Shown: positions 1 to 55,322 of the stretch, one piece after another | How the letters are laid out: every line of letters begins with the position of its first letter | Position numbering within the stretch: the stretch's first letter is position 1 | Source of the DNA: a virus | IMG/VR virus record: IMGVR_UViG_3300037584_004943 | Span: 1 to 55,322 of that record | Length of the DNA: 55,322 bases | Reading direction: 5' to 3' (one strand) | Position numbers and translations under genes: made by a program | The notes under the pieces: model-generated | Database searches by the model: none | Told to the model about the DNA's origin: nothing | What the model saw: only the letters and a program-made list of their open reading frames with translations

Positions 1-175
1 TAGCAAAACGTAGTGGAAACTTGTTCTCTGGCCCATACATTAAATGTATTGGTAGCTCGTATACGTGTGTACCATTTTTACGTTGACGCTCTGTTGTTAT
101 CTCTTTGATACCTAGTATCTTGAAGATAGTCATTGCCTCGCGGGCAGATCTAATTTCTGTTGACATGTATTCCAT
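1..175 (-). CDS. Partial small protein, cut by left edge
   Basis: The reading frame begins with ATG at 175 and runs off the window at base 1 without a stop, giving 58 residues starting MEYMSTEIRS. An internal ATG three codons later is an alternative start. The leader is A/T-rich with no Shine-Dalgarno sequence, as in the neighbouring genes. It lies downstream of the gene at 290-505 and of a structured RNA on the same strand. I recognise no family; the visible part is soluble and mixed in charge. The frame is clean, but function is unknown. Confidence 0.6.
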   Translation of the reverse strand, partial: MEYMSTEIRSAREAMTIFKILGIKEITTERQRKNGTHVYELPIHLMYGPENKFPLRFA

Positions 176-198
176 ATTATTTAATTTACTTTATAAAA

Positions 199-285
199 CG
201 AGGTGGCCAAGTGAGTAAGAACAGTCAGGCTGGGGCCTCACCTGTTAGTTCCATTTTACTGAACACGTCTCACGCGCCACACTCG
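199..285 (-). ncRNA. Structured RNA, three-way junction, unknown class
   Basis: On the minus strand a long closing helix forms from CGAG-U-GUGGC (285-276) with GCCAC-CUCG (207-199), then GUGAG (273-269) with CUCAC (215-211): 14 pairs with one bulge and one small internal loop. Inside are two hairpins: GUUC/GAAC (264-261 with 251-248), and AACAG/CUGUU (246-242 with 224-220) capped by AGGC-CCCA-GCCU. It starts 4 nt after the stop codon of the 290-505 gene and is followed by UUUUAU, so it may also terminate transcription. It is visibly richer in G+C than its surroundings. I cannot match it to a known tRNA, riboswitch or ribozyme core. Confidence 0.6.
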
Positions 286-289
286 TATA

Positions 290-505
290 TTATTTAAGGC
301 AAGTGCCGTAACCTTTACGACTACCTGCTTTTATTAGTGCTGCAGATTGTGCTTGCGACACTATTTGTATTGTATTACCTGTTTTGTGATTAGTGAGTGG
401 AGCACAAGCAACACGCTCGATACCACTACAACTTACACAAGTTTTGTACCCGTATTTAATTCTTATTGGGTGTACGGGCTCACCACATTTACAATAATTA
501 TTCAT
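290..505 (-). CDS. Small zinc-finger protein, DksA/TraR-like
   Basis: 71 aa. Cysteines C5, C7, C23 and C26 frame a CxC...CxxC zinc-ribbon pattern, with a central PIR-K-GYKTCVSC stretch resembling the C-terminal finger of DksA/TraR proteins. Those bind the RNA polymerase secondary channel. The DksA coiled coil is absent, so at most this is a minimal TraR-like regulator; a plain structural zinc ribbon is equally possible. The promoter-like motif at 538-570 ends 33 nt upstream of the start, and the three-way-junction RNA begins just after the stop. A role in host or phage transcription is inference. Confidence 0.6.
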   Translation of the reverse strand: MNNYCKCGEPVHPIRIKYGYKTCVSCSGIERVACAPLTNHKTGNTIQIVSQAQSAALIKAGSRKGYGTCLK

Positions 506-537
506 ATTTAATAAGCTTTTGTCATATTATATTCAAT

Positions 538-570
538 TATATTATCCAAAAGTAATCGTATTTAATTTGT
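538..570 (-). promoter_or_regulatory. Phage promoter-like motif, copy 1
   Basis: Minus-strand reading: ACAAATTAAATACGA, 7 nt, TGGATAATATA. It matches the six-copy 33-bp consensus with exact spacing and lies 33 nt upstream of the start codon at 505, just after the stop of the 573-956 gene. The TAAATACGA part recalls single-subunit phage polymerase promoters (T7 TAATACGA), but no such polymerase is in the window. Confidence 0.8.
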
Positions 571-572
571 AT

Positions 573-956
573 TTATTTTACGTTTGGTTTTGAAATCCAT
601 ACTTGAAATACTTTTTCTGTCGCTACAAGTTTATAAGTTGTTGCAAAAGAATCTACAGTTTTACATTGTGTTGGATTATCTCCTTGCTTAGTGCATAACT
701 CTCTAGTGTCACCTACTTCATCACTCATATTTACCGTAACGCTTTTAGCTCCAGTGTATTTCACATAGTGATAGTTTTTATTGTGTTTACCAATATAAAA
801 ATACTCTAAGTCTTCATAATTCATATCTTCACAGTATAACACCATCTCGCTTCTACCAAATATACCTTTAGTTGTTACGTCAATTATTTCTGGTATTTGT
901 GCTTTAACCACATGATTACCTAGTAGTAATGCAACTGATAATGTTAATTTTTTCAT
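573..956 (-). CDS. Exported protein with signal peptide
   Basis: 127 aa. The N-terminus is a typical signal peptide (MKKLTLSVALLLG..., likely cleaved after VVKAQ or KA). The mature part is hydrophilic and beta-rich looking, with three cysteines that could form a periplasmic disulfide. It is the third of three consecutive exported proteins on this strand and starts 2 nt after the stop of the lipoprotein gene, so the two are probably co-translated. No family recognised. An early-expressed envelope protein of a phage could act in superinfection exclusion, but this is inference. Confidence 0.75.
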   Translation of the reverse strand: MKKLTLSVALLLGNHVVKAQIPEIIDVTTKGIFGRSEMVLYCEDMNYEDLEYFYIGKHNKNYHYVKYTGAKSVTVNMSDEVGDTRELCTKQGDNPTQCKTVDSFATTYKLVATEKVFQVWISKPNVK

Positions 957-957
957 A

Positions 958-1440
958 TTAGTATACCTCTGTTAATTTAATTTCTCTTTTATTATTAGTA
1001 GTTTCAACATAGAATTTAGCATTATACATGTTTTCATGTAACAAGTATACTGCTAGTTCGTCGTGACCGCTTAGTTGAGCGTGTATGTTACCTTTGATAA
1101 AAGAGCTCGCTATACCACTAATTTGGTTTTTAAGACTACTAAAACCTACGATTTTCTCACCGTTTAGCTCTGCGTAGAACTCAAAACTGTCATAGCGAAC
1201 GTCGTTTATTTCAGGTAAGTTAGCGATATTTACTACATAGGCAACGCCAAAGTTAACAGTCCAGCTAGTGTCGAGACCACTACAACTTGATATTGCACGA
1301 GTAGTTACGCTGTTGTCACTCATAATTTTTACATTACAAGCATTAATTAAGTCTTGCTCATACTGCTCTTGTCTACTTTCACAAGAGGTTAATGCGAGAG
1401 TAGTTGCTACTGCCATCGCTATAAATTTGTTATTCTTCAT
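958..1440 (-). CDS. Predicted lipoprotein
   Basis: 160 aa. A signal peptide with lipobox LTSC (Cys20) follows a KNNK start, predicting acylation at the cysteine and an envelope location. The mature domain has further cysteines and beta-type alternation (WTVNFGVAYVV). The stop is immediately followed by the 573-956 start. No family recognised. Phage lipoproteins expressed early often block receptors or later infection; that role here is inferred from localisation and genomic position only. Confidence 0.75.
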   Translation of the reverse strand: MKNNKFIAMAVATTLALTSCESRQEQYEQDLINACNVKIMSDNSVTTRAISSCSGLDTSWTVNFGVAYVVNIANLPEINDVRYDSFEFYAELNGEKIVGFSSLKNQISGIASSFIKGNIHAQLSGHDELAVYLLHENMYNAKFYVETTNNKREIKLTEVY

Positions 1441-1509
1441 AAATATGTCTTTTTAGTGCTACTAAATAATAGTAGATTAGTAAATATACCGCTAAATCTA
1501 TTGGTGTCA

Positions 1510-1770
1510 TTAGTTTTCGTTTTCAATTAATATAGTTCTATTTCTTACTGTAAATAGTATTTCATCTAAGTTTTCTAAGTAACTAATTCCAGTTTCAGTA
1601 TCTACTTCACCTGATTTTATATCCTCAGTAATCCACTCTATCATATCTTCAACAGTATTTATCACTTCTAAATGGTCTTCTCTTTCGATAATCACTTTTT
1701 CATCTTGTGCTTGAGCGAAACATATTCCGCTTAGTAATACACTTGCTACAGTTAATTTAATTTTATTCAT
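1510..1770 (-). CDS. Small exported acidic protein
   Basis: 86 aa. The signal peptide MNKIKLTVASVLLSGICFA is followed by QAQ and a short acidic, probably helical mature protein (about 65 aa). It starts 2 nt after the stop of the 1772-1945 gene. It is first in transcription order of the three exported proteins in this leftward cluster. No known domain seen. Confidence 0.7.
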   Translation of the reverse strand: MNKIKLTVASVLLSGICFAQAQDEKVIIEREDHLEVINTVEDMIEWITEDIKSGEVDTETGISYLENLDEILFTVRNRTILIENEN

Positions 1771-1771
1771 A

Positions 1772-1945
1772 TTAGTAGTATTTATTTGCTTGTTCTTCGT
1801 TATACTTCTCTTCTAGTTTAGCAAACCACTTATCAAACTCAGCAAACTTATCATGCTCGTGCTTTACTTTAATCTTTTCTCGTGTTACCTTATTGTCTTT
1901 GTCAATAGATAAACTTATTCCATATTGTTCCCAAGTAAATTTCAT
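1772..1945 (-). CDS. Small protein, unknown
   Basis: 57 aa from the ATG at 1945 (MKFTWEQYGISLSIDK...). A longer frame reaches back to 1999, but that would overlap the upstream gene; the chosen start leaves a 16-nt A/T-rich gap and has the usual local leader (AATAATATG). Charged, with a lysine/glutamate-rich C-terminal helix. No family recognised. Confidence 0.65.
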   Translation of the reverse strand: MKFTWEQYGISLSIDKDNKVTREKIKVKHEHDKFAEFDKWFAKLEEKYNEEQANKYY

Positions 1946-1961
1946 ATTATTATTCTTTATT

Positions 1962-2198
1962 TTATTCCCAAGAGCGACCATGTTTACGGTCGTCTTCAAT
2001 TAGTTTTTGTACACATTTTCCCCATGACTCACGACTCTTATATCTCTTGTCTGCACTTGACATATATTCTTCAATATACTTATCTACTTCTTCCATAGTT
2101 TCTGCACCGAGAGATGTCCACTCGCCATACTTATCTGTCATCTCTACTCTGTATATTCCAGAGTCATATTGAGTTATTTCCACTGATTCTTTATTCAT
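1962..2198 (-). CDS. Small protein, unknown
   Basis: 78 aa, acidic N-terminal half with a beta-like VEITQYDSGIYRVEM segment and a basic helical C-terminus (KCVQKLIEDDRKHGRSWE). Located between the tRNA-like element (upstream on this strand) and the small gene at 1772-1945. No known domain; a DNA- or protein-binding early product is possible but unsupported. Confidence 0.65.
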   Translation of the reverse strand: MNKESVEITQYDSGIYRVEMTDKYGEWTSLGAETMEEVDKYIEEYMSSADKRYKSRESWGKCVQKLIEDDRKHGRSWE

Positions 2199-2213
2199 AA
2201 TTGTAATTTTAGT

Positions 2214-2253
2214 AGTGTGGGTGGAATCGAACCACCATTAACCGTTCACACTT
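2214..2253 (-). ncRNA. tRNA acceptor/T-arm-like minihelix
   Basis: Minus strand: AGUGUG (2252-2247) pairs with CACACU (2219-2214). GGUGG (2236-2232) pairs with CCACC (2224-2220), stacked directly on the first helix, with a 7-nt loop UUCGAUU that fits the tRNA T-loop consensus (UUCRANY). A 10-nt linker replaces the D arm, anticodon arm and variable loop. There is no CCA, and no matching 5' acceptor strand was found upstream, so it is not a complete tRNA. It begins inside the UAA stop of the 2252-2482 gene. It could be an RNase P/Z-type processing signal, a tRNA remnant, or an attP-like copy of a host tRNA 3' end. Confidence 0.65.
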
Positions 2254-2482
2254 AGTCTACTTGGCACTCTCTCGCCCAAGTCGGAATATTATTTGAGTTG
2301 GTATAATTACCATACTTTTGGAAACATTCCATTTCTTCTAGTTTCTCTTGATTTAAAGAGTAAACACCGTCGTGGTCATATTTAATGACGTCACCTTTTT
2401 TGTTAGTAAACTGAATCACTAATTCTTTACCAACCATTCCTTTTGAGACTACAAATCTCTTTTTTTCTACTACATTTGACAT
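2252..2482 (-). CDS. Small protein, paralogue of the 3630-3845 product
   Basis: 76 aa. It aligns along its whole length with the product of 3630-3845: KRFV(V/I)SK near the N-terminus, the block ECFQKYGNYTNSNN and a terminal P-x-WAR. The two are clearly a duplicated pair. Small, mixed charge, beta-type N-terminal half; no known domain. The tRNA-like minihelix overlaps its stop codon. Its promoter is probably the motif at 2706-2738, shared with the 2490-2684 gene just upstream. Confidence 0.75.
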   Translation of the reverse strand: MSNVVEKKRFVVSKGMVGKELVIQFTNKKGDVIKYDHDGVYSLNQEKLEEMECFQKYGNYTNSNNIPTWARECQVD

Positions 2483-2489
2483 AATTCTT

Positions 2490-2684
2490 TTATTTTAGTA
2501 AGTTAATTGTTTTAGTTAATATTTCTTCTTTTTCTACCATACTACAAGTATCATAACCGAACTCTGAGTATATTTCTTGAGCCAACAAGTCTTGTATTTT
2601 ATTCCAGTATGTTACCATTATATCTGTATCACCATATTGTTTCGCGTAGTTGTAATGGTATTTTAAGGTATTTAATTTAGTCAT
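2490..2684 (-). CDS. Small helical protein, unknown
   Basis: 64 aa (MTKLNTLKYHYNYAKQYGDT...), predicted mostly helical. It starts 22 nt downstream of promoter-like copy 2 (2706-2738) and is followed after 7 nt by the 2252-2482 gene. No family recognised. Confidence 0.65.
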   Translation of the reverse strand: MTKLNTLKYHYNYAKQYGDTDIMVTYWNKIQDLLAQEIYSEFGYDTCSMVEKEEILTKTINLLK

Positions 2685-2705
2685 AATTTATATATTTTTA
2701 TCAGT

Positions 2706-2738
2706 TATATTATCCAATTAGTATCGTATTTAATTTGT
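2706..2738 (-). promoter_or_regulatory. Phage promoter-like motif, copy 2
   Basis: Minus strand: ACAAATTAAATACGA, 7 nt, TGGATAATATA, identical to copy 1 outside the spacer. It ends 22 nt upstream of the start at 2684 and touches the stop codon of the 2738-2968 gene. Confidence 0.8.
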
Positions 2739-2968
2739 TATTTTGATGGAGTATATTGTCCGTCAAGGTATTTATTAAACGTAGTAATATCTTTGTTGAA
2801 TGACTTTAATTCTTCTAAGTCAATATAAGTATAACCTTTTAATGAGAATTGTTTTGACAATGGTATTTCTTGATAATAAGAAGGTAATTGATGTAATTGA
2901 AAAGGTATATAAGTTTTATTGTTTAGAGTAATAATGTTAAGTTGATTTGATTTAATAGAATTTGACAT
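2738..2968 (-). CDS. Small protein, unknown
   Basis: 76 aa (MSNSIKSNQLNIITLNNKTY...), neutral to basic, no membrane segment. The start lies 46 nt downstream of promoter-like copy 3; the stop abuts copy 2. No known domain. Confidence 0.6.
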   Translation of the reverse strand: MSNSIKSNQLNIITLNNKTYIPFQLHQLPSYYQEIPLSKQFSLKGYTYIDLEELKSFNKDITTFNKYLDGQYTPSK

Positions 2969-3013
2969 TGTTAATTAATTTTTAAGTTTATTATTATTTA
3001 TTTTAAGTTCAAT

Positions 3014-3046
3014 TATATTATCCAGTTTAAGTCGTATTTAGTCTGT
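3014..3046 (-). promoter_or_regulatory. Phage promoter-like motif, copy 3
   Basis: Minus strand: ACAGACTAAATACGA, 7 nt, TGGATAATATA. The TAA inside the conserved block is also the stop codon of the 43-aa gene at 3038-3169. It lies 46 nt upstream of the start at 2968. Confidence 0.78.
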
Positions 3047-3169
3047 TTTTTTATTCTCATTTATTAATACTTTGTAAGGAGTACCGTTGTAAAAACGAAG
3101 TAATTGTTTTGAATTTAGTTTGTTTAATTTCTTGTCGAAACAAACTCTGTAAGTTTTATTTTTTTTCAT
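3038..3169 (-). CDS. Micro-protein, 43 aa, basic
   Basis: The ATG at 3169 opens 43 codons (MKKNKTYRVCFDKKLNKLNS...) ending at TAA 3040-3038, inside promoter-like copy 3. The product is strongly basic and protein-like in composition. It starts 11 nt after the stop of the 41-aa frame at 3181-3306. Too short for family assignment; support is composition, start context and tight packing. Confidence 0.5.
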   Translation of the reverse strand: MKKNKTYRVCFDKKLNKLNSKQLLRFYNGTPYKVLINENKKTD

Positions 3170-3180
3170 AAGAATATTTT

Positions 3181-3306
3181 TTAATTGTTTAATAAATAGG
3201 TTATATCATCTAGAGTAGTTTCCATATATTTCTCTCGACATTCATTCTTATTATATTTGAATATATTTTTTAATAAGAATTGAAGAATTTTAATTTTTAA
3301 GGTCAT
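3181..3306 (-). CDS. Micro-protein, 41 aa
   Basis: The ATG at 3306 opens 41 codons (MTLKIKILQFLLKNIFKYNK...) with TAA at 3183-3181. The N-terminal half is amphipathic/hydrophobic and the C-terminal half acidic. It starts 25 nt downstream of promoter-like copy 4, the same distance range as other genes here, which supports expression. No family recognised. Confidence 0.5.
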   Translation of the reverse strand: MTLKIKILQFLLKNIFKYNKNECREKYMETTLDDITYLLNN

Positions 3307-3330
3307 AATTTATTATTTATTAGATTCATA

Positions 3331-3363
3331 TATATTATCCAACGAGTATCGTATTTAGTTTGT
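3331..3363 (-). promoter_or_regulatory. Phage promoter-like motif, copy 4
   Basis: Minus strand: ACAAACTAAATACGA, 7 nt, TGGATAATATA, a perfect match to the consensus. It lies 25 nt upstream of the 41-aa gene start at 3306. Confidence 0.8.
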
Positions 3364-3421
3364 ATGTAAAAGTAGGTAAATCGTTTAGTGAATAGAAATC
3401 GTTAGGAGTTACTACTCTCAT
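3335..3421 (-). CDS. Possible micro-ORF, 28 aa
   Basis: The ATG at 3421 lies inside the 36-aa gene (3402-3512) in another frame and opens 28 codons (MRVVTPNDFYSLNDLPTFTY...). It ends at the TAA within TGGATAATATA of promoter copy 4. Composition is protein-like, but overlap with a promoter on one side and a gene on the other makes it uncertain. Confidence 0.25.
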   Translation of the reverse strand: MRVVTPNDFYSLNDLPTFTYKLNTILVG

Positions 3422-3512
3422 TCTCTTGTTCTATAACGAATTTTTCCATAAAGTAACAAATTGTACCAGTAATTGTAAGAATAGTAATAATTTCTAAAAT
3501 GTATAATAACAT
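3402..3512 (-). CDS. Micro membrane protein, 36 aa
   Basis: The ATG at 3512 opens 36 codons. Residues 1-21 (MLLYILEIITILTITGTICY, then F) form one hydrophobic membrane-spanning segment, followed by an acidic tail (EKFVIEQENESSNS). The start lies 16 nt after repeat element A and about 70 nt after the hammerhead cleavage point, so its mRNA may carry a ribozyme-generated 5' end. Single-span micro-proteins are common phage early products; function unknown. Confidence 0.5.
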   Translation of the reverse strand: MLLYILEIITILTITGTICYFMEKFVIEQENESSNS

Positions 3513-3527
3513 ATAATTTAATTTAGT

Positions 3528-3573
3528 GTGACATTAGGTAGTTAAGTAAAGAATAGTAATACCCTTTTGTCAC
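3528..3573 (-). repeat. Imperfect repeat element A, GTGACA...TGTCAC ends
   Basis: 46 bp bounded by inverted ends GTGACA/TGTCAC. It shares with element B (4171-4215) the ordered blocks GTGACA, AAGGGT, TACTA, CTT, TTAA, CTAATGTCAC (minus-strand reading). It sits 6 nt after the hammerhead and 16 nt before a start codon. Probably an operator or leader element; strand is assigned by the downstream gene. Confidence 0.6.
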
Positions 3574-3579
3574 TGTTTT

Positions 3580-3629
3580 GTAATAGACTACCGAAGTAGT
3601 TTCGACTATTGAAGTCTCATCAGTATTAC
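3580..3629 (-). ncRNA. Hammerhead ribozyme, type I
   Basis: On the minus strand all invariant core positions are present in order. Stem I strand GUAAUA is 3629-3624 and CUGAUGA is 3623-3617. Stem II GACU/AGUC (3616-3613, 3607-3604) has loop UCAAU and the canonical G10.1-C11.1 pair. GAA is 3603-3601. Stem III ACUAC/GUAGU (3600-3596, 3591-3587) is capped by UUCG and includes A15.1-U16.1. C17 is at 3586, and stem I returns as UAUUAC (3585-3580), a perfect 6-bp complement. Predicted cleavage is between 3586 and 3585. Stem I can extend past an internal loop (ACUUU with AACAGU), which could contact loop II as in active type I hammerheads. It begins at the base after the stop codon of the 3630-3845 gene. 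Activity is inferred, not shown. Confidence 0.92.
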
Positions 3630-3845
3630 TTATGAAAGTCGAGCCCACACAGGTAAGTTATTACTGTTAGTGTAGTTACCGTATTTCTGGAAACACTCCA
3701 TAGTTTCAAGTTTCTCTTGATTGATTGAGTATACATCGTCATGATTGTAAGTGAATGTACCTTTTTTAGTTGTGAATGTAATTTCTACATTTTGTCCGAT
3801 TAGAGATTTTGAGATAACGAATCTTTTCTTTGTCAATTTAGTCAT
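3630..3845 (-). CDS. Small protein, paralogue of the 2252-2482 product
   Basis: 71 aa. Shares KRFVISK, VYS(I/L)NQEKLE and the long block ECFQKYGNYTNSNN with the 2252-2482 product, so a gene duplication is evident. No known domain. The start lies 34 nt downstream of promoter-like copy 5. The hammerhead ribozyme starts immediately after the TAA stop, so the mRNA 3' end is predicted to be made by self-cleavage and to retain most of the ribozyme. Confidence 0.75.
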   Translation of the reverse strand: MTKLTKKRFVISKSLIGQNVEITFTTKKGTFTYNHDDVYSINQEKLETMECFQKYGNYTNSNNLPVWARLS

Positions 3846-3878
3846 AATAATTTAATTTAGTTTAATAGTTTATTTGTA

Positions 3879-3911
3879 TATATTATCCAATGTTAGTCGT
3901 ATTTATATTGT
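3879..3911 (-). promoter_or_regulatory. Phage promoter-like motif, copy 5
   Basis: Minus strand: ACAATATAAATACGA, 7 nt, TGGATAATATA. It lies 34 nt upstream of the start at 3845. Its transcript would cover the 3630-3845 gene, the hammerhead, element A and the 36-aa membrane protein. Confidence 0.8.
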
Positions 3912-3998
3912 GAATAATATTGTTAGTTGTATTGTTATTGTAATAAGTTGTAGTATTATTGTATTTGTTTTATTGTATGTATTATTTGAATTTCTCAT
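3903..3998 (-). CDS. Possible micro-ORF, 31 aa
   Basis: The ATG at 3998 opens MRNSNNTYNK... followed by an isoleucine/leucine/threonine-rich hydrophobic stretch (31 aa) ending at TAA inside promoter copy 5. A longer upstream extension of the frame would read through promoter copy 6 and is disfavoured. The start is only about 7 nt from copy 6, closer than in other genes. Low-complexity AT-rich codons make this weak. Confidence 0.25.
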   Translation of the reverse strand: MRNSNNTYNKTNTIILQLITITIQLTILFTI

Positions 3999-4004
3999 TA
4001 CATA

Positions 4005-4037
4005 GTTATTATCCAATACATATCGTACTAAGTTTGT
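4005..4037 (-). promoter_or_regulatory. Phage promoter-like motif, copy 6 (divergent)
   Basis: Minus strand: ACAAACTTAGTACGA, 7 nt, TGGATAATAAC. Spacing is preserved but it carries more substitutions than copies 1-5. It is the most upstream copy of the leftward region. Confidence 0.65.
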
Positions 4038-4253
4038 AAAAACGTAGAAAAATACAGAAAATCGGTAAAATATGTGGCGGGCTGGTGAAATAATATTGAT
4101 TTTTGTATATGGCTGGGTATCAGGTAGGTAGGGGGCTACACAAAATATATACATTTATAACAATTTTTTTGTGACATTAGCCTATTAAGAAGTATTAGTA
4201 GCACCCTTGTGTCACGCTTTTAATATATTAACTATACGAGTAATAATATCTAT
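4038..4253. other. Divergent intergenic region
   Basis: 216 bp between leftward and rightward transcription. It contains repeat element B (4171-4215) and a short G-rich patch near 4110-4135, but no convincing gene. The first rightward start lies 38 nt beyond element B. No match to the Bacteroidota promoter consensus (TTTG, TAnnTTTG) stands out. It probably carries the rightward promoter. Confidence 0.5.
4171..4215. repeat. Imperfect repeat element B, GTGACA...TGTCAC ends
   Basis: 45 bp, homologous to element A at 3528-3573, with inverted ends GTGACA/TGTCAC and shared internal blocks. It lies 38 bp upstream of the first rightward gene and could be a regulator binding site with widely spaced half-sites controlling the divergent region. 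Confidence 0.6.
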
Positions 4254-4499
4254 ATGGCACAGAAACTATCACCAGAAGCTGCTAAAGCTAAAGCCAAGAG
4301 AGATCTTGAGTATGCTAAGTCTCCTAAGCGTAAGCTAAGGAAGGCTCAGAATCAAGTAAAGCGTCGTGCTTTAAAAAAGAAAGGTTTTAGCTTATCTAAT
4401 AAAGACGTGCATCACTGTCCTGAGTCTGGTAAATTAACATTGGTGTCGGTAGCTAGTAATAGAGGTAATTTCGGTAACGGTACTAAAAACGAAGGATAA
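4254..4499 (+). CDS. Small basic protein, first gene of rightward operon
   Basis: 81 aa, lysine/arginine-rich through residues 10-45 (KAKAKRDLEYAKSPKRKLRK...) with a C-terminal HHCPESGKLTLVSVASNRG segment. Probably nucleic-acid binding. Its TAA overlaps the next ATG (TAATG), which implies translational coupling. It heads a run of six similarly basic small proteins. No family recognised; role inferred from charge and context. Confidence 0.65.
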   Translation: MAQKLSPEAAKAKAKRDLEYAKSPKRKLRKAQNQVKRRALKKKGFSLSNKDVHHCPESGKLTLVSVASNRGNFGNGTKNEG

Positions 4500-4867
4500 T
4501 GGCATACGTACAAAAAAATAATCCGTTTCCAGTTACTAGCTGTGGTAGACGTAGAGCTGGTGGTATAGGTAGTGGCTTTTTAAAAGCTGAACCACGTAGG
4601 ACTATTGGAAGAGGTAAAAACTTTAATCCAGTATCAAAAGATAAGAGTGCTACAGGTGGCGCAGCAGGTGGTGGTATGACTGAGAAAGGTGTTACAGAAT
4701 ACAAGCTTAAGAATCCTGGTAGTAAGTTACAAACCGCAGTGACAACACCTCCTTCTAAGCTTAAACCTGGTAGTAAAGCTGCTAAACGTAGAAAATCATT
4801 CTGCGCTAGATCTAAAAACTGGAAAAGTGAAAGAGGTTTAGCTGCTAGACGTAGATGGAATTGTTAA
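4499..4867 (+). CDS. Basic protein with conserved Cys/Arg motifs
   Basis: 122 aa. The N-terminal KNNPFPVTSCGRRR and C-terminal SFCARSKNWKSERGLAARRRW motifs resemble short repeats widespread in marine phages and giant viruses. I recall the C-terminal type as DUF6321-like, not verified. The middle is glycine-rich and probably disordered. Strongly cationic. The start overlaps the upstream stop (TAATG). A DNA-associated or packaged virion peptide is the likeliest role, by inference. Confidence 0.65.
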   Translation: MAYVQKNNPFPVTSCGRRRAGGIGSGFLKAEPRRTIGRGKNFNPVSKDKSATGGAAGGGMTEKGVTEYKLKNPGSKLQTAVTTPPSKLKPGSKAAKRRKSFCARSKNWKSERGLAARRRWNC

Positions 4868-4884
4868 TACACATATATTAAGAC

Positions 4885-5139
4885 ATGGCGTTCAAAATGA
4901 AATATAAAAACCTTGAAGAGGTTGTAAAAGAATTAAAAGGTGCTGTTAAGGCTCATGCTAGACAAGCTAGTGTTGTAGAAGGCCATATTAAAGACATGCG
5001 TAAGTCTTCGCCTAAAAAAGGTAAGATTAGTGCTAGTTGTAAAGCTCAAGCTAAAAAGAAATTTAAAGTTTGGCCTAGCGCGTACGCTTCTGGTTGGGGT
5101 GTTAGATGTACTCGCGGTGATTTTAAGAAAAAAAAGTAA
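4885..5139 (+). CDS. Basic protein, SAYASGWGVRC motif
   Basis: 84 aa: MAFKMK start, a helix to about residue 38, then KSSPKKGKISASCKAQAKKK and a KFKVWPSAYASGWGVRCTRG motif ending in a lysine tail. The PSAYA-x-x-x-V-x-C motif recurs in marine virus proteins (DUF5872-like by recall, unverified). Stop and next start overlap as TAATG. Very basic; probably nucleic-acid associated. Confidence 0.65.
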   Translation: MAFKMKYKNLEEVVKELKGAVKAHARQASVVEGHIKDMRKSSPKKGKISASCKAQAKKKFKVWPSAYASGWGVRCTRGDFKKKK

Positions 5140-5414
5140 TGGCTTTTGAACAATTAAATAATCCGTTTAAGAAAGTAAAAGGTGGTGGTACTAGAAAAGT
5201 ATGCCTACCCGCAGCTAAAGTTCGTAGCATGTCAAAAGAAGAGCGTCAGAAAGTTGTCAACGCTAAAAAAGCTGCTGCTTCAAAAGGTAAATACAAGAGA
5301 TCAAGCAAAAGTAATGTAAAAGGTGCTCGTAAGAAAGGCGCTACGCTTAGAGATTGGTTCCAAAAAGAAAACTGGGTGCAAGTTGGTAATCCTAGTAAAA
5401 AGTGCGGCGAATAA
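5139..5414 (+). CDS. Basic protein, LPAAK / LRDWFQKENW motifs
   Basis: 91 aa. Contains CLPAAKVRSMSKEERQKVV followed by a basic linker and TLRDWFQKENWVQVGNPSKK. Similar blocks occur in the opposite order in other marine viral proteins, so this may be a permuted version. It shares the NNPFKK start style of the 4499-4867 product. Cationic, small; function unknown. Confidence 0.65.
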   Translation: MAFEQLNNPFKKVKGGGTRKVCLPAAKVRSMSKEERQKVVNAKKAAASKGKYKRSSKSNVKGARKKGATLRDWFQKENWVQVGNPSKKCGE

Positions 5415-5448
5415 GTAATAGTATAAACATCGATAAATAAATAAAGAT

Positions 5449-5736
5449 ATGGCATTTAAAATGTATGGCAAATCGCCAATGATGAAAGCTTTAATTGGAA
5501 AGCAAAAAAATTTACCAGAAGAGTTAAAAGCTAAAATTCTAGCTGCTCCAGATGATTCACCTAAAAAAATGTATGGTAAGTCACCTAAGAAAAAATATAA
5601 GTCAGATGCTCAACGCAAAGCGGTGCACGCTAGTAAAGCTGAGTCTGGAATGAAAAATTATATGAACCCAGAAGAGTACAAGGTTTTCAACATGGGTAAT
5701 ACACCTAAGAAAATGTACGGTAAAAAGAAAAAATAA
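5449..5736 (+). CDS. Basic repeat protein, KKMYGKSP
   Basis: 95 aa. Starts MAFKMYGKSP and carries three copies of a (K)KMYGKSPKK-like element (residues 4-10, 40-50, 86-95), separated by a helix and the motif SDAQRKAVHASKAE. Ends in a lysine run. Probably disordered and DNA-binding; no catalytic motif. Confidence 0.65.
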   Translation: MAFKMYGKSPMMKALIGKQKNLPEELKAKILAAPDDSPKKMYGKSPKKKYKSDAQRKAVHASKAESGMKNYMNPEEYKVFNMGNTPKKMYGKKKK

Positions 5737-5739
5737 GAT

Positions 5740-6126
5740 ATGGCATTCAAGATGAAAGGTTTCTCTGGTTTTAAAAATAAAGACGGAGATAAAGTAAAAG
5801 TAACTGAGGCAGAATTAACAAAGCCTCGTGGATACGACCCTAGTAAAACAGGTGAGGAAAAGTATCCAGAAGTAAAAACTGTAACAGAAAAATCTCTTAA
5901 GCCTGGTTGGACACAAAAAGGCAATAACTACTTTTTTAAAGGCGATCTTGTTTCTAACCCTAACATGAGTGATGTTTTCTCAAGAAAACCAGTTAAAGCA
6001 TTACACAGAGGTGGTGAGGGTGTGTCAAGTAAAGACAGAGAGCGTTTAGGAGGAGCTGGCAGTCCAAAAGCAAACTACATGAAAGGCTATGCTAAGCCAG
6101 GAAGTAAGAAAAGAAAGAAAAAATAA
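5740..6126 (+). CDS. Basic protein, MAFKMKGFSGFK start
   Basis: 128 aa, starting 3 nt after the previous stop. Its N-terminus (MAFKMKGFSGFK) matches that of the 9582-9767 product (MAFKQKKFSGFK), so the two share an N-terminal module. The C-terminus ends KPGSKKRKKK with SPKANYMKGYA before it. Last gene before a weak hairpin terminator. Function unknown; perhaps a packaged basic peptide. Confidence 0.65.
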   Translation: MAFKMKGFSGFKNKDGDKVKVTEAELTKPRGYDPSKTGEEKYPEVKTVTEKSLKPGWTQKGNNYFFKGDLVSNPNMSDVFSRKPVKALHRGGEGVSSKDRERLGGAGSPKANYMKGYAKPGSKKRKKK

Positions 6127-6128
6127 AT

Positions 6129-6146
6129 ATCGGAAACACCGATTTT
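6129..6146 (+). terminator. Weak hairpin terminator
   Basis: ATCGG-AAACA-CCGAT followed by TTTT, directly after the basic-protein cluster. The five-pair stem and short T run suggest partial termination only. Confidence 0.4.
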
Positions 6147-6176
6147 AACCACGTTATTAACCTAAAACCAATTATT

Positions 6177-6473
6177 ATGACGTATTTGTATTACAAAACA
6201 AGTTCGTGGACCGGAAATCCACAAGTAAACGAAAAAACCAAAGAGCAGTGGGTGCATCTTGCAGACAAAAAGAACTGGAGGATCACTCAACTGCCAAATG
6301 GTTACTACCAAACAGAAGTCTCTAGACCTGATAACGAGGGTGAATGGGCGGATGTTACACGTAGAGAAACCTTAGAGGGTGCAGAACAGGCGATCGATGG
6401 ATCAATTGAGCACTTTACTAAGAAATTAGAGGCTACGAAGGGGCCTAAAGTTGTAAAAACCTTCAACAAATAA
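6177..6473 (+). CDS. Small conserved-type phage protein, unknown
   Basis: 98 aa: aromatic-rich N-terminus (MTYLYYKTSSWTGNPQ), a beta region with WRITQLPNGYYQTEV, and a helical C-terminus (EGAEQAIDGSIEHFTKKLEA). Immediately upstream of groEL with a 26-nt AT-rich gap. No known domain. Confidence 0.6.
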   Translation: MTYLYYKTSSWTGNPQVNEKTKEQWVHLADKKNWRITQLPNGYYQTEVSRPDNEGEWADVTRRETLEGAEQAIDGSIEHFTKKLEATKGPKVVKTFNK

Positions 6474-6499
6474 GCAATATTTTAATTTAATTTACTATA

Positions 6500-8071
6500 A
6501 TGGAATACAATCTCCCTAGCGAGATCGTCAAAGAGCTTAATTTTGGCGATGAAGCTAAAAATAGAATTATTGCTGGCGTAGACAAGTTAGCAAAAGCAGT
6601 AAAATCAACACTAGGAGCATCTGGAAAGTGCGTTATCTACGAAGACGCGCGAGGAAACCCTGTAATTACCAAAGATGGTGTTACAGTTGCTCAATCAGTA
6701 GTGTTGCTTGACCCAGTAGAAAACTTAGGAGCAACTCTTATTAAAGAAGCTGCGCAAAACACAGTGAAAGAAGCAGGTGATGGTACCACTACGGCTACCG
6801 TCCTTGCTGAAGCACTGTTGAAAGAAGTTAATAATGAAAACTGGAAAGATGCCTCTATAAGAGAAATTAAAGAAGGCATATACTCCGGCCTTAAAAAGAT
6901 TAACGAATATCTTGACGGCAAAGCTATTAAAGTTGAAGGAGACATGCTTAAAAGTGTATCTGCTATCTCATGCAATAATGATGAACTATTAGGATCGATT
7001 ATCGCTGAAGCTTACGATAAAGTAGGTAAAGACGGCGTGGTATTGATGGAAACATCTGAAACTGAAGAAACCTACGTTGAATTAGTAGATGGCGTTCAAA
7101 TAGATTGTGGATTAACTTCTCCACATTTCGTTACAAACACAGAGAAACATAAATGTGAACTAGAAAATCCTTTAGTTCTTATAGTATCCTCTGAAATCCC
7201 TAACATACGTAAAATCCAAACAATATTAGAACATGTTATCAAACAAGGTAGAGCCTTACTTATTGTAGCACCTGTTGCTCAGCAAGTAAAATCTGCGTTA
7301 CTTATGAATAAAGTAAAAGGTAACATTAAGGTTAACATTGTTGATCTACCAGGCTTTGGACCTACTAAGAAGGACTGTACTGAAGATTTAGCTATATTAA
7401 CCGGTGCTACTGTAATAAATGAAGAGCTAGGTGATGATTTAGATCTTATTAGCGTTGATCATTTAGGAGAAGCTGAGTTTGCTACTACAGATGATAAGAG
7501 CACTGTTATAACGCTAGAAGAGATGAACGAAGATATTGAAGAGCGTATTGATGAGGTAGTCAAGAAGATCGCTGATGAAAAGAACGGGTTTTTAAAGAAA
7601 AAGCTAGAGTCTAGATTAGCCATGCTATCTGGTAGCGTTGGCATCATTAGAGTTGGCGCTGATTCTAAAGTAGAGCTTAAAGAAAAGAAAGATCGCGTTG
7701 AAGACGCTATATATGCAACAAAAGCGGCACTGAAAGAAGGCATTGTTCCCGGCGGTGGTGTAGCGTTGTTAAACGCCTCTCAAAAAATTTCGACCGACAA
7801 CGTCGGCGAAGAGATTCTTCTAAAAGCTATTAGAACTCCTTTCGACACTATATTAGCAAATGCTGGTATAGAAGTTATGGATGGAACTGTAGATCATGAA
7901 GGTTATGGTAAAGATGCTATAACTGGAGAAAGAATTGATATGATCAAATCAGGCATCGTAGATCCCGTACTTGTTACCAAGTCGGCGCTGAAAAACGCGG
8001 TGAGCGTGGTATCAACCATCATCTCTGCAGATTGTGTAATTTCAAACATCCGAGTAAATGAAGGCAGTTAA
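6500..8071 (+). CDS. groEL: Chaperonin GroEL (60 kDa subunit)
   Basis: 523 aa, full-length group I chaperonin that folds proteins in an ATP-driven double ring. The ATP site is intact: ITKDG (Asp59), GDGTTTA (Asp94) and RVEDA with the hydrolytic aspartate at about 402 (E. coli Asp398), then GIVPGGGVALL. The bacterial GGM tail is missing; it ends SNIRVNEGS. The C-terminus overlaps groES by 14 nt in another frame, so the two are coupled. Order is groEL-groES, reversed from bacteria. Likely folds capsid or other virion proteins. Confidence 0.97.
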   Translation: MEYNLPSEIVKELNFGDEAKNRIIAGVDKLAKAVKSTLGASGKCVIYEDARGNPVITKDGVTVAQSVVLLDPVENLGATLIKEAAQNTVKEAGDGTTTATVLAEALLKEVNNENWKDASIREIKEGIYSGLKKINEYLDGKAIKVEGDMLKSVSAISCNNDELLGSIIAEAYDKVGKDGVVLMETSETEETYVELVDGVQIDCGLTSPHFVTNTEKHKCELENPLVLIVSSEIPNIRKIQTILEHVIKQGRALLIVAPVAQQVKSALLMNKVKGNIKVNIVDLPGFGPTKKDCTEDLAILTGATVINEELGDDLDLISVDHLGEAEFATTDDKSTVITLEEMNEDIEERIDEVVKKIADEKNGFLKKKLESRLAMLSGSVGIIRVGADSKVELKEKKDRVEDAIYATKAALKEGIVPGGGVALLNASQKISTDNVGEEILLKAIRTPFDTILANAGIEVMDGTVDHEGYGKDAITGERIDMIKSGIVDPVLVTKSALKNAVSVVSTIISADCVISNIRVNEGS

Positions 8072-8315
8072 CGATTATATAGTTGTAAATAAAGAAAAGG
8101 TTGGGCCTAAGAAAATAGGTGGTTTAATATTAACAGAAGATCTAGACGAAGAAAACAGATATATTAAAGCTACCATAGTTTCAACTGGTAACTTAGTGCA
8201 AGGATTAAAGGATGGTGATATAGTCTATTACGATAAGCATGCTGGACATGGTATTACCTGGAAAGATACGATGTACCAAGTGATAAGAGGTCGCGATGTA
8301 GTTTTAGTAGAATAG
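8058..8315 (+). CDS. groES: Co-chaperonin GroES
   Basis: 85 aa, slightly shorter than the usual 95. N-terminal NDYIVV strand; a mobile-loop region (KVGPKKIGGLILTED) with the hydrophobic G-G-L-I tripeptide that docks into GroEL; then the barrel with ATIVSTGN, GDIVYYD and terminal DVVLVE. It overlaps the end of groEL, ensuring co-expression. Forms the heptameric lid of the phage chaperonin. Confidence 0.93.
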   Translation: MKAVNDYIVVNKEKVGPKKIGGLILTEDLDEENRYIKATIVSTGNLVQGLKDGDIVYYDKHAGHGITWKDTMYQVIRGRDVVLVE

Positions 8316-8424
8316 ATTTATTACGTGTAATTACTACTATGTAGATTAAACATAAACCATAATCCACAAACTTTAAACATAAAATCTAAAACAAATTATT
8401 TATTAATCATTAAAAATTACAATT

Positions 8425-8736
8425 ATGAGAATTTTACATTTCGTAGATACTGCAGGTACTGATGAAACTTTTGTTCCAGCAAGCGCTATCACAATGATTC
8501 AAGTTACTGATAACGCTAGTGTTATTGTTGGCTTTAAAAGTGCAGATCCTGCTGTTACAGCTAATGATCAAGTTGATTTAACTTGTACTGCTGGTAAGTC
8601 TGATGAAGTTGCTTTATTTTTAGCACAAACAATGGCTCCTGGCAATGTAGGTCATGGCAATGTAGTTACTGTTAAGGCTGGCGGAACAAACGCTTTTGCT
8701 GATGTTACTACTGTAGCTTACACCGCTGGTTCTTAA
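8425..8736 (+). CDS. Small virion-type beta protein
   Basis: 103 aa, Ala/Thr/Val-rich, low lysine, unlike the basic cluster. Begins MRILHFVDTAGTDETFVPAS and continues as alternating beta segments. Composition resembles the small beta proteins at 48803-51408, so a capsid decoration or fibre subunit is plausible. It follows a 109-nt non-coding gap, which may hold its own promoter. Confidence 0.55.
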   Translation: MRILHFVDTAGTDETFVPASAITMIQVTDNASVIVGFKSADPAVTANDQVDLTCTAGKSDEVALFLAQTMAPGNVGHGNVVTVKAGGTNAFADVTTVAYTAGS

Positions 8737-8742
8737 TCTTGA

Positions 8743-9183
8743 ATGAGATTAACTAGTCACGATTTACGTGAATTACAAATCCTTAAGTATTACAGGCTCA
8801 CTAGAAAGTGGGCTTGTAAGACTTACGGGTTAAAAGACGCAGACTTAGAGTTACTAATCTATTTAGACTGTAAGAAGCGTTTTACAAGACAAGAATTTAT
8901 AGACGGAACTTACACATACTCTTGGGATAAAGAGAGATGGGAGCGTCTTAGAAAAGAAGGCTGGATAGAGGTTTGGAGACATAGAAATCGCACGACGATA
9001 AAATATAGCGTATATAAAACTTCATTTAAGTGCAGCCAATTAATAAGTAGAATATATAGAATACTACTAGGTGAGGAAGACTTACCTACTTCATCGAGAA
9101 GTAAATTCTATAATAACGAATCATATACTGACAAGGTTTACAACAAAGCTATTGATGATATGATTAAAGATCCAGATAGGTAA
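8743..9183 (+). CDS. Winged-helix-like DNA-binding protein
   Basis: 146 aa. Residues 1-80 read as a helix-rich DNA-binding unit (LELLIYLDCKKRFTRQEFID...RWERLRKEGWIEVW) followed by a beta wing (RHRNRTTIKYSVYK). The tail is YKTSFKCSQLISRIYRILLG. The arrangement resembles MarR-type winged helices. Coupled to the next gene by TAATG. May regulate late genes; no target site identified. Confidence 0.55.
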   Translation: MRLTSHDLRELQILKYYRLTRKWACKTYGLKDADLELLIYLDCKKRFTRQEFIDGTYTYSWDKERWERLRKEGWIEVWRHRNRTTIKYSVYKTSFKCSQLISRIYRILLGEEDLPTSSRSKFYNNESYTDKVYNKAIDDMIKDPDR

Positions 9184-9578
9184 TGGCGTTTAAACTAGGT
9201 TCAAATAAAGGGTTGCAGGCTGAAGGTGGTAATATCAAAAGTAAGTTTAAATTTAAAACTGAACAAGAGGTTATACCTGGAACACCTGTATTTAGAAAGA
9301 AGCTAGGCGATGGTATTTTAGCTGAGGCTAATATGGATGGATCTATTTACGTAAGCAAAGACTTAAGCTTAGATGATCCAATGCTACATCAAACCATGAG
9401 GCATGAAATGCAACACATAACAGCTATGAAGCTTGGTACAGAAACTTATGATGATAATGCTGTTTATTACAAAGGCGAAACGTGGTTAAGAGAGGATGGG
9501 TTTATAATAAACCCTCACAATGGTGAAAAACTAATAGAAGGAGATAAACGACTTCCTTGGGAAGCAAACAAAATTTAG
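9183..9578 (+). CDS. Small putative metallopeptidase (HEMQH)
   Basis: 131 aa. A classical HExxH zinc motif (His74-Glu75-Met-Gln-His78) sits in a helix MRHEMQHITAMKLG, after a beta region containing GDGILAEANMDGSIYVSKD. A third ligand is not obvious; candidates lie in ETYDD/KGETW. It starts MAFKLG like the basic cluster. Could be a processing or lytic protease, or a degenerate zincin fold; activity unproven. Confidence 0.5.
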   Translation: MAFKLGSNKGLQAEGGNIKSKFKFKTEQEVIPGTPVFRKKLGDGILAEANMDGSIYVSKDLSLDDPMLHQTMRHEMQHITAMKLGTETYDDNAVYYKGETWLREDGFIINPHNGEKLIEGDKRLPWEANKI

Positions 9579-9581
9579 ATC

Positions 9582-9767
9582 ATGGCATTTAAGCAAAAAA
9601 AATTCTCAGGGTTTAAGCCACCTCAAGAGAAAAAACAAAACAAAATGATAGATAAAGGTGGTCCAGTATCCCCATCTCGCACAGGCATGACCTACGTTCA
9701 TAAGTACGATGATGATGGTAAATTACTACCTGGTTATCCTAAGTGGGTTAAAAAAACAAAAAAATAA
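9582..9767 (+). CDS. Small basic protein, MAFKQKKFSGFK start
   Basis: 61 aa. The N-terminus matches the 5740-6126 product. It ends in KKTKK after a GKLLPGYPKWV segment. Stop overlaps the next ATG (TAATG). Another member of the MAF-type basic peptide set, here between the HExxH protein and the membrane proteins. Confidence 0.6.
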   Translation: MAFKQKKFSGFKPPQEKKQNKMIDKGGPVSPSRTGMTYVHKYDDDGKLLPGYPKWVKKTKK

Positions 9768-9988
9768 TGTGGAGTTTATTTAAAGATAAAAACGAGATTA
9801 ACGAAAAGAACGTGGTAGGCTTTTCTTCATTTGTAGTAATGTGTTTATTTGCTATTGCAGATTTAGTTACTAGTTTTATATTCGTTAATGGTACATTAGT
9901 AATAAACGAAGTTATATACAATTCATTCGTATGGGTAACGTTAGGATGTTTTGGAATTAGTTCGTTTGAAAAAGTAAAATCGAAATAA
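9767..9988 (+). CDS. Two-span membrane protein, holin candidate
   Basis: 73 aa. Two hydrophobic segments, residues about 16-40 (VVGFSSFVVMCLFAIADLVT...) and 44-65, with a charged N-terminus and a lysine-rich C-terminus, a class II-like holin layout. It shares the C-terminal FEKVKSK ending with the neighbouring 3TM holin-like protein (LEKVKK). Could be a holin, pinholin or antiholin partner. Confidence 0.55.
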   Translation: MWSLFKDKNEINEKNVVGFSSFVVMCLFAIADLVTSFIFVNGTLVINEVIYNSFVWVTLGCFGISSFEKVKSK

Positions 9989-9989
9989 T

Positions 9990-10118
9990 ATGCCTACTAA
10001 GAAATTCAAACCTCACATGATGTATAAAGGCAAAAGCGCTATTATGGCTAAAACTTACCAAAAACATCTAGAGCTTAAAAAGAAAGGTTATGGTCACACT
10101 AAACCTAAATCTAAATGA
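9990..10118 (+). CDS. Micro basic protein, 42 aa
   Basis: ATG at 9990, 42 codons (MPTKKFKPHMMYKGKSAIMA...), stop TGA 10116-10118 overlapping the next ATG (ATGA). Contains the MMYKGKSAIMAKTYQKHLELK stretch, a composition typical of short tail-end basic phage peptides. Translationally coupled to the holin-like gene. Function unknown. Confidence 0.65.
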   Translation: MPTKKFKPHMMYKGKSAIMAKTYQKHLELKKKGYGHTKPKSK

Positions 10119-10507
10119 GTATATTAAATAAAATATTCTCTGCTGGAGCGGGTGATCTTGTAAAAAACGTAGGTGGAGTTTTAGATAACTTAACCACTAC
10201 TAAAGAAGAGAAGCTAGAAGCAGAGAGAAAAATAAAAGAATTAATCGCTAACTACGAAGTTGAGATGGAAAAGAACATCACATCTCGTTGGGAAGCAGAT
10301 TTAAAGTCAGATTCATGGCTTAGCAAGAATGTACGTCCAATGACGTTAATATTCTTAATAGTATGCACGATGCTATTAATATTTATTGATGCTGGTGCAA
10401 TTAACTTTAATGTGAAGGACTCGTACGTAGACCTTCTTCAACTAGTATTAATAACAGTGATCGGAGCTTATTTTGGCGGACGCTCACTAGAAAAAGTAAA
10501 AAAATAA
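10115..10507 (+). CDS. Holin-like protein (3TM, GTA-holin type)
   Basis: 130 aa. An N-terminal amphipathic segment (residues 1-30) is followed by a charged helix (EEKLEAERKIKELIANYEVE), then ITSRWEADLKSDSWLSKNVR-P before two hydrophobic spans (residues about 75-93 and 105-122) and a basic GGRSLEKVKK end. This matches the layout of holins of the gene-transfer-agent 3TM family, which permeabilise the inner membrane at lysis. It pairs with the membrane protein at 9767. Confidence 0.7.
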   Translation: MSILNKIFSAGAGDLVKNVGGVLDNLTTTKEEKLEAERKIKELIANYEVEMEKNITSRWEADLKSDSWLSKNVRPMTLIFLIVCTMLLIFIDAGAINFNVKDSYVDLLQLVLITVIGAYFGGRSLEKVKK

Positions 10508-10511
10508 AATT

Positions 10512-10880
10512 ATGGCAATATCACAGGATACAGCTTATGGCTTTGGTCAATTAGGATCTGCATTTAATGACGGAACAGCAGCTATGACACCTCCAACTGG
10601 CAAGGTGTTTGTAGCTATAACTTTTTTAGCTGACACTACATTTGACGCTAGTGGAGGCTTGATAGCAGACACAGCTCATACAGCTACTGAAGGTTTAGAA
10701 TACGTAGGTACTGAGGCAGCTGCTCACAATCTAGCGGTAGCATCTGAAACAGCTATCAGTGGTGGTGGCGGTCTACAAATAGACGCTTCAAACACATTTC
10801 CACAAGGAGTTACCATTTACGGTAGATGGACAGAGATTGATCCAGCGTCTGGAATGTTAATAGCTTATATAGGAGAATAA
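10512..10880 (+). CDS. Small virion-type protein
   Basis: 122 aa, Ala/Gly/Thr-rich, low charge. Contains PPTGKVFVAITFLADTTFD and a C-terminal YGRWTEIDPASGMLIAYIGE block, a pattern of phage decoration or fibre-tip proteins found as abundant virion components. No catalytic motif. The AT-rich spacer after it contains four tandem AAATT units. Confidence 0.55.
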   Translation: MAISQDTAYGFGQLGSAFNDGTAAMTPPTGKVFVAITFLADTTFDASGGLIADTAHTATEGLEYVGTEAAAHNLAVASETAISGGGGLQIDASNTFPQGVTIYGRWTEIDPASGMLIAYIGE

Positions 10881-10909
10881 AAATAAATCAAATTAAATTA
10901 AATTAAATT

Positions 10910-11203
10910 ATGGCAAAAAGAAAGACCCCGAAGACGGTGGACTTAAAACCCCGTGCGGAAAAAATTACAGATCAGCAATTAGAAAGACTTCAAAGAACCG
11001 TTAGCGGTATCAATAGAGTTAAGTCTGAACTAGGAACTATAGAGGTTCAAAAGCATAGTTTGTTACACACTGTTAACGATCTACAAGCTGTGCTACAGGA
11101 ACTTCAGCAAGAGTTTATGAACGATTACGAAACTACAGACATAAACATTCAAGATGGTTCTATAAAGTATAAAGAAGATGGCAAAGCTGATAAGAAAGAT
11201 TAG
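10910..11203 (+). CDS. Coiled-coil phage protein
   Basis: 97 aa. Heptad-like helix from about residue 19 to 70 (QLERLQRTVSGINRVKSELG...) then an acidic NDYETTDINIQDGSIKYKED tail. Overlaps the next gene by 26 nt. A recurrent small protein in marine phages upstream of terminase genes; role unknown, perhaps assembly. Confidence 0.6.
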   Translation: MAKRKTPKTVDLKPRAEKITDQQLERLQRTVSGINRVKSELGTIEVQKHSLLHTVNDLQAVLQELQQEFMNDYETTDINIQDGSIKYKEDGKADKKD

Positions 11204-11399
11204 TGTAGGTAAAGATTATAAAAATGACGCCATGCACTACGCTGTTGGACAGGAAGTGTATGGTGGTCATACTATCTGCGATATAATAGAGGAAAAAGAT
11301 AAGTACTCTATATATATTAGAAAAAACAAAAATGTTATTCCTTGGAAGGACTTTAATAAAAACATGGCTGTATCTGTTGAATATAATCTAGAGTATTAA
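11178..11399 (+). CDS. Small conserved-type phage protein
   Basis: 73 aa (MAKLIRKISVGKDYKNDAMHY...), beta-rich, ending WKDFNKNMAVSVEYNLEY. Starts within the previous gene (26-nt overlap) and ends TAATG into the next. Composition suggests a small beta domain. Function unknown. Confidence 0.6.
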   Translation: MAKLIRKISVGKDYKNDAMHYAVGQEVYGGHTICDIIEEKDKYSIYIRKNKNVIPWKDFNKNMAVSVEYNLEY

Positions 11400-11980
11400 T
11401 GAGAAGTATACATAATTTTGTAATTGAGCCTGATGGTGAAAGATACAATAACACTGTAGACGTCGATGGATCTAGCCTAATATTAAACACGGAGGTTTAC
11501 AATCACCAATATGTAAACAGAGAAGCCAAAGTTATAAGTACTCCAAGAGTTAACAAAACTAATATACAAGACTTAGACTCTGTGCTTGTGCATCACAACG
11601 TGTTTAGAAGATGGCATGATGTAAAAGGTAGAGAAAAAAATAGTAGAAGTTATCTAGGCGATAATAGATATATAGTATCAGAAGATCAAATATTTCTATA
11701 CAAAAGAAACAACGATTGGAGATGCTTACCAGGCTACTGTTTTGTTCAACCGTTAAAAGCGGTAGACAACTTCAACACAGAATCAGAAAGACCTTTGATA
11801 GGTATTGTTAAATACTCAGATGGACTAGTAGACGTGGGAGATTTAGTAGGATTTGATCCTGTCTCTACGTACGAGTTCGTTGTTGATGGGGTTAGACTTT
11901 ACCGAGCATTATCCAAATTTATTACAATTAAATATGAGTATCAAGGAAACGAAGAAGCGTATAATCCTAGCTGGGCGTAA
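11399..11980 (+). CDS. Candidate tandem GroES-like (Cpn20-type) protein
   Basis: 193 aa. Two successive halves each follow the co-chaperonin order: an initial F-V-x-P strand (HNFVIEP at residue 5; GYCFVQP at about 112), a variable loop, a x-V-I/G-I-V strand (REAKVIS; LIGIVKY), a D-x-V hairpin (DSVLVHH; VGDLVGF) and a closing strand (EDQIFLYK; KFITIKY). This resembles duplicated cpn10 proteins such as plant Cpn20. Sequence identity to GroES is low, so the call is inference. Overlaps terS. Confidence 0.45.
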   Translation: MRSIHNFVIEPDGERYNNTVDVDGSSLILNTEVYNHQYVNREAKVISTPRVNKTNIQDLDSVLVHHNVFRRWHDVKGREKNSRSYLGDNRYIVSEDQIFLYKRNNDWRCLPGYCFVQPLKAVDNFNTESERPLIGIVKYSDGLVDVGDLVGFDPVSTYEFVVDGVRLYRALSKFITIKYEYQGNEEAYNPSWA

Positions 11981-12212
11981 AGCAGTTGATGAGTTAATTA
12001 AAGTTGCTCAAGAGCAAATCATTACTAATACTGAAGATGATGTGTCTGCTGATAGACTGAAGAACGCTGCTGCTACTAAAAAACTAGCTATATTTGATGC
12101 ATTTGAAATCCTCAACCGTATACAAGAAGAAGAAAATATTTTGGAAGGAAAGACACAAGAAGAAAAAAAGGAACGAGTATTTAAGGGCTTCGCGGAAGGC
12201 AGATCAAAGTAA
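11934..12212 (+). CDS. terS: Terminase small subunit (putative)
   Basis: 92 aa from the ATG at 11934 (MSIKETKKRIILAGRKAVDE...); an upstream extension of the frame would overlap the previous gene further and is rejected. Helical: a putative DNA-binding N-terminus, then SADRLKNAAATKKLAIFDAF and a glutamate-rich coiled coil for oligomerisation. Its position directly before terL is the main argument. Recognises phage DNA for packaging. Confidence 0.65.
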   Translation: MSIKETKKRIILAGRKAVDELIKVAQEQIITNTEDDVSADRLKNAAATKKLAIFDAFEILNRIQEEENILEGKTQEEKKERVFKGFAEGRSK

Positions 12213-12223
12213 TAGCGTTTTTG

Positions 12224-14440
12224 ATGTACGAACAAACATTATATAAAATAGTTGAACCAGTTAAGAAGACTACAATAAGTCGACTTAACAAAAAGCGTAA
12301 ATGGGAGTATGGATACAATAAAGAACATGATATTGTGGTTATCAGCAAAACTGGTAAAATTGGACAAATATATGAAATCCAAGGCTTGCAGATTGGCTTG
12401 CCGTTGGAACCACTGCGAGTGCGCTTGCCTGACGCAGAGAAATGGCAAAAGCTAGAATATCCAAAAGAGCTAAGTAAGCTTAAAAATATATTTGACTGGA
12501 GAAACTATCCTGAAGAGCAAAAGGATAATTGGTATGATTTTATTGATGAAGAGTTTAAATATAGAGATGAAGGCTATTGGTTTAATAATAACGGTGAACC
12601 TACATATATAACAGGTAGTCATTACATGTATTTACAATGGAGTAAGATTGATGTTGGAGCTCCAGACTTTCGTGAAGCAAATAGGTTGTTCTTTATATTT
12701 TGGGAGGCGTGTAAAGCGGATAAAAGATGCTACGGTATGTGCTATTTAAAAAACAGACGTTCTGGTTTTTCTTTTATGTCTAGCGCAGAAACAGTTAACT
12801 TAGCTACTATATCGAGTGACTCTAGATATGGAATACTATCAAAAAGTGGTGCAGATGCTAAGAAAATGTTTACCGACAAAGTTGTTCCAATATCTATCAA
12901 CTATCCGTTTTTCTTTAAACCGATACAAGATGGTATGGACAGACCTAAAAGTGAACTTGCTTATAGGGTTCCTGCAAGTAAGTTTACGCGTAGGAAAATT
13001 ACTGCAAACGAAAAGCAGGAAGAGCTGGTTGGACTTGACACTACTATTGATTGGAAAAACACAGGTGATAACAGTTATGACGGTGAAAAGCTTAACTTGT
13101 TAGTTCACGATGAAAGTGGTAAGTGGGAAAGACCTGATAATATTTTAAACAACTGGCGAGTTACTAAAACTTGTTTAAGGTTAGGTAGCAGGATTATAGG
13201 TAAGTGTATGATGGGATCAACGAGTAATGCTCTTGATAAAGGTGGAGATAATTTTAAGAAGTTGTATAACGACAGTGATGTCACGAAAAGAAATAGAAAT
13301 GGTCAAACACGCTCTGGTTTATATTCTTTGTTTATCCCAATGGAATGGAACTATGAGGGATTTATTGATGAGTTTGGACGACCAGTTTTCGATACCCCAA
13401 CACGAGAGTGTTATGGACCCGACGGTGAATTAATAGACGTTGGCGTAATAGAGAACTGGGATAATGAAGCTGATGGATTAAGAGATGACCAAGACGCACT
13501 AAACGAATTTTATCGACAGTTTCCAAGAACTGAAGAGCATGCGTTTAGAGATGAAACAAAGAACAGCTTGTTTAATCTTGTTAAGATATACGAGCAAATA
13601 GATTATAATGAAGGCAATAGAAACTCTTCAGTGTTAAACGTAGGAAACTTTCAATGGGCTAATGGAGTAAAAGACACGCAAGTTATATTTACACCAGATC
13701 CAAATGGAAGATTTAAAATAAGTTGGGCACCGCCTGCCAACCTACAAAATAGAGTTATATTAAAAAATGGAGTTAGATACCCAGGTAACGAGCACATGGG
13801 CGCTTTTGGTTGCGACAGTTATGATATTAGTGGTACCGTAGATGGTAAAGGATCTAAAGGATCATTACATGGATTAACTAAGTTTAGTATGGAAGATGCT
13901 CCTGCTAATACGTTCTTTTTAGAATATTTAGCTAGACCACAAACCGCAGAGATATTTTTTGAAGATGTATTAATGGCATTAGTATTTTACGGTATGCCAA
14001 TACTAGCAGAAAATAATAAACCAAGATTGCTTTACTATTTAAGACGTAGAGGTTACAGAGGTTTTAGCATGAATAGACCAGATAAAGTTTGGAATAAGTT
14101 ATCTACAGCTGAAAGAGAAGTTGGAGGTATACCAAACTCAAGCGAAGACATTAAGCAAGCTCACGCAGCTGCTATTGAAATGTATATTAATGACCATGTT
14201 GGTTTATTACAAGATGGTACTTATGGAACGCTATACTTCGATGATTTGTTAAATGATTGGAGTAAGTTTGACATAAACAAAAGAACTAAGTTTGATGCCT
14301 CGATAAGTTCTGGTTTAGCTATAATGGCTTGTAACAGACACTTGTATGCACCAAACCAAAAAGTACAAAAACCTAAATTAAATTTAAGTATTGCTAGATA
14401 TAAAAACACTGGTAGTACTTCACAGATAATTAAACATTAA
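12224..14440 (+). CDS. terL: Terminase large subunit
   Basis: 738 aa; start taken at ATG 12224, one codon inside a TTG. Packaging motor ATPase plus nuclease. A deviant Walker A lies near residue 171-180 (LKNRRSGFSF), Walker B near 295 (LLVHDES), and the RNase H-like nuclease domain starts with GCDSYDIS near 529. The Arg-rich P-loop without a standard GKS/GKT is typical of divergent phage terminases. It pumps DNA through the portal encoded next, 2 nt downstream. Confidence 0.9.
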   Translation: MYEQTLYKIVEPVKKTTISRLNKKRKWEYGYNKEHDIVVISKTGKIGQIYEIQGLQIGLPLEPLRVRLPDAEKWQKLEYPKELSKLKNIFDWRNYPEEQKDNWYDFIDEEFKYRDEGYWFNNNGEPTYITGSHYMYLQWSKIDVGAPDFREANRLFFIFWEACKADKRCYGMCYLKNRRSGFSFMSSAETVNLATISSDSRYGILSKSGADAKKMFTDKVVPISINYPFFFKPIQDGMDRPKSELAYRVPASKFTRRKITANEKQEELVGLDTTIDWKNTGDNSYDGEKLNLLVHDESGKWERPDNILNNWRVTKTCLRLGSRIIGKCMMGSTSNALDKGGDNFKKLYNDSDVTKRNRNGQTRSGLYSLFIPMEWNYEGFIDEFGRPVFDTPTRECYGPDGELIDVGVIENWDNEADGLRDDQDALNEFYRQFPRTEEHAFRDETKNSLFNLVKIYEQIDYNEGNRNSSVLNVGNFQWANGVKDTQVIFTPDPNGRFKISWAPPANLQNRVILKNGVRYPGNEHMGAFGCDSYDISGTVDGKGSKGSLHGLTKFSMEDAPANTFFLEYLARPQTAEIFFEDVLMALVFYGMPILAENNKPRLLYYLRRRGYRGFSMNRPDKVWNKLSTAEREVGGIPNSSEDIKQAHAAAIEMYINDHVGLLQDGTYGTLYFDDLLNDWSKFDINKRTKFDASISSGLAIMACNRHLYAPNQKVQKPKLNLSIARYKNTGSTSQIIKH

Positions 14441-14442
14441 AT

Positions 14443-16866
14443 ATGGCTGAGTCAGTTGTAAGTAATTATTTTCCTAGTCAAGTTGTTAGCGACTTAGAGA
14501 AAATTAGCTATGAGTATGGTTTGAAAATAGCAAAAGGTATTGAACAAGAATGGTTCAAGAACGAAAGAAACTACGCTAACAGTAGGTTTAGAAATATAAA
14601 AAACGATTTTCATAGATTAAGGCTTTACGCTCGAGGTGAACAATCGATACAAAAATATAAAGATGAGTTATCTATCAATGGTGACTTAAGCTACTTAAAC
14701 TTAGACTGGACTCCAGTTCCGATTATTCCGAAGTTTGTTGATATTGTAGTAAACGGTATAGCTGAAAGAACTTATGATATTAAAGCATACTCTCAAGATC
14801 CTTATGGTGTAGAACAAAGAACTCAATATATGGAGTCTATACTAAAAGATATGAGAACTAGCAGTTTTAACGACACTGTTCAAGAAGCTTTTGGAATAAA
14901 CATCTACGAAAACGATCCAAATACTTTACCTAAAAGTGAAGAAGAGCTAGCGTTGCACATGCAGTTAACTTACAAACAAGCTGTTGAGTTAGCTGAAGAG
15001 CAAGCTTTGAAAGTTTTAATGGAGGGTAACAACTACGAGTTGATTAAAAAGAGATTTTTCTACGATTTAACAGTACTAGGTATTGGTGCTGTTAAAACTT
15101 CTTTTAATACTTCTGAGGGTGCTAAGGTAGAATACGTTGATCCTGCGGATATAGTTTATTCAAGAACAGACTCTCCATATTTTGATGATATATACTACGT
15201 TGGTGAAGTTAAAGAAATACCTGTAAACGAACTGGTAAAACAATTTCCACATTTAGATCAAGCGGAGATTGAAGATATAATGAAAAACAAAGGTGTTACT
15301 TACGCTAACAATTCAAACAAAAGGTATCACGAAGACGATGGAAATAAAGTAGAGGTTTTGTATTTTAATTACAAAACTTACATGAATGAAGTTTACAAAG
15401 TAAAAGAAACTGGTACTGGTGCTGACAAGGCTATAGAGAAAGATGATACGTTTAATCCTCCTGAAAACTTAGAAGGAAGTTTTATGAAACTTCAGAGACA
15501 AGTTGAAGTTTTATACGACGGCGCTTTAATATTAGGCACAGACAAACTTCTTAAGTGGGAAATGGCCAAGAATATGATTAGACCTAAAAGTGATTACACT
15601 AAGGTTAAAATGAATTATTCTATAGTAGCACCAAGAATGTATAATGGTAAAATTGAATCATTAGTTAGTAGAACAACTGGTTTTGCTGATATGATTCAGC
15701 TTACACATTTAAAGCTACAGCAGGTAATGTCACGTATGATACCAGATGGTATATACTTAGATGCTGATGGTTTAGCTGAAATAGATTTAGGTAACGGAAC
15801 AAACTATAATCCACAAGAAGCTTTAAACATGTTCTTTCAAACAGGTTCTGTTATTGGTAGATCAATGAATGAGCTTGGCGAAGGAAATCCTGGTAGAGTA
15901 CCTATACAAGAAATAGCTAGTGGAAGTGGTGGTCAGAAACTACAGGCGCTTATAGGTAATTACAACTACTATCTACAGATGATACGTGACGTCACCGGAC
16001 TTAACGAAGCTAGAGATGGTAGTATGCCAGATAAAAACGCTTTAGTAGGTGTGCAAAAGCTTGCTGCTGCAAACTCTAACACTGCTACTAGACATATATT
16101 ACAGTCTGGTCTATTTTTAACATCTCAAGTTGCAGAGTGTTTATCTCTTAGAATATCTGATATTATAGAGTACTCACCAACTAGAGACGCGTTCATACAA
16201 TCTATAGGCGCTCACAACGTTGCTACGCTAGAAGAAATGTCAAATCTACACTTATATGACTTTGGTATATTCTTAGAGTTGTCGCCAGACGAAGAAGAAA
16301 AAGCATTATTAGAGAATAATATCCAAATGGCTTTATCTGCTAATCTTATAGAGCTTTCAGATGCTATAGATCTTAGAGAGATTAGAAATATAAAGCTAGC
16401 TAATCAATTGTTAAAAATAAGAAGACAAGAGAAGTTAGAGCGTGATCAAATGATGCAACAGCAAAACATGCAAGCTCAAGCACAAGCTAACGCTCAGTCG
16501 CAACAAGTGGCGGCTCAAGCTGAAATGCAGAAGAATCAAGCAATGACTCAATCTCAAATACAATTAGAGCAAGCTAAGTCTGAACTTAAGATGCAGCAGA
16601 TGATGCAAGAAGTCGAGGTTAAAAAACAACTTATGGATCACGAGTTTTATATAAACTACACTTTAAAGCAGATGGAAGTTGATGCGTTAAAAGGTAGAGA
16701 AAAAGAAAAAGAAGATCGCAAAGATGAAAGAACTAGAATACAAGCCTCACAACAAAGTGAGCTTATAGATCAAAGAAAAGCAGGTAAGCCTCCTAAAAAG
16801 TTTGAATCTGCCGGTAATGATATACTCGGAGGTGGATTTAACTTAGGATCGTTTGAACCTAGTTAA
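14443..16866 (+). CDS. Portal protein
   Basis: 807 aa. The N-terminal region contains FRNIKNDFHRLRLYARGEQS and VPIIPKFVDIVVNGIAERTY, the usual portal stem/clip start. The middle has MNELGEGNPGRVPIQEIASG and the DVTGLNEARDGS motif. Residues about 660-760 form a long Q/A/M-rich coiled coil (the barrel-like extension of podoviral portals). Ends KFESAGNDILGGG, and KFESAGDD recurs in the scaffold, hinting at a shared interaction peptide. Dodecameric DNA channel. Confidence 0.88.
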   Translation: MAESVVSNYFPSQVVSDLEKISYEYGLKIAKGIEQEWFKNERNYANSRFRNIKNDFHRLRLYARGEQSIQKYKDELSINGDLSYLNLDWTPVPIIPKFVDIVVNGIAERTYDIKAYSQDPYGVEQRTQYMESILKDMRTSSFNDTVQEAFGINIYENDPNTLPKSEEELALHMQLTYKQAVELAEEQALKVLMEGNNYELIKKRFFYDLTVLGIGAVKTSFNTSEGAKVEYVDPADIVYSRTDSPYFDDIYYVGEVKEIPVNELVKQFPHLDQAEIEDIMKNKGVTYANNSNKRYHEDDGNKVEVLYFNYKTYMNEVYKVKETGTGADKAIEKDDTFNPPENLEGSFMKLQRQVEVLYDGALILGTDKLLKWEMAKNMIRPKSDYTKVKMNYSIVAPRMYNGKIESLVSRTTGFADMIQLTHLKLQQVMSRMIPDGIYLDADGLAEIDLGNGTNYNPQEALNMFFQTGSVIGRSMNELGEGNPGRVPIQEIASGSGGQKLQALIGNYNYYLQMIRDVTGLNEARDGSMPDKNALVGVQKLAAANSNTATRHILQSGLFLTSQVAECLSLRISDIIEYSPTRDAFIQSIGAHNVATLEEMSNLHLYDFGIFLELSPDEEEKALLENNIQMALSANLIELSDAIDLREIRNIKLANQLLKIRRQEKLERDQMMQQQNMQAQAQANAQSQQVAAQAEMQKNQAMTQSQIQLEQAKSELKMQQMMQEVEVKKQLMDHEFYINYTLKQMEVDALKGREKEKEDRKDERTRIQASQQSELIDQRKAGKPPKKFESAGNDILGGGFNLGSFEPS

Positions 16867-16892
16867 ACACTTAATTTTTTATATTTTATATT

Positions 16893-18062
16893 ATGGAACA
16901 AGAATTAGAAAACGTTGAGGAAACTCAACAAACAGAAGAAACTAAATTTGAATCTGCTGGAGACGATAGCGTTTATAAAGTAGATTTAAGCAAACCACCA
17001 ACACAAGATGAAAAACCAGAAGAAACAGAGGAAGCTCCAACAAGTGAGGCTGACGACTCAGGAGTGGCTGGAGGGGATGAAAGTACCCCAACCGCAGAGG
17101 AACAAGAAGAAGTACAAACGGAAGGAGAAGTACAAGAAGAACTACCAGTACTAGAAGAAGTAGTAGAAGAGGAAGTTGAAGAGACGGTGGAGGCTGTAGA
17201 AGAAGCGATAGCTGAAGCAGAAGCTACTGGTGAGCCTTTACCTGAAAACATTCAAAAGTTAGTAGACTTTATGAATGAAACTGGCGGAGACATTAACGAC
17301 TACGTGAGATTAAATCAGGATTATTCAGATATGGATAATCTTACAGTTTTGCAAGAGTTTTACAAGCAAACAAAACCTCACTTAGATGCAGAAGAAAGAG
17401 CTTTCTTAATGGAAGAAAACTTTTCTTTTGATGAAGAAGTTGATGATGAAAAAGATATTAGAAAAAAGAAAATAGCCTTAAAAGAGCAAGTTGCCGAGGC
17501 TAAAGCCTACTTAGACGGGCAAAAGTCTAAATATTACGATGAGATTAAAGCTGGTTCAAAACTAACTGCTGAACAGCAGAAAGCAATGGATTTCTTTAAT
17601 CGATATAACAAAGAGTCAGAGGAGACTCAAGCTAAAGCTAAAAAGCTTAATGATGTATTTAATAATAAAACTGAAAATGTTTTCAACGACAAGTTCAAAG
17701 GTTTTGAATATAACGTCGGAGATAAAAAATACAGATTTAACGTTAAAAATGCTAATGAAGTAAAAGGTACTCAAAGCGACATTAATAACTTTGTCAAAAA
17801 GTTTTTGAACGAAGATGGAACAATGTCAGACGCTAAGGGTTACCACAAATCACTTTATACAGCAATGAATGCAGATGCTATAGCTCAGCATTTCTATGAA
17901 CAAGGTAAGGCCGATGCTTTAAAAGATAGTATAGCTAAATCTAAAAATATAGATATGGCACCACGTCAAAATCATAAAGAGTTTGAAGCTGGTGGAGTTA
18001 AAGTTAGGGTTTTAGGTGATGATTCTTCTGATTACAAGTTTAAAATTAGAAAAAGAAAATAA
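16893..18062 (+). CDS. Scaffolding protein
   Basis: 389 aa. Residues 1-125 are extremely acidic and Pro/Thr-rich (disordered), followed by a helical section and a basic C-terminus (FKIRKRK). Position between portal and capsid, charge asymmetry and helix content fit a scaffold, whose basic tail usually binds the capsid protein. No protease motif seen. Preceded by an AT leader also found before 19594. Confidence 0.75.
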   Translation: MEQELENVEETQQTEETKFESAGDDSVYKVDLSKPPTQDEKPEETEEAPTSEADDSGVAGGDESTPTAEEQEEVQTEGEVQEELPVLEEVVEEEVEETVEAVEEAIAEAEATGEPLPENIQKLVDFMNETGGDINDYVRLNQDYSDMDNLTVLQEFYKQTKPHLDAEERAFLMEENFSFDEEVDDEKDIRKKKIALKEQVAEAKAYLDGQKSKYYDEIKAGSKLTAEQQKAMDFFNRYNKESEETQAKAKKLNDVFNNKTENVFNDKFKGFEYNVGDKKYRFNVKNANEVKGTQSDINNFVKKFLNEDGTMSDAKGYHKSLYTAMNADAIAQHFYEQGKADALKDSIAKSKNIDMAPRQNHKEFEAGGVKVRVLGDDSSDYKFKIRKRK

Positions 18063-18090
18063 TTTATTTAACGCTTAAAATTTATTTAAA

Positions 18091-19524
18091 ATGGCAATTA
18101 CTAGAGGAGCTCAGACTCGTGGCGCTGCGGTACAAGCAGTTACATCTGAGAATTATTTAGACATCCAAAACAATGGATGGGCACAGCAATATTTGCCTGA
18201 TTTGATGGAAAAAGAAGCAGAAGTTTTCGGTAAGAGAACTATCTCTGGTTTCCTTTCTCAAGTTGGTGCAGAAGAAGCTATGTCTGCTGATCAAGTTATT
18301 TGGTCAGAACAAGGAAGATTACACTTGTCTTATATCTGTGACATGGTAGATGTTACAGCAAGTACTATCAACATCTTAACTGATATTGACGGTGTTGCTC
18401 AAACTACTACTCACGGTATTCGTGTAGGTGATATGGTATTGATCTCAGGTGGAGGTCAAACAGTTACAGCTCGCGTAAGCGTTGCTGCTGCTGCTAACCA
18501 AACTATTACAGTAGAACCTTATGGTTTTGCAGAAATGACAAACGCTGGTTTCGTTAACGGAGACAACGCTTGTACTATTTTAGTGTTTGGTTCTGAATAT
18601 GCAAAAGGAACAGCTTATTTAGGTGCTCGTTCTAACGAACCACAGTTCACTACTTTTACTAACAAGCCTATCATCATGAAAGACATGTATGAGGTTTCAG
18701 GATCTGATGTTGCTCAAATTGGTTGGGTAGAAGTTTCTGGTGAAGATGGACAAAACGGATACTACTGGTATTTGAAAGCTGAAGGTGATACTCGCGCTCG
18801 TTTTACTGATTACTGTGAAATGGCACTAGTTGAAGCTGAATTAGTTGATGCTGCTTCTACTATCGCTCTACCTACTGATGGTGGTGCTGGAACTGCAGGT
18901 ACTGAAGGTTTATTCGCTGCTATTACTGCTAGAGGTCACCAAACTTCTGGTGTTACTGGTGTTAATTCTGCTACTGACCTTGCTGAGTTTGACTTAATCT
19001 TAGCTGAATTCGATCGTAACGGTGCTATTGAAGAAAATATGTTATTTGTAAATAGAGCTACCGCTCTTGCGATTGATGACATGTTAGCTTCTATGAACTC
19101 TCACGGAGCTGGTGGTACTTCTTACGGAGTATTTGACAACTCTGAAGATATGGCATTAAACTTAGGATTCTCTGGATTCCGTAGAGGTTCTTATGACTTC
19201 TATAAGTCTGACTGGAAATACTTGAACGACTTATCTACTCGTGGTGGTGTTAACCTTACTGCTACAGGTGGAGAAGCTATTCGTGGTGTTATTATCCCAG
19301 CTGGTGTATCTTCGGTTTACGATCAAGCATTAGGAAAGAACCTTAAACGTCCTTTCTTACACGTTCGTTACCGTGCTTCACAAATGGAAAGTAGAAAGAT
19401 GAAAACATGGATCACTGGTTCTGTTGGAGCTGCTACTTCTGATTTAGATGCAATGACTGTGAACTTCTTAACTGAAAGATGTTTAGTTACTCAAGGTGCT
19501 AACAACTTTATGTTAATGAACTAA
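18091..19524 (+). CDS. Major capsid protein
   Basis: 477 aa. Starts AITRGAQTRGAAVQAVTSEN; contains EKEAEVFGKRTISGFLSQ, a beta-rich insertion (residues about 85-160) and a C-terminal ENMLFVNRATALAIDDMLAS...RRGSYDFYKSDW. Codons are visibly richer in C-ending forms than in flanking genes, and a strong terminator follows, both signs of high expression. HK97-fold capsid assumed from position and pattern. Confidence 0.88.
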   Translation: MAITRGAQTRGAAVQAVTSENYLDIQNNGWAQQYLPDLMEKEAEVFGKRTISGFLSQVGAEEAMSADQVIWSEQGRLHLSYICDMVDVTASTINILTDIDGVAQTTTHGIRVGDMVLISGGGQTVTARVSVAAAANQTITVEPYGFAEMTNAGFVNGDNACTILVFGSEYAKGTAYLGARSNEPQFTTFTNKPIIMKDMYEVSGSDVAQIGWVEVSGEDGQNGYYWYLKAEGDTRARFTDYCEMALVEAELVDAASTIALPTDGGAGTAGTEGLFAAITARGHQTSGVTGVNSATDLAEFDLILAEFDRNGAIEENMLFVNRATALAIDDMLASMNSHGAGGTSYGVFDNSEDMALNLGFSGFRRGSYDFYKSDWKYLNDLSTRGGVNLTATGGEAIRGVIIPAGVSSVYDQALGKNLKRPFLHVRYRASQMESRKMKTWITGSVGAATSDLDAMTVNFLTERCLVTQGANNFMLMN

Positions 19525-19536
19525 CATATTATTTAA

Positions 19537-19566
19537 GGTCGAGGGCTTCGGTCCTCGATCTTTTAT
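19537..19566 (+). terminator. Strong intrinsic terminator after capsid gene
   Basis: Ten-pair stem GGTCGAGGGC/GTCCTCGATC closed by a C(TTCG)G tetraloop (loop 19547-19550), followed by a T-rich run TTTTATTTTT. Probably lowers expression of genes downstream of the capsid. Confidence 0.88.
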
Positions 19567-19593
19567 TTTTAATTTTTTATTATATTTTATATT

Positions 19594-20439
19594 ATGGCAA
19601 AGAAACAAAACAAAAAGGTAGAGGTGGAAGAGCCTCAAGTATCAGCGGCAAACGAAATGATTGAAGTTGCTGTTGAAACACCTAAGGTACAAGCTAAACC
19701 AAAAGCTAAAAAAGATACTTGGGAGATAAAGGATAGAACGTATCTTTTAACACGTGGTAAAAAACCATTAAGTAAGTCTATTAAAAGTTGTGACATACAT
19801 TGGTTTGACGAAGAGAAAGGCTACGAAAGAGAATTGAAATATTGTTCTAACCAAAGAACAATGTTTGTAGATGAAATGAAAGGTGATCAAAGGTTAGAGC
19901 ATATTGTTTTTAGAAACGGTGTTTTATATGTTCCTAGAGAAAAAACTATTCTACAAAAACTTTTATCTTTATATCACCCAATGAGAGATAAAATCTACGA
20001 AGAACTAAAACCACAAGTGCAAGCTGCTAATCAAGTTGAGGTTATCGAGATGGAATTAGAAGCTTTAAATGCAGCTGTAGGTTTAGATATTGATATGGCA
20101 GAAGCTGTAATGCGTGCAGAAATAGGTTCTAAAGTATCAGAGATGAGTTCTAAGGAACTTAAAAGAGATTTACTAGTGTTTGCAAAGAAAAACCCAGGTT
20201 TATTCTTAGAGCTAGTAAATGATGATAATGTTCAATTAAGAAACTTTGGTATCAAAGCAACTGAAATGAATATTATCAAGTTATCTCAAGATCAACGTAC
20301 ATTTACTTGGGGATCTAACGATAGAAAACTAATGACTGTACCGTTTGACGAGCATCCTTATTCAGCTTTAGCCTCTTGGTTTAAAACTGACGAAGGAATG
20401 GAGGTATACTCCAACATAGAAAAACGCCTAAACGCGTAA
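19594..20439 (+). CDS. Virion-associated protein, unknown
   Basis: 281 aa. A lysine-rich disordered N-terminus (1-40) precedes WEIKDRTYLLTRGKKPLS, a compact domain with EKTILQKLLSLYHPM, and a C-terminal region resembling a small helical fold (KELKRDLLVFAKKNPGLFLE). Flanked on both sides by hairpin terminators. Recurrent position after the capsid in related phages suggests a head protein; the function is not recognised. Confidence 0.6.
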   Translation: MAKKQNKKVEVEEPQVSAANEMIEVAVETPKVQAKPKAKKDTWEIKDRTYLLTRGKKPLSKSIKSCDIHWFDEEKGYERELKYCSNQRTMFVDEMKGDQRLEHIVFRNGVLYVPREKTILQKLLSLYHPMRDKIYEELKPQVQAANQVEVIEMELEALNAAVGLDIDMAEAVMRAEIGSKVSEMSSKELKRDLLVFAKKNPGLFLELVNDDNVQLRNFGIKATEMNIIKLSQDQRTFTWGSNDRKLMTVPFDEHPYSALASWFKTDEGMEVYSNIEKRLNA

Positions 20440-20453
20440 TCACTATATAGTAG

Positions 20454-20482
20454 AGCAGCCACTCTGTTATAGGGTGGTTGCT
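20454..20482 (+). terminator. Hairpin terminator
   Basis: AGCAGCCAC (20454-20462) pairs with GTGGTTGCT (20474-20482), nine pairs including one G-T, followed by a short TTT. A second attenuation point in the head gene cluster. Confidence 0.65.
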
Positions 20483-20503
20483 TTAACTATAAAACAAAAC
20501 ATA

Positions 20504-21694
20504 ATGGCAGTTAATATAAATACAGTTTATCAAAGAGTTTTGGCAATTGCCAACAAAGAACAAAGAGGTTATATTACTCCTCAAGAATTTAATATACTTG
20601 CCAATCAAGCTCAGATGGATATATTTGAGCAATACTTTTACGACACAAATCAATTTAAAAGAGTTCCTGGTAACAATACAGTAGACTCTGATATGCTTAG
20701 GGTTTTAGATGAAAAACTTGCGCCGTTTAAGTCAACAACTATTTTAACAGATAACTCTGAAGAGATAACTCAGTCGACGTTTGAATCTGGATCTGTTGAT
20801 GCTTCTTGGAACGATTCTACAGGAAACAACTCTGTAGCTAGTGTAGTAGCTGACGCCAACAACAATTATACCCCTAGTCTAAAGCTTATAAACGATGGAT
20901 CTAATTCTGATCCTGATGTTTTTGCTTCTTTAACTTTAAGTACTTCTACAAGATATAGATTAACAGTAGATGTATCTTACGCTAACGATCCCGACGGCGT
21001 TGGTGACTGGGTGGGAATGAAATTAGCAGCTAGACCTGCTACTAGCAGTATTGATGGTGTTACTTTAAAAGATTTTCAAGTAGAAACTGGCGGTAGCTAC
21101 TCTATAGATTTTGATGTTTTAGATGATGAAGGACTTGGTGCTGCTACAGAACTTTATTATATTTTTGTAGGTTTAGATGAATCTACTCAAGATAATACTG
21201 AAATTCATTTTTCTAAAATATCAGTTAGCGCTATAGATAATAAAACTTTACCAACAGATCTCTATAGAATAAAAAACGTATATATAAACGAATTTACTAC
21301 TGGAAAAAACTATGAGTGCTCTTATTTAACAGAGTTTGAGGCTAAGATGAGAGACAACAGTCCTTTAACTACCCCAACAAAAACTAGACCTGTCTTTTAT
21401 AGAAGCTCTGCTACGGAAATAACAACGCTACCAGATGTTGCTACAGTTGGATCTGATAGAGTTTACGTAGTATATATTAAAAAACCAGTGGAAGTTAAAT
21501 GGGGTTATGCTGTTATTCAAAACGAAGCATTATATAATTCAGGCACATCAGTTGATTTTGAGTTGCACGCTTCTGAAGAGGTTAATCTAGTTCACAGAAT
21601 ACTTAAGCTTGCTAGCATTATGATGAAAGACGCTTCTCTATATCAAACGTCTTTACAAGAAGAAACAATAGATATTCAACAGGAAAAACAATAG
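20504..21694 (+). CDS. Tail/neck accessory protein with CBM-like insert
   Basis: 396 aa from the ATG at 20504; an earlier GTG lies in the terminator and is rejected. Residues 1-70 (TVYQRVLAIANKEQRGYITP...) and 250-396 form the conserved parts. Residues about 80-235 look like an inserted carbohydrate-binding jelly roll (STFESGSVDASWNDS..., LTLSTSTRYRLTVDVSYA). Probably a P22 gp4-like head-tail adaptor decorated with a sugar-binding domain; the fold of the insert is inferred from pattern. Confidence 0.6.
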   Translation: MAVNINTVYQRVLAIANKEQRGYITPQEFNILANQAQMDIFEQYFYDTNQFKRVPGNNTVDSDMLRVLDEKLAPFKSTTILTDNSEEITQSTFESGSVDASWNDSTGNNSVASVVADANNNYTPSLKLINDGSNSDPDVFASLTLSTSTRYRLTVDVSYANDPDGVGDWVGMKLAARPATSSIDGVTLKDFQVETGGSYSIDFDVLDDEGLGAATELYYIFVGLDESTQDNTEIHFSKISVSAIDNKTLPTDLYRIKNVYINEFTTGKNYECSYLTEFEAKMRDNSPLTTPTKTRPVFYRSSATEITTLPDVATVGSDRVYVVYIKKPVEVKWGYAVIQNEALYNSGTSVDFELHASEEVNLVHRILKLASIMMKDASLYQTSLQEETIDIQQEKQ

Positions 21695-21697
21695 TAA

Positions 21698-22576
21698 ATG
21701 GGTTTATTAGACGGAACAACTGGATCAGCGTATTATAATGGTAGTGATTTTGGTAACTATCAATTTACTTCTTTAGACGATGTTATAACTCAATTTATGG
21801 TGGCTTACGTCGGAGAAGATAAGATAATACCTAAAATGAATAGAATTGACGTAGCGTTCTTTGCTCAAAGAGCTTTACAGGAATTAAGCTTTGACACTTT
21901 TAAATGTACTAAAGCTTACGAAGTAGAAGTTCCTGCTACGTTAAAAATGCCTTTACCTCAAGATTATGTTAACTATGTTAAGCTTTCTTGGAGTGACAAC
22001 TCTGGTATACAACACGTAATATATCCAGCTATAAATACTAGCAACCCTTCTAATCTAGCACAGACTACAGATGGTGCTTCTCCTTATTACACTTTTACTA
22101 ATAACGAGTTAGTATTAACTACAGAGTCTGATACGTCTACAAACTATGCCGCTAACACTCCTGTTGAAAATCAAGACGATTATGACGATGATGATTATGA
22201 TCACTTAATAGGTCAAAGATACGGATTAGATCCACAGTACTCTCAAAACAACGGATCTTTTTACATAGACGATATTAGAGGTTTTATACACTTCAGTTCT
22301 AATATTTCTGGTAAAACTGTAATATTAAAATACATAAGTGATAGCCTTGGAACTGATGCTGAAATGCAGGTTCACAAGCTTGCTGAAGAAGCTATGTATA
22401 AAAATATAGCTTACGCGATAGTTTCTACAAGAGCTAACATGCCTCAAAACATAGTAATGAGATTACGTAGAGAAGCTTTCGCTGCTAAACGCCAAGCAAA
22501 GCTTAGACTATCAAATATTAAATTAGAAGAGATTACTCAAGTACTAAGAGGTAAATCTAAACATATAAAACACTAG
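21698..22576 (+). CDS. Head-tail adaptor / tail tubular protein (putative)
   Basis: 292 aa. The helix RIDVAFFAQRALQELSFDTF, the strand region VEVPATLKMPLPQDYVNYVK and a terminal basic helix cluster (AFAAKRQAKLRLSNIKLEEI) match the pattern of podoviral tail adaptor proteins. Starts 3 nt after the previous stop and precedes the gp10-like protein by 3 nt. Likely a ring component between portal and tail hub. Confidence 0.6.
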   Translation: MGLLDGTTGSAYYNGSDFGNYQFTSLDDVITQFMVAYVGEDKIIPKMNRIDVAFFAQRALQELSFDTFKCTKAYEVEVPATLKMPLPQDYVNYVKLSWSDNSGIQHVIYPAINTSNPSNLAQTTDGASPYYTFTNNELVLTTESDTSTNYAANTPVENQDDYDDDDYDHLIGQRYGLDPQYSQNNGSFYIDDIRGFIHFSSNISGKTVILKYISDSLGTDAEMQVHKLAEEAMYKNIAYAIVSTRANMPQNIVMRLRREAFAAKRQAKLRLSNIKLEEITQVLRGKSKHIKH

Positions 22577-22579
22577 TCA

Positions 22580-25500
22580 ATGCCTGAGTTGAAAAGAAAT
22601 TTCCTTAAAGGTCGCATGAACAAAGACCTTGACGAGCGTCTTATATCCAATGGCGAATATAGAGATGCATTAAATATTCAAGTATCTACATCAGAAGGTT
22701 CCAACGTCGGAACTGCTCAAAACGTAAAAGGTAACCTAAAGGTAGGAGTTGATGCTGGATTTTCAGCTCAAGCAAATGTTGTTAGGCTAGGCGTTCCAGC
22801 AGCTCTTGGTTTAAGTGATTTTGAAGCTGTATCTTTATCTGGATTTGAAACACAACTTAGAAATATAGACAGCGCTAACACTGTTGGTTCTTTCAAACAT
22901 CAAACAACTGGTAAGGTTTACAACTTCGTAAACAACGCTGTTGACTTATATACTAGTAATAATATATCTCCTGGGGAAGCTGCTGCTTCGTTAACGCCTT
23001 ATGGATACGATAACGACATGAGTCCAGAATCAACATACTCAGGTACTGGAACTAGAAAAGAAGGTATACGATATGACGCTATATTTGAATATACTCCTTC
23101 TGTAAATGATGACGAAGGCACGTATAAAACAATATTTAGAGATGTTTATGAAGTTAGATTCGCTCCTCAAAATACAGCATATTTTACCTTAAACGCAGCT
23201 GGCGTAGCAACAGATGTTATTGTAAAAGCTCCAATGCACCTTGGTGCAACTGAAGAACTTGCCACTGACAACATTATAAGTGGTTTTCCAACAGAAACAT
23301 GTACAGATGAAAACGGCAATACTTATGTTAAGGCTCTTGGAGTAAAAAAAGGTATGAGGGCTAAGTGTATAGGTCCTAATGGAGATGATCTATGGGGCTT
23401 TTCTGAGGTTAGAGTAACAGACGTTCCTCTACTAAATTCTTTTTACTTTGAAGGTAGAGGCGCAGTTATTATAACTTCTTTATCTAACGAAGTTCACTAT
23501 AATACAGAAATTAGAAACGCTGGGTACGTCATTCAATTTACATCTGACAGGGTTTTAAATTTTGAATCTGGAAATAAAGAAGTAGAAACAAATACTACAG
23601 CTCAAAATTCTACGTTTACTCCTAAGAACAAGATAATAACAGGTATAAACATAATAGATGATTTATTATTTTTCACAGACGGTAGAACAGAGCCGAAAAA
23701 AATAAATATAAAAAGATCTTTAGAAGGAACTGACCAAAAAAAATATTCTCACACTAGATTAGAGAAAAGTATTTATTCAACACCAGTTTCAGAAGAGCAT
23801 GTTACCGTAATCAAAAAGAATCCCACAACACCACCCCTTGTAGAATTAAAAAATACAATTACAAGATCAGGGGATGTTTACATGGAAGCTAACAATGGTA
23901 TATACGACGGTGAAAGCGTTGGTACCAATGGTAACGTTAATGCTTTAGCTTATTACTCTGAAGCAACAACATCTATAGTAAGATCTTACACTGGAAATAA
24001 TTCAGATTCTTTAGACTTCGTGGGAGGCTTACTTGCTTTTGTAAAAGCTAACGGTGACCCAAACCAGCCTGGCGACCAAAAATATATATATTTAGACGAA
24101 GGTAATGTTCACTGGAGGCCTAATGATGAAATAAAGCTTACCGGGCTTACCACTGGATCTGTTGTTACTGTTAGAATTAGGTTAAACGCAAACGGTACCG
24201 CTAGAAGGTGGAGCGAAGGAGGGATTTTTCGTAGAATGAATGTAGAGGTTGTAGCAAACGATCCTAACACTGTTTTCAATCAACAAGGAGAAATATGGTT
24301 TGGAGAGTTAGCCGACAGTTCTAGTAAGAACTTTTACGATGAAAAGTTTGTCTCTTTTGCATATAGATATAAATATATAGATGGAGAAATTTCTTGTATA
24401 TCTCCATATTCTACGCCAGCTTTCTTACCAGGTAGATATTCGTACAATTCTCTTCAGGCTGCTAACGAGGGTATGGAGAATAATATAGACTCTATAGTTT
24501 TGAAAAACTTCGTACCTTCTAATATTTCTGAAAACGTACAAGAAATACAATTATTGTATAGAGATCACGAGTTTGATACTACACACATATTCAAAACCGT
24601 TGAAAAAGGAGAGTATGATTTTACATATAGTTCCTATGACTCAGAAGGAAATTATTCTCCTCAAGCAAAAGGTTGTATTACTATAAATACAGAACTATTT
24701 GGTCAGATGATACCGGTGTTGCAGTTAGACAGAATATTTGATGATGTTCCTATAAGCGCTAGAGCTCAAGAGTTTTCTGCTGGTAGGTTGATGTTTGGAA
24801 ACTATATTAAAGATTACAACATAACAAATCCTTTTGGAGAAAAAATACAACCTAGTTTAAATTATACTTTAGGCACTAATGAGTTTCAAACTTTAGATAT
24901 TAGTTACTCTAAAACAGGGTTTTTAAAATCTAACGCTACTGAACACCGAGGTAATGTGTTAAATGAGTTTGATGACAGTGGTGATCCTGTAATACGAAAT
25001 TATCAGTCTTTAGAGGGTAGCACTTTAAAAGGTCTTATTGACACAGATATGGGTGGCACAGCCGCAAACGGTGAAGGATTAATAAGCAATCATAAAATAG
25101 GTGGTGGTTTAGAAAGAATACCTAATATACTTGTAAATAGTATTCCTGAACTAAATGATGACAATAGCGATACTACTTCTAGTGATGGTAAACCAACAAA
25201 AGCTCATTGGCCAATAGGAACTTGGAGTGAAGCTCCTAATCAAGGTGATTTAGATTTTGGAAGTGGTCACTATCCTGAAATAAACGGTTTATTAAACAAC
25301 GAGGCTATTTTAATAGATAAAAATGATATAAGAGCTAACTACGATTTAAAAGACCAGCTTGATAATGGTAGTAGCTGGTATAACCAAGCCGTGAATATAA
25401 TTGAGGGTGTAAACGACTTTAACAACCCAAAGTGGTGGGGAAGATGGAAGTTTAAAATAAACTTTAGCGATGAGCTTATTGACGCTGGAAATATTTTTTC

Positions 25501-28500
25501 TACTAATGTTATAACGCCTGAGGGTGTTGAAGAAGTAGACTTTGATTCTACTTGTGACATATCAACTTCTATGGCTAAGCTAGATACTACTGGAACTTGG
25601 AAGATAAGAACACATTGTAGCTTTAAGTGTAGTAGAGCGTTAGCCGATTATTTCCCAGGCGATGGGACCAATCATTCCAGATGGGGAATTTTTAAAGAAC
25701 ATCCGGCTAGACTAGCTATTTACAGATGTGACGACAATGGAGTGCCATTTGGATTACCTTTAGCTTATTCTGCTTGGAACACGGCTGGAGGTAGAACCAA
25801 TCAAATGGGTGACATAAATGATCCTAAAGTAGAGTACAACATGCCTTTCAGCGGGCAAGGAGCCGCAGGTCAAGTTAATACACAGACAGACTTTGAAGGT
25901 AATGAAAGTAATATAACATATAGTGGAATTTTAAACAACGAAGGAACTTCATATTCAACTGCAAATAAAGCTTTTAGAGGTCTTTACTTAGAAGCAGATA
26001 TAATTTGCCAAGAGGCAGATGATATAACTCAACAAAATGTAATTGCTAAAAACACTAATATATGTGTTTGTATGGAAGTTGAGCCAATAGGTTATTCTTA
26101 TTTTGAAGGATCAGTTGGTGATTGGACAAATCCTTGGAATGGCGTTGATGATTTTTTATCTGGTCTTGATACAATTGTTTGCGGCGAGGGACTAGAAAAC
26201 CAACCTATAGTATTCTGTAGTATTAATGATACTTCTGAAGGAGAAGGATTCGGTGCTTATGTTAATAGTAATATTCCTAACGATTTTGAAATACCAGAAG
26301 GAACTTATAAATATATAAAAGGTAACGCTAGGTTTAGAATAATACAATCACCTTTATCCGATGTCGAAGTTTCAGCTACCCCAGCTAAACCTTCTGTAAA
26401 ATCTAATAGATCTTACCAAGTAGGATATGCTTACATAGACAAGTACGGTAGAGAGTCTTCTATATTAGTAGATGAAGACTCTTTCATAAGCATACCTAAT
26501 AGTAATTCTAAAAACTTCAACGCTATAGGCGTTAATATAACTTCTGAATTTCCTATTTGGGCTAAATACTACAAGTATTATATTAGAGAGATAACTGATA
26601 GATTTTATAACGTAGCTGTACATAAAATGTACGACAACAATGATGCTGGTGGTAGTGTATTTGCTTGGCTTAGTTTTAACAGCGCTGAGATAAACAAAAT
26701 ACAACTAAACGATAAACTTTTAGTAAAGAAAAAACACGGATCTAATGAGTTTTTAAATGAAAGAGTTGTTACTAGGGTTGTAGATATTTCTAACCAAGTT
26801 CCTGTGGGTAGTGATGGAACTGACATTTTTGACGCTGTAGATGGTGTAGCTGAATCTATAAATGAAGCTGATCAAGTTGGTAAGTTTTTTGTTAAGGTTA
26901 AACTTTCAACAGCGTTAAAAAACGCGTTAGTACCCGATAGCGTAGACTTAGATACTGATGAGGATGGCAGTATAAATGAAGAGTTTTTTGCATATATGCA
27001 AGATACCTTAAACACTATATCTGGTGCTGTTGTAGAAGTGTTACCAAAGTCTACAAAAATAGAAACTGAGCAAGATGAACTTTTTGGATTTTTCTACGAG
27101 GCATCTCAAGCATATCCAATTAGATTAAACGGTTCAGAAGCGGAAACTTATATACCTATAGGTAGCACAATATCTTTAAGTATCCCTGGACAATTGACAT
27201 ACGGAGCTAGTGTACACGCTACGGTACAAGCGTTTAACTCTGAAAAAAATATTGTTAAGAGAGTAGTAGGAGCTTTAACTAATGGAGTGATAGATGAGTT
27301 GCAAGGCAACGAAGATGCCTCTTGTAAAGTTTTACATGCGTCTAACACTTTAGATGGTTTACAAAGTTTAAGTGCAGTTCCTATAATAGCTATTTTCACA
27401 AGACCAGATGGCAGCTCTGTAAGAGCGCTTCTTTCTTCCGGTGTATCACAATCGAACGAATTAAAACTTCAAACCCTTACACATGGCCAAAAACACGTTT
27501 TGTCTTGGAACAACTGCTACGCTTTTGGAAATGGCGTTGAGTCAGATTCTATACTAGACGTTTTTAACGAAACAACTCTTTATAAATACACACCTATAGG
27601 CAAGCAAAGTGGATTTAAAACTGCATTAGTTGAAGATGAATATAAAAGAGAACATAAATCTAATGATATAATATTTTCGCAACTATATAACGAAAACAGA
27701 GGCGTTGATGGTACTAATCAGTTTATAGCAGCAGACAACCCTATTAAAAAATTAGCTCCAGCACATGGTAGTATTCAAAAGCTTTTTGCTAGAGACAATG
27801 ACTTGCTAGCTCTTTGTGAAAATAAAATATTAAGAATACTTAGCTCTGGTAAAGACGCTCTATTTAATGCTGATGGTAACATGCAGGTTTTAGCTACCGC
27901 TAATGTTCTTGGGCAAGCTATACCTTTTGTTGGGGACTATGGTATATCTAAAAACCCAGAATCATTCGCAGCTGATGAATATAGATGTTATTTTACAGAT
28001 AGAGATAGAGGCGCTGTGTTAAGATTATCAAGAGATGGTCTAACACCTATCAACTTAGCTGGTATGAAGGATTGGTTTGCTGATAATTTAAAGCATGCAG
28101 ACGTTGCCATTGGTAGCTTTGATGGTAAAAAAGATGAATACAATATTAGCATTCATTCTTCCTACGCTCCTAATAGTAAGAAAGATGTATACACATTAAG
28201 TTTTAACGAAGGTATTGATGGTTGGGTAAGCTTTAAGTCTTTTATACAAGAGTCTGGATGTAGCTTAAACAATAAATACTACACTTTTAAAAATGGTGGT
28301 ATTTATTTACATCATCCAGAAGATTTAGCAACCGATGTTAATAGAAATTTATTCTATAGCAGCGCTAGGGGTACAACAAGCGGAACGCACGCTATTCAAG
28401 GTAACTCTACAGTAACACCAATAATTAATGATTCTCCAGATACAGTAAAGTCTTTTAAAACGTTAAATTATGAAGGATCGCAAGCAAAGATAATATTAGC

Positions 28501-28894
28501 TAATGCTGATTTAGATGGGCTTGGTAACGACAATGTTAACTACTTTGATAATTATCAAGATGATGCAGTGTCTAACGGGTGGTACGTAGAAAGTATTACT
28601 ACAGATCTTCAAGATGGCCAAGTAACAGAGTTTATTAAAAAAGAAAACAAGTGGTTCAACTACATACAAGGTACGGAATCTACGTTTACCAACAACGCTG
28701 ATTCTTTAGGAGCCGGCGCTAGTGGAACTTTAGATTTTGCAGAGTTTTCTACCCAAGGTGTTGGTACAATATCATCTATAATGACTATTAGTGGAACAAT
28801 GGCTGAAGGTTTTGATTTAATAATAAACTCAGCAGAAGGAGATGGTTGGTCGACAGATGGTTTAGCAATATCAAACATTACTGAAATAACATAA
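22580..28894 (+). CDS. Giant tail accessory protein, P22 gp10-like N-terminus
   Basis: 2104 aa. The start PELKRNFLKGRMNKDLDERL...NGEYRDALNIQVS is the signature of tail stabilisation proteins related to P22 gp10. Two similar regions follow (FAYRYKYIDGEISCISPYST near residue 595; QVGYAYIDKYGRESS near 1278), then a propeller-like part (1700-1830: LFARDNDLLALCENKILRIL, DEYRCYFTDRDRGAVLRLSR) and a Gly/Thr/Ser-rich C-terminus. Forms the tail hub or plug, probably much larger than P22's because fused to receptor-facing domains. Confidence 0.75.
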   Translation: MPELKRNFLKGRMNKDLDERLISNGEYRDALNIQVSTSEGSNVGTAQNVKGNLKVGVDAGFSAQANVVRLGVPAALGLSDFEAVSLSGFETQLRNIDSANTVGSFKHQTTGKVYNFVNNAVDLYTSNNISPGEAAASLTPYGYDNDMSPESTYSGTGTRKEGIRYDAIFEYTPSVNDDEGTYKTIFRDVYEVRFAPQNTAYFTLNAAGVATDVIVKAPMHLGATEELATDNIISGFPTETCTDENGNTYVKALGVKKGMRAKCIGPNGDDLWGFSEVRVTDVPLLNSFYFEGRGAVIITSLSNEVHYNTEIRNAGYVIQFTSDRVLNFESGNKEVETNTTAQNSTFTPKNKIITGINIIDDLLFFTDGRTEPKKINIKRSLEGTDQKKYSHTRLEKSIYSTPVSEEHVTVIKKNPTTPPLVELKNTITRSGDVYMEANNGIYDGESVGTNGNVNALAYYSEATTSIVRSYTGNNSDSLDFVGGLLAFVKANGDPNQPGDQKYIYLDEGNVHWRPNDEIKLTGLTTGSVVTVRIRLNANGTARRWSEGGIFRRMNVEVVANDPNTVFNQQGEIWFGELADSSSKNFYDEKFVSFAYRYKYIDGEISCISPYSTPAFLPGRYSYNSLQAANEGMENNIDSIVLKNFVPSNISENVQEIQLLYRDHEFDTTHIFKTVEKGEYDFTYSSYDSEGNYSPQAKGCITINTELFGQMIPVLQLDRIFDDVPISARAQEFSAGRLMFGNYIKDYNITNPFGEKIQPSLNYTLGTNEFQTLDISYSKTGFLKSNATEHRGNVLNEFDDSGDPVIRNYQSLEGSTLKGLIDTDMGGTAANGEGLISNHKIGGGLERIPNILVNSIPELNDDNSDTTSSDGKPTKAHWPIGTWSEAPNQGDLDFGSGHYPEINGLLNNEAILIDKNDIRANYDLKDQLDNGSSWYNQAVNIIEGVNDFNNPKWWGRWKFKINFSDELIDAGNIFSTNVITPEGVEEVDFDSTCDISTSMAKLDTTGTWKIRTHCSFKCSRALADYFPGDGTNHSRWGIFKEHPARLAIYRCDDNGVPFGLPLAYSAWNTAGGRTNQMGDINDPKVEYNMPFSGQGAAGQVNTQTDFEGNESNITYSGILNNEGTSYSTANKAFRGLYLEADIICQEADDITQQNVIAKNTNICVCMEVEPIGYSYFEGSVGDWTNPWNGVDDFLSGLDTIVCGEGLENQPIVFCSINDTSEGEGFGAYVNSNIPNDFEIPEGTYKYIKGNARFRIIQSPLSDVEVSATPAKPSVKSNRSYQVGYAYIDKYGRESSILVDEDSFISIPNSNSKNFNAIGVNITSEFPIWAKYYKYYIREITDRFYNVAVHKMYDNNDAGGSVFAWLSFNSAEINKIQLNDKLLVKKKHGSNEFLNERVVTRVVDISNQVPVGSDGTDIFDAVDGVAESINEADQVGKFFVKVKLSTALKNALVPDSVDLDTDEDGSINEEFFAYMQDTLNTISGAVVEVLPKSTKIETEQDELFGFFYEASQAYPIRLNGSEAETYIPIGSTISLSIPGQLTYGASVHATVQAFNSEKNIVKRVVGALTNGVIDELQGNEDASCKVLHASNTLDGLQSLSAVPIIAIFTRPDGSSVRALLSSGVSQSNELKLQTLTHGQKHVLSWNNCYAFGNGVESDSILDVFNETTLYKYTPIGKQSGFKTALVEDEYKREHKSNDIIFSQLYNENRGVDGTNQFIAADNPIKKLAPAHGSIQKLFARDNDLLALCENKILRILSSGKDALFNADGNMQVLATANVLGQAIPFVGDYGISKNPESFAADEYRCYFTDRDRGAVLRLSRDGLTPINLAGMKDWFADNLKHADVAIGSFDGKKDEYNISIHSSYAPNSKKDVYTLSFNEGIDGWVSFKSFIQESGCSLNNKYYTFKNGGIYLHHPEDLATDVNRNLFYSSARGTTSGTHAIQGNSTVTPIINDSPDTVKSFKTLNYEGSQAKIILANADLDGLGNDNVNYFDNYQDDAVSNGWYVESITTDLQDGQVTEFIKKENKWFNYIQGTESTFTNNADSLGAGASGTLDFAEFSTQGVGTISSIMTISGTMAEGFDLIINSAEGDGWSTDGLAISNITEIT

Positions 28895-28900
28895 TAAATT

Positions 28901-31900
28901 ATGCCTGCAACAACAAATACATTTATAATAAATCCAGAACCTGGACACCCAATAGCAGCGTCACAGTTTCCTCCGATAGTAGGAGACGGTGTTTTATATA
29001 GCGGTGTTACTTTTTCAGATACAGGCACGCCTTTTACAGATTCTAACACTGTTCAAGCTACTGTCGCATGGATACCAGATTCTAGCTATGATGGAACAGG
29101 ATCTCCAATAGATTTACCTTGGCCTAGTGTAGTGCTAGAAGAAGGTGCTCCATTTTTTGCTATATTAAAAGTGCACGCTGGTGTTTTAGACGGTGACGTT
29201 ATTGTAACACCTGAATTTACAATAACAAATTTAAGTGACAATCTTTTTGCTAATCCCATATCAGCTGATTCTAGTTCTATAACATCATATATAGTATCTG
29301 GAGTTGTTCCGCAAGACGAAGAAGTAAATATATGTAGCATTGTTTTTAATGAAAAACTAGACTCAACTGGCGGCTCGATGGAAACTATAGCGCCTAACAA
29401 CGTAGGGTATATGTTACAGAGCTCGTTGGGAGGATCTCCGGGTGATGCTGAAGGTACAGGTTTTTCTTTTAGTCAAAATCTTTCTGAGCAAAGCGAACAA
29501 CCGTTTTATCTTACTTTCGATGTAAAGTACAATACTAGTTCAGATCTTGATCTGCAAGAAGGTCATGTTTTAATGGTTCAACCAGAGTATCAAACCGTAG
29601 TGTATGGTTTTATAAACAACCAAGAAGAAGGTGATGGCACTTTTTTATATACAAACGTTTCTAATGACACGTTATTAGATGTGTCTTTTCCAGGAAATGA
29701 AAGAAGCGTAACATTACAAGCTAAAAACTTTAGCACCGTAGGTTCTTATATAAATAGCTTTTCCGATTTCAACATAAACGGTTGGGGATTTACTAATCCA
29801 GATCCTTTACCAACGGTGTCAATGACTGGTAGTGGCAACGTTAAAACGTTTACTTTTGATTTACCAGAAAATGAATATGAAACAGCTAGCGATAGAACTT
29901 TTAGAATATACGCTAAAAATCATTTGCAAAACGTTGCTAGTATTGATATTAAGCAAAGAACTGGAGCTTTCTTTGAAGTCACTAGCGCTTGGAGTGCTTC
30001 TAGCTACATGGCGCCACAAGGTTACGGTCAAGAGCACCCGAATACTGGTAGTGGTGCTGATTTAGAATCCTCAGCTTTACCACCTTGCCGTTATGCAGGC
30101 CACGATGAAATTGAGGTTGATGGTATTTCTATACCTGGGTTAAGAGTTAGAATATACCAGGGTGGCGATAGCGATATTAGTAGTATTATTACACCTAGCG
30201 CTGCTGATCAAGGTGTAGTGTTTAACAATTCAACTGGAAATTATGAAACTGGAGCATCAGCTACCACACCACAGATTGTAAAAATATTAATACAAGATAA
30301 TGATGGTAGTTATGTAAATTCTCTATTTTTACCACAAGAAGAGCAATGGCTTACTTTTGCAAAACCAGAAAATAATGTATCTTGGTATTACGGATTAGGA
30401 ACAATATTCACTGATAATCAATTTGAGTATTTTGTATATTTCAACGTAAAAGAAAGAACAGATACAAGTTCTGCGATAAGAACCGCTAAAATAATAATAA
30501 ATTCTACTTATGGATCTCTTGAAGAAACAGAAGAAATAATCGTAAAACAAACAAGTAGATTTAGTGGATCACTTTTTTTTAAAGAAGATCCTGATCAAGA
30601 AACCTTAGCAGATGGTACTCCCGTGTACGATAGCAATGGCGTTAGTTTAGGTAGTGAATTTAATTTACCTTCTCCAGGATCAAATACATTTCCAGGGCAT
30701 TATATTTTATTGAAAGCTACTCAAGCAAATACACCTGGAGCTTTTACTTGGGGCAGCTCTTTACCTTTCGCTGGTCACGATGGAGATGAAGGTGTTTATA
30801 ATGCTGAAACAGCTAGGCAAGTTAATATGCCATCAGGATCACAAGTTACACCAGTGGTAAAAGGTAGCGCGGCAAACAATGGCAGTATGGGCCCTGAGTT
30901 AATACAACCTCTATACAACGATTATGGTATTGATGGAGAACTTCCTTTATACCAACCGGCAACCTATCAAGACGATCCTTTTCTAGCTGGCTCTGCTTAT
31001 GATTACTATGTAAAAGTTCCTTACGTGCAAAACGATGCTGGTAGTTATGACTTGTATTTATATGGAGAAGAAGGATTTGTACAAGGTGAAAAAAAATATA
31101 CTATATCTGCCAGTCCTGGATATAATATTAATAGCTTGGGTGCAACCGACACTGTTACGCTAAAGCAAGCCTCGCCTCCACTAGCTTTCTTTTCTCACAA
31201 TAACTTAGATGGCGCTAATAGCGATGCTTTTTACGTTAACGCTACTGATGCTGAGGCTTATTTTGGTTATGACTCTTGGCCTGCTACTTCAGATTACGCG
31301 ACAGTTGTTTTTGAAAATCCTTTTTATTTAAACTACCTAGGAGCAATAAAAAATAATGACACTTCTGAAGCTACCTGTGAGTTGATAGGTAAGTGGAAAT
31401 TAGCTTTAGCGTCAAGTCCAGAGTTACCACCTAGTAGCGCTTATGCTGCAGATTTCACTTTAGGAGGAGATTTGAGTATGTACGTATTCCCAGATGGATA
31501 CCAAGAAGGTGGTTATCGAAAGGTAGGAGATTCTGGATTAACAATGGAAAAGACAACGAACTTTTCTACTTTAGTGCCCGATGGTCAAGGCTTTGTTACA
31601 GAGCTAACTAAAGCAGTTTTTAGTAGCTTAGGTTATAATAGTGATACATACCCTGTTTTCTATTTAATTGGAGTTAAGCCGCAAGGTTTTGAAGATTATA
31701 CAGATACAATGTGGGTTAGGCATGAGCCGTTTTTTACTCTTCAAGCAGATATTGGTGGCGTAGAAACTGGTTGGGGTTCTCCAGGTGGAATTTTAAAAGG
31801 TGTTTTGCAACTTAATAGAATAAACAATACTTTAGGAATTGGAAATATTCAATATGGCTACAAGTGGATAGAGTTTGATTTAGATGAAGCTAATTGGATA

Positions 31901-32578
31901 GAAAGCAACCAATATGGACTTGGTGGTGATACATATGACTTTATAATAGATAGAAACTACGCTTCCACAAGTGTTGGTTATGGAGGCTCTAAGAGTATAA
32001 CTGAATATAATTTCTTTCAGCACGAGGAGGAAGTTGATTTTGGGTTTACCACTCAGACCACCTACCATGTTTCTACTTTTAATGATTATCCTTCGGTTCC
32101 GCTTAACTGTATGATTATACCTATAGATTACTTTGGTCCTGATAAACCATTAGTTGAAAACGTTATACATTTACAAGCTACAGAAGATTTTTATGGAGAG
32201 ATTGCGGGTGGTGATGGATGGTCTACTCAAAGTAATTTTAACAGCATGGTTGCGGTTACAAGCGGGCTATCAACACCTGTTGTAGTTGATCCAGATGAAA
32301 CTGTTACATATACAGCAAACGGCTCAACAGATTTAACTTTTACAAATCCTTACGCAACACCTGTGGTTTTGATAACTAAAAAATCACCAGGTGAGTTTAC
32401 GAATACTAGAGCTGTTATGTTTCAGCTAACGCCAGTAGGATTAAGCAACTCTACAGGTCAAGTACCAACTGGTTTAAATGAAGCTATAACTAGCATAGGT
32501 GGTAATGCTATTAGTGGCCCAAGAACTAACGCTTTAAATGTAGTTTGTAGAGTTCAAATTCAAGACTTACCATTTTAG
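28901..32578 (+). CDS. Tail fibre-like protein with BACON-like domains
   Basis: 1225 aa, beta-rich, Ser/Thr/Gly-rich, no signal peptide. Three segments fit the BACON pattern (W/F-x-V..., R-T-A-x-I-x-I, ending I-x-V-K-Q): about residues 330-352 (ending SIDIKQR), 480-550 (EQWLTFAKPENN...IRTAKIIIN...IIVKQTS) and 714-758 (ending TVTLKQAS). BACON domains bind glycans or mucin-like polymers in Bacteroidota and occur in crAss-like phage fibres. Likely host-attachment protein. Confidence 0.65.
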   Translation: MPATTNTFIINPEPGHPIAASQFPPIVGDGVLYSGVTFSDTGTPFTDSNTVQATVAWIPDSSYDGTGSPIDLPWPSVVLEEGAPFFAILKVHAGVLDGDVIVTPEFTITNLSDNLFANPISADSSSITSYIVSGVVPQDEEVNICSIVFNEKLDSTGGSMETIAPNNVGYMLQSSLGGSPGDAEGTGFSFSQNLSEQSEQPFYLTFDVKYNTSSDLDLQEGHVLMVQPEYQTVVYGFINNQEEGDGTFLYTNVSNDTLLDVSFPGNERSVTLQAKNFSTVGSYINSFSDFNINGWGFTNPDPLPTVSMTGSGNVKTFTFDLPENEYETASDRTFRIYAKNHLQNVASIDIKQRTGAFFEVTSAWSASSYMAPQGYGQEHPNTGSGADLESSALPPCRYAGHDEIEVDGISIPGLRVRIYQGGDSDISSIITPSAADQGVVFNNSTGNYETGASATTPQIVKILIQDNDGSYVNSLFLPQEEQWLTFAKPENNVSWYYGLGTIFTDNQFEYFVYFNVKERTDTSSAIRTAKIIINSTYGSLEETEEIIVKQTSRFSGSLFFKEDPDQETLADGTPVYDSNGVSLGSEFNLPSPGSNTFPGHYILLKATQANTPGAFTWGSSLPFAGHDGDEGVYNAETARQVNMPSGSQVTPVVKGSAANNGSMGPELIQPLYNDYGIDGELPLYQPATYQDDPFLAGSAYDYYVKVPYVQNDAGSYDLYLYGEEGFVQGEKKYTISASPGYNINSLGATDTVTLKQASPPLAFFSHNNLDGANSDAFYVNATDAEAYFGYDSWPATSDYATVVFENPFYLNYLGAIKNNDTSEATCELIGKWKLALASSPELPPSSAYAADFTLGGDLSMYVFPDGYQEGGYRKVGDSGLTMEKTTNFSTLVPDGQGFVTELTKAVFSSLGYNSDTYPVFYLIGVKPQGFEDYTDTMWVRHEPFFTLQADIGGVETGWGSPGGILKGVLQLNRINNTLGIGNIQYGYKWIEFDLDEANWIESNQYGLGGDTYDFIIDRNYASTSVGYGGSKSITEYNFFQHEEEVDFGFTTQTTYHVSTFNDYPSVPLNCMIIPIDYFGPDKPLVENVIHLQATEDFYGEIAGGDGWSTQSNFNSMVAVTSGLSTPVVVDPDETVTYTANGSTDLTFTNPYATPVVLITKKSPGEFTNTRAVMFQLTPVGLSNSTGQVPTGLNEAITSIGGNAISGPRTNALNVVCRVQIQDLPF

Positions 32579-32619
32579 TATGAACGTCTGACTTATCTTA
32601 ATGTTAAAATAAAATAAAT

Positions 32620-33051
32620 ATGGCGGTATTAGCAATAAAAATAAATGGAGATGATATAAACGTGTCAGCACAGGTTGGTGATGTGGTTTATTACTCTGCA
32701 GTATCTGACTTTACTCAGACATCGATAAATACTCCTAACTTTTCTGGAGCTTGGACATCTGGCAACACTTCTACTAGCACACCTTATGTTACTAATAGTA
32801 ACTCGCTAAACACGGTAAAGCACTTAGGAACAATACTAGCTTTACCTGGAAATAACGTTATTGTTGTTGAAACTGCTAGTGTAAATGTAGCTGCGCCTAG
32901 TGCTAGTGATTTTATATTTATTGGAAAAGATAACAAAGTTAATATAGGAGATTTAAAAGGATATTACGCAGAAGTTAAATTTGTAAATGACTCTACTACT
33001 GAAGCTGAGTTGTTTACTATTAGTACAGAGGTAGCGCAAAGTAGTAAATAG
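32620..33051 (+). CDS. Small virion-type protein
   Basis: 143 aa (MAVLAIKINGDDINVSAQVG...), Ser/Thr/Asn-rich beta protein with a C-terminal DNKVNIGDLKGYYAEVKFVN block. Lies between the fibre and internal proteins. Probably a structural decoration or adaptor; no known domain. Confidence 0.55.
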   Translation: MAVLAIKINGDDINVSAQVGDVVYYSAVSDFTQTSINTPNFSGAWTSGNTSTSTPYVTNSNSLNTVKHLGTILALPGNNVIVVETASVNVAAPSASDFIFIGKDNKVNIGDLKGYYAEVKFVNDSTTEAELFTISTEVAQSSK

Positions 33052-33091
33052 AGCGCATTAAATGTAATTATAACACAGTAAACATTACAAT

Positions 33092-33793
33092 ATGAAATAT
33101 AATAGACCGTTTAAACAAAAGCAAGGTTATGGAGGAGAGTGGAGTGAGATGAGCACTGGCGCTAAGGCAGCAACTATGTTAACGGGTGTTGTTGGTCTTT
33201 ATAGTAGAATCGGAGCTAAAGGAAGAGCTAAACGTAAAAAAGAACAAGCTGACGCGCAAGATGCTTTTAATCAACAGATGCAGGCTTATCAAGATTTTCA
33301 GTTTGAAAATCCTTACGCAAATATGGAAAACCAGTTCGCTGGCATGGAAAATCCTTACGAGGATTTACGTGTAGATACAACAGCTCAAGAATTAGCAGGG
33401 GCGCAATATGCTCAATCTCTAGCTAATATATCTGGAGCTATGGACCCTAGTAATGTTGGTCAATTTATTAGAGGAGCAGGCCAACAAGCCGCTCAAACGA
33501 GAGCCCAAACAGCACAACAAGAAATGGCAAACCAAAGATTGGCTGCGCAAGGTGCCGCTGACGTACAGTTAAGAGAGCGTATGGGTCAAGCTGATGTTGA
33601 CAGAATGCAAGCTGAGGGCGCTATGGCCGTACAAGGAATGGAATTTGGTAGACAAGAATCTATATTAGGCATGGCTTCTGGTAGAATGCAAGCTGCTAAT
33701 GAAGCTAGACAAAGAAATACAGAAATGTGGATGAATTTTGGTGGTCAAGCAATTGGCGCAGCTGGGCAGGTAGCGGGTGCTGTAGCTGGATAG
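33092..33793 (+). CDS. Internal virion (ejection) protein, small
   Basis: 233 aa. Basic start MKYNRPFKQKQGYGGEW; a hydrophobic helix (GAKAATMLTGVVGLYSRIGA, residues 22-41); then a long Q/A/M-rich amphipathic helix and a glycine/alanine C-terminus (IGAAGQVAGAVAG). Composition and place ahead of the two giant internal proteins match podoviral ejection proteins that form the trans-envelope conduit. Confidence 0.65.
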   Translation: MKYNRPFKQKQGYGGEWSEMSTGAKAATMLTGVVGLYSRIGAKGRAKRKKEQADAQDAFNQQMQAYQDFQFENPYANMENQFAGMENPYEDLRVDTTAQELAGAQYAQSLANISGAMDPSNVGQFIRGAGQQAAQTRAQTAQQEMANQRLAAQGAADVQLRERMGQADVDRMQAEGAMAVQGMEFGRQESILGMASGRMQAANEARQRNTEMWMNFGGQAIGAAGQVAGAVAG

Positions 33794-33814
33794 TAGACTT
33801 TAAACAACTAAGTA

Positions 33815-35188
33815 ATGACTAAAAATAAAAAATCTCCAATGAAATATAATGCAGCTCTAGTGGATGCTGTAAGTAGAGCTTATGCTAGCGAAGGTAATAT
33901 GTTTACTGAAAAAGCTATGCAGAGCTTAACAAAACCTATGTTTGGCACCATCAGTAAAATGGCAGAGGCTACCGCTGAGGCTGCTAAAAAAGCTGGAGCT
34001 TTAAACGCTACCATGGGTAGTAAAATTAAAGGATTAGATGGTGTACACCCTAAAATAACAGACACTATATTAAAACTACAAGGCGAGGCTAATCAAGCAG
34101 AGATTAACGCTGGTAAGGTCATACAGTCTGGAGGAAATAGACAAAAATCTTTGCAAGATATGCAAATTGTTGGTAAAAAACTAGACACTTTAATAGAGGC
34201 TGATGAGCATATAAAATCATTGCAAGCTCACGCTTTAGAAAACAAGTTGAATAGATCTAAGTCGTTAAACAAAGAAAATGAGATATTGTGGAACCAAGTT
34301 GCCAGTGGTAATATATGGAACATGCTATCATATAATGAAGAGACTGGGTCTATGATGATACAAAACCCTATGGGTGGTCAAGGTGACTTAATGGACATTA
34401 GAGATTTACAGGTTATGCCTACTTTCGATATTAAGTACTTAGACAACGACTCTAAAACTAAAAAGCAAATGAAACAGTTTGCGAAAAACGAAGGATACAC
34501 TAGAGAAGAAGCTGAGCAAGAAGCTAGAGTAATGACTAAAAAGCTTTTCGCACTCCACGACGGAGATGATATGTATGATGATCCTGATTTTGACGAATTT
34601 GCTAAAACATTATATGGTAATCCAGATATAGAACCAACAGGAGAAAAGTGGATTGATAATGCTAACGATGCTTTAATGCAGGGGGCTGGCTCTGAATTTT
34701 TTGAAGCACACACTACGTTTGGTGATGATGACGATAGATCAGAAGATCTTAGAAGAAATACTTTAGTAAACGGTATGAAGTCTGTAGATTTGAGCGAGTC
34801 TTTTATGGAGTTTAAAACTAAAAAGCTCATGGAGGCTTATGATAACGTTATTATACAAAAAGAAACTAAAGAAAACAATAGCTTAATCACAGAAGAAAAC
34901 GATAAAACATATCCCGTATATACATACAACAAGCAAGGTACTTACATGGGCGCTGCTCAGAAAACAGCTGGTGAAGTAAGATCTATGTTTGATATAGATT
35001 CTGGTGATTTTTCTTTTGGTAAACGCCGCGTGAAAGTTAAAACTGGTAGCAAAGGAGATAGAATTTGGCAAATTTACGATATAAGCGGTACAGAACAATT
35101 GCCTGGTAAGGTATATCGTAAATTAGAAGATGTTTTAAATGACTTTGCGCCATACGCCGCTAAAACAACTACATCAAAACTTCCTTAA
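33815..35188 (+). CDS. Internal virion protein, medium
   Basis: 457 aa. The N-terminus KNKKSPMKYNAALVDAVSRAYA resembles the SPMKYN-type starts of neighbours. Helix-rich 1-150 (TISKMAEATAEAAKKAGALN...), an acidic EF-like stretch (GDDMYDDPDFDEF) and a beta-rich C-terminal domain with KRRVKVKTGSKGDRIWQIYD. Probably packaged and ejected with DNA; no enzymatic motif found. Confidence 0.55.
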   Translation: MTKNKKSPMKYNAALVDAVSRAYASEGNMFTEKAMQSLTKPMFGTISKMAEATAEAAKKAGALNATMGSKIKGLDGVHPKITDTILKLQGEANQAEINAGKVIQSGGNRQKSLQDMQIVGKKLDTLIEADEHIKSLQAHALENKLNRSKSLNKENEILWNQVASGNIWNMLSYNEETGSMMIQNPMGGQGDLMDIRDLQVMPTFDIKYLDNDSKTKKQMKQFAKNEGYTREEAEQEARVMTKKLFALHDGDDMYDDPDFDEFAKTLYGNPDIEPTGEKWIDNANDALMQGAGSEFFEAHTTFGDDDDRSEDLRRNTLVNGMKSVDLSESFMEFKTKKLMEAYDNVIIQKETKENNSLITEENDKTYPVYTYNKQGTYMGAAQKTAGEVRSMFDIDSGDFSFGKRRVKVKTGSKGDRIWQIYDISGTEQLPGKVYRKLEDVLNDFAPYAAKTTTSKLP

Positions 35189-35199
35189 TAATATAAAAT

Positions 35200-38100
35200 A
35201 TGTTTGAATACGAATTAGACGGTGAAGTATTACAATTCACTCAAGAAGATGTTGATAACAGAGCTAAAGAAAAAGGCTTAACAACGGAAGATTATTTAAC
35301 TCAGCATCCAGAGGTAAAACCTGTAGAGGTGGAAAAGACAGAAGACGTTGCGGAGCCGGGTGTGGCTGTAGCGTCAGAGACTACAGCACCCGACGTTTCG
35401 GCATCCAGCTCGGAGGATACTTCTTCGGATTTACCAGCAGCGAGTGATCAAGAAGAAACAGCTATAAAAGCAAAATCATTAGGCTTTGATGTTGTACCTG
35501 GAGCTAGACAAGAAGGAGATACTATATATGGTGTAATGTTGCCAGAAGCTAAAGCTAGCCCACTGACAGCTGACGAACAATTTAAGTTAAAAGAAACTCA
35601 ACTAAATGTAGATATTGAAAACTTTACTGAGCAAGAATCTAAGGCTAGACAATCTTTAGATGAGTTTAAAGCTCAAAACTTTGATAACAATATAGAATTA
35701 AACGCATTATCTAATCAAGCAGAAGAAATAATAAGAACAGTAGGCTTAGATAGATTTAAAAAAGGTTTAGCTGCTAAGCCTGTTTATGATGAGTATAACA
35801 AAATAATAAGCAAACAAAAAGAACTGCTAGGGCCGCTGTCAAAAGAATACGGCGGTATGGTTGATGCTTATAACGAGATAGCTAAGCAAGGTCTTCCTTT
35901 AAATGATAGATTAGAAGAGTATAATGCTGAGGTAGCAGAGAAAAACAAAAACAAAAGTCCAGAAGATATAAAAGCCGAGCAAGCTCTTAGAGAAGGTAAA
36001 AAAGAGTTATACGCGTTAACTAGAGGTGTTCCAAGTTATTTAGCTCCATACTTCGCTGGTATAGACGCTTTTGCAGCTACTACTATAGGAGGTTTAATAG
36101 AATTAGTAGACAACTATGGCTACAAACCTGCCATAGCTGCTATAAAATCATTAGATCCAGAAAAATCGTTTGAAGAAAGTTTAAGAGAAACTATTAGCGA
36201 AGGTTATGATATAGATACAGACTTGTTCTATGAATTTGCTGAAGAAATGAATAGTCTTCAGTCTAAGTTTTATGACGACGAAGGAAAAGAGATAGGAGCT
36301 ACAGACTTGCTATTAGAAGGAAGGGTTTTAGATGCCGCTGCTGTAATATCTGAACAGGCGGTTGCTTCAGCACCTTCTTTTGCGCTTTCTGTAGGTATGC
36401 CTGTTGCTGGTTCTGCTATATTAGGATTATCTGTGGCTGGTACAGAAACTAAAGAAAACTTAGAGAAAAGAGCTAGCGAAGGCTTAGGTAAAGCTTATGC
36501 TAACGGTGCAACTAAAGGTGCTAATGAATACTTATGGGAGTTCGTAGGTGGTAAAACTTTTAGAGCTATTAAAAAAGCTAGAGGCGTAGATGTGTCTGAA
36601 GAGCTTGTTAGAGAGTTACCTAAAAATATTTATATTCAAACTTTAAAAAAAGCTGGTTTAGGATTTGGTGGTGAAGGTTTTACAGAAGCGTTGACAGAAG
36701 CTAGTAATTTAGGAGCTGACAAAATTATTTATGGAACTGAAGTAGAAATAACCCAAGCTCTAAAACAGACTTTTGATGCTTTTCTTATAGGTGGTTTTTT
36801 AGGTGGTCCTGTATCGGGGGTTACTGCAAATATTAATAGAGTTCAAAAAGAACAAGTGTTTGAAATGATGGCGCCTGTAGAGTGGCAGCTTGAAAACAAT
36901 AAATACGAGCTTCAAAAAGCTCAAATTAAAAACGACTTAGATAAAGCGCCTGACGCAGCCAAGCCTTATATGCAAGAAAAGCTAGATGAGGTTACTAAAA
37001 AGCAACAAGAAGCTAAAGATAAAATATTCAAGGCTTTTGATAGTATGAGTCAAGGGGAGCTTGAAGCCTACGCTAAAGAGTTTGATAGCATTAATAAAAA
37101 AGCCTCTGTAGTTAGTAGTAATAAAGTTTCAAAAGAAGCTAGAACTCAAGCTGAGCAAGACATTAATCAAGCTTACGCTAACATGGAAGGTCTTATAGGC
37201 GAGTCAATAAATACCGCTTTTGAAAAGCAAGTGGTAATGGCTAAAGAGTCTATAAAAAAAGGTAAAGACTTTAGAAAAGGTGTTAAAGGTTTATTAGGTG
37301 CATTAAAAAATAAAGGTGCTAAAATACAAATGAACTTTGGTAGCCAAGAAGAGTTTAAGGCACATCTAAGAGAACAGCAGTTAGATCAAGAGGCTGAGGT
37401 TATAGCTATAATTCAAGGCATGAACGAAATAATAGCTGATGAAACCGCAGATCAAGAGACTAGGCAAGAAGCTATAGATATAAAAGAGTTTTACACTCAA
37501 TATCAAAGAAACCAGTTAAACGCTATTGAAGGCGCTGCTTCAAGATATGGTAGTGCTACACCTAATGCCGACGGTTCGTTTAGTATATTTGTAAACGACG
37601 ATGCTGAAATACGCGACGGTGTTTTTACTACAGATGCTCACGAGTTAGGTCACGCTATAGTATATTTGGTATCAAAAGGTAATCCAGAACTAGCGGCTCA
37701 GCTTGGTAAAGAGCTTAAAACTGAAATAGATGCTAGAGCTGAAGATTTAGAAGGTACTGTTTTTCAAAGAAGATATGAAAGCTATACTAAAGAAGAAGGA
37801 CAAGAGTTTGAAATATTCTCGTTAGCTGTAGAGTCTATATCTGATGGTGATTTACAGTTTAACAAAGGTTTGCTTGAAGGAATAAACGACGGTTTTAGAA
37901 GATGGTTTAAATCTGTTACTGGTAAAGCATATAGCTTTGACTCAGGCAAAGACGTGTTTAACTTCTTAAAAGATTATCAAAAATCTATAGAAAAAGGCGT
38001 TGTTAACAAAGGTCTTGTTAATACTATAGTAGACGGAGCTTCTGGTAAATTAACAGAAGGTTATGCTAAGGCTATAGCTATTGATCCAGACGAAAGAGAG

Positions 38101-41100
38101 CAAGAAGAGCAAGGTCAAACTACGTTTTCAAAAGAAATTAGTCCTAAAGCTCAACAATATTTAGAACTTGAGATTGACAACGAGTCTTTAGTAGATATAA
38201 TTAACTCAAGATCGTCTTCTGCAGAAGAAGTTTTCGGAGGAATCGACGCTTTAATTGAGAAAAATTGGCCTATAATTAGCAACGCTATTAAGTTTAATCC
38301 TACTGGTGAAATATCAATGGACGCTGTTAAAGAAGCTGTAGCTGAGCAAATGCAGGGAGTATTTCCTGAGGTTGAGCTTGAAAATGGTAGAAAAATAAAC
38401 CGTAAAGGACGTTTACTAGATACTTATAACAAAACAAGAAAAGTAACAACATTTTTAACTGCTACTTTAGGACCTAGAACAGCTGAAATACTTTCTAGAG
38501 GTAAACAAATAGATGCAAATACTAGAGCTGCAAGCTTAGATAAAGCCGCAGGAATACAAGACGACTCAGCTCAACCGTTTGCTGAAGAAAGTAGCACGTA
38601 TCAAGAGGCTAAGCCTAAAATAAATATACTTAAAGACTTTGCTGGAGCACAAGAGGATAAAATAGTTTCTATATCAAAGCCAGTAGAAGGAGATACTTTT
38701 AAGCAAATTATAGAAAAATACGCTGGTAGATCTGGTCAAGAAGTATTTGGCATACCTGCTAAAAAAATAATGGAAGGCGGCGCTAACTTAATACCTACTA
38801 CAAAAATCAAAGAAGGTATGGCCGTTCCGTCTGAAGCCTTGCAAATACAAAGATTTTTTGGTGCTGCACAAAACTTAGAAAACTTTGTTAAAACTTTACC
38901 GCTGTACAATGTTACTGAAATGACAGCTGACATAAATAGACAGGGTGAAAATATAGAGGTTTCTAGAGACACGTATGGTGTTGCTATAGGGTTGAAAGGT
39001 TTACCATTAGATTATTTCTATGAAGGCTTTACAGATCCAACTGGTGTTATGACATCTCCTAAGGGTAGAAGCAAAGGATTAACGTCTCAAACTCCTGTAA
39101 AAAAATTAAAACAAAAGTTTAGAAAGCCAACAAAAGAAGTTTTAGATCAGCTTAGAAAAGACTTAGGTATAACTCCTGCTAAACAAAGAAACGAGTATAC
39201 TAGAGATATAGGGCAGTTACTAAAAGGTCTTGCTAAAGTATATTCTATCAACGCATCGTTATCTGGAGCGCAAAGAAACCAAGAAGCTAAGCTAGAAGAA
39301 GCTAAAAAGCGAGGAGCTAAGCCAGAAGAGATTAAAGCTATTAAACAGCAAACAGCTGATATTACAGCTGCGCAAAGTAAAACAGCGTTTAGTAAAAATT
39401 TTGGTATAGTAGACGGCATTATAGAATCTGAAGGTATGATTGAATCTACTTTTGAGATAGATCAAAATCATATTAACAAAGTACTTGACGTTCGTGGTGT
39501 TAAAAAAATACACGACTTTAAAACTAAAGAAAGTATTGATGAGTTCTTTGAAGATGTAGAAAATATAATATTACCAGAGTTACCTAAAGAAGTTGCTACT
39601 AGTGGATTCTTTTTCAAAAGCGATAGACATATACCCGCTAAGTTTAGGAAGAAAATTATTGAAGTTGATGGCAAAAAAATTCAAATTAGAGATTATTATA
39701 AGCAAAAAAGAGATGAACTTTTTGCTAATGAAAACTTAAAGTTTGGCCCTCCATTTAAAGGTCCTGGTTCAAAATATAAATATGGAGTTAAATATGCCAC
39801 GTTGTTTGGCGCTACCGAGGCTGAAATAAGAAAAACTTTCAAGAAAGGTAAAACTAGAGGGAGAGGTAAAGATGCTATAACTCAAACGGTAAAAGAAATA
39901 AATGCGATGAACATGAGCATGCATGAGCAGCTTTGGGATCGTGTTAATAAATCTATTAGAAAGAAAAAGAGCAACGCTAGAGTTTGGGGTAATTATTTTA
40001 GTTTTGTTGGAAATAATACTGAACATCCACATAGAATTGGCGCTGAGTTAGTTGGTTTTTCTAGAAAACCAAAAGGCGCTGATGGAAAACTTTACGAATG
40101 GGAGCACGCTATGCCTGCTACTAGAGCTTACTTGTATCTTTTAAATGCTAGCTTAGGAGGTTTTGATTTTAAGGCTTCTTATGGGTTAATACAAGAAAAC
40201 TATAAGTTGATAGCTTTAGATAATTTTTATGATAAAAAAAGATTAAAACCAGCTGGTAGGACTACTAGCATGGGCGAGGGATGGACTGTAGTAGATAGTT
40301 TTTTAAATAGATATTTCGATAAACCAGTTTTCGATATTGATGGTGGTATACCACCTAGTAGTATAGAAGGTTTTAACGGTGAAACTTTTGACAATATATA
40401 TAATATAAATGCTGAAGGAAATCCTAAAATTGTAAAACCTATTGGTAACAAACCGGTTATGAGCGAGGCTATATCTAACGCTAGGCCTGTTATGCAGTAT
40501 AGTAAAAAAGCTACAGGTATGTCTACGTTTGACTTTGATGAAACGTTGATTATAGATGGTGAAAACTTTATTGTAGCTACTAAAGGTGATGACGTTCAGA
40601 GAATATCATCTGGCAACTGGCCGCTACAAGGGCCTAAGTTTGCTGCTGATGGCTATGAGTTTGATTTTACAGATTTTGTAAACGTTAGAGGTGGTGTTGA
40701 TGGACCATTACTTCAGAAGATGAAAAATCAAATCAAGAAGTATGGTACTAAAAACGTATTTGTATTAACGGCTAGACCTCAAGAGTCTGCTACAGCAATA
40801 CACGAGTGGTTAAAAACTAAAGGTATTAATATACCGTTTGAAAATATTACCGGCCTAGGTAATAGCACTGGTGACGCTAAAGCTGCTTGGTTCTTAGATA
40901 AATACGCTGAAGGCTACAACGATATGTATTTTGTAGACGATGCTATGCCTAACGTAGACGCCGTTAAGCACGTGTTTGATCAACTAGATATTAAAGGTAA
41001 ATCAGTACAAGCTAAAATACAGTTTAGTAAAGGATTATCTACTGAGTTTAACAAAATGCTTCAACGTACTAAAGGTGTTGGTGCTGAAAAAATATTCTCA

Positions 41101-43140
41101 AGAATAGGTGCTCAAAAGCGTGGTAAAAACGTAGGTAAGTTTACGTTCTTTGTACCGCCGTCTGCTGATGATTTTGCTGGGCTACTAAGATACTTTGTAG
41201 GTAAAGGTGAGCAAGGTAATAAAGACTTAGACTTTTTTAATAGAGCTTTAATTAAGCCTTTTGCTAGAGCTGATAGAGATATGAAAGAAGCTCGTCAGTC
41301 TATACTTGACGATCACAAAGCTTTACGTAAAGAACTACCACAAGTAGTTAAAAAGCTTGGTAAGATGATAGATGATAGCGGCTTTACATTTGATAACGCT
41401 ATTAGAGTTTATCTTTGGGATAAAGCAGGTTTTGATATACCAGGTTTGTCTAAACGTGATATTGCTTTTTTAACTAATAAAATTAAAACAGATCAAGATC
41501 TTAAAACTTACGCAGACGTTGTAGGGCAAATATCTAAACAAAAAGAAGGTTACATAGAGCCTAGTGAGTATTGGAATACTGAAAGTATAGCTGCTGATCT
41601 TCAAAACGTAGTTAATAAACAAGGTCGTAAAAAGTTTTTAGAAGAGTGGAAAGAAAATGTAGATATTATATTTTCACCTGAAAACTTAAACAAAATAGAA
41701 GCTACATACGGATCAAACTTTAGAGAGGCGTTAGAGAATATTCTTTGGCGTATGGAAAACGGTACTAACCGAGCTAAAGGTATGGGTCGTATAGAAGGTG
41801 CTTGGAATAACTGGGTTAACAACTCTGTTGGTGCTATCATGTTCTTTAACGCTAGATCTGCTGTGTTACAGACATTATCTACGGTTAACTTTATTAACTT
41901 TGAAGAAAATAATATATTTGCTGCTGCTAAAGCTTTTGCTAATCAAAAGCAATATTGGAAAGATTTTAGCTTCCTGTTTAACTCGGACTTTTTAAAGCAA
42001 AGACGCGCTGGTCTTCAAACAAATATAAATGAAGCTGAAATAGCTAACGCTGTAGCTGGAGCTACTAACAAAGCAAAAGCTGCTTTACAATACTTACTTA
42101 AAAAAGGTTTCTTACCTACACAGATCGCAGATAGCTTTGCTATTGCATCAGGTGGTTCTACATACTATAGAAATAGAATTAAAAAGTATGTTAAACAAGG
42201 TATGAGTCAAACTGAAGCTGAAACTCAAGCTATGGAAGACTTTATGGAGATAGCTGAAGAAACTCAGCAATCTGCTAGACCTGATCGTATATCACAACAG
42301 CAAGCATCGTCACTTGGTCGTATAATACTAGCATTTGCTAATACGCCTATGCAGTATAATCGTTTGATTAAAAAAGCTGCTGGTGACTTAGTTAACAAGC
42401 GTGGTGATTGGAGAAGTAACGTTTCAAGAATAATATACTACGGAGCTGTACAAGGTATTATATTCTCTGCTTTACAAAATGCGATTTTTGCTTTAGCTTT
42501 TGATAATGAAGAGCCAGAAGAAGATGAAATAAAAACTAAAGTGAACCGTACTTTAAACGGTATGATTGACTCGTTATTGCGTGGATCTGGTTTAGCTGGA
42601 GCTGTAGTGTCTACTATTAAAAATTCTATAATGGAATTTATAGAACAAAAAGAAAAGAAAGGTAAAGCAGATTACGCTTACGTGTTAGTAGAAGCTCTTA
42701 ACGTTTCTCCACCTATTGGTTCTAAGGCTAGAAAGCTTTATACAGGAGGTTTAAAAACTTATGAATATAACGGAGATGTTATGGGTGAGTTTGATACATT
42801 TGATTTGGAAAATCCGCTATGGACTATTACAGGTAATGTTGTATCTGCCACCACCAACGTACCACTTGATAGAGGTTTTAGAAAAATAGATAATATCAAA
42901 GAAGCTTTAAATCAAGATAACCAAACGTGGCAAAGAATAGGTGTAGCACTTGGTTGGGATCAATGGAACTTAGGTATAGATCCTTACAAAGACATTAAAG
43001 AAGCTGAAAAAAAGCTAAAAGAAAAGAAAAAAGAAGAAAAAAAGAAAACTCAACAGCGTTGTACAAAGATTAAATCTGATGGGTTTAGATGTAAAGTAAT
43101 GGTTGACAAACCAAAGAAGAGATGTCACTACCACGACTAG
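35200..43140 (+). CDS. Giant polyvalent protein: zincin, HAD phosphatase, LPD38-like region, zinc finger
   Basis: 2646 aa. The N-terminus (1-110) is disordered and acidic. A hydrophobic Gly/Ala region at about 385-545 could insert in membranes. A zincin has HELGH at 814-818 and a glutamate-rich helix at 869-878. An EWEHAMPA motif lies near 1630. A HAD phosphatase domain has DFDETL (Asp1778, Asp1780), VLTARP (Thr1857) and VDDAMPN (Asp1913, Asp1914). The region 2205-2560 (NARSAVLQTLSTVNFINF..., GFLPTQIADSFAIASGG) matches my memory of the large polyvalent-associated domain LPD38. A terminal Cys/His finger uses C2621, C2631, C2642, H2645. Such proteins are ejected with phage DNA to counter host defences. 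Enzymatic activity is predicted only. Confidence 0.8.
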   Translation: MFEYELDGEVLQFTQEDVDNRAKEKGLTTEDYLTQHPEVKPVEVEKTEDVAEPGVAVASETTAPDVSASSSEDTSSDLPAASDQEETAIKAKSLGFDVVPGARQEGDTIYGVMLPEAKASPLTADEQFKLKETQLNVDIENFTEQESKARQSLDEFKAQNFDNNIELNALSNQAEEIIRTVGLDRFKKGLAAKPVYDEYNKIISKQKELLGPLSKEYGGMVDAYNEIAKQGLPLNDRLEEYNAEVAEKNKNKSPEDIKAEQALREGKKELYALTRGVPSYLAPYFAGIDAFAATTIGGLIELVDNYGYKPAIAAIKSLDPEKSFEESLRETISEGYDIDTDLFYEFAEEMNSLQSKFYDDEGKEIGATDLLLEGRVLDAAAVISEQAVASAPSFALSVGMPVAGSAILGLSVAGTETKENLEKRASEGLGKAYANGATKGANEYLWEFVGGKTFRAIKKARGVDVSEELVRELPKNIYIQTLKKAGLGFGGEGFTEALTEASNLGADKIIYGTEVEITQALKQTFDAFLIGGFLGGPVSGVTANINRVQKEQVFEMMAPVEWQLENNKYELQKAQIKNDLDKAPDAAKPYMQEKLDEVTKKQQEAKDKIFKAFDSMSQGELEAYAKEFDSINKKASVVSSNKVSKEARTQAEQDINQAYANMEGLIGESINTAFEKQVVMAKESIKKGKDFRKGVKGLLGALKNKGAKIQMNFGSQEEFKAHLREQQLDQEAEVIAIIQGMNEIIADETADQETRQEAIDIKEFYTQYQRNQLNAIEGAASRYGSATPNADGSFSIFVNDDAEIRDGVFTTDAHELGHAIVYLVSKGNPELAAQLGKELKTEIDARAEDLEGTVFQRRYESYTKEEGQEFEIFSLAVESISDGDLQFNKGLLEGINDGFRRWFKSVTGKAYSFDSGKDVFNFLKDYQKSIEKGVVNKGLVNTIVDGASGKLTEGYAKAIAIDPDEREQEEQGQTTFSKEISPKAQQYLELEIDNESLVDIINSRSSSAEEVFGGIDALIEKNWPIISNAIKFNPTGEISMDAVKEAVAEQMQGVFPEVELENGRKINRKGRLLDTYNKTRKVTTFLTATLGPRTAEILSRGKQIDANTRAASLDKAAGIQDDSAQPFAEESSTYQEAKPKINILKDFAGAQEDKIVSISKPVEGDTFKQIIEKYAGRSGQEVFGIPAKKIMEGGANLIPTTKIKEGMAVPSEALQIQRFFGAAQNLENFVKTLPLYNVTEMTADINRQGENIEVSRDTYGVAIGLKGLPLDYFYEGFTDPTGVMTSPKGRSKGLTSQTPVKKLKQKFRKPTKEVLDQLRKDLGITPAKQRNEYTRDIGQLLKGLAKVYSINASLSGAQRNQEAKLEEAKKRGAKPEEIKAIKQQTADITAAQSKTAFSKNFGIVDGIIESEGMIESTFEIDQNHINKVLDVRGVKKIHDFKTKESIDEFFEDVENIILPELPKEVATSGFFFKSDRHIPAKFRKKIIEVDGKKIQIRDYYKQKRDELFANENLKFGPPFKGPGSKYKYGVKYATLFGATEAEIRKTFKKGKTRGRGKDAITQTVKEINAMNMSMHEQLWDRVNKSIRKKKSNARVWGNYFSFVGNNTEHPHRIGAELVGFSRKPKGADGKLYEWEHAMPATRAYLYLLNASLGGFDFKASYGLIQENYKLIALDNFYDKKRLKPAGRTTSMGEGWTVVDSFLNRYFDKPVFDIDGGIPPSSIEGFNGETFDNIYNINAEGNPKIVKPIGNKPVMSEAISNARPVMQYSKKATGMSTFDFDETLIIDGENFIVATKGDDVQRISSGNWPLQGPKFAADGYEFDFTDFVNVRGGVDGPLLQKMKNQIKKYGTKNVFVLTARPQESATAIHEWLKTKGINIPFENITGLGNSTGDAKAAWFLDKYAEGYNDMYFVDDAMPNVDAVKHVFDQLDIKGKSVQAKIQFSKGLSTEFNKMLQRTKGVGAEKIFSRIGAQKRGKNVGKFTFFVPPSADDFAGLLRYFVGKGEQGNKDLDFFNRALIKPFARADRDMKEARQSILDDHKALRKELPQVVKKLGKMIDDSGFTFDNAIRVYLWDKAGFDIPGLSKRDIAFLTNKIKTDQDLKTYADVVGQISKQKEGYIEPSEYWNTESIAADLQNVVNKQGRKKFLEEWKENVDIIFSPENLNKIEATYGSNFREALENILWRMENGTNRAKGMGRIEGAWNNWVNNSVGAIMFFNARSAVLQTLSTVNFINFEENNIFAAAKAFANQKQYWKDFSFLFNSDFLKQRRAGLQTNINEAEIANAVAGATNKAKAALQYLLKKGFLPTQIADSFAIASGGSTYYRNRIKKYVKQGMSQTEAETQAMEDFMEIAEETQQSARPDRISQQQASSLGRIILAFANTPMQYNRLIKKAAGDLVNKRGDWRSNVSRIIYYGAVQGIIFSALQNAIFALAFDNEEPEEDEIKTKVNRTLNGMIDSLLRGSGLAGAVVSTIKNSIMEFIEQKEKKGKADYAYVLVEALNVSPPIGSKARKLYTGGLKTYEYNGDVMGEFDTFDLENPLWTITGNVVSATTNVPLDRGFRKIDNIKEALNQDNQTWQRIGVALGWDQWNLGIDPYKDIKEAEKKLKEKKKEEKKKTQQRCTKIKSDGFRCKVMVDKPKKRCHYHD

Positions 43141-43173
43141 TAAACACTCGCTTAAATATGTAATTTAATAATT

Positions 43174-44202
43174 ATGAAAAATTTATTACTAATAGTATTA
43201 ACTTTATGTTGCTTAAGCTCTAACGCTCAGTTTAAAAAAGCGTTTAAATTTTCAACGTTTTATATAGCAGCTAATGGTGGAACATCACTAGCAGATGACG
43301 ATGTTTACAGTGCTACTAGCGGTATATTAGATTATGATACCGTGTTTACGCCTTACGATTATTCGTTAACAATGGGGATTCGTAAGATCAAGCGTTTTCA
43401 GTATGAAGACATTAGCAAGTTTAAAGATGGTACTGAGTCTGCTTACGGTGATGCTGCCACTATTGGTTTATCGCCTTTTGAATATTTATTTGAAGTAGAT
43501 TATAAAAGACAAGAAGGCATTGAGTATCTTGATCAACAACACTTTATTAGATATGTAAGAGATAAATGGCTTACTAAAGTAGAGTATGTTAAAGATGGTT
43601 TTGCTGATATTGAATATTACGAAGCTACACAAAGATTTAGATTGAACGGTAAAAAGAAATTATCATTTAACTTTGGTGGAGTTACTAGATTAGCTGAACC
43701 ATACGGTTATGATCCACTAGAAGATTGGAAGCTAGAAAATGATTACTTACACTATACTTGTTTAGCTATTCAAGAGGGTTACAGCGTAGATGTTTTTGAA
43801 AGCGAATACAAAGATCCACAAGGAAATGTAATTGCGACTAGTGCTGATGTTTGGGAACAAGTTGTAATACCACAGGTATTAAAAGATTACGTAGAAAAGA
43901 AAAGAAATGAGCTGCCAAATCAATGGCAAAACTCAATAGTTTTAGGTTTTGATTTTTATCACTATAAGAAAAACTTTTGGTTACACAGCTGGGGTAATTT
44001 TATGCCATACCACTACGATGATGGAGGTGAATATTCTTACCACAACTTTATAGGTGGACAATGGTATGATTATTCTGGTGGTTTAATATTAGGATTAAAA
44101 ATAAATAAAAGCCTCGGCTTGTTTGCTGAAGGTAAATATAATAAATACTGGAACAGAGAGTGGTATGATTTCAAGCTTGGAATTAACTACGTAATATTTT
44201 AA
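43174..44202 (+). CDS. Phage-encoded outer-membrane beta-barrel protein
   Basis: 342 aa. Signal peptide MKNLLLIVLTLCCLSSNA cleaved before QFKK. The mature part has repeated amphipathic aromatic strands (SLTMGIRKIKRFQYEDI, YHNFIGGQWYDYSGGLILGL) and ends with the BAM-type C-terminal aromatic signature YVIF. Predicted outer-membrane barrel of the host, not a virion protein. Possibly masks the phage receptor or alters surface permeability; that is inference. First gene of the accessory cassette. Confidence 0.7.
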   Translation: MKNLLLIVLTLCCLSSNAQFKKAFKFSTFYIAANGGTSLADDDVYSATSGILDYDTVFTPYDYSLTMGIRKIKRFQYEDISKFKDGTESAYGDAATIGLSPFEYLFEVDYKRQEGIEYLDQQHFIRYVRDKWLTKVEYVKDGFADIEYYEATQRFRLNGKKKLSFNFGGVTRLAEPYGYDPLEDWKLENDYLHYTCLAIQEGYSVDVFESEYKDPQGNVIATSADVWEQVVIPQVLKDYVEKKRNELPNQWQNSIVLGFDFYHYKKNFWLHSWGNFMPYHYDDGGEYSYHNFIGGQWYDYSGGLILGLKINKSLGLFAEGKYNKYWNREWYDFKLGINYVIF

Positions 44203-44205
44203 CAA

Positions 44206-44481
44206 ATGGCAAAAGAATTAAATGAAGATACTGGTTTTAATATAAGTGTTAAAACGTTAATAGGTATAGGTTTTGGTATGGCAACTCTTATTGGTATGTG
44301 GTTTACTCTGCAAGCAGACATATCAGAAGCTAAAGAGTTACCAGCTCCAGATATTACCCGCATGGAGTTTGACATGAAAGATCAAAACGTACGACAGACT
44401 ATTATGACTACACAAGAAGATGTTAAGGAAATAAAAGATGACATCAGACGTATAGAAGATAAAATTGATCAACTACGATAA
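44206..44481 (+). CDS. TM plus coiled-coil protein (spanin/holin accessory-like)
   Basis: 91 aa. One membrane span (residues 15-34, VKTLIGIGFGMATLIGMWFT) then a Pro-rich linker and a coiled coil (EDVKEIKDDIRRIEDKIDQL). The N-in, periplasmic-coil topology resembles i-spanins or Rz-like lysis proteins; no o-spanin lipoprotein partner is seen next to it. Stop overlaps the next ATG (TAATG). Confidence 0.6.
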   Translation: MAKELNEDTGFNISVKTLIGIGFGMATLIGMWFTLQADISEAKELPAPDITRMEFDMKDQNVRQTIMTTQEDVKEIKDDIRRIEDKIDQLR

Positions 44482-44807
44482 TGAAAAAATACTATAATTT
44501 AATACTAATGTCGTTGTTATGTACATCGGCATTTGCTCAAGTTGAAGCGTATCATTTTAATGCTAGTTGGAACGAAGCTAATAGTGTTGAATGGTTTGGT
44601 AAAATATCTGACGCTGAAAAGAAGTCAATGAGTATTGACGATGCAGCTATACAAAAGAAATACGAAATATTAATTGTACCTACAATTGTTATATTTGATG
44701 ACGGCGAAGAAGTTGAACGTTTTCAAGCAGATCTTAGTTTTCAAATGCAAGCTACAAGAGAAGAGATACAAGATTATATTGACGAACTTATAATGAATAA
44801 ATTTTAA
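44481..44807 (+). CDS. Exported thioredoxin-fold protein lacking CxxC
   Basis: 108 aa. Signal peptide MKKYYNLILMSLLCTSAFA, then a thioredoxin-like order: EAYHFNASW, helix, ILIVPTIVIF with the cis-proline signature VPT (66-68), EVERFQADL and a terminal helix. The active-site position reads W-N-E-A-N (30-34) instead of W-C-x-x-C, so it cannot do dithiol chemistry. Likely a binding or chaperone version acting in the periplasm. Confidence 0.65.
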   Translation: MKKYYNLILMSLLCTSAFAQVEAYHFNASWNEANSVEWFGKISDAEKKSMSIDDAAIQKKYEILIVPTIVIFDDGEEVERFQADLSFQMQATREEIQDYIDELIMNKF

Positions 44808-44809
44808 TT

Positions 44810-45631
44810 ATGTTAGGATTAGGAAATAGTATGACTGGAGGAGCTGCTCTTAAAGCTGCTTTTGCTCCCGCAAGCCTTGGTAGTTTAGATATACATTACG
44901 ACTTTAGTACATTAACAGGAAGTGATGACGACGCTGTTGCCTCTTTTGCAAACGCTGGAGCAGGTGGAAGTGATTATAATCTTTCAAACGCGACTGGATC
45001 ACAACAACCACAGCTTAGCACCGACGAGATGAACCTAAACTCTCTTCATTTTGACGGTAATGATAGAATGCAAATGGCTAATGCGTACTTAACAACTGAT
45101 AAAACTTTTACTTTTTTCTGTGTTTTTACTTCTGATGATTTAGCTGCAGATACTTTTTTTGCTGGATCTGACGCTGGTAATGATCAAATAGGTACTTTTA
45201 ATACTATAAACGTCACGACAAGATTTAACGCTGACGCGGGCGCTAATCATAACTCCGCTTTGTATATTAAAACAAGCACTACAACTGGTGATGAGTATGA
45301 TCCAGATGGAGACGGAAGTTTTAACAACTCTGATATTACTACAACAGCTTTTACTTTTAGCGCGTCTACTACCCATGTGTTAGTTATAACGAGAGACGCT
45401 AGCAACACTGTTAAAATATTTAACGAAGACCAAAATTTAATAGGCGCAGGTACTTCCAAAACAAACGGTCAAGCTGATACTAATTTTGACGTACAATGGA
45501 TAGGGTCATTTAGCAGCGGTAGTAGTTCAGCTCAAGGAACAATTGGAGAAATAGGTTTGTATAATAAAACGCTATCAGACAGCGAAGCGCAAACGCTAGC
45601 AGGTTACTTAGCAACTAAATGGAATGCATAA
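44810..45631 (+). CDS. LamG/concanavalin-like lectin protein
   Basis: 273 aa. No signal peptide. A short Gly/Ala N-terminal anchor (MLGLGNSMTGGAALKAAFAP) leads to a jelly-roll pattern: DIHYDFSTLTG, LHFDGNDRMQMANAY, FTFFCVFTSDD, THVLVITRDASNTVKIF, GTIGEIGLYNKTLSDSEAQT. The last block is typical of LamG domains. Probably a virion sugar-binding protein. The stop overlaps the next start. Confidence 0.7.
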   Translation: MLGLGNSMTGGAALKAAFAPASLGSLDIHYDFSTLTGSDDDAVASFANAGAGGSDYNLSNATGSQQPQLSTDEMNLNSLHFDGNDRMQMANAYLTTDKTFTFFCVFTSDDLAADTFFAGSDAGNDQIGTFNTINVTTRFNADAGANHNSALYIKTSTTTGDEYDPDGDGSFNNSDITTTAFTFSASTTHVLVITRDASNTVKIFNEDQNLIGAGTSKTNGQADTNFDVQWIGSFSSGSSSAQGTIGEIGLYNKTLSDSEAQTLAGYLATKWNA

Positions 45632-48600
45632 TGAAAAAGTTAATTACATTTTTATTTTTAATCAACATAGCTTTTGCACAAGACTCTTGGGTAAAAGTTG
45701 TTTTACTAACTGATGATTATCCAGTAGAAACATCTTGGTATATAATTGATGCTAATAACGATACTATAGCACAGAGTCAAGAAGGTATGCTTGAAAATAC
45801 TGTTTACGAGGATAGTGTTGATTTGCTTTCTGGCAACTATAAAGTACAATTAAAAGATTCTTATGGAGATGGTCTTGGAGCAAGTCAATGGGGAGGAGTT
45901 GATGGTTCTTTTGTAGTTGAAAACACTTGTCAAGGAACATTAATGGAAGCTTATGGTAATTTTGGTTCTGAACTTGTACAAGATTTATTTATAGCGCCTT
46001 GCGCTCCTCCTGTATTTGAACCGTGCTTAGGAGTTGATAGTACTAACGCTTATCAACTTTGTTGGGGTAGTCAGTCTGCTGTAGTTTTTGAATGGTGGAC
46101 ACCTGTAGAAAACACAGGCTGTGATGTTACAAAACTACATCTTAGTACAGAAAACGGATATAACTTTACTTGGCCAGGATTATGGGCAGCTTCTAATGGT
46201 TACAATAACTTTGCCGCTCCAGTAGGACCAGGTCAAATGCCTCCAAACTGGGAGGAAGAACACTATATGGTTTTAGAGTTTGCTGATAGCTCTTTTTCAG
46301 ACACTATATATTTTATGCCAGACCCTTGTATACCAGGTTGTACAGATCCAACACAACCTACTTATAATCCATGGGCAACTGTAGATAATGGTAGTTGCGC
46401 AGGTACAGTATGTGACACTGCTACTCAACATCAAATTACAATGCAAATTACATTTGATAATTGGCCTGGCGAAACTGGTTGGACAATGAATAGTGCTGGA
46501 GTAATTGGACAAGCTTTACCTGGTGAGTACAACTTTAATGATATAGGTAAAACATACACTTATGACTTCTGTGTTCAGCAATCTGGTTTTGAACTTATAT
46601 TAACTGACGCGTTTGGAGATGGATTAGCTGGTGCTACATCTGGTGGATCTTTAGATGGTTATGTTGTTATATTTGATTGCAATGGAGATACTATATGGGA
46701 GTTAACTAATCCAGATTTTGGCGATGTAACCTACTCAGGACTTCAACAGGGTGCTGATTGTTTTGTAGAACCTATAATCGCTGGTTGTACTGATGATGAT
46801 TATGTTGAGTACAATTACGAAGCCACAGAAGATGATAGTAGCTGTGTTACTCTACATGTTTACGGATGTACAGATTCTACTTTTTACAATTATAATCCTA
46901 ACGCTACTATTAATGATATAGTACCAGATTGTGATTATACTTTATACATAGGTGACGCTGCTGGAGATGGTTGGGGTAATTCGTACCTAGGTGTTTACCA
47001 AAGCGGTGTAGCACTTGGTACTTTTACAATGGGTCCTGGTAATTTGTTAAATGACTTTCCTTTAATACTAGACTCAGATAAACCTGTTGAAGTTTATTAC
47101 TTTGAAATCGGTGGACCACAAACACCACCTGAAGAAGTACAGTTTCAAACATGGCATAACTCATTTTATTTAGTAAATTCACTAGGAGATACTTTATTAG
47201 CAGAGGGAACTAATCCATTTGAGAACAATGGTCAAGGTGCTCTTCAGTCTTTTGATGCTCCGTTTTGGACTACGTATACAGCAGCTCCTTATTGTGGAGA
47301 TTACTGTGAACCATTTACCTACGGCTGTATGGATTCACTAGCTGTAAACTATGATAGCGCTGTTAATACAGAAGATGGCAGTTGTTATTATAATCCTGGT
47401 TGTACATCGTCTGCATATCTTGAATATTACGATCAAGGTTTTGTAGCAGACTACGACGACAACTCGTGTCAGACTTTAGCTATTTGGGGGTGTACTGACA
47501 GCACCATGTATAACTTTAGCCCGGTAGCAAATATTGACAATGGGGGCTGTATATCTTTCGTATACGGATGTATGGACCCCACCGCGTTTAACTACGATCC
47601 TTTAGCTACGGCGGAGGATGTGTGTATAGCATACTTGTACGGATGTACAGACCCAACAGCTTTTAACTATAACGAAGAAGCAAACGCTGACAATGGTGCT
47701 TGCGAGCCTGTTGTTTTTGGATGTACAGACTCTACAGCTTTCAATTATAGTCTAGTAGCAAATACAGATAACGGTAGCTGTTTAGATTTTGTTTACGGTT
47801 GTACAGATCCATCAGCTTTAAATTATAATGCCTTAGCGAATGTTGAAGACTTTAGTTGTATAGACTATATTTATGGGTGTACTGATCCTATGATGTTTAA
47901 CTATAACCCTAATGCTAACACAGAAAATGGATCTTGTATACCGTTCGTTTATGGATGTACAGATGAAGACGCTTTGAATTATGATGCTTTAGCTAACACA
48001 GATGATAACACTTGTATTGATTACATATATGGTTGTACTAATACTGAGGCGTTTAATTATCAAGCTACAGCAAATACTGATGATGGTAGCTGTATAGAGT
48101 ATGCCTATGGATGCATCGACCCTACTATGTTTAATTATAACGCTGAGGCTAACGCTGATGATGGAAGCTGTGTTCCTTATGTCTACGGTTGCTTAGACGC
48201 TACAATGTGGAATTACTGCGATACTTGTAATACTGATAATGAAAGTTGTATAGAATATGTTTATGGATGTACAGATAGTTTGGCGCTCAATTATAACGAT
48301 GATGCAAATACCGATAATGGTAGCTGTATTTATCCTTTGCCTGGCTGCACTGATCCGACCGCTCTTAATTACAATATCGATGCTAACGTGTCGGACAGTT
48401 CTTGCTATTATTCTGCTGGTTGCGCTGTTGGTGATATATACACTCTTCCTAATGAATGTTTTGCTTGGGTAATTGAAGTAGACGAATACTGTTGCAACAT
48501 ATCTTGGGATGGCGGTTGTGTTGATCTTTACCAATATTGCCAAGATGGATGGTCAGGACCTACAGATATAATTGAGATTAGATATGGTTTGTTTACATAT

Positions 48601-48798
48601 CCCAACCCTACAAGTGATTATATATACGTAAATAGTAGGCTGAAAGTCGACATTACAGTCATTAATATGCTTGGGGATATAGTAATATCTAAGAAAAAAG
48701 TAAACACATTAGATGTGTTTAAATTAGCTCCTGGAGTATACAACGTGTTGATAGAACACGAAAACATAAAGGTAAATAAAAAGATTATAAAACAATAA
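45631..48798 (+). CDS. T9SS-secreted protein with 17 GCTD-type repeats
   Basis: 1055 aa from ATG 45631; an earlier in-frame ATG at 45619 would bury the signal peptide. Signal peptide MKKLITFLFLINIAFA; two adhesin-like beta domains with YGDGLGASQWGG/FGDGLAGATSGG motifs; then 17 repeats of about 22 aa, G-C-(T/M)-D-x2-x(A/M)-x-N-Y-x5-A-x-x-D-x-(S)-C, spanning residues about 235-927, each with a Cys pair. The C-terminus (about 985-1055: TYPNPTSDYIYV..., LGDIVISKK, LAPGVYNVLI, KVNKKIIKQ) is a type A T9SS sorting domain. It should be exported by the host's type IX system. Role (surface adhesin, shield) is inference. Confidence 0.85.
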   Translation: MKKLITFLFLINIAFAQDSWVKVVLLTDDYPVETSWYIIDANNDTIAQSQEGMLENTVYEDSVDLLSGNYKVQLKDSYGDGLGASQWGGVDGSFVVENTCQGTLMEAYGNFGSELVQDLFIAPCAPPVFEPCLGVDSTNAYQLCWGSQSAVVFEWWTPVENTGCDVTKLHLSTENGYNFTWPGLWAASNGYNNFAAPVGPGQMPPNWEEEHYMVLEFADSSFSDTIYFMPDPCIPGCTDPTQPTYNPWATVDNGSCAGTVCDTATQHQITMQITFDNWPGETGWTMNSAGVIGQALPGEYNFNDIGKTYTYDFCVQQSGFELILTDAFGDGLAGATSGGSLDGYVVIFDCNGDTIWELTNPDFGDVTYSGLQQGADCFVEPIIAGCTDDDYVEYNYEATEDDSSCVTLHVYGCTDSTFYNYNPNATINDIVPDCDYTLYIGDAAGDGWGNSYLGVYQSGVALGTFTMGPGNLLNDFPLILDSDKPVEVYYFEIGGPQTPPEEVQFQTWHNSFYLVNSLGDTLLAEGTNPFENNGQGALQSFDAPFWTTYTAAPYCGDYCEPFTYGCMDSLAVNYDSAVNTEDGSCYYNPGCTSSAYLEYYDQGFVADYDDNSCQTLAIWGCTDSTMYNFSPVANIDNGGCISFVYGCMDPTAFNYDPLATAEDVCIAYLYGCTDPTAFNYNEEANADNGACEPVVFGCTDSTAFNYSLVANTDNGSCLDFVYGCTDPSALNYNALANVEDFSCIDYIYGCTDPMMFNYNPNANTENGSCIPFVYGCTDEDALNYDALANTDDNTCIDYIYGCTNTEAFNYQATANTDDGSCIEYAYGCIDPTMFNYNAEANADDGSCVPYVYGCLDATMWNYCDTCNTDNESCIEYVYGCTDSLALNYNDDANTDNGSCIYPLPGCTDPTALNYNIDANVSDSSCYYSAGCAVGDIYTLPNECFAWVIEVDEYCCNISWDGGCVDLYQYCQDGWSGPTDIIEIRYGLFTYPNPTSDYIYVNSRLKVDITVINMLGDIVISKKKVNTLDVFKLAPGVYNVLIEHENIKVNKKIIKQ

Positions 48799-48802
48799 TA
48801 AA

Positions 48803-49168
48803 ATGGCAACAATAACACCAACATTAACGCTTACTAGTACAGATGCTACTTCTGATACTTTGAGTTTGACTTTAACAGATTCACTGACTTCAACTGGAGC
48901 TGTGCTAAGCACTACTGTTGAAACGTCAACTACTGCTGCTGTTTTTTTAGCTGCGGCTGATTATGGTAAATCGTATATACTGATTAAAAACTTAAGCTCT
49001 ACTGCATCTGAAAAAATTTACATTAGACTTGGAGCTACTGGTTCAGCTAATGTATTAGAATTAGGAGCTGGAGAATTTACGTTCTTCCCATGGGCTTCTG
49101 ATGAAGACTTAGTTTACGACGCTGATGCTGGTACGCCAGCAATGGAAGTATTATTATTTGAAGCTTAA
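48803..49168 (+). CDS. Small virion-type beta protein, paralogue A
   Basis: 121 aa. Shares start MATITPT(L/F)(T/S)LTSTD, the SDTLS(L/I)T block and overall length with the next gene's product; the pair arose by duplication. Ser/Thr/Ala-rich, cysteine-free. GAGEFTFFPW is a turn common in phage decoration proteins. Likely capsid or fibre ornament. Confidence 0.65.
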   Translation: MATITPTLTLTSTDATSDTLSLTLTDSLTSTGAVLSTTVETSTTAAVFLAAADYGKSYILIKNLSSTASEKIYIRLGATGSANVLELGAGEFTFFPWASDEDLVYDADAGTPAMEVLLFEA

Positions 49169-49188
49169 AAATAAAAAAATAAAAAATC

Positions 49189-49554
49189 ATGGCAACTATA
49201 ACACCAACATTTTCTTTAACAAGTACTGACGTAGCTAGCGATACATTATCTATAACTACAACAGATTCGTTAAGCGTTACAGCTTCTACTAACTTATCAA
49301 GAAAATCTATAGCCACTGGATCTGCTCAAGCAGTTTTAGCGTCTAATAGTAGTTTTTCTTATGTATATATAAAAGTTATTTCTTCTAGCAATTCAGCTTC
49401 TTGGGTTCAAGTTCTTCTTGGAGGAGATGCTAAACTTAAAATAAGAGTAGGAGAGTTTGCTTTTATCCCTATGTATAGTTCTCAAGCTATTACAGCAGAA
49501 GCTCAAACGGCAGCTTGTGTAATTGAGTACGCACAATATGTAGCAAACGTATAG
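49189..49554 (+). CDS. Small virion-type beta protein, paralogue B
   Basis: 121 aa. Paralogue of the 48803-49168 product: same N-terminus, aligned VYIKVISSS/ILIKNLSST and RVGEFAFIP/GAGEFTFFP segments. Beta-rich, low charge. Probably a decoration protein; why two copies are kept is unknown. Confidence 0.65.
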   Translation: MATITPTFSLTSTDVASDTLSITTTDSLSVTASTNLSRKSIATGSAQAVLASNSSFSYVYIKVISSSNSASWVQVLLGGDAKLKIRVGEFAFIPMYSSQAITAEAQTAACVIEYAQYVANV

Positions 49555-49555
49555 T

Positions 49556-50023
49556 ATGAAAATTAAAGTATTAAGATTTAGCTCAGAGTCAGACTCTACT
49601 CATGGCTTACTTTTTCAAGAAAATGACTTAGGCAATAAATTCCTGTGTTACACACTTGAAGACGAGCGTAGAGCTTTGAAAGTAAAAGGAGAAACAAGAG
49701 TACCTGCAGGTATATATAAAATAGAATTAAGAAAAGAAGGTGGATTTCATTCAAGATATACTAAAAAATATCCTGGTATACACCGTGGTATGCTTCATGT
49801 CACTGATGTTCCTAATTTTGAGTATATACTTATTCATACTGGAAACACTGACGAACACACTGCTGGGTGTCTTTTGGTTGGCGACTCACAAGAGAACAAC
49901 CAATTACTACCTGACGGATTTATCGGTAAAAGTGTTAATGCGTATAAAAGGATTTATCCTAGTATTGCAAAAGCAATAGAAGAAGGAGAAGAAGTTACAA
50001 TAGAATATATAGACTACGACTAA
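49556..50023 (+). CDS. DUF5675-like protein, candidate lysis enzyme
   Basis: 155 aa. N-terminal FLCYTLEDE, GETRVPAGIYKIELR, and a conserved core HTGNTDEHTAGCLLVGDS with His94, Gly96 and Cys105. This H-G...GC pattern is reminiscent of L,D-transpeptidase-type (YkuD) catalytic sites and typifies the family I recall as DUF5675. No other lysozyme or amidase is visible here, so it may act on peptidoglycan; activity unproven. Confidence 0.6.
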   Translation: MKIKVLRFSSESDSTHGLLFQENDLGNKFLCYTLEDERRALKVKGETRVPAGIYKIELRKEGGFHSRYTKKYPGIHRGMLHVTDVPNFEYILIHTGNTDEHTAGCLLVGDSQENNQLLPDGFIGKSVNAYKRIYPSIAKAIEEGEEVTIEYIDYD

Positions 50024-50024
50024 A

Positions 50025-50525
50025 ATGGGAACACTTACACTTAGCATAACAGAAAATATAAACGTAAGCTCTGGTGGTTACGAGTTTAACTACACTACAT
50101 CTGGAACTTCTGATGATTTAAACATAGCTAATGTAGATGCTTTTACTAACACTACGTTAAGTATACCTACATCTTTTGTTCAAGTAGCTAAATTTGCTAG
50201 TGGCGCAACTGTTGGTATGGGTTTGTACGACTCTGCTAAAATAAAATATATGCGATTTAGAAACGCTGATAGCAGTAATTTTGTAACACTACAGTTGAGT
50301 GATGCTACAGCTAATAAACAAGTTAATTACAAAATATTAGCTGGAGAAGCAATGTATTTTACTAGCCTAGTTTTTGATTGTAACTCGTCTACAACTACAG
50401 CTGCCGCTGATGTAGTGCAAGGTACTCAAAATGTAACTGGTTTAGCTGCTACTGCTGATGAAGTTCAACTAAAAGCAGATACAGCTGCTTGCAATGTAGA
50501 TATACTTGTAGCTTACGATTTATAA
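50025..50525 (+). CDS. Small virion-type beta protein
   Basis: 166 aa, Thr/Ser/Ala-rich (MGTLTLSITENINVSSGGYE...), with the aligned pattern LQLSDATANKQVNYKILAGEAMYF seen in the paralogues at 48803 and 49189 (ligand-like loop then LAGE-x-x-x-F). Distant member of the same set; likely structural. Confidence 0.6.
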   Translation: MGTLTLSITENINVSSGGYEFNYTTSGTSDDLNIANVDAFTNTTLSIPTSFVQVAKFASGATVGMGLYDSAKIKYMRFRNADSSNFVTLQLSDATANKQVNYKILAGEAMYFTSLVFDCNSSTTTAAADVVQGTQNVTGLAATADEVQLKADTAACNVDILVAYDL

Positions 50526-50528
50526 TAA

Positions 50529-51035
50529 ATGGCTAGGCGTAAACGAAAAATTAAAGGCCTACAATATTTTGGTAGAAAGGCGGAGACTAGTAATATTTCT
50601 TTTGAAAAAGAATTATTTATTCCAAGAACTAAATCTTTATCTTTAAGTCATAGAAGTGCTGTGGTAGATGTTAGTGGAAAATTCTCCACAATACCCACAG
50701 CTGTTAGACCGCAAACCCTTGGAGATAATAATGATGCTCTGAATTCCTTTGAAGTTGCATCAGGTATTCTTTTAATAACTCCAACTAGCGATAGAACTAA
50801 AGCAACACCAACAGCTTCAGAGTTAATTAGCACTTCTTGTTTTACTTTTACTGAAAGATATCATTTTGCTGATATTGTTTTTATAAACTTAGCAGCAGCA
50901 ACACATAAATTAACCATATCAGCTGGAACAGATGTTACTTTAACTGGTAATCTTGATATAGAAGCAAATTCTTCTGCTACATTTAGATTTGTTACAGCTG
51001 ATTTATCTACAATAAAAGGTTTTAGAATAAGTTAA
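50529..51035 (+). CDS. Small virion-type protein, basic start
   Basis: 168 aa. MARRKRKIKGLQYFGRKAE basic N-terminus, then beta segments (HFADIVFINLAAATHKLTIS, TFRFVTADLSTIKGFRI). Basic anchor plus beta body suggests a capsid-attached decoration. No family recognised. Confidence 0.55.
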   Translation: MARRKRKIKGLQYFGRKAETSNISFEKELFIPRTKSLSLSHRSAVVDVSGKFSTIPTAVRPQTLGDNNDALNSFEVASGILLITPTSDRTKATPTASELISTSCFTFTERYHFADIVFINLAAATHKLTISAGTDVTLTGNLDIEANSSATFRFVTADLSTIKGFRIS

Positions 51036-51036
51036 A

Positions 51037-51408
51037 ATGGCAAAAATAGATACAATATCATTAAGCGGAAATAATTTCAAAAATATAGGTACTGATAGTA
51101 TTGTCGGTATAGTCGCTTGTAATACAGATACTGAAGATATAACTTTTGATTTAATCATTGGTCCTAAAACACTGCACAACGGCACATCTACGACCGGAGC
51201 TGTTTTTATATTAAAAAGTATACCCATACCCACTGGATCTTCTTTGGTATGGGATGACGACAATATTCTAGGAGAAGCTTTTAAAACAGGGTCTAAACTT
51301 AGAAACTATCAAGACTCTAGAGGTGTGTTTACAGATATTGTAAACAATACGTTTCTTATTAGAGTGGGTAGTGGTCATACTGCTGATGTTTTGTTAAGAA
51401 GAAGATAA
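51037..51408 (+). CDS. Small virion-type beta protein, last rightward gene
   Basis: 123 aa (MAKIDTISLSGNNFKNIGTD...), beta-rich; ends NTFLIRVGSGHTADVLLRRR. Starts within 2 nt of the previous stop. Probably another small structural subunit. Transcription from the right converges with the leftward operon just downstream. Confidence 0.55.
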   Translation: MAKIDTISLSGNNFKNIGTDSIVGIVACNTDTEDITFDLIIGPKTLHNGTSTTGAVFILKSIPIPTGSSLVWDDDNILGEAFKTGSKLRNYQDSRGVFTDIVNNTFLIRVGSGHTADVLLRRR

Positions 51409-51421
51409 CAATTACTTAATA

Positions 51422-51462
51422 TAAAAAAACGGTCCACAAGTAACAATATACTCATGGACCGT
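51422..51462 (-). terminator. Intrinsic terminator of the leftward operon
   Basis: ACGGTCCA (51429-51436) pairs perfectly with TGGACCGT (51455-51462). On the minus strand the hairpin is followed by TTTTTTTAT. It ends the leftward operon and, as a hairpin, may also affect the converging rightward transcript. Confidence 0.85.
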
Positions 51463-51522
51463 AGAATTGACATCAGTAAAGCTTTATATGTAGCTATAAT
51501 GATTATCGTTTATTCGATAGCT

Positions 51523-51714
51523 TTATACTAAAGCTCCGTTTTTAATCTCTTGAACTTCAACACGAACTTCTTGTGCAATGTTTTTAATATCTTGCATAGC
51601 TTTTCTTATTCGTGTTCCTGCAGATTTATTTCCTTGTTCAAACTTTTCAACATCAACAGCGGTAGCAATTAATGTTTGCATCATGTCATTCATTTTAGAA
51701 TTTAACTCGTTCAT
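51523..51714 (-). CDS. Histone H1-like DNA-binding protein
   Basis: 63 aa. Pattern F-x-x-GNKSAGTRIRKAMQDIKNIAQEVR-x-EVQEIKN is the signature of the Bacteroidota histone H1-like (Hc1-type) small DNA-binding proteins (usual length 55-65). Probably compacts phage or host DNA. It lies after the RNR gene, at the end of the leftward operon, just before the terminator. Confidence 0.8.
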   Translation of the reverse strand: MNELNSKMNDMMQTLIATAVDVEKFEQGNKSAGTRIRKAMQDIKNIAQEVRVEVQEIKNGALV

Positions 51715-51723
51715 AATATTAAA

Positions 51724-53583
51724 TTAAAGATTAGTTACTTCACATGAACCACCAGCACAAGCAAGCTCGCCTGATAGATCTGTATTATCGTTCATTTCTA
51801 CTACATTTTCAAGATTAACTATAGACAAATGTTTCATACGCTCATCATATTCCTTTTTAGATATGTCTTCAAAAGGCGCTTGAGTATATGTACCACCATC
51901 ATAAGGTAATACTGATAAACCGTTGTAGCAGTTACGGTTGTTCCACATCCACTCACCAGCTTTATCCCACTCATCTTCTTTCAAAGATATAGTAGCAGAA
52001 ACATTGTGAGTGTTGCTTCCTGTTCTGTGTCCTGGTGTAACCCATTCATCAGAAACTTGCTTAACTCTTTCGAGTAAATCAAACGCGGACTCAGTTCGGA
52101 CAATAGAACCTTTTGGCGCGTGTTGTGGTATTTCAATCACAGCGGTATCGTGTGGTCTGAAATATTCATCTTGGATTAGTTCAGGAAGATGAATTGATAG
52201 ATACGAATATATCGCTTCGTTTTTCCCTACACGTAATCTACGAACATAATAATCATTATGCCATGCATGAATACCGGATGAAGTTCCGAGTACCAGAGAT
52301 GTCGTCCCTGCAGGCTTCACGCAGGTTGTTCGTGCAGCTTTGTTAATATCAATTAACTTAGCTACTCTTGTATTCTCACGTTTTACCATCTCCGCGGCTT
52401 TCTTCATATCAAGTTCTAGCACCTTTTTAGAAGCTATCCCTGTCATTGATACACCAATAAGAGCATCTTTTTCAGTTGTCTCTCTCCAGACTTCACGTAA
52501 GTAATGGAAGTCTGTATAACCAGCTTGTAACGTACCTATAAACGCAGCGGCTTTGACTCTCGTGTTAAGATCGTCTTGATCAACTACATCTGATACATTA
52601 ACTTCACATAGGTTACAAAATTGATAAGGACGTAAGGCTATCTCACAACAAGGATTAGTTCCCCAGTCTTTATCATTATTAAGGTAGATACCAGGCTCAC
52701 CTGAACCAGACAGCTCAATACGTTTCCATAAGCCCATAAAGAACTCTTTTGTAATTTTATGTCTGATAAGTACAGCTGAGTTATTAGCTCTACCACGTTG
52801 TGGGTTTGTTTCCCACCAACTTCCTGCTTTGCAAGAAATCATTTCCTCATCATACGCTGAAAACAACGATATTAAAGCTGCCCGTCTAATGCCGCCTGCA
52901 AGTACAGCATCAGCAATATGGCAAACAATATCATGAGCTTCAAGAGTGGTGAGTTTTGTTCCGTCTTCTTTCGCATCTAATATACCTTGAATTTTTACTA
53001 AACATTCTTTTAATGGTTGAGGACCTGGAGCTTTACCGCCAGAGGTCACAAGCCTAGCTCCTTTTGGTCTAATATCAGAATAATCAAACTTGATCTTAGA
53101 TGATCTCTTAGAGCCTAAGTAAGACTTGATTAAGACCTTAACTGCATCAGACCAACCTTCAATACTATCGCCAATAACAAAGCGTCTTTCACGTTTGTCA
53201 AATGGTTTAATAATTGATGGTAGTTGCTTTACATGATGATGTTGTACTGAATAACCAACACCACAGCCAGACAATAATAAGAACATACACTCATTAAAAG
53301 AGTCTATAGAGTCTATAGGTAAGTACGAACAGTTATATAACCTGTTAGGTGATAACTCAATTGGCTTACCTGAGAACTGTAGGCTACGCATAGAAGGCAG
53401 AACCTTCTTAGCGTAAACCAACTTATATACGTTCTCAATATCGTCAGCTAACTTAGGGTATTTCTTTTGATGCATCTCTTTATTTCGAGTTACAAGCTCT
53501 TCCCAAGTCTCTCTCCTATTTAATTCAGGAATATATTTTGCGTACTTCATATGTACGGTAATATCCGACAATATATCTTTCAT
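51724..53583 (-). CDS. nrdJ: Class II (B12-dependent) ribonucleotide reductase
   Basis: 619 aa, monomeric RTPR-type, reducing ribonucleotides to deoxyribonucleotides with adenosylcobalamin. Key residues line up with the Lactobacillus enzyme: Cys85 (C119); the NPCCE motif, Asn310-Pro-Cys312-Cys-Glu314 (N406, C408 thiyl radical, E410); Cys323 (C419); and a C-terminal CAGGSC pair, Cys609/Cys614, for re-reduction. Shorter than the bacterial form (about 740 aa), as phage versions are, with no ATP-cone. Supplies dNTPs for replication. Requires host cobalamin. Confidence 0.93.
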   Translation of the reverse strand: MKDILSDITVHMKYAKYIPELNRRETWEELVTRNKEMHQKKYPKLADDIENVYKLVYAKKVLPSMRSLQFSGKPIELSPNRLYNCSYLPIDSIDSFNECMFLLLSGCGVGYSVQHHHVKQLPSIIKPFDKRERRFVIGDSIEGWSDAVKVLIKSYLGSKRSSKIKFDYSDIRPKGARLVTSGGKAPGPQPLKECLVKIQGILDAKEDGTKLTTLEAHDIVCHIADAVLAGGIRRAALISLFSAYDEEMISCKAGSWWETNPQRGRANNSAVLIRHKITKEFFMGLWKRIELSGSGEPGIYLNNDKDWGTNPCCEIALRPYQFCNLCEVNVSDVVDQDDLNTRVKAAAFIGTLQAGYTDFHYLREVWRETTEKDALIGVSMTGIASKKVLELDMKKAAEMVKRENTRVAKLIDINKAARTTCVKPAGTTSLVLGTSSGIHAWHNDYYVRRLRVGKNEAIYSYLSIHLPELIQDEYFRPHDTAVIEIPQHAPKGSIVRTESAFDLLERVKQVSDEWVTPGHRTGSNTHNVSATISLKEDEWDKAGEWMWNNRNCYNGLSVLPYDGGTYTQAPFEDISKKEYDERMKHLSIVNLENVVEMNDNTDLSGELACAGGSCEVTNL

Positions 53584-53585
53584 TA

Positions 53586-53726
53586 TTAGTATTTATAAAT
53601 AGTTAAACAAATATCTAAGAAACCTAAATAGATTACATGATTGTCCTTAGATTCTTCTCTGTATGTTCTCATGCCGAACAATAACCCTGGAAATGTACCA
53701 AAGCTTAATTCCCAATTATCTCTCAT
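53586..53726 (-). CDS. Small conserved-type phage protein, 46 aa
   Basis: ATG 53726, 46 codons ending 2 nt before the RNR start. MRDNWELSFGTFPGLLFGMR, then charged YREESKDNH and a hydrophobic LGFLDICLTIYKY. The short N-W-E-L-S-F-G start followed by a hydrophobic patch is a recurrent phage pattern; function unknown. Overlaps the end of the nuclease gene by 11 nt. Confidence 0.7.
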   Translation of the reverse strand: MRDNWELSFGTFPGLLFGMRTYREESKDNHVIYLGFLDICLTIYKY

Positions 53727-54180
53727 TTCGTTTTTTTAAGATTAATTCTACTACTTTGTCACACTCCTTCTGATTCTGAGGTTTATATAAAGTTACATGA
53801 GGCAAGTTATCTTTTACGAATTTTTTAAACAATTTCCAACGCATCGGAAACGTATCATTCGCTCGCCCTTTACACTCAATAATAACTTCATCTGTAAGTC
53901 CAATAAAATCAGGAGTATACTTAATACCAAGGATTTTTTTACTTCCTCTATTAACGAGATCGCCTTTGCCGTTTGCTTGTCGCTCGTAACTTTCGTTATC
54001 AAACATGAACCCTGGAAATATCTCGTATGTCATACCTTCGTAAGCTGTTTTTATTTTAGCTTTACGTAAAGCCATATACATATATTTCTCAAGGCCAGAA
54101 GCAAAGGTTATGCCGTCATACATAACCTTTTTAGCTCTGACTGGACCTCGTTTACGTTTAAAACGCTTCTTCATCATCAT
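53716..54180 (-). CDS. PD-(D/E)XK family nuclease
   Basis: 154 aa. Basic N-terminus, then SGLEKYMYMALRKAKI (Glu of motif I), YTPDFIGLTDEVIIECKGR (Asp and E-x-K of the catalytic core) and KLFKKFVKDN. This is the arrangement of small PD-(D/E)XK nucleases, including T7 endonuclease I-like Holliday-junction resolvases and DUF1064-type phage proteins. It likely resolves DNA branches before packaging. Start taken at the first of three ATGs. Confidence 0.75.
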   Translation of the reverse strand: MMMKKRFKRKRGPVRAKKVMYDGITFASGLEKYMYMALRKAKIKTAYEGMTYEIFPGFMFDNESYERQANGKGDLVNRGSKKILGIKYTPDFIGLTDEVIIECKGRANDTFPMRWKLFKKFVKDNLPHVTLYKPQNQKECDKVVELILKKRNER

Positions 54181-54469
54181 TAAACTTTTGTATTAAAGCT
54201 TCTTCAGATAGATCACGAAGTTCTTCACGTGCAGTTTGTATGTACAATATTGCATCCATAAGCTCTTCTTGAATATCTTTTAAATATCCTTGTAAGTCTT
54301 TCATACCGGTTGTACGTTCGTTATGTAATGTTTGACCATACTTTTTAAAACCTACATTTGATCGTCTAACAAACTCTTCACAAACGTGATAAACTACAGG
54401 GTCGCGAAAGTCAAATCTTTTTGACACTGCAATCCCTGATTTTGCGTTGTTGATTTCTGTACTACTCAT
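54158..54469 (-). CDS. MazG-like nucleotide pyrophosphohydrolase (putative)
   Basis: 103 aa, helical. YGQTLHNERTTGMKDLQGYL then DIQEELMDAILYIQTA: the E-E-x-x-D-A motif is the metal-binding helix of all-alpha NTP pyrophosphatases such as phage dATP/dGTP diphosphohydrolases. It overlaps both neighbours (23 nt, and ATGA), so it is co-translated. Probably cleans or adjusts nucleotide pools alongside RNR. Confidence 0.6.
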   Translation of the reverse strand: MSSTEINNAKSGIAVSKRFDFRDPVVYHVCEEFVRRSNVGFKKYGQTLHNERTTGMKDLQGYLKDIQEELMDAILYIQTAREELRDLSEEALIQKFNDDEEAF

Positions 54470-55269
54470 TGGTTGTCTTTTACAAATGTTCCGTTAATCA
54501 TTTTACCTTTACGCTTACTAATTACGTTGTAAGCCTCTTGAATACACTCTTCGATAGGTACACCAACAAGCTCAGCTAAATTAGTTAATACAACTACAGC
54601 ATCACCAATACCATCAATGATTTGCTCTGTATCATTTTTAAGTATAGCTCTACCGATCTCACCAGTCTCCTCCATTAACTTAATGTATTGAGTTTTAGGA
54701 TCACCTTTCTCATACAAACCTCTTTCATTAGCCCATTCTCTAATACAGTTAAATATCTCATCACCACAATCATCACACTGCGTGTCGCAAGATGTATCAA
54801 CTTTGTTATTATCAAACCATCTAGCTAAAGCTTTGTTGTACACATAACACCTGTCTTGAGTATACTGTGATGGTTTAACATTGTTCATTATCCACTTAAC
54901 AGATTCTTTTGTGATCAATACACGACCAGCATCTGTTTCCCATGACATACCTATGTTATCCATAAGTCTGCCTTTTAGTTTATTGACTGGACATGGGAAT
55001 GTCGTAGTCATTTCTGTTATGTTTATATCCATATTTTTTAATTCTATAAAATTATTATTAAATAAATCCTTATACAGTTGCCTATCAACCCTATAGCCAT
55101 GACGCTCTTGTAAATACAGTTCACGCTTAGATATATAATCTATATCATCAGACATTTCTAGTATTTCATACTCGCCTTCGTTATAACCTTGTTGCTCTTC
55201 AACTCTATTTTTAACATTGTTCGTTACTCCGATTTTAACACCGGGTATGTGGTATATACAATACGTCAT
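54466..55269 (-). CDS. Fusion: GIY-YIG-like domain plus MazG domain
   Basis: 267 aa. Residues 1-70 read as a small GIY-YIG-type nuclease module: TYCIYHIPGVKIGVTNN, then NRVEEQ (Arg) and SKRELYLQE (catalytic Glu). Residues 85-160 are an uncharacterised linker domain with paired cysteines (CDTQCDDC). Residues 195-265 are a MazG-type pyrophosphohydrolase with KLMEETGE and DGIGDAVVVL metal motifs. An unusual coupling of nicking and nucleotide hydrolysis. Overlaps the upstream partial gene by 4 nt. Confidence 0.7.
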   Translation of the reverse strand: MTYCIYHIPGVKIGVTNNVKNRVEEQQGYNEGEYEILEMSDDIDYISKRELYLQERHGYRVDRQLYKDLFNNNFIELKNMDINITEMTTTFPCPVNKLKGRLMDNIGMSWETDAGRVLITKESVKWIMNNVKPSQYTQDRCYVYNKALARWFDNNKVDTSCDTQCDDCGDEIFNCIREWANERGLYEKGDPKTQYIKLMEETGEIGRAILKNDTEQIIDGIGDAVVVLTNLAELVGVPIEECIQEAYNVISKRKGKMINGTFVKDNQ

Positions 55270-55322
55270 AAGTGATACATCATTTCTTTAGTAAATGGTA
55301 ACTTATCATTATATAAATGTAA
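55266..55322 (-). CDS. Partial gene, C-terminal 18 aa
   Basis: An open frame from the right edge ends with TGA at 55268-55266, overlapping the next ATG (ATGA). Residues visible end ...KLPFTKEMMYHL. Its overlap with the fusion gene suggests the same operon. Too short to identify; the gene continues beyond the window, probably within the replication module. Confidence 0.5.
   Translation of the reverse strand, partial: LHLYNDKLPFTKEMMYHL

Follow-up and report, generated by a model that had tools for sequence, protein, structure and literature searches.

The polycistronic early mRNA of phage T7 is cut between its genes into single-gene messages by RNase III, that is, by a protein enzyme of the host. 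Clusters of hammerhead ribozymes have been described in prophages; cleavage in vitro was shown for some of them, and a triple from Agrobacterium also cleaved in vivo when cloned in E. coli (Perreault et al. 2011, PMC3088659). The same study proposed that clustered hammerheads process long phage transcripts (PMC3088659).

We analyzed a stretch of viral DNA of 55,322 nucleotides (IMG/VR record IMGVR_UViG_3300037584_004943), which is called the window here, and in which a type I hammerhead ribozyme had been predicted on the minus strand. The fold itself belongs to a known ribozyme, and clusters of it in phages are also known. The copies described here form a variant group with constraints of its own and a tight layout at the stop codon of the upstream gene. 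A search that lay largely outside subscription journals and preprints found no earlier paper on this variant group, and a prior description is possible. By analogy, the ribozyme may be a protein-free counterpart of the T7 RNase III sites, which it would resemble in dividing an early polycistronic RNA between its genes into single-gene messages.

The prophage clusters resemble the present group in that several ribozymes flank single genes or short blocks of genes (PMC3088659). Such flanking is not found in the window, which holds one copy, but it is found in 105 related loci among those listed. The examples of Perreault et al. mix types I-III, and about 40% of the hammerheads in their study are thought to be pseudoknotted (PMC3088659), whereas the phage group here has one type and gives no pseudoknot signal. 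It also differs from those clusters in that the end of the upstream ORF overlaps or touches the ribozyme. With the Rfam family Hammerhead_1 (RF00163) the group shares all core nucleotides, the three helices, the opening at stem I and the GUC cleavage triplet, but its stem I is fixed at 6 bp and has neither a closing loop nor an outer helix. RAGATH-1-hammerhead (RF03152) has the same CUGAUGAGACUU...CGAAAC...GUC sequence as the window, but for the 5' outer hairpin of that model no counterpart was found in the phage family. The group, which Rfam misses at its curated thresholds, shows a layout of one gene and one ribozyme in many loci. If our reading is true, message cutting that needs no protein enzyme may occur in a considerable number of aquatic phages.

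The hammerhead of the window and its detection

The features of the locus are listed in Table 1. Read on the minus strand from 3629 to 3580, the ribozyme is GUAAUA-CUGAUGA-GACU(UCAAU)AGUC-GAA-ACUAC(UUCG)GUAGU-C/UAUUAC, where the slash marks the predicted cut. The original prediction held that every invariant hammerhead position is present, and all of them could be read directly: C3 U4 G5 A6 N7 G8 A9, G12 A13 A14, H17 and the pairs A15.1-U16.1 and G10.1-C11.1. The UUCG-looped stem III and the perfect 6-bp stem I were likewise found as described, and stem II has 4 bp. Helix I does begin immediately after the UAA, since the stop ends at 3630 and stem I starts at 3629. The three helices are supported by covariation, and the helix with the open end is stem I, so that the ribozyme is of type I. 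In contrast, the proposed extension of stem I past an internal loop was not supported: among 113 diverse relatives, neither an outer stem I helix nor a stem Ib gave a signal above controls with swapped flanks. A pseudoknot of loop II with either flank was also not seen above control.

Table 1. Features of the hammerhead locus and its surroundings in the window
Feature	Position	Strand	Basis or remark
Type I hammerhead ribozyme, 50 nt from stem I to stem I	3580..3629	-	direct sequence reading, covariance model
Stem I, 5' strand GUAAUA (partner 3585-3580)	3624..3629	-	sequence and covariation
Catalytic core CUGAUGA (C3 to A9)	3617..3623	-	invariant except N7 in 67 sequences
Stem II GACU/AGUC, loop UCAAU (family loop UNANU)	3604..3616	-	alignment
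Core G12 A13 A14 (GAA)	3601..3603	-	sequence, alignment
Stem III A15.1 CUAC UUCG GUAG U16.1	3587..3600	-	sequence and covariation
C17; predicted cleavage between 3586 and 3585	3586	-	consensus position, cut inferred
Stem I, 3' strand UAUUAC; predicted new 5' end of downstream RNA	3580..3585	-	sequence and covariation
Upstream 71-aa ORF	3630..3845	-	UAA stop 3632-3630; relatives in 69 viral loci
Downstream 36-aa hydrophobic ORF	3402..3512	-	ORF reading
GUGACA...UGUCAC element between ribozyme and 36-aa ORF	3528..3573	-	independent of ribozyme
Putative promoter-like repeat AAATACGA-N-GGATAATAT, upstream of 71-aa ORF	3880..3904	-	sequence repeat

The core pattern occurs at one place in the window, where 0.19 chance matches are expected. 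In thermodynamic prediction the 50-nt core alone folds as the hammerhead, whereas for a 66-nt stretch an alternative fold is slightly favoured (-10.2 versus -9.5 kcal/mol for the hammerhead), in an energy model that ignores core and tertiary contacts.

Rfam 15 at curated thresholds gave no match in the window. In a search of 601 bases the sole Rfam match was RAGATH-1-hammerhead, which scored 23.2 bits where the gathering score is 56.3, and Hammerhead_1, of which the cut-off is 34 bits, gave no window match up to E=10. The original prediction had named the lack of an above-threshold match of the Rfam hammerhead models at this region as one of two outcomes that would refute it; taken literally, this is the outcome obtained, by a test that is insensitive here. 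At gathering thresholds Rfam also found nothing in 13 other hammerhead-rich loci, including those with five (L092) and nine (L168) copies. Because relatives in these 13 loci are missed equally, the failure of Rfam indicates low sensitivity and not absence. When the search was limited by E-value in three loci, the copies appeared as sub-threshold matches of RAGATH-1 or Hammerhead_1. Related phage copies scored 20-27 bits against Hammerhead_1 (cut-off 34), and an E-value scan of five pelagiphage loci gave no hammerhead over its Rfam cut-off. We made a custom covariance model from 67 diverse phage copies, one row of which is the window sequence. This model found a single copy in the window at 71 bits (E=6e-16), a value that is partly by construction, the window row being in the model.

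The phage family and selection on the RNA

The family was collected by pattern scans of IMG/VR and from relatives of the 71-aa gene. The scans brought the collection to at least 515 distinct hammerheads in at least 304 loci, 312 of those listed being diverse, and the full descriptor gave 0 matches in 4.1 Mb of dinucleotide-shuffled related loci versus 515 in the real ones. The group is common in aquatic phage contigs. Its bearers include phage records without a relative of the window's terminase, although several of these records are short fragments. One stem II pattern was found in just four stretches in the genomes of 84,980 cellular species, which means that at least this form is essentially viral. 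A Saccharibacteria MAG contains three hammerhead-like motifs, apparently of type III (L195 at 2034 and 2747; L198), each located after GCAGTTTAGCTTAGCTA or nearly so. A BLAST match in Sulfolobus virus STSV1 covered 20 nt within a long ORF and was taken as chance.

Of the 312 diverse copies listed, 281 have a stem I of exactly 6 bp, and most have a 4-bp stem II closed by a loop of 5 nt. A C occupies position 17 in 276 copies and an A in 35. The base preceding stem I is A in 295. We considered whether this A is a by-product of the stop codon, but it is also present in 68 of the 73 copies in which the stop lies elsewhere. The A therefore belongs to the ribozyme. A tertiary contact may involve this conserved A beside stem I and a conserved U at the first position of loop II; that the two contact each other is our guess.

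In the 67 diverse copies, 98.6% of the pair cells are standard pairs, 14 of the 16 pairs vary on both sides, and the covariation score is 0.849 compared with 0.167 after shuffling. Pairing is required by the descriptor used for the collection, and the test was therefore repeated on 163 candidates picked by the core motif alone. A perfect 6-bp stem I was present in 150 of them, while 16.9 are expected when the 5' strands are swapped between loci; stem II was paired in 156, as against 60.9 with swapped partners. A natural example is given by three variants of Elemovirus, isolates from one Flavobacterium host, which are otherwise near-identical over 211 nt. In these variants stem II changes from ACU..AGU to GUU..AAC, that is, by two compensated pairs, and N7, the one free core position, changes from T to C; the other ribozyme positions are identical. 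These comparative results argue strongly that the ribozyme functions as RNA.

Relatives of the 71-aa protein were found in 69 IMG/VR loci, and in 16 of these a hammerhead lies directly after or near the stop. Between such copies stem III has been swapped as a whole unit with its pairing kept. In the other 53 loci, some of which end at contig ends, there is no ribozyme at that spot, and it is thus dispensable or replaceable there.

Might the sequence of the window be an inactive relic or a chance match? It does lie below the Rfam cut-offs, but the 71 bits in the family model, the lack of any shuffled match and the orthologous copies at the same stop codon, with stem III swapped yet paired, make this the least probable of all readings considered.

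Arrangement at the stop codon and proposed function

Two co-directional ORFs enclose 135 of 180 copies. The upstream ORF ends between -24 and +4 nt from stem I in 229 of the 288 copies listed: its end is inside the ribozyme in 158 and within 0-4 nt in 71, and a gap of more than 4 nt is seen in just 59. In 37 of the 288 the stop is the UGA within the core CUGAUGA. Part of this is expected in any case, since the motif itself contains stops that would end an ORF entering it; a null was computed for this effect. The distance from the cut to the first downstream ATG has a median of 26 nt (quartiles 22-32; 293 copies listed). Thus the "fusion" of ribozyme and stop codon claimed for the window recurs as a rule across hundreds of loci in phages. 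The claim of a type I hammerhead at a stop codon between small genes, which are co-directional, was also borne out, and the comparative evidence shows selection at the RNA level.

More than one ribozyme was found in at least 105 loci, and none of the 105 listed carries them on both strands. Neighbouring ribozymes are separated by a median of 531 nt, with exactly one ORF between them in 99 of 205 intervals listed, and one locus (L446) has 11 ribozymes in about 6.3 kb.

We consider it likely, from the sequence comparisons, that the element is a cis-acting type I hammerhead which punctuates a polycistronic marine-phage transcript by cleavage at the predicted site. That is, after the passage of RNA polymerase the 50-nt RNA would fold and cut itself after C17 (3586). 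The upstream message would keep its stop codon and obtain a structured 3' end, namely the ribozyme body with a 2',3'-cyclic phosphate, and the downstream message would start with a 5'-hydroxyl and a short leader ahead of the next start codon. Where a phage has many copies, one long RNA would become a series of single-gene messages, the advantage probably being that stability and translation are set separately for each gene. The sequence, the conservation of the fold, the order of stop, ribozyme and start and the rules for strand and array are observations, and from them we infer cleavage in the cell, the chemistry of the ends and the effect on stability.

It is possible, though we think it clearly less probable, that the main role of the ribozyme is to give the upstream message a protected 3' end, or to trim read-through, and that the release of the downstream message is incidental. 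The ribozyme adjoins the upstream stop and not the downstream start, as the 158 and 71 copies given above show, and L008 and L035 have a promoter-like motif after the ribozyme, which could make the next gene independent of the cut. However, the downstream leaders are also tight, and most adjacent ribozymes are only one or a few genes apart, both of which fit better with the punctuation of the transcript.

The upstream ORF usually terminates on the ribozyme or within it, even at the core UGA or with a mini-ORF in pelagiphages, and for this reason we also thought of gating by translation. A terminating ribosome would keep the 5' half of the ribozyme open, the cut would be restricted to the time before the upstream gene is translated, after it, or between two rounds, and the stop codon would act as a switch for the processing and decay of the message. 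We regard this extension as rather improbable.

Two other readings are much weaker. In the first, the ribozyme would be a boundary for cassette shuffling, that is, a recombination site between early-gene modules for which RNA activity is unneeded. After the stop of the 71-aa gene, the slot indeed holds in different phages the ribozyme, a GUGACA element, a promoter-like motif or a tRNA-like sequence, and the downstream genes differ. But compensated changes erode identity and keep the fold, which is the opposite of what homology-driven recombination selects, and the strand rule is strict; recombination may at most be a side effect, and as the main role it is very unlikely. The second, which seems to us slightly more remote, is that two ribozymes together free an RNA of the length of a gene, which is then closed into a circle by ligation, as happens in retrozymes. 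Tandem copies on the same strand with one gene between them exist, and in principle the ends left by type I can be ligated. Against this, the window has a single copy, no RtcB was found in 21 of these phage records (host ligases are possible), and circular or spliced products were sought and not found for the prophage clusters (PMC3088659).

In the slot after the 71-aa homologue, the tRNA-like sequence was seen in L062/L063, and a GC-rich hairpin with a repeated GTATAGCA in L016, L026, L027, L036, L049, L064 and L066.

Neighbouring elements and cultured phages

The 71-aa protein belongs to no Pfam or PHROGs family and had no tblastn match among named phages. A 76-aa ORF (2252-2482, minus strand) is paralogue-like to its gene and has no ribozyme after its stop. 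A 41-aa ORF with a GTG start that runs across the ribozyme (3523-3648) was taken as spurious. GroEL-like (Cpn60) and GroES-like ORFs adjoin each other at 6500-8315, among the first plus-strand genes.

The putative promoter-like repeat, AAATACGA-N7-GGATAATAT, has five copies on the minus strand of the window (3888, 3340, 3023, 2715 and 547), each shortly upstream of a small minus-strand ORF, and is also present in relatives such as L008 and L051. One copy precedes the 71-aa ORF and none lies between it and the 36-aa ORF in the window; thus these two ORFs may share one transcript. From the size and position of the 71-aa gene and the repeated promoter-like motifs, it is probably an early gene.

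From the cut to the start of the 36-aa ORF there is a leader of 73 nt, whereas about 26 nt is usual; the extra length is due to a second conserved element that lies in this stretch (3573-3528). This GTGACA-N~34-TGTCAC element has two copies in the window (3573-3528 and 4215-4171, both on the minus strand) and about 45 in relatives (L008, L015-L076), and it often occupies the exact slot that the ribozyme has in other phages. We considered a structured-RNA role for it, but its arms are invariant in 36 copies and show no covariation. A DNA site is therefore as likely as RNA, and the element may act in the DNA, as a binding site, and not as an RNA.

Cultured phages also carry the hammerhead. Elemovirus, which infects Flavobacterium sp. 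BAL314, has one copy, and the region is present in 68 of 68 database records. HTVC019P, HTVC131P, HTVC022P, HTVC304P and Jormungand of Pelagivirus have one copy each (E from 1e-9 to 2e-11), and the Pelagivirus copies are located upstream of MarR, integrase and RNA polymerase genes. With these isolates, and in particular with the natural compensated variants of Elemovirus, the question is testable in infected cells. By sequence reading, the frame that precedes the ribozyme in HTVC131P, HTVC022P, HTVC304P and Jormungand is a mini-ORF of 3-4 codons with a Shine-Dalgarno-like sequence; at about 2478 in L206 and 2980 in L207 this is GGAGG/GGGGG (ATGGGTAACTAA; ATGGAAAAGTTCTAA). HTVC019P has a possible second, divergent hammerhead core, CTGACGAGGACACGCAGACGCACAGTCCGAAAC (L205, 994). 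In Elemovirus (L199, 2431-2496) and, just before 2167, in an IMG/VR contig (L153), there is an unannotated 21-aa ORF, MRAI(I/L)(K/R)FLEELAK(N/T)CP(S/R)ET(K/R)W, the UAG of which extends onto the first ribozyme base; the Elemovirus records annotate instead a short antisense ORF over the ribozyme.
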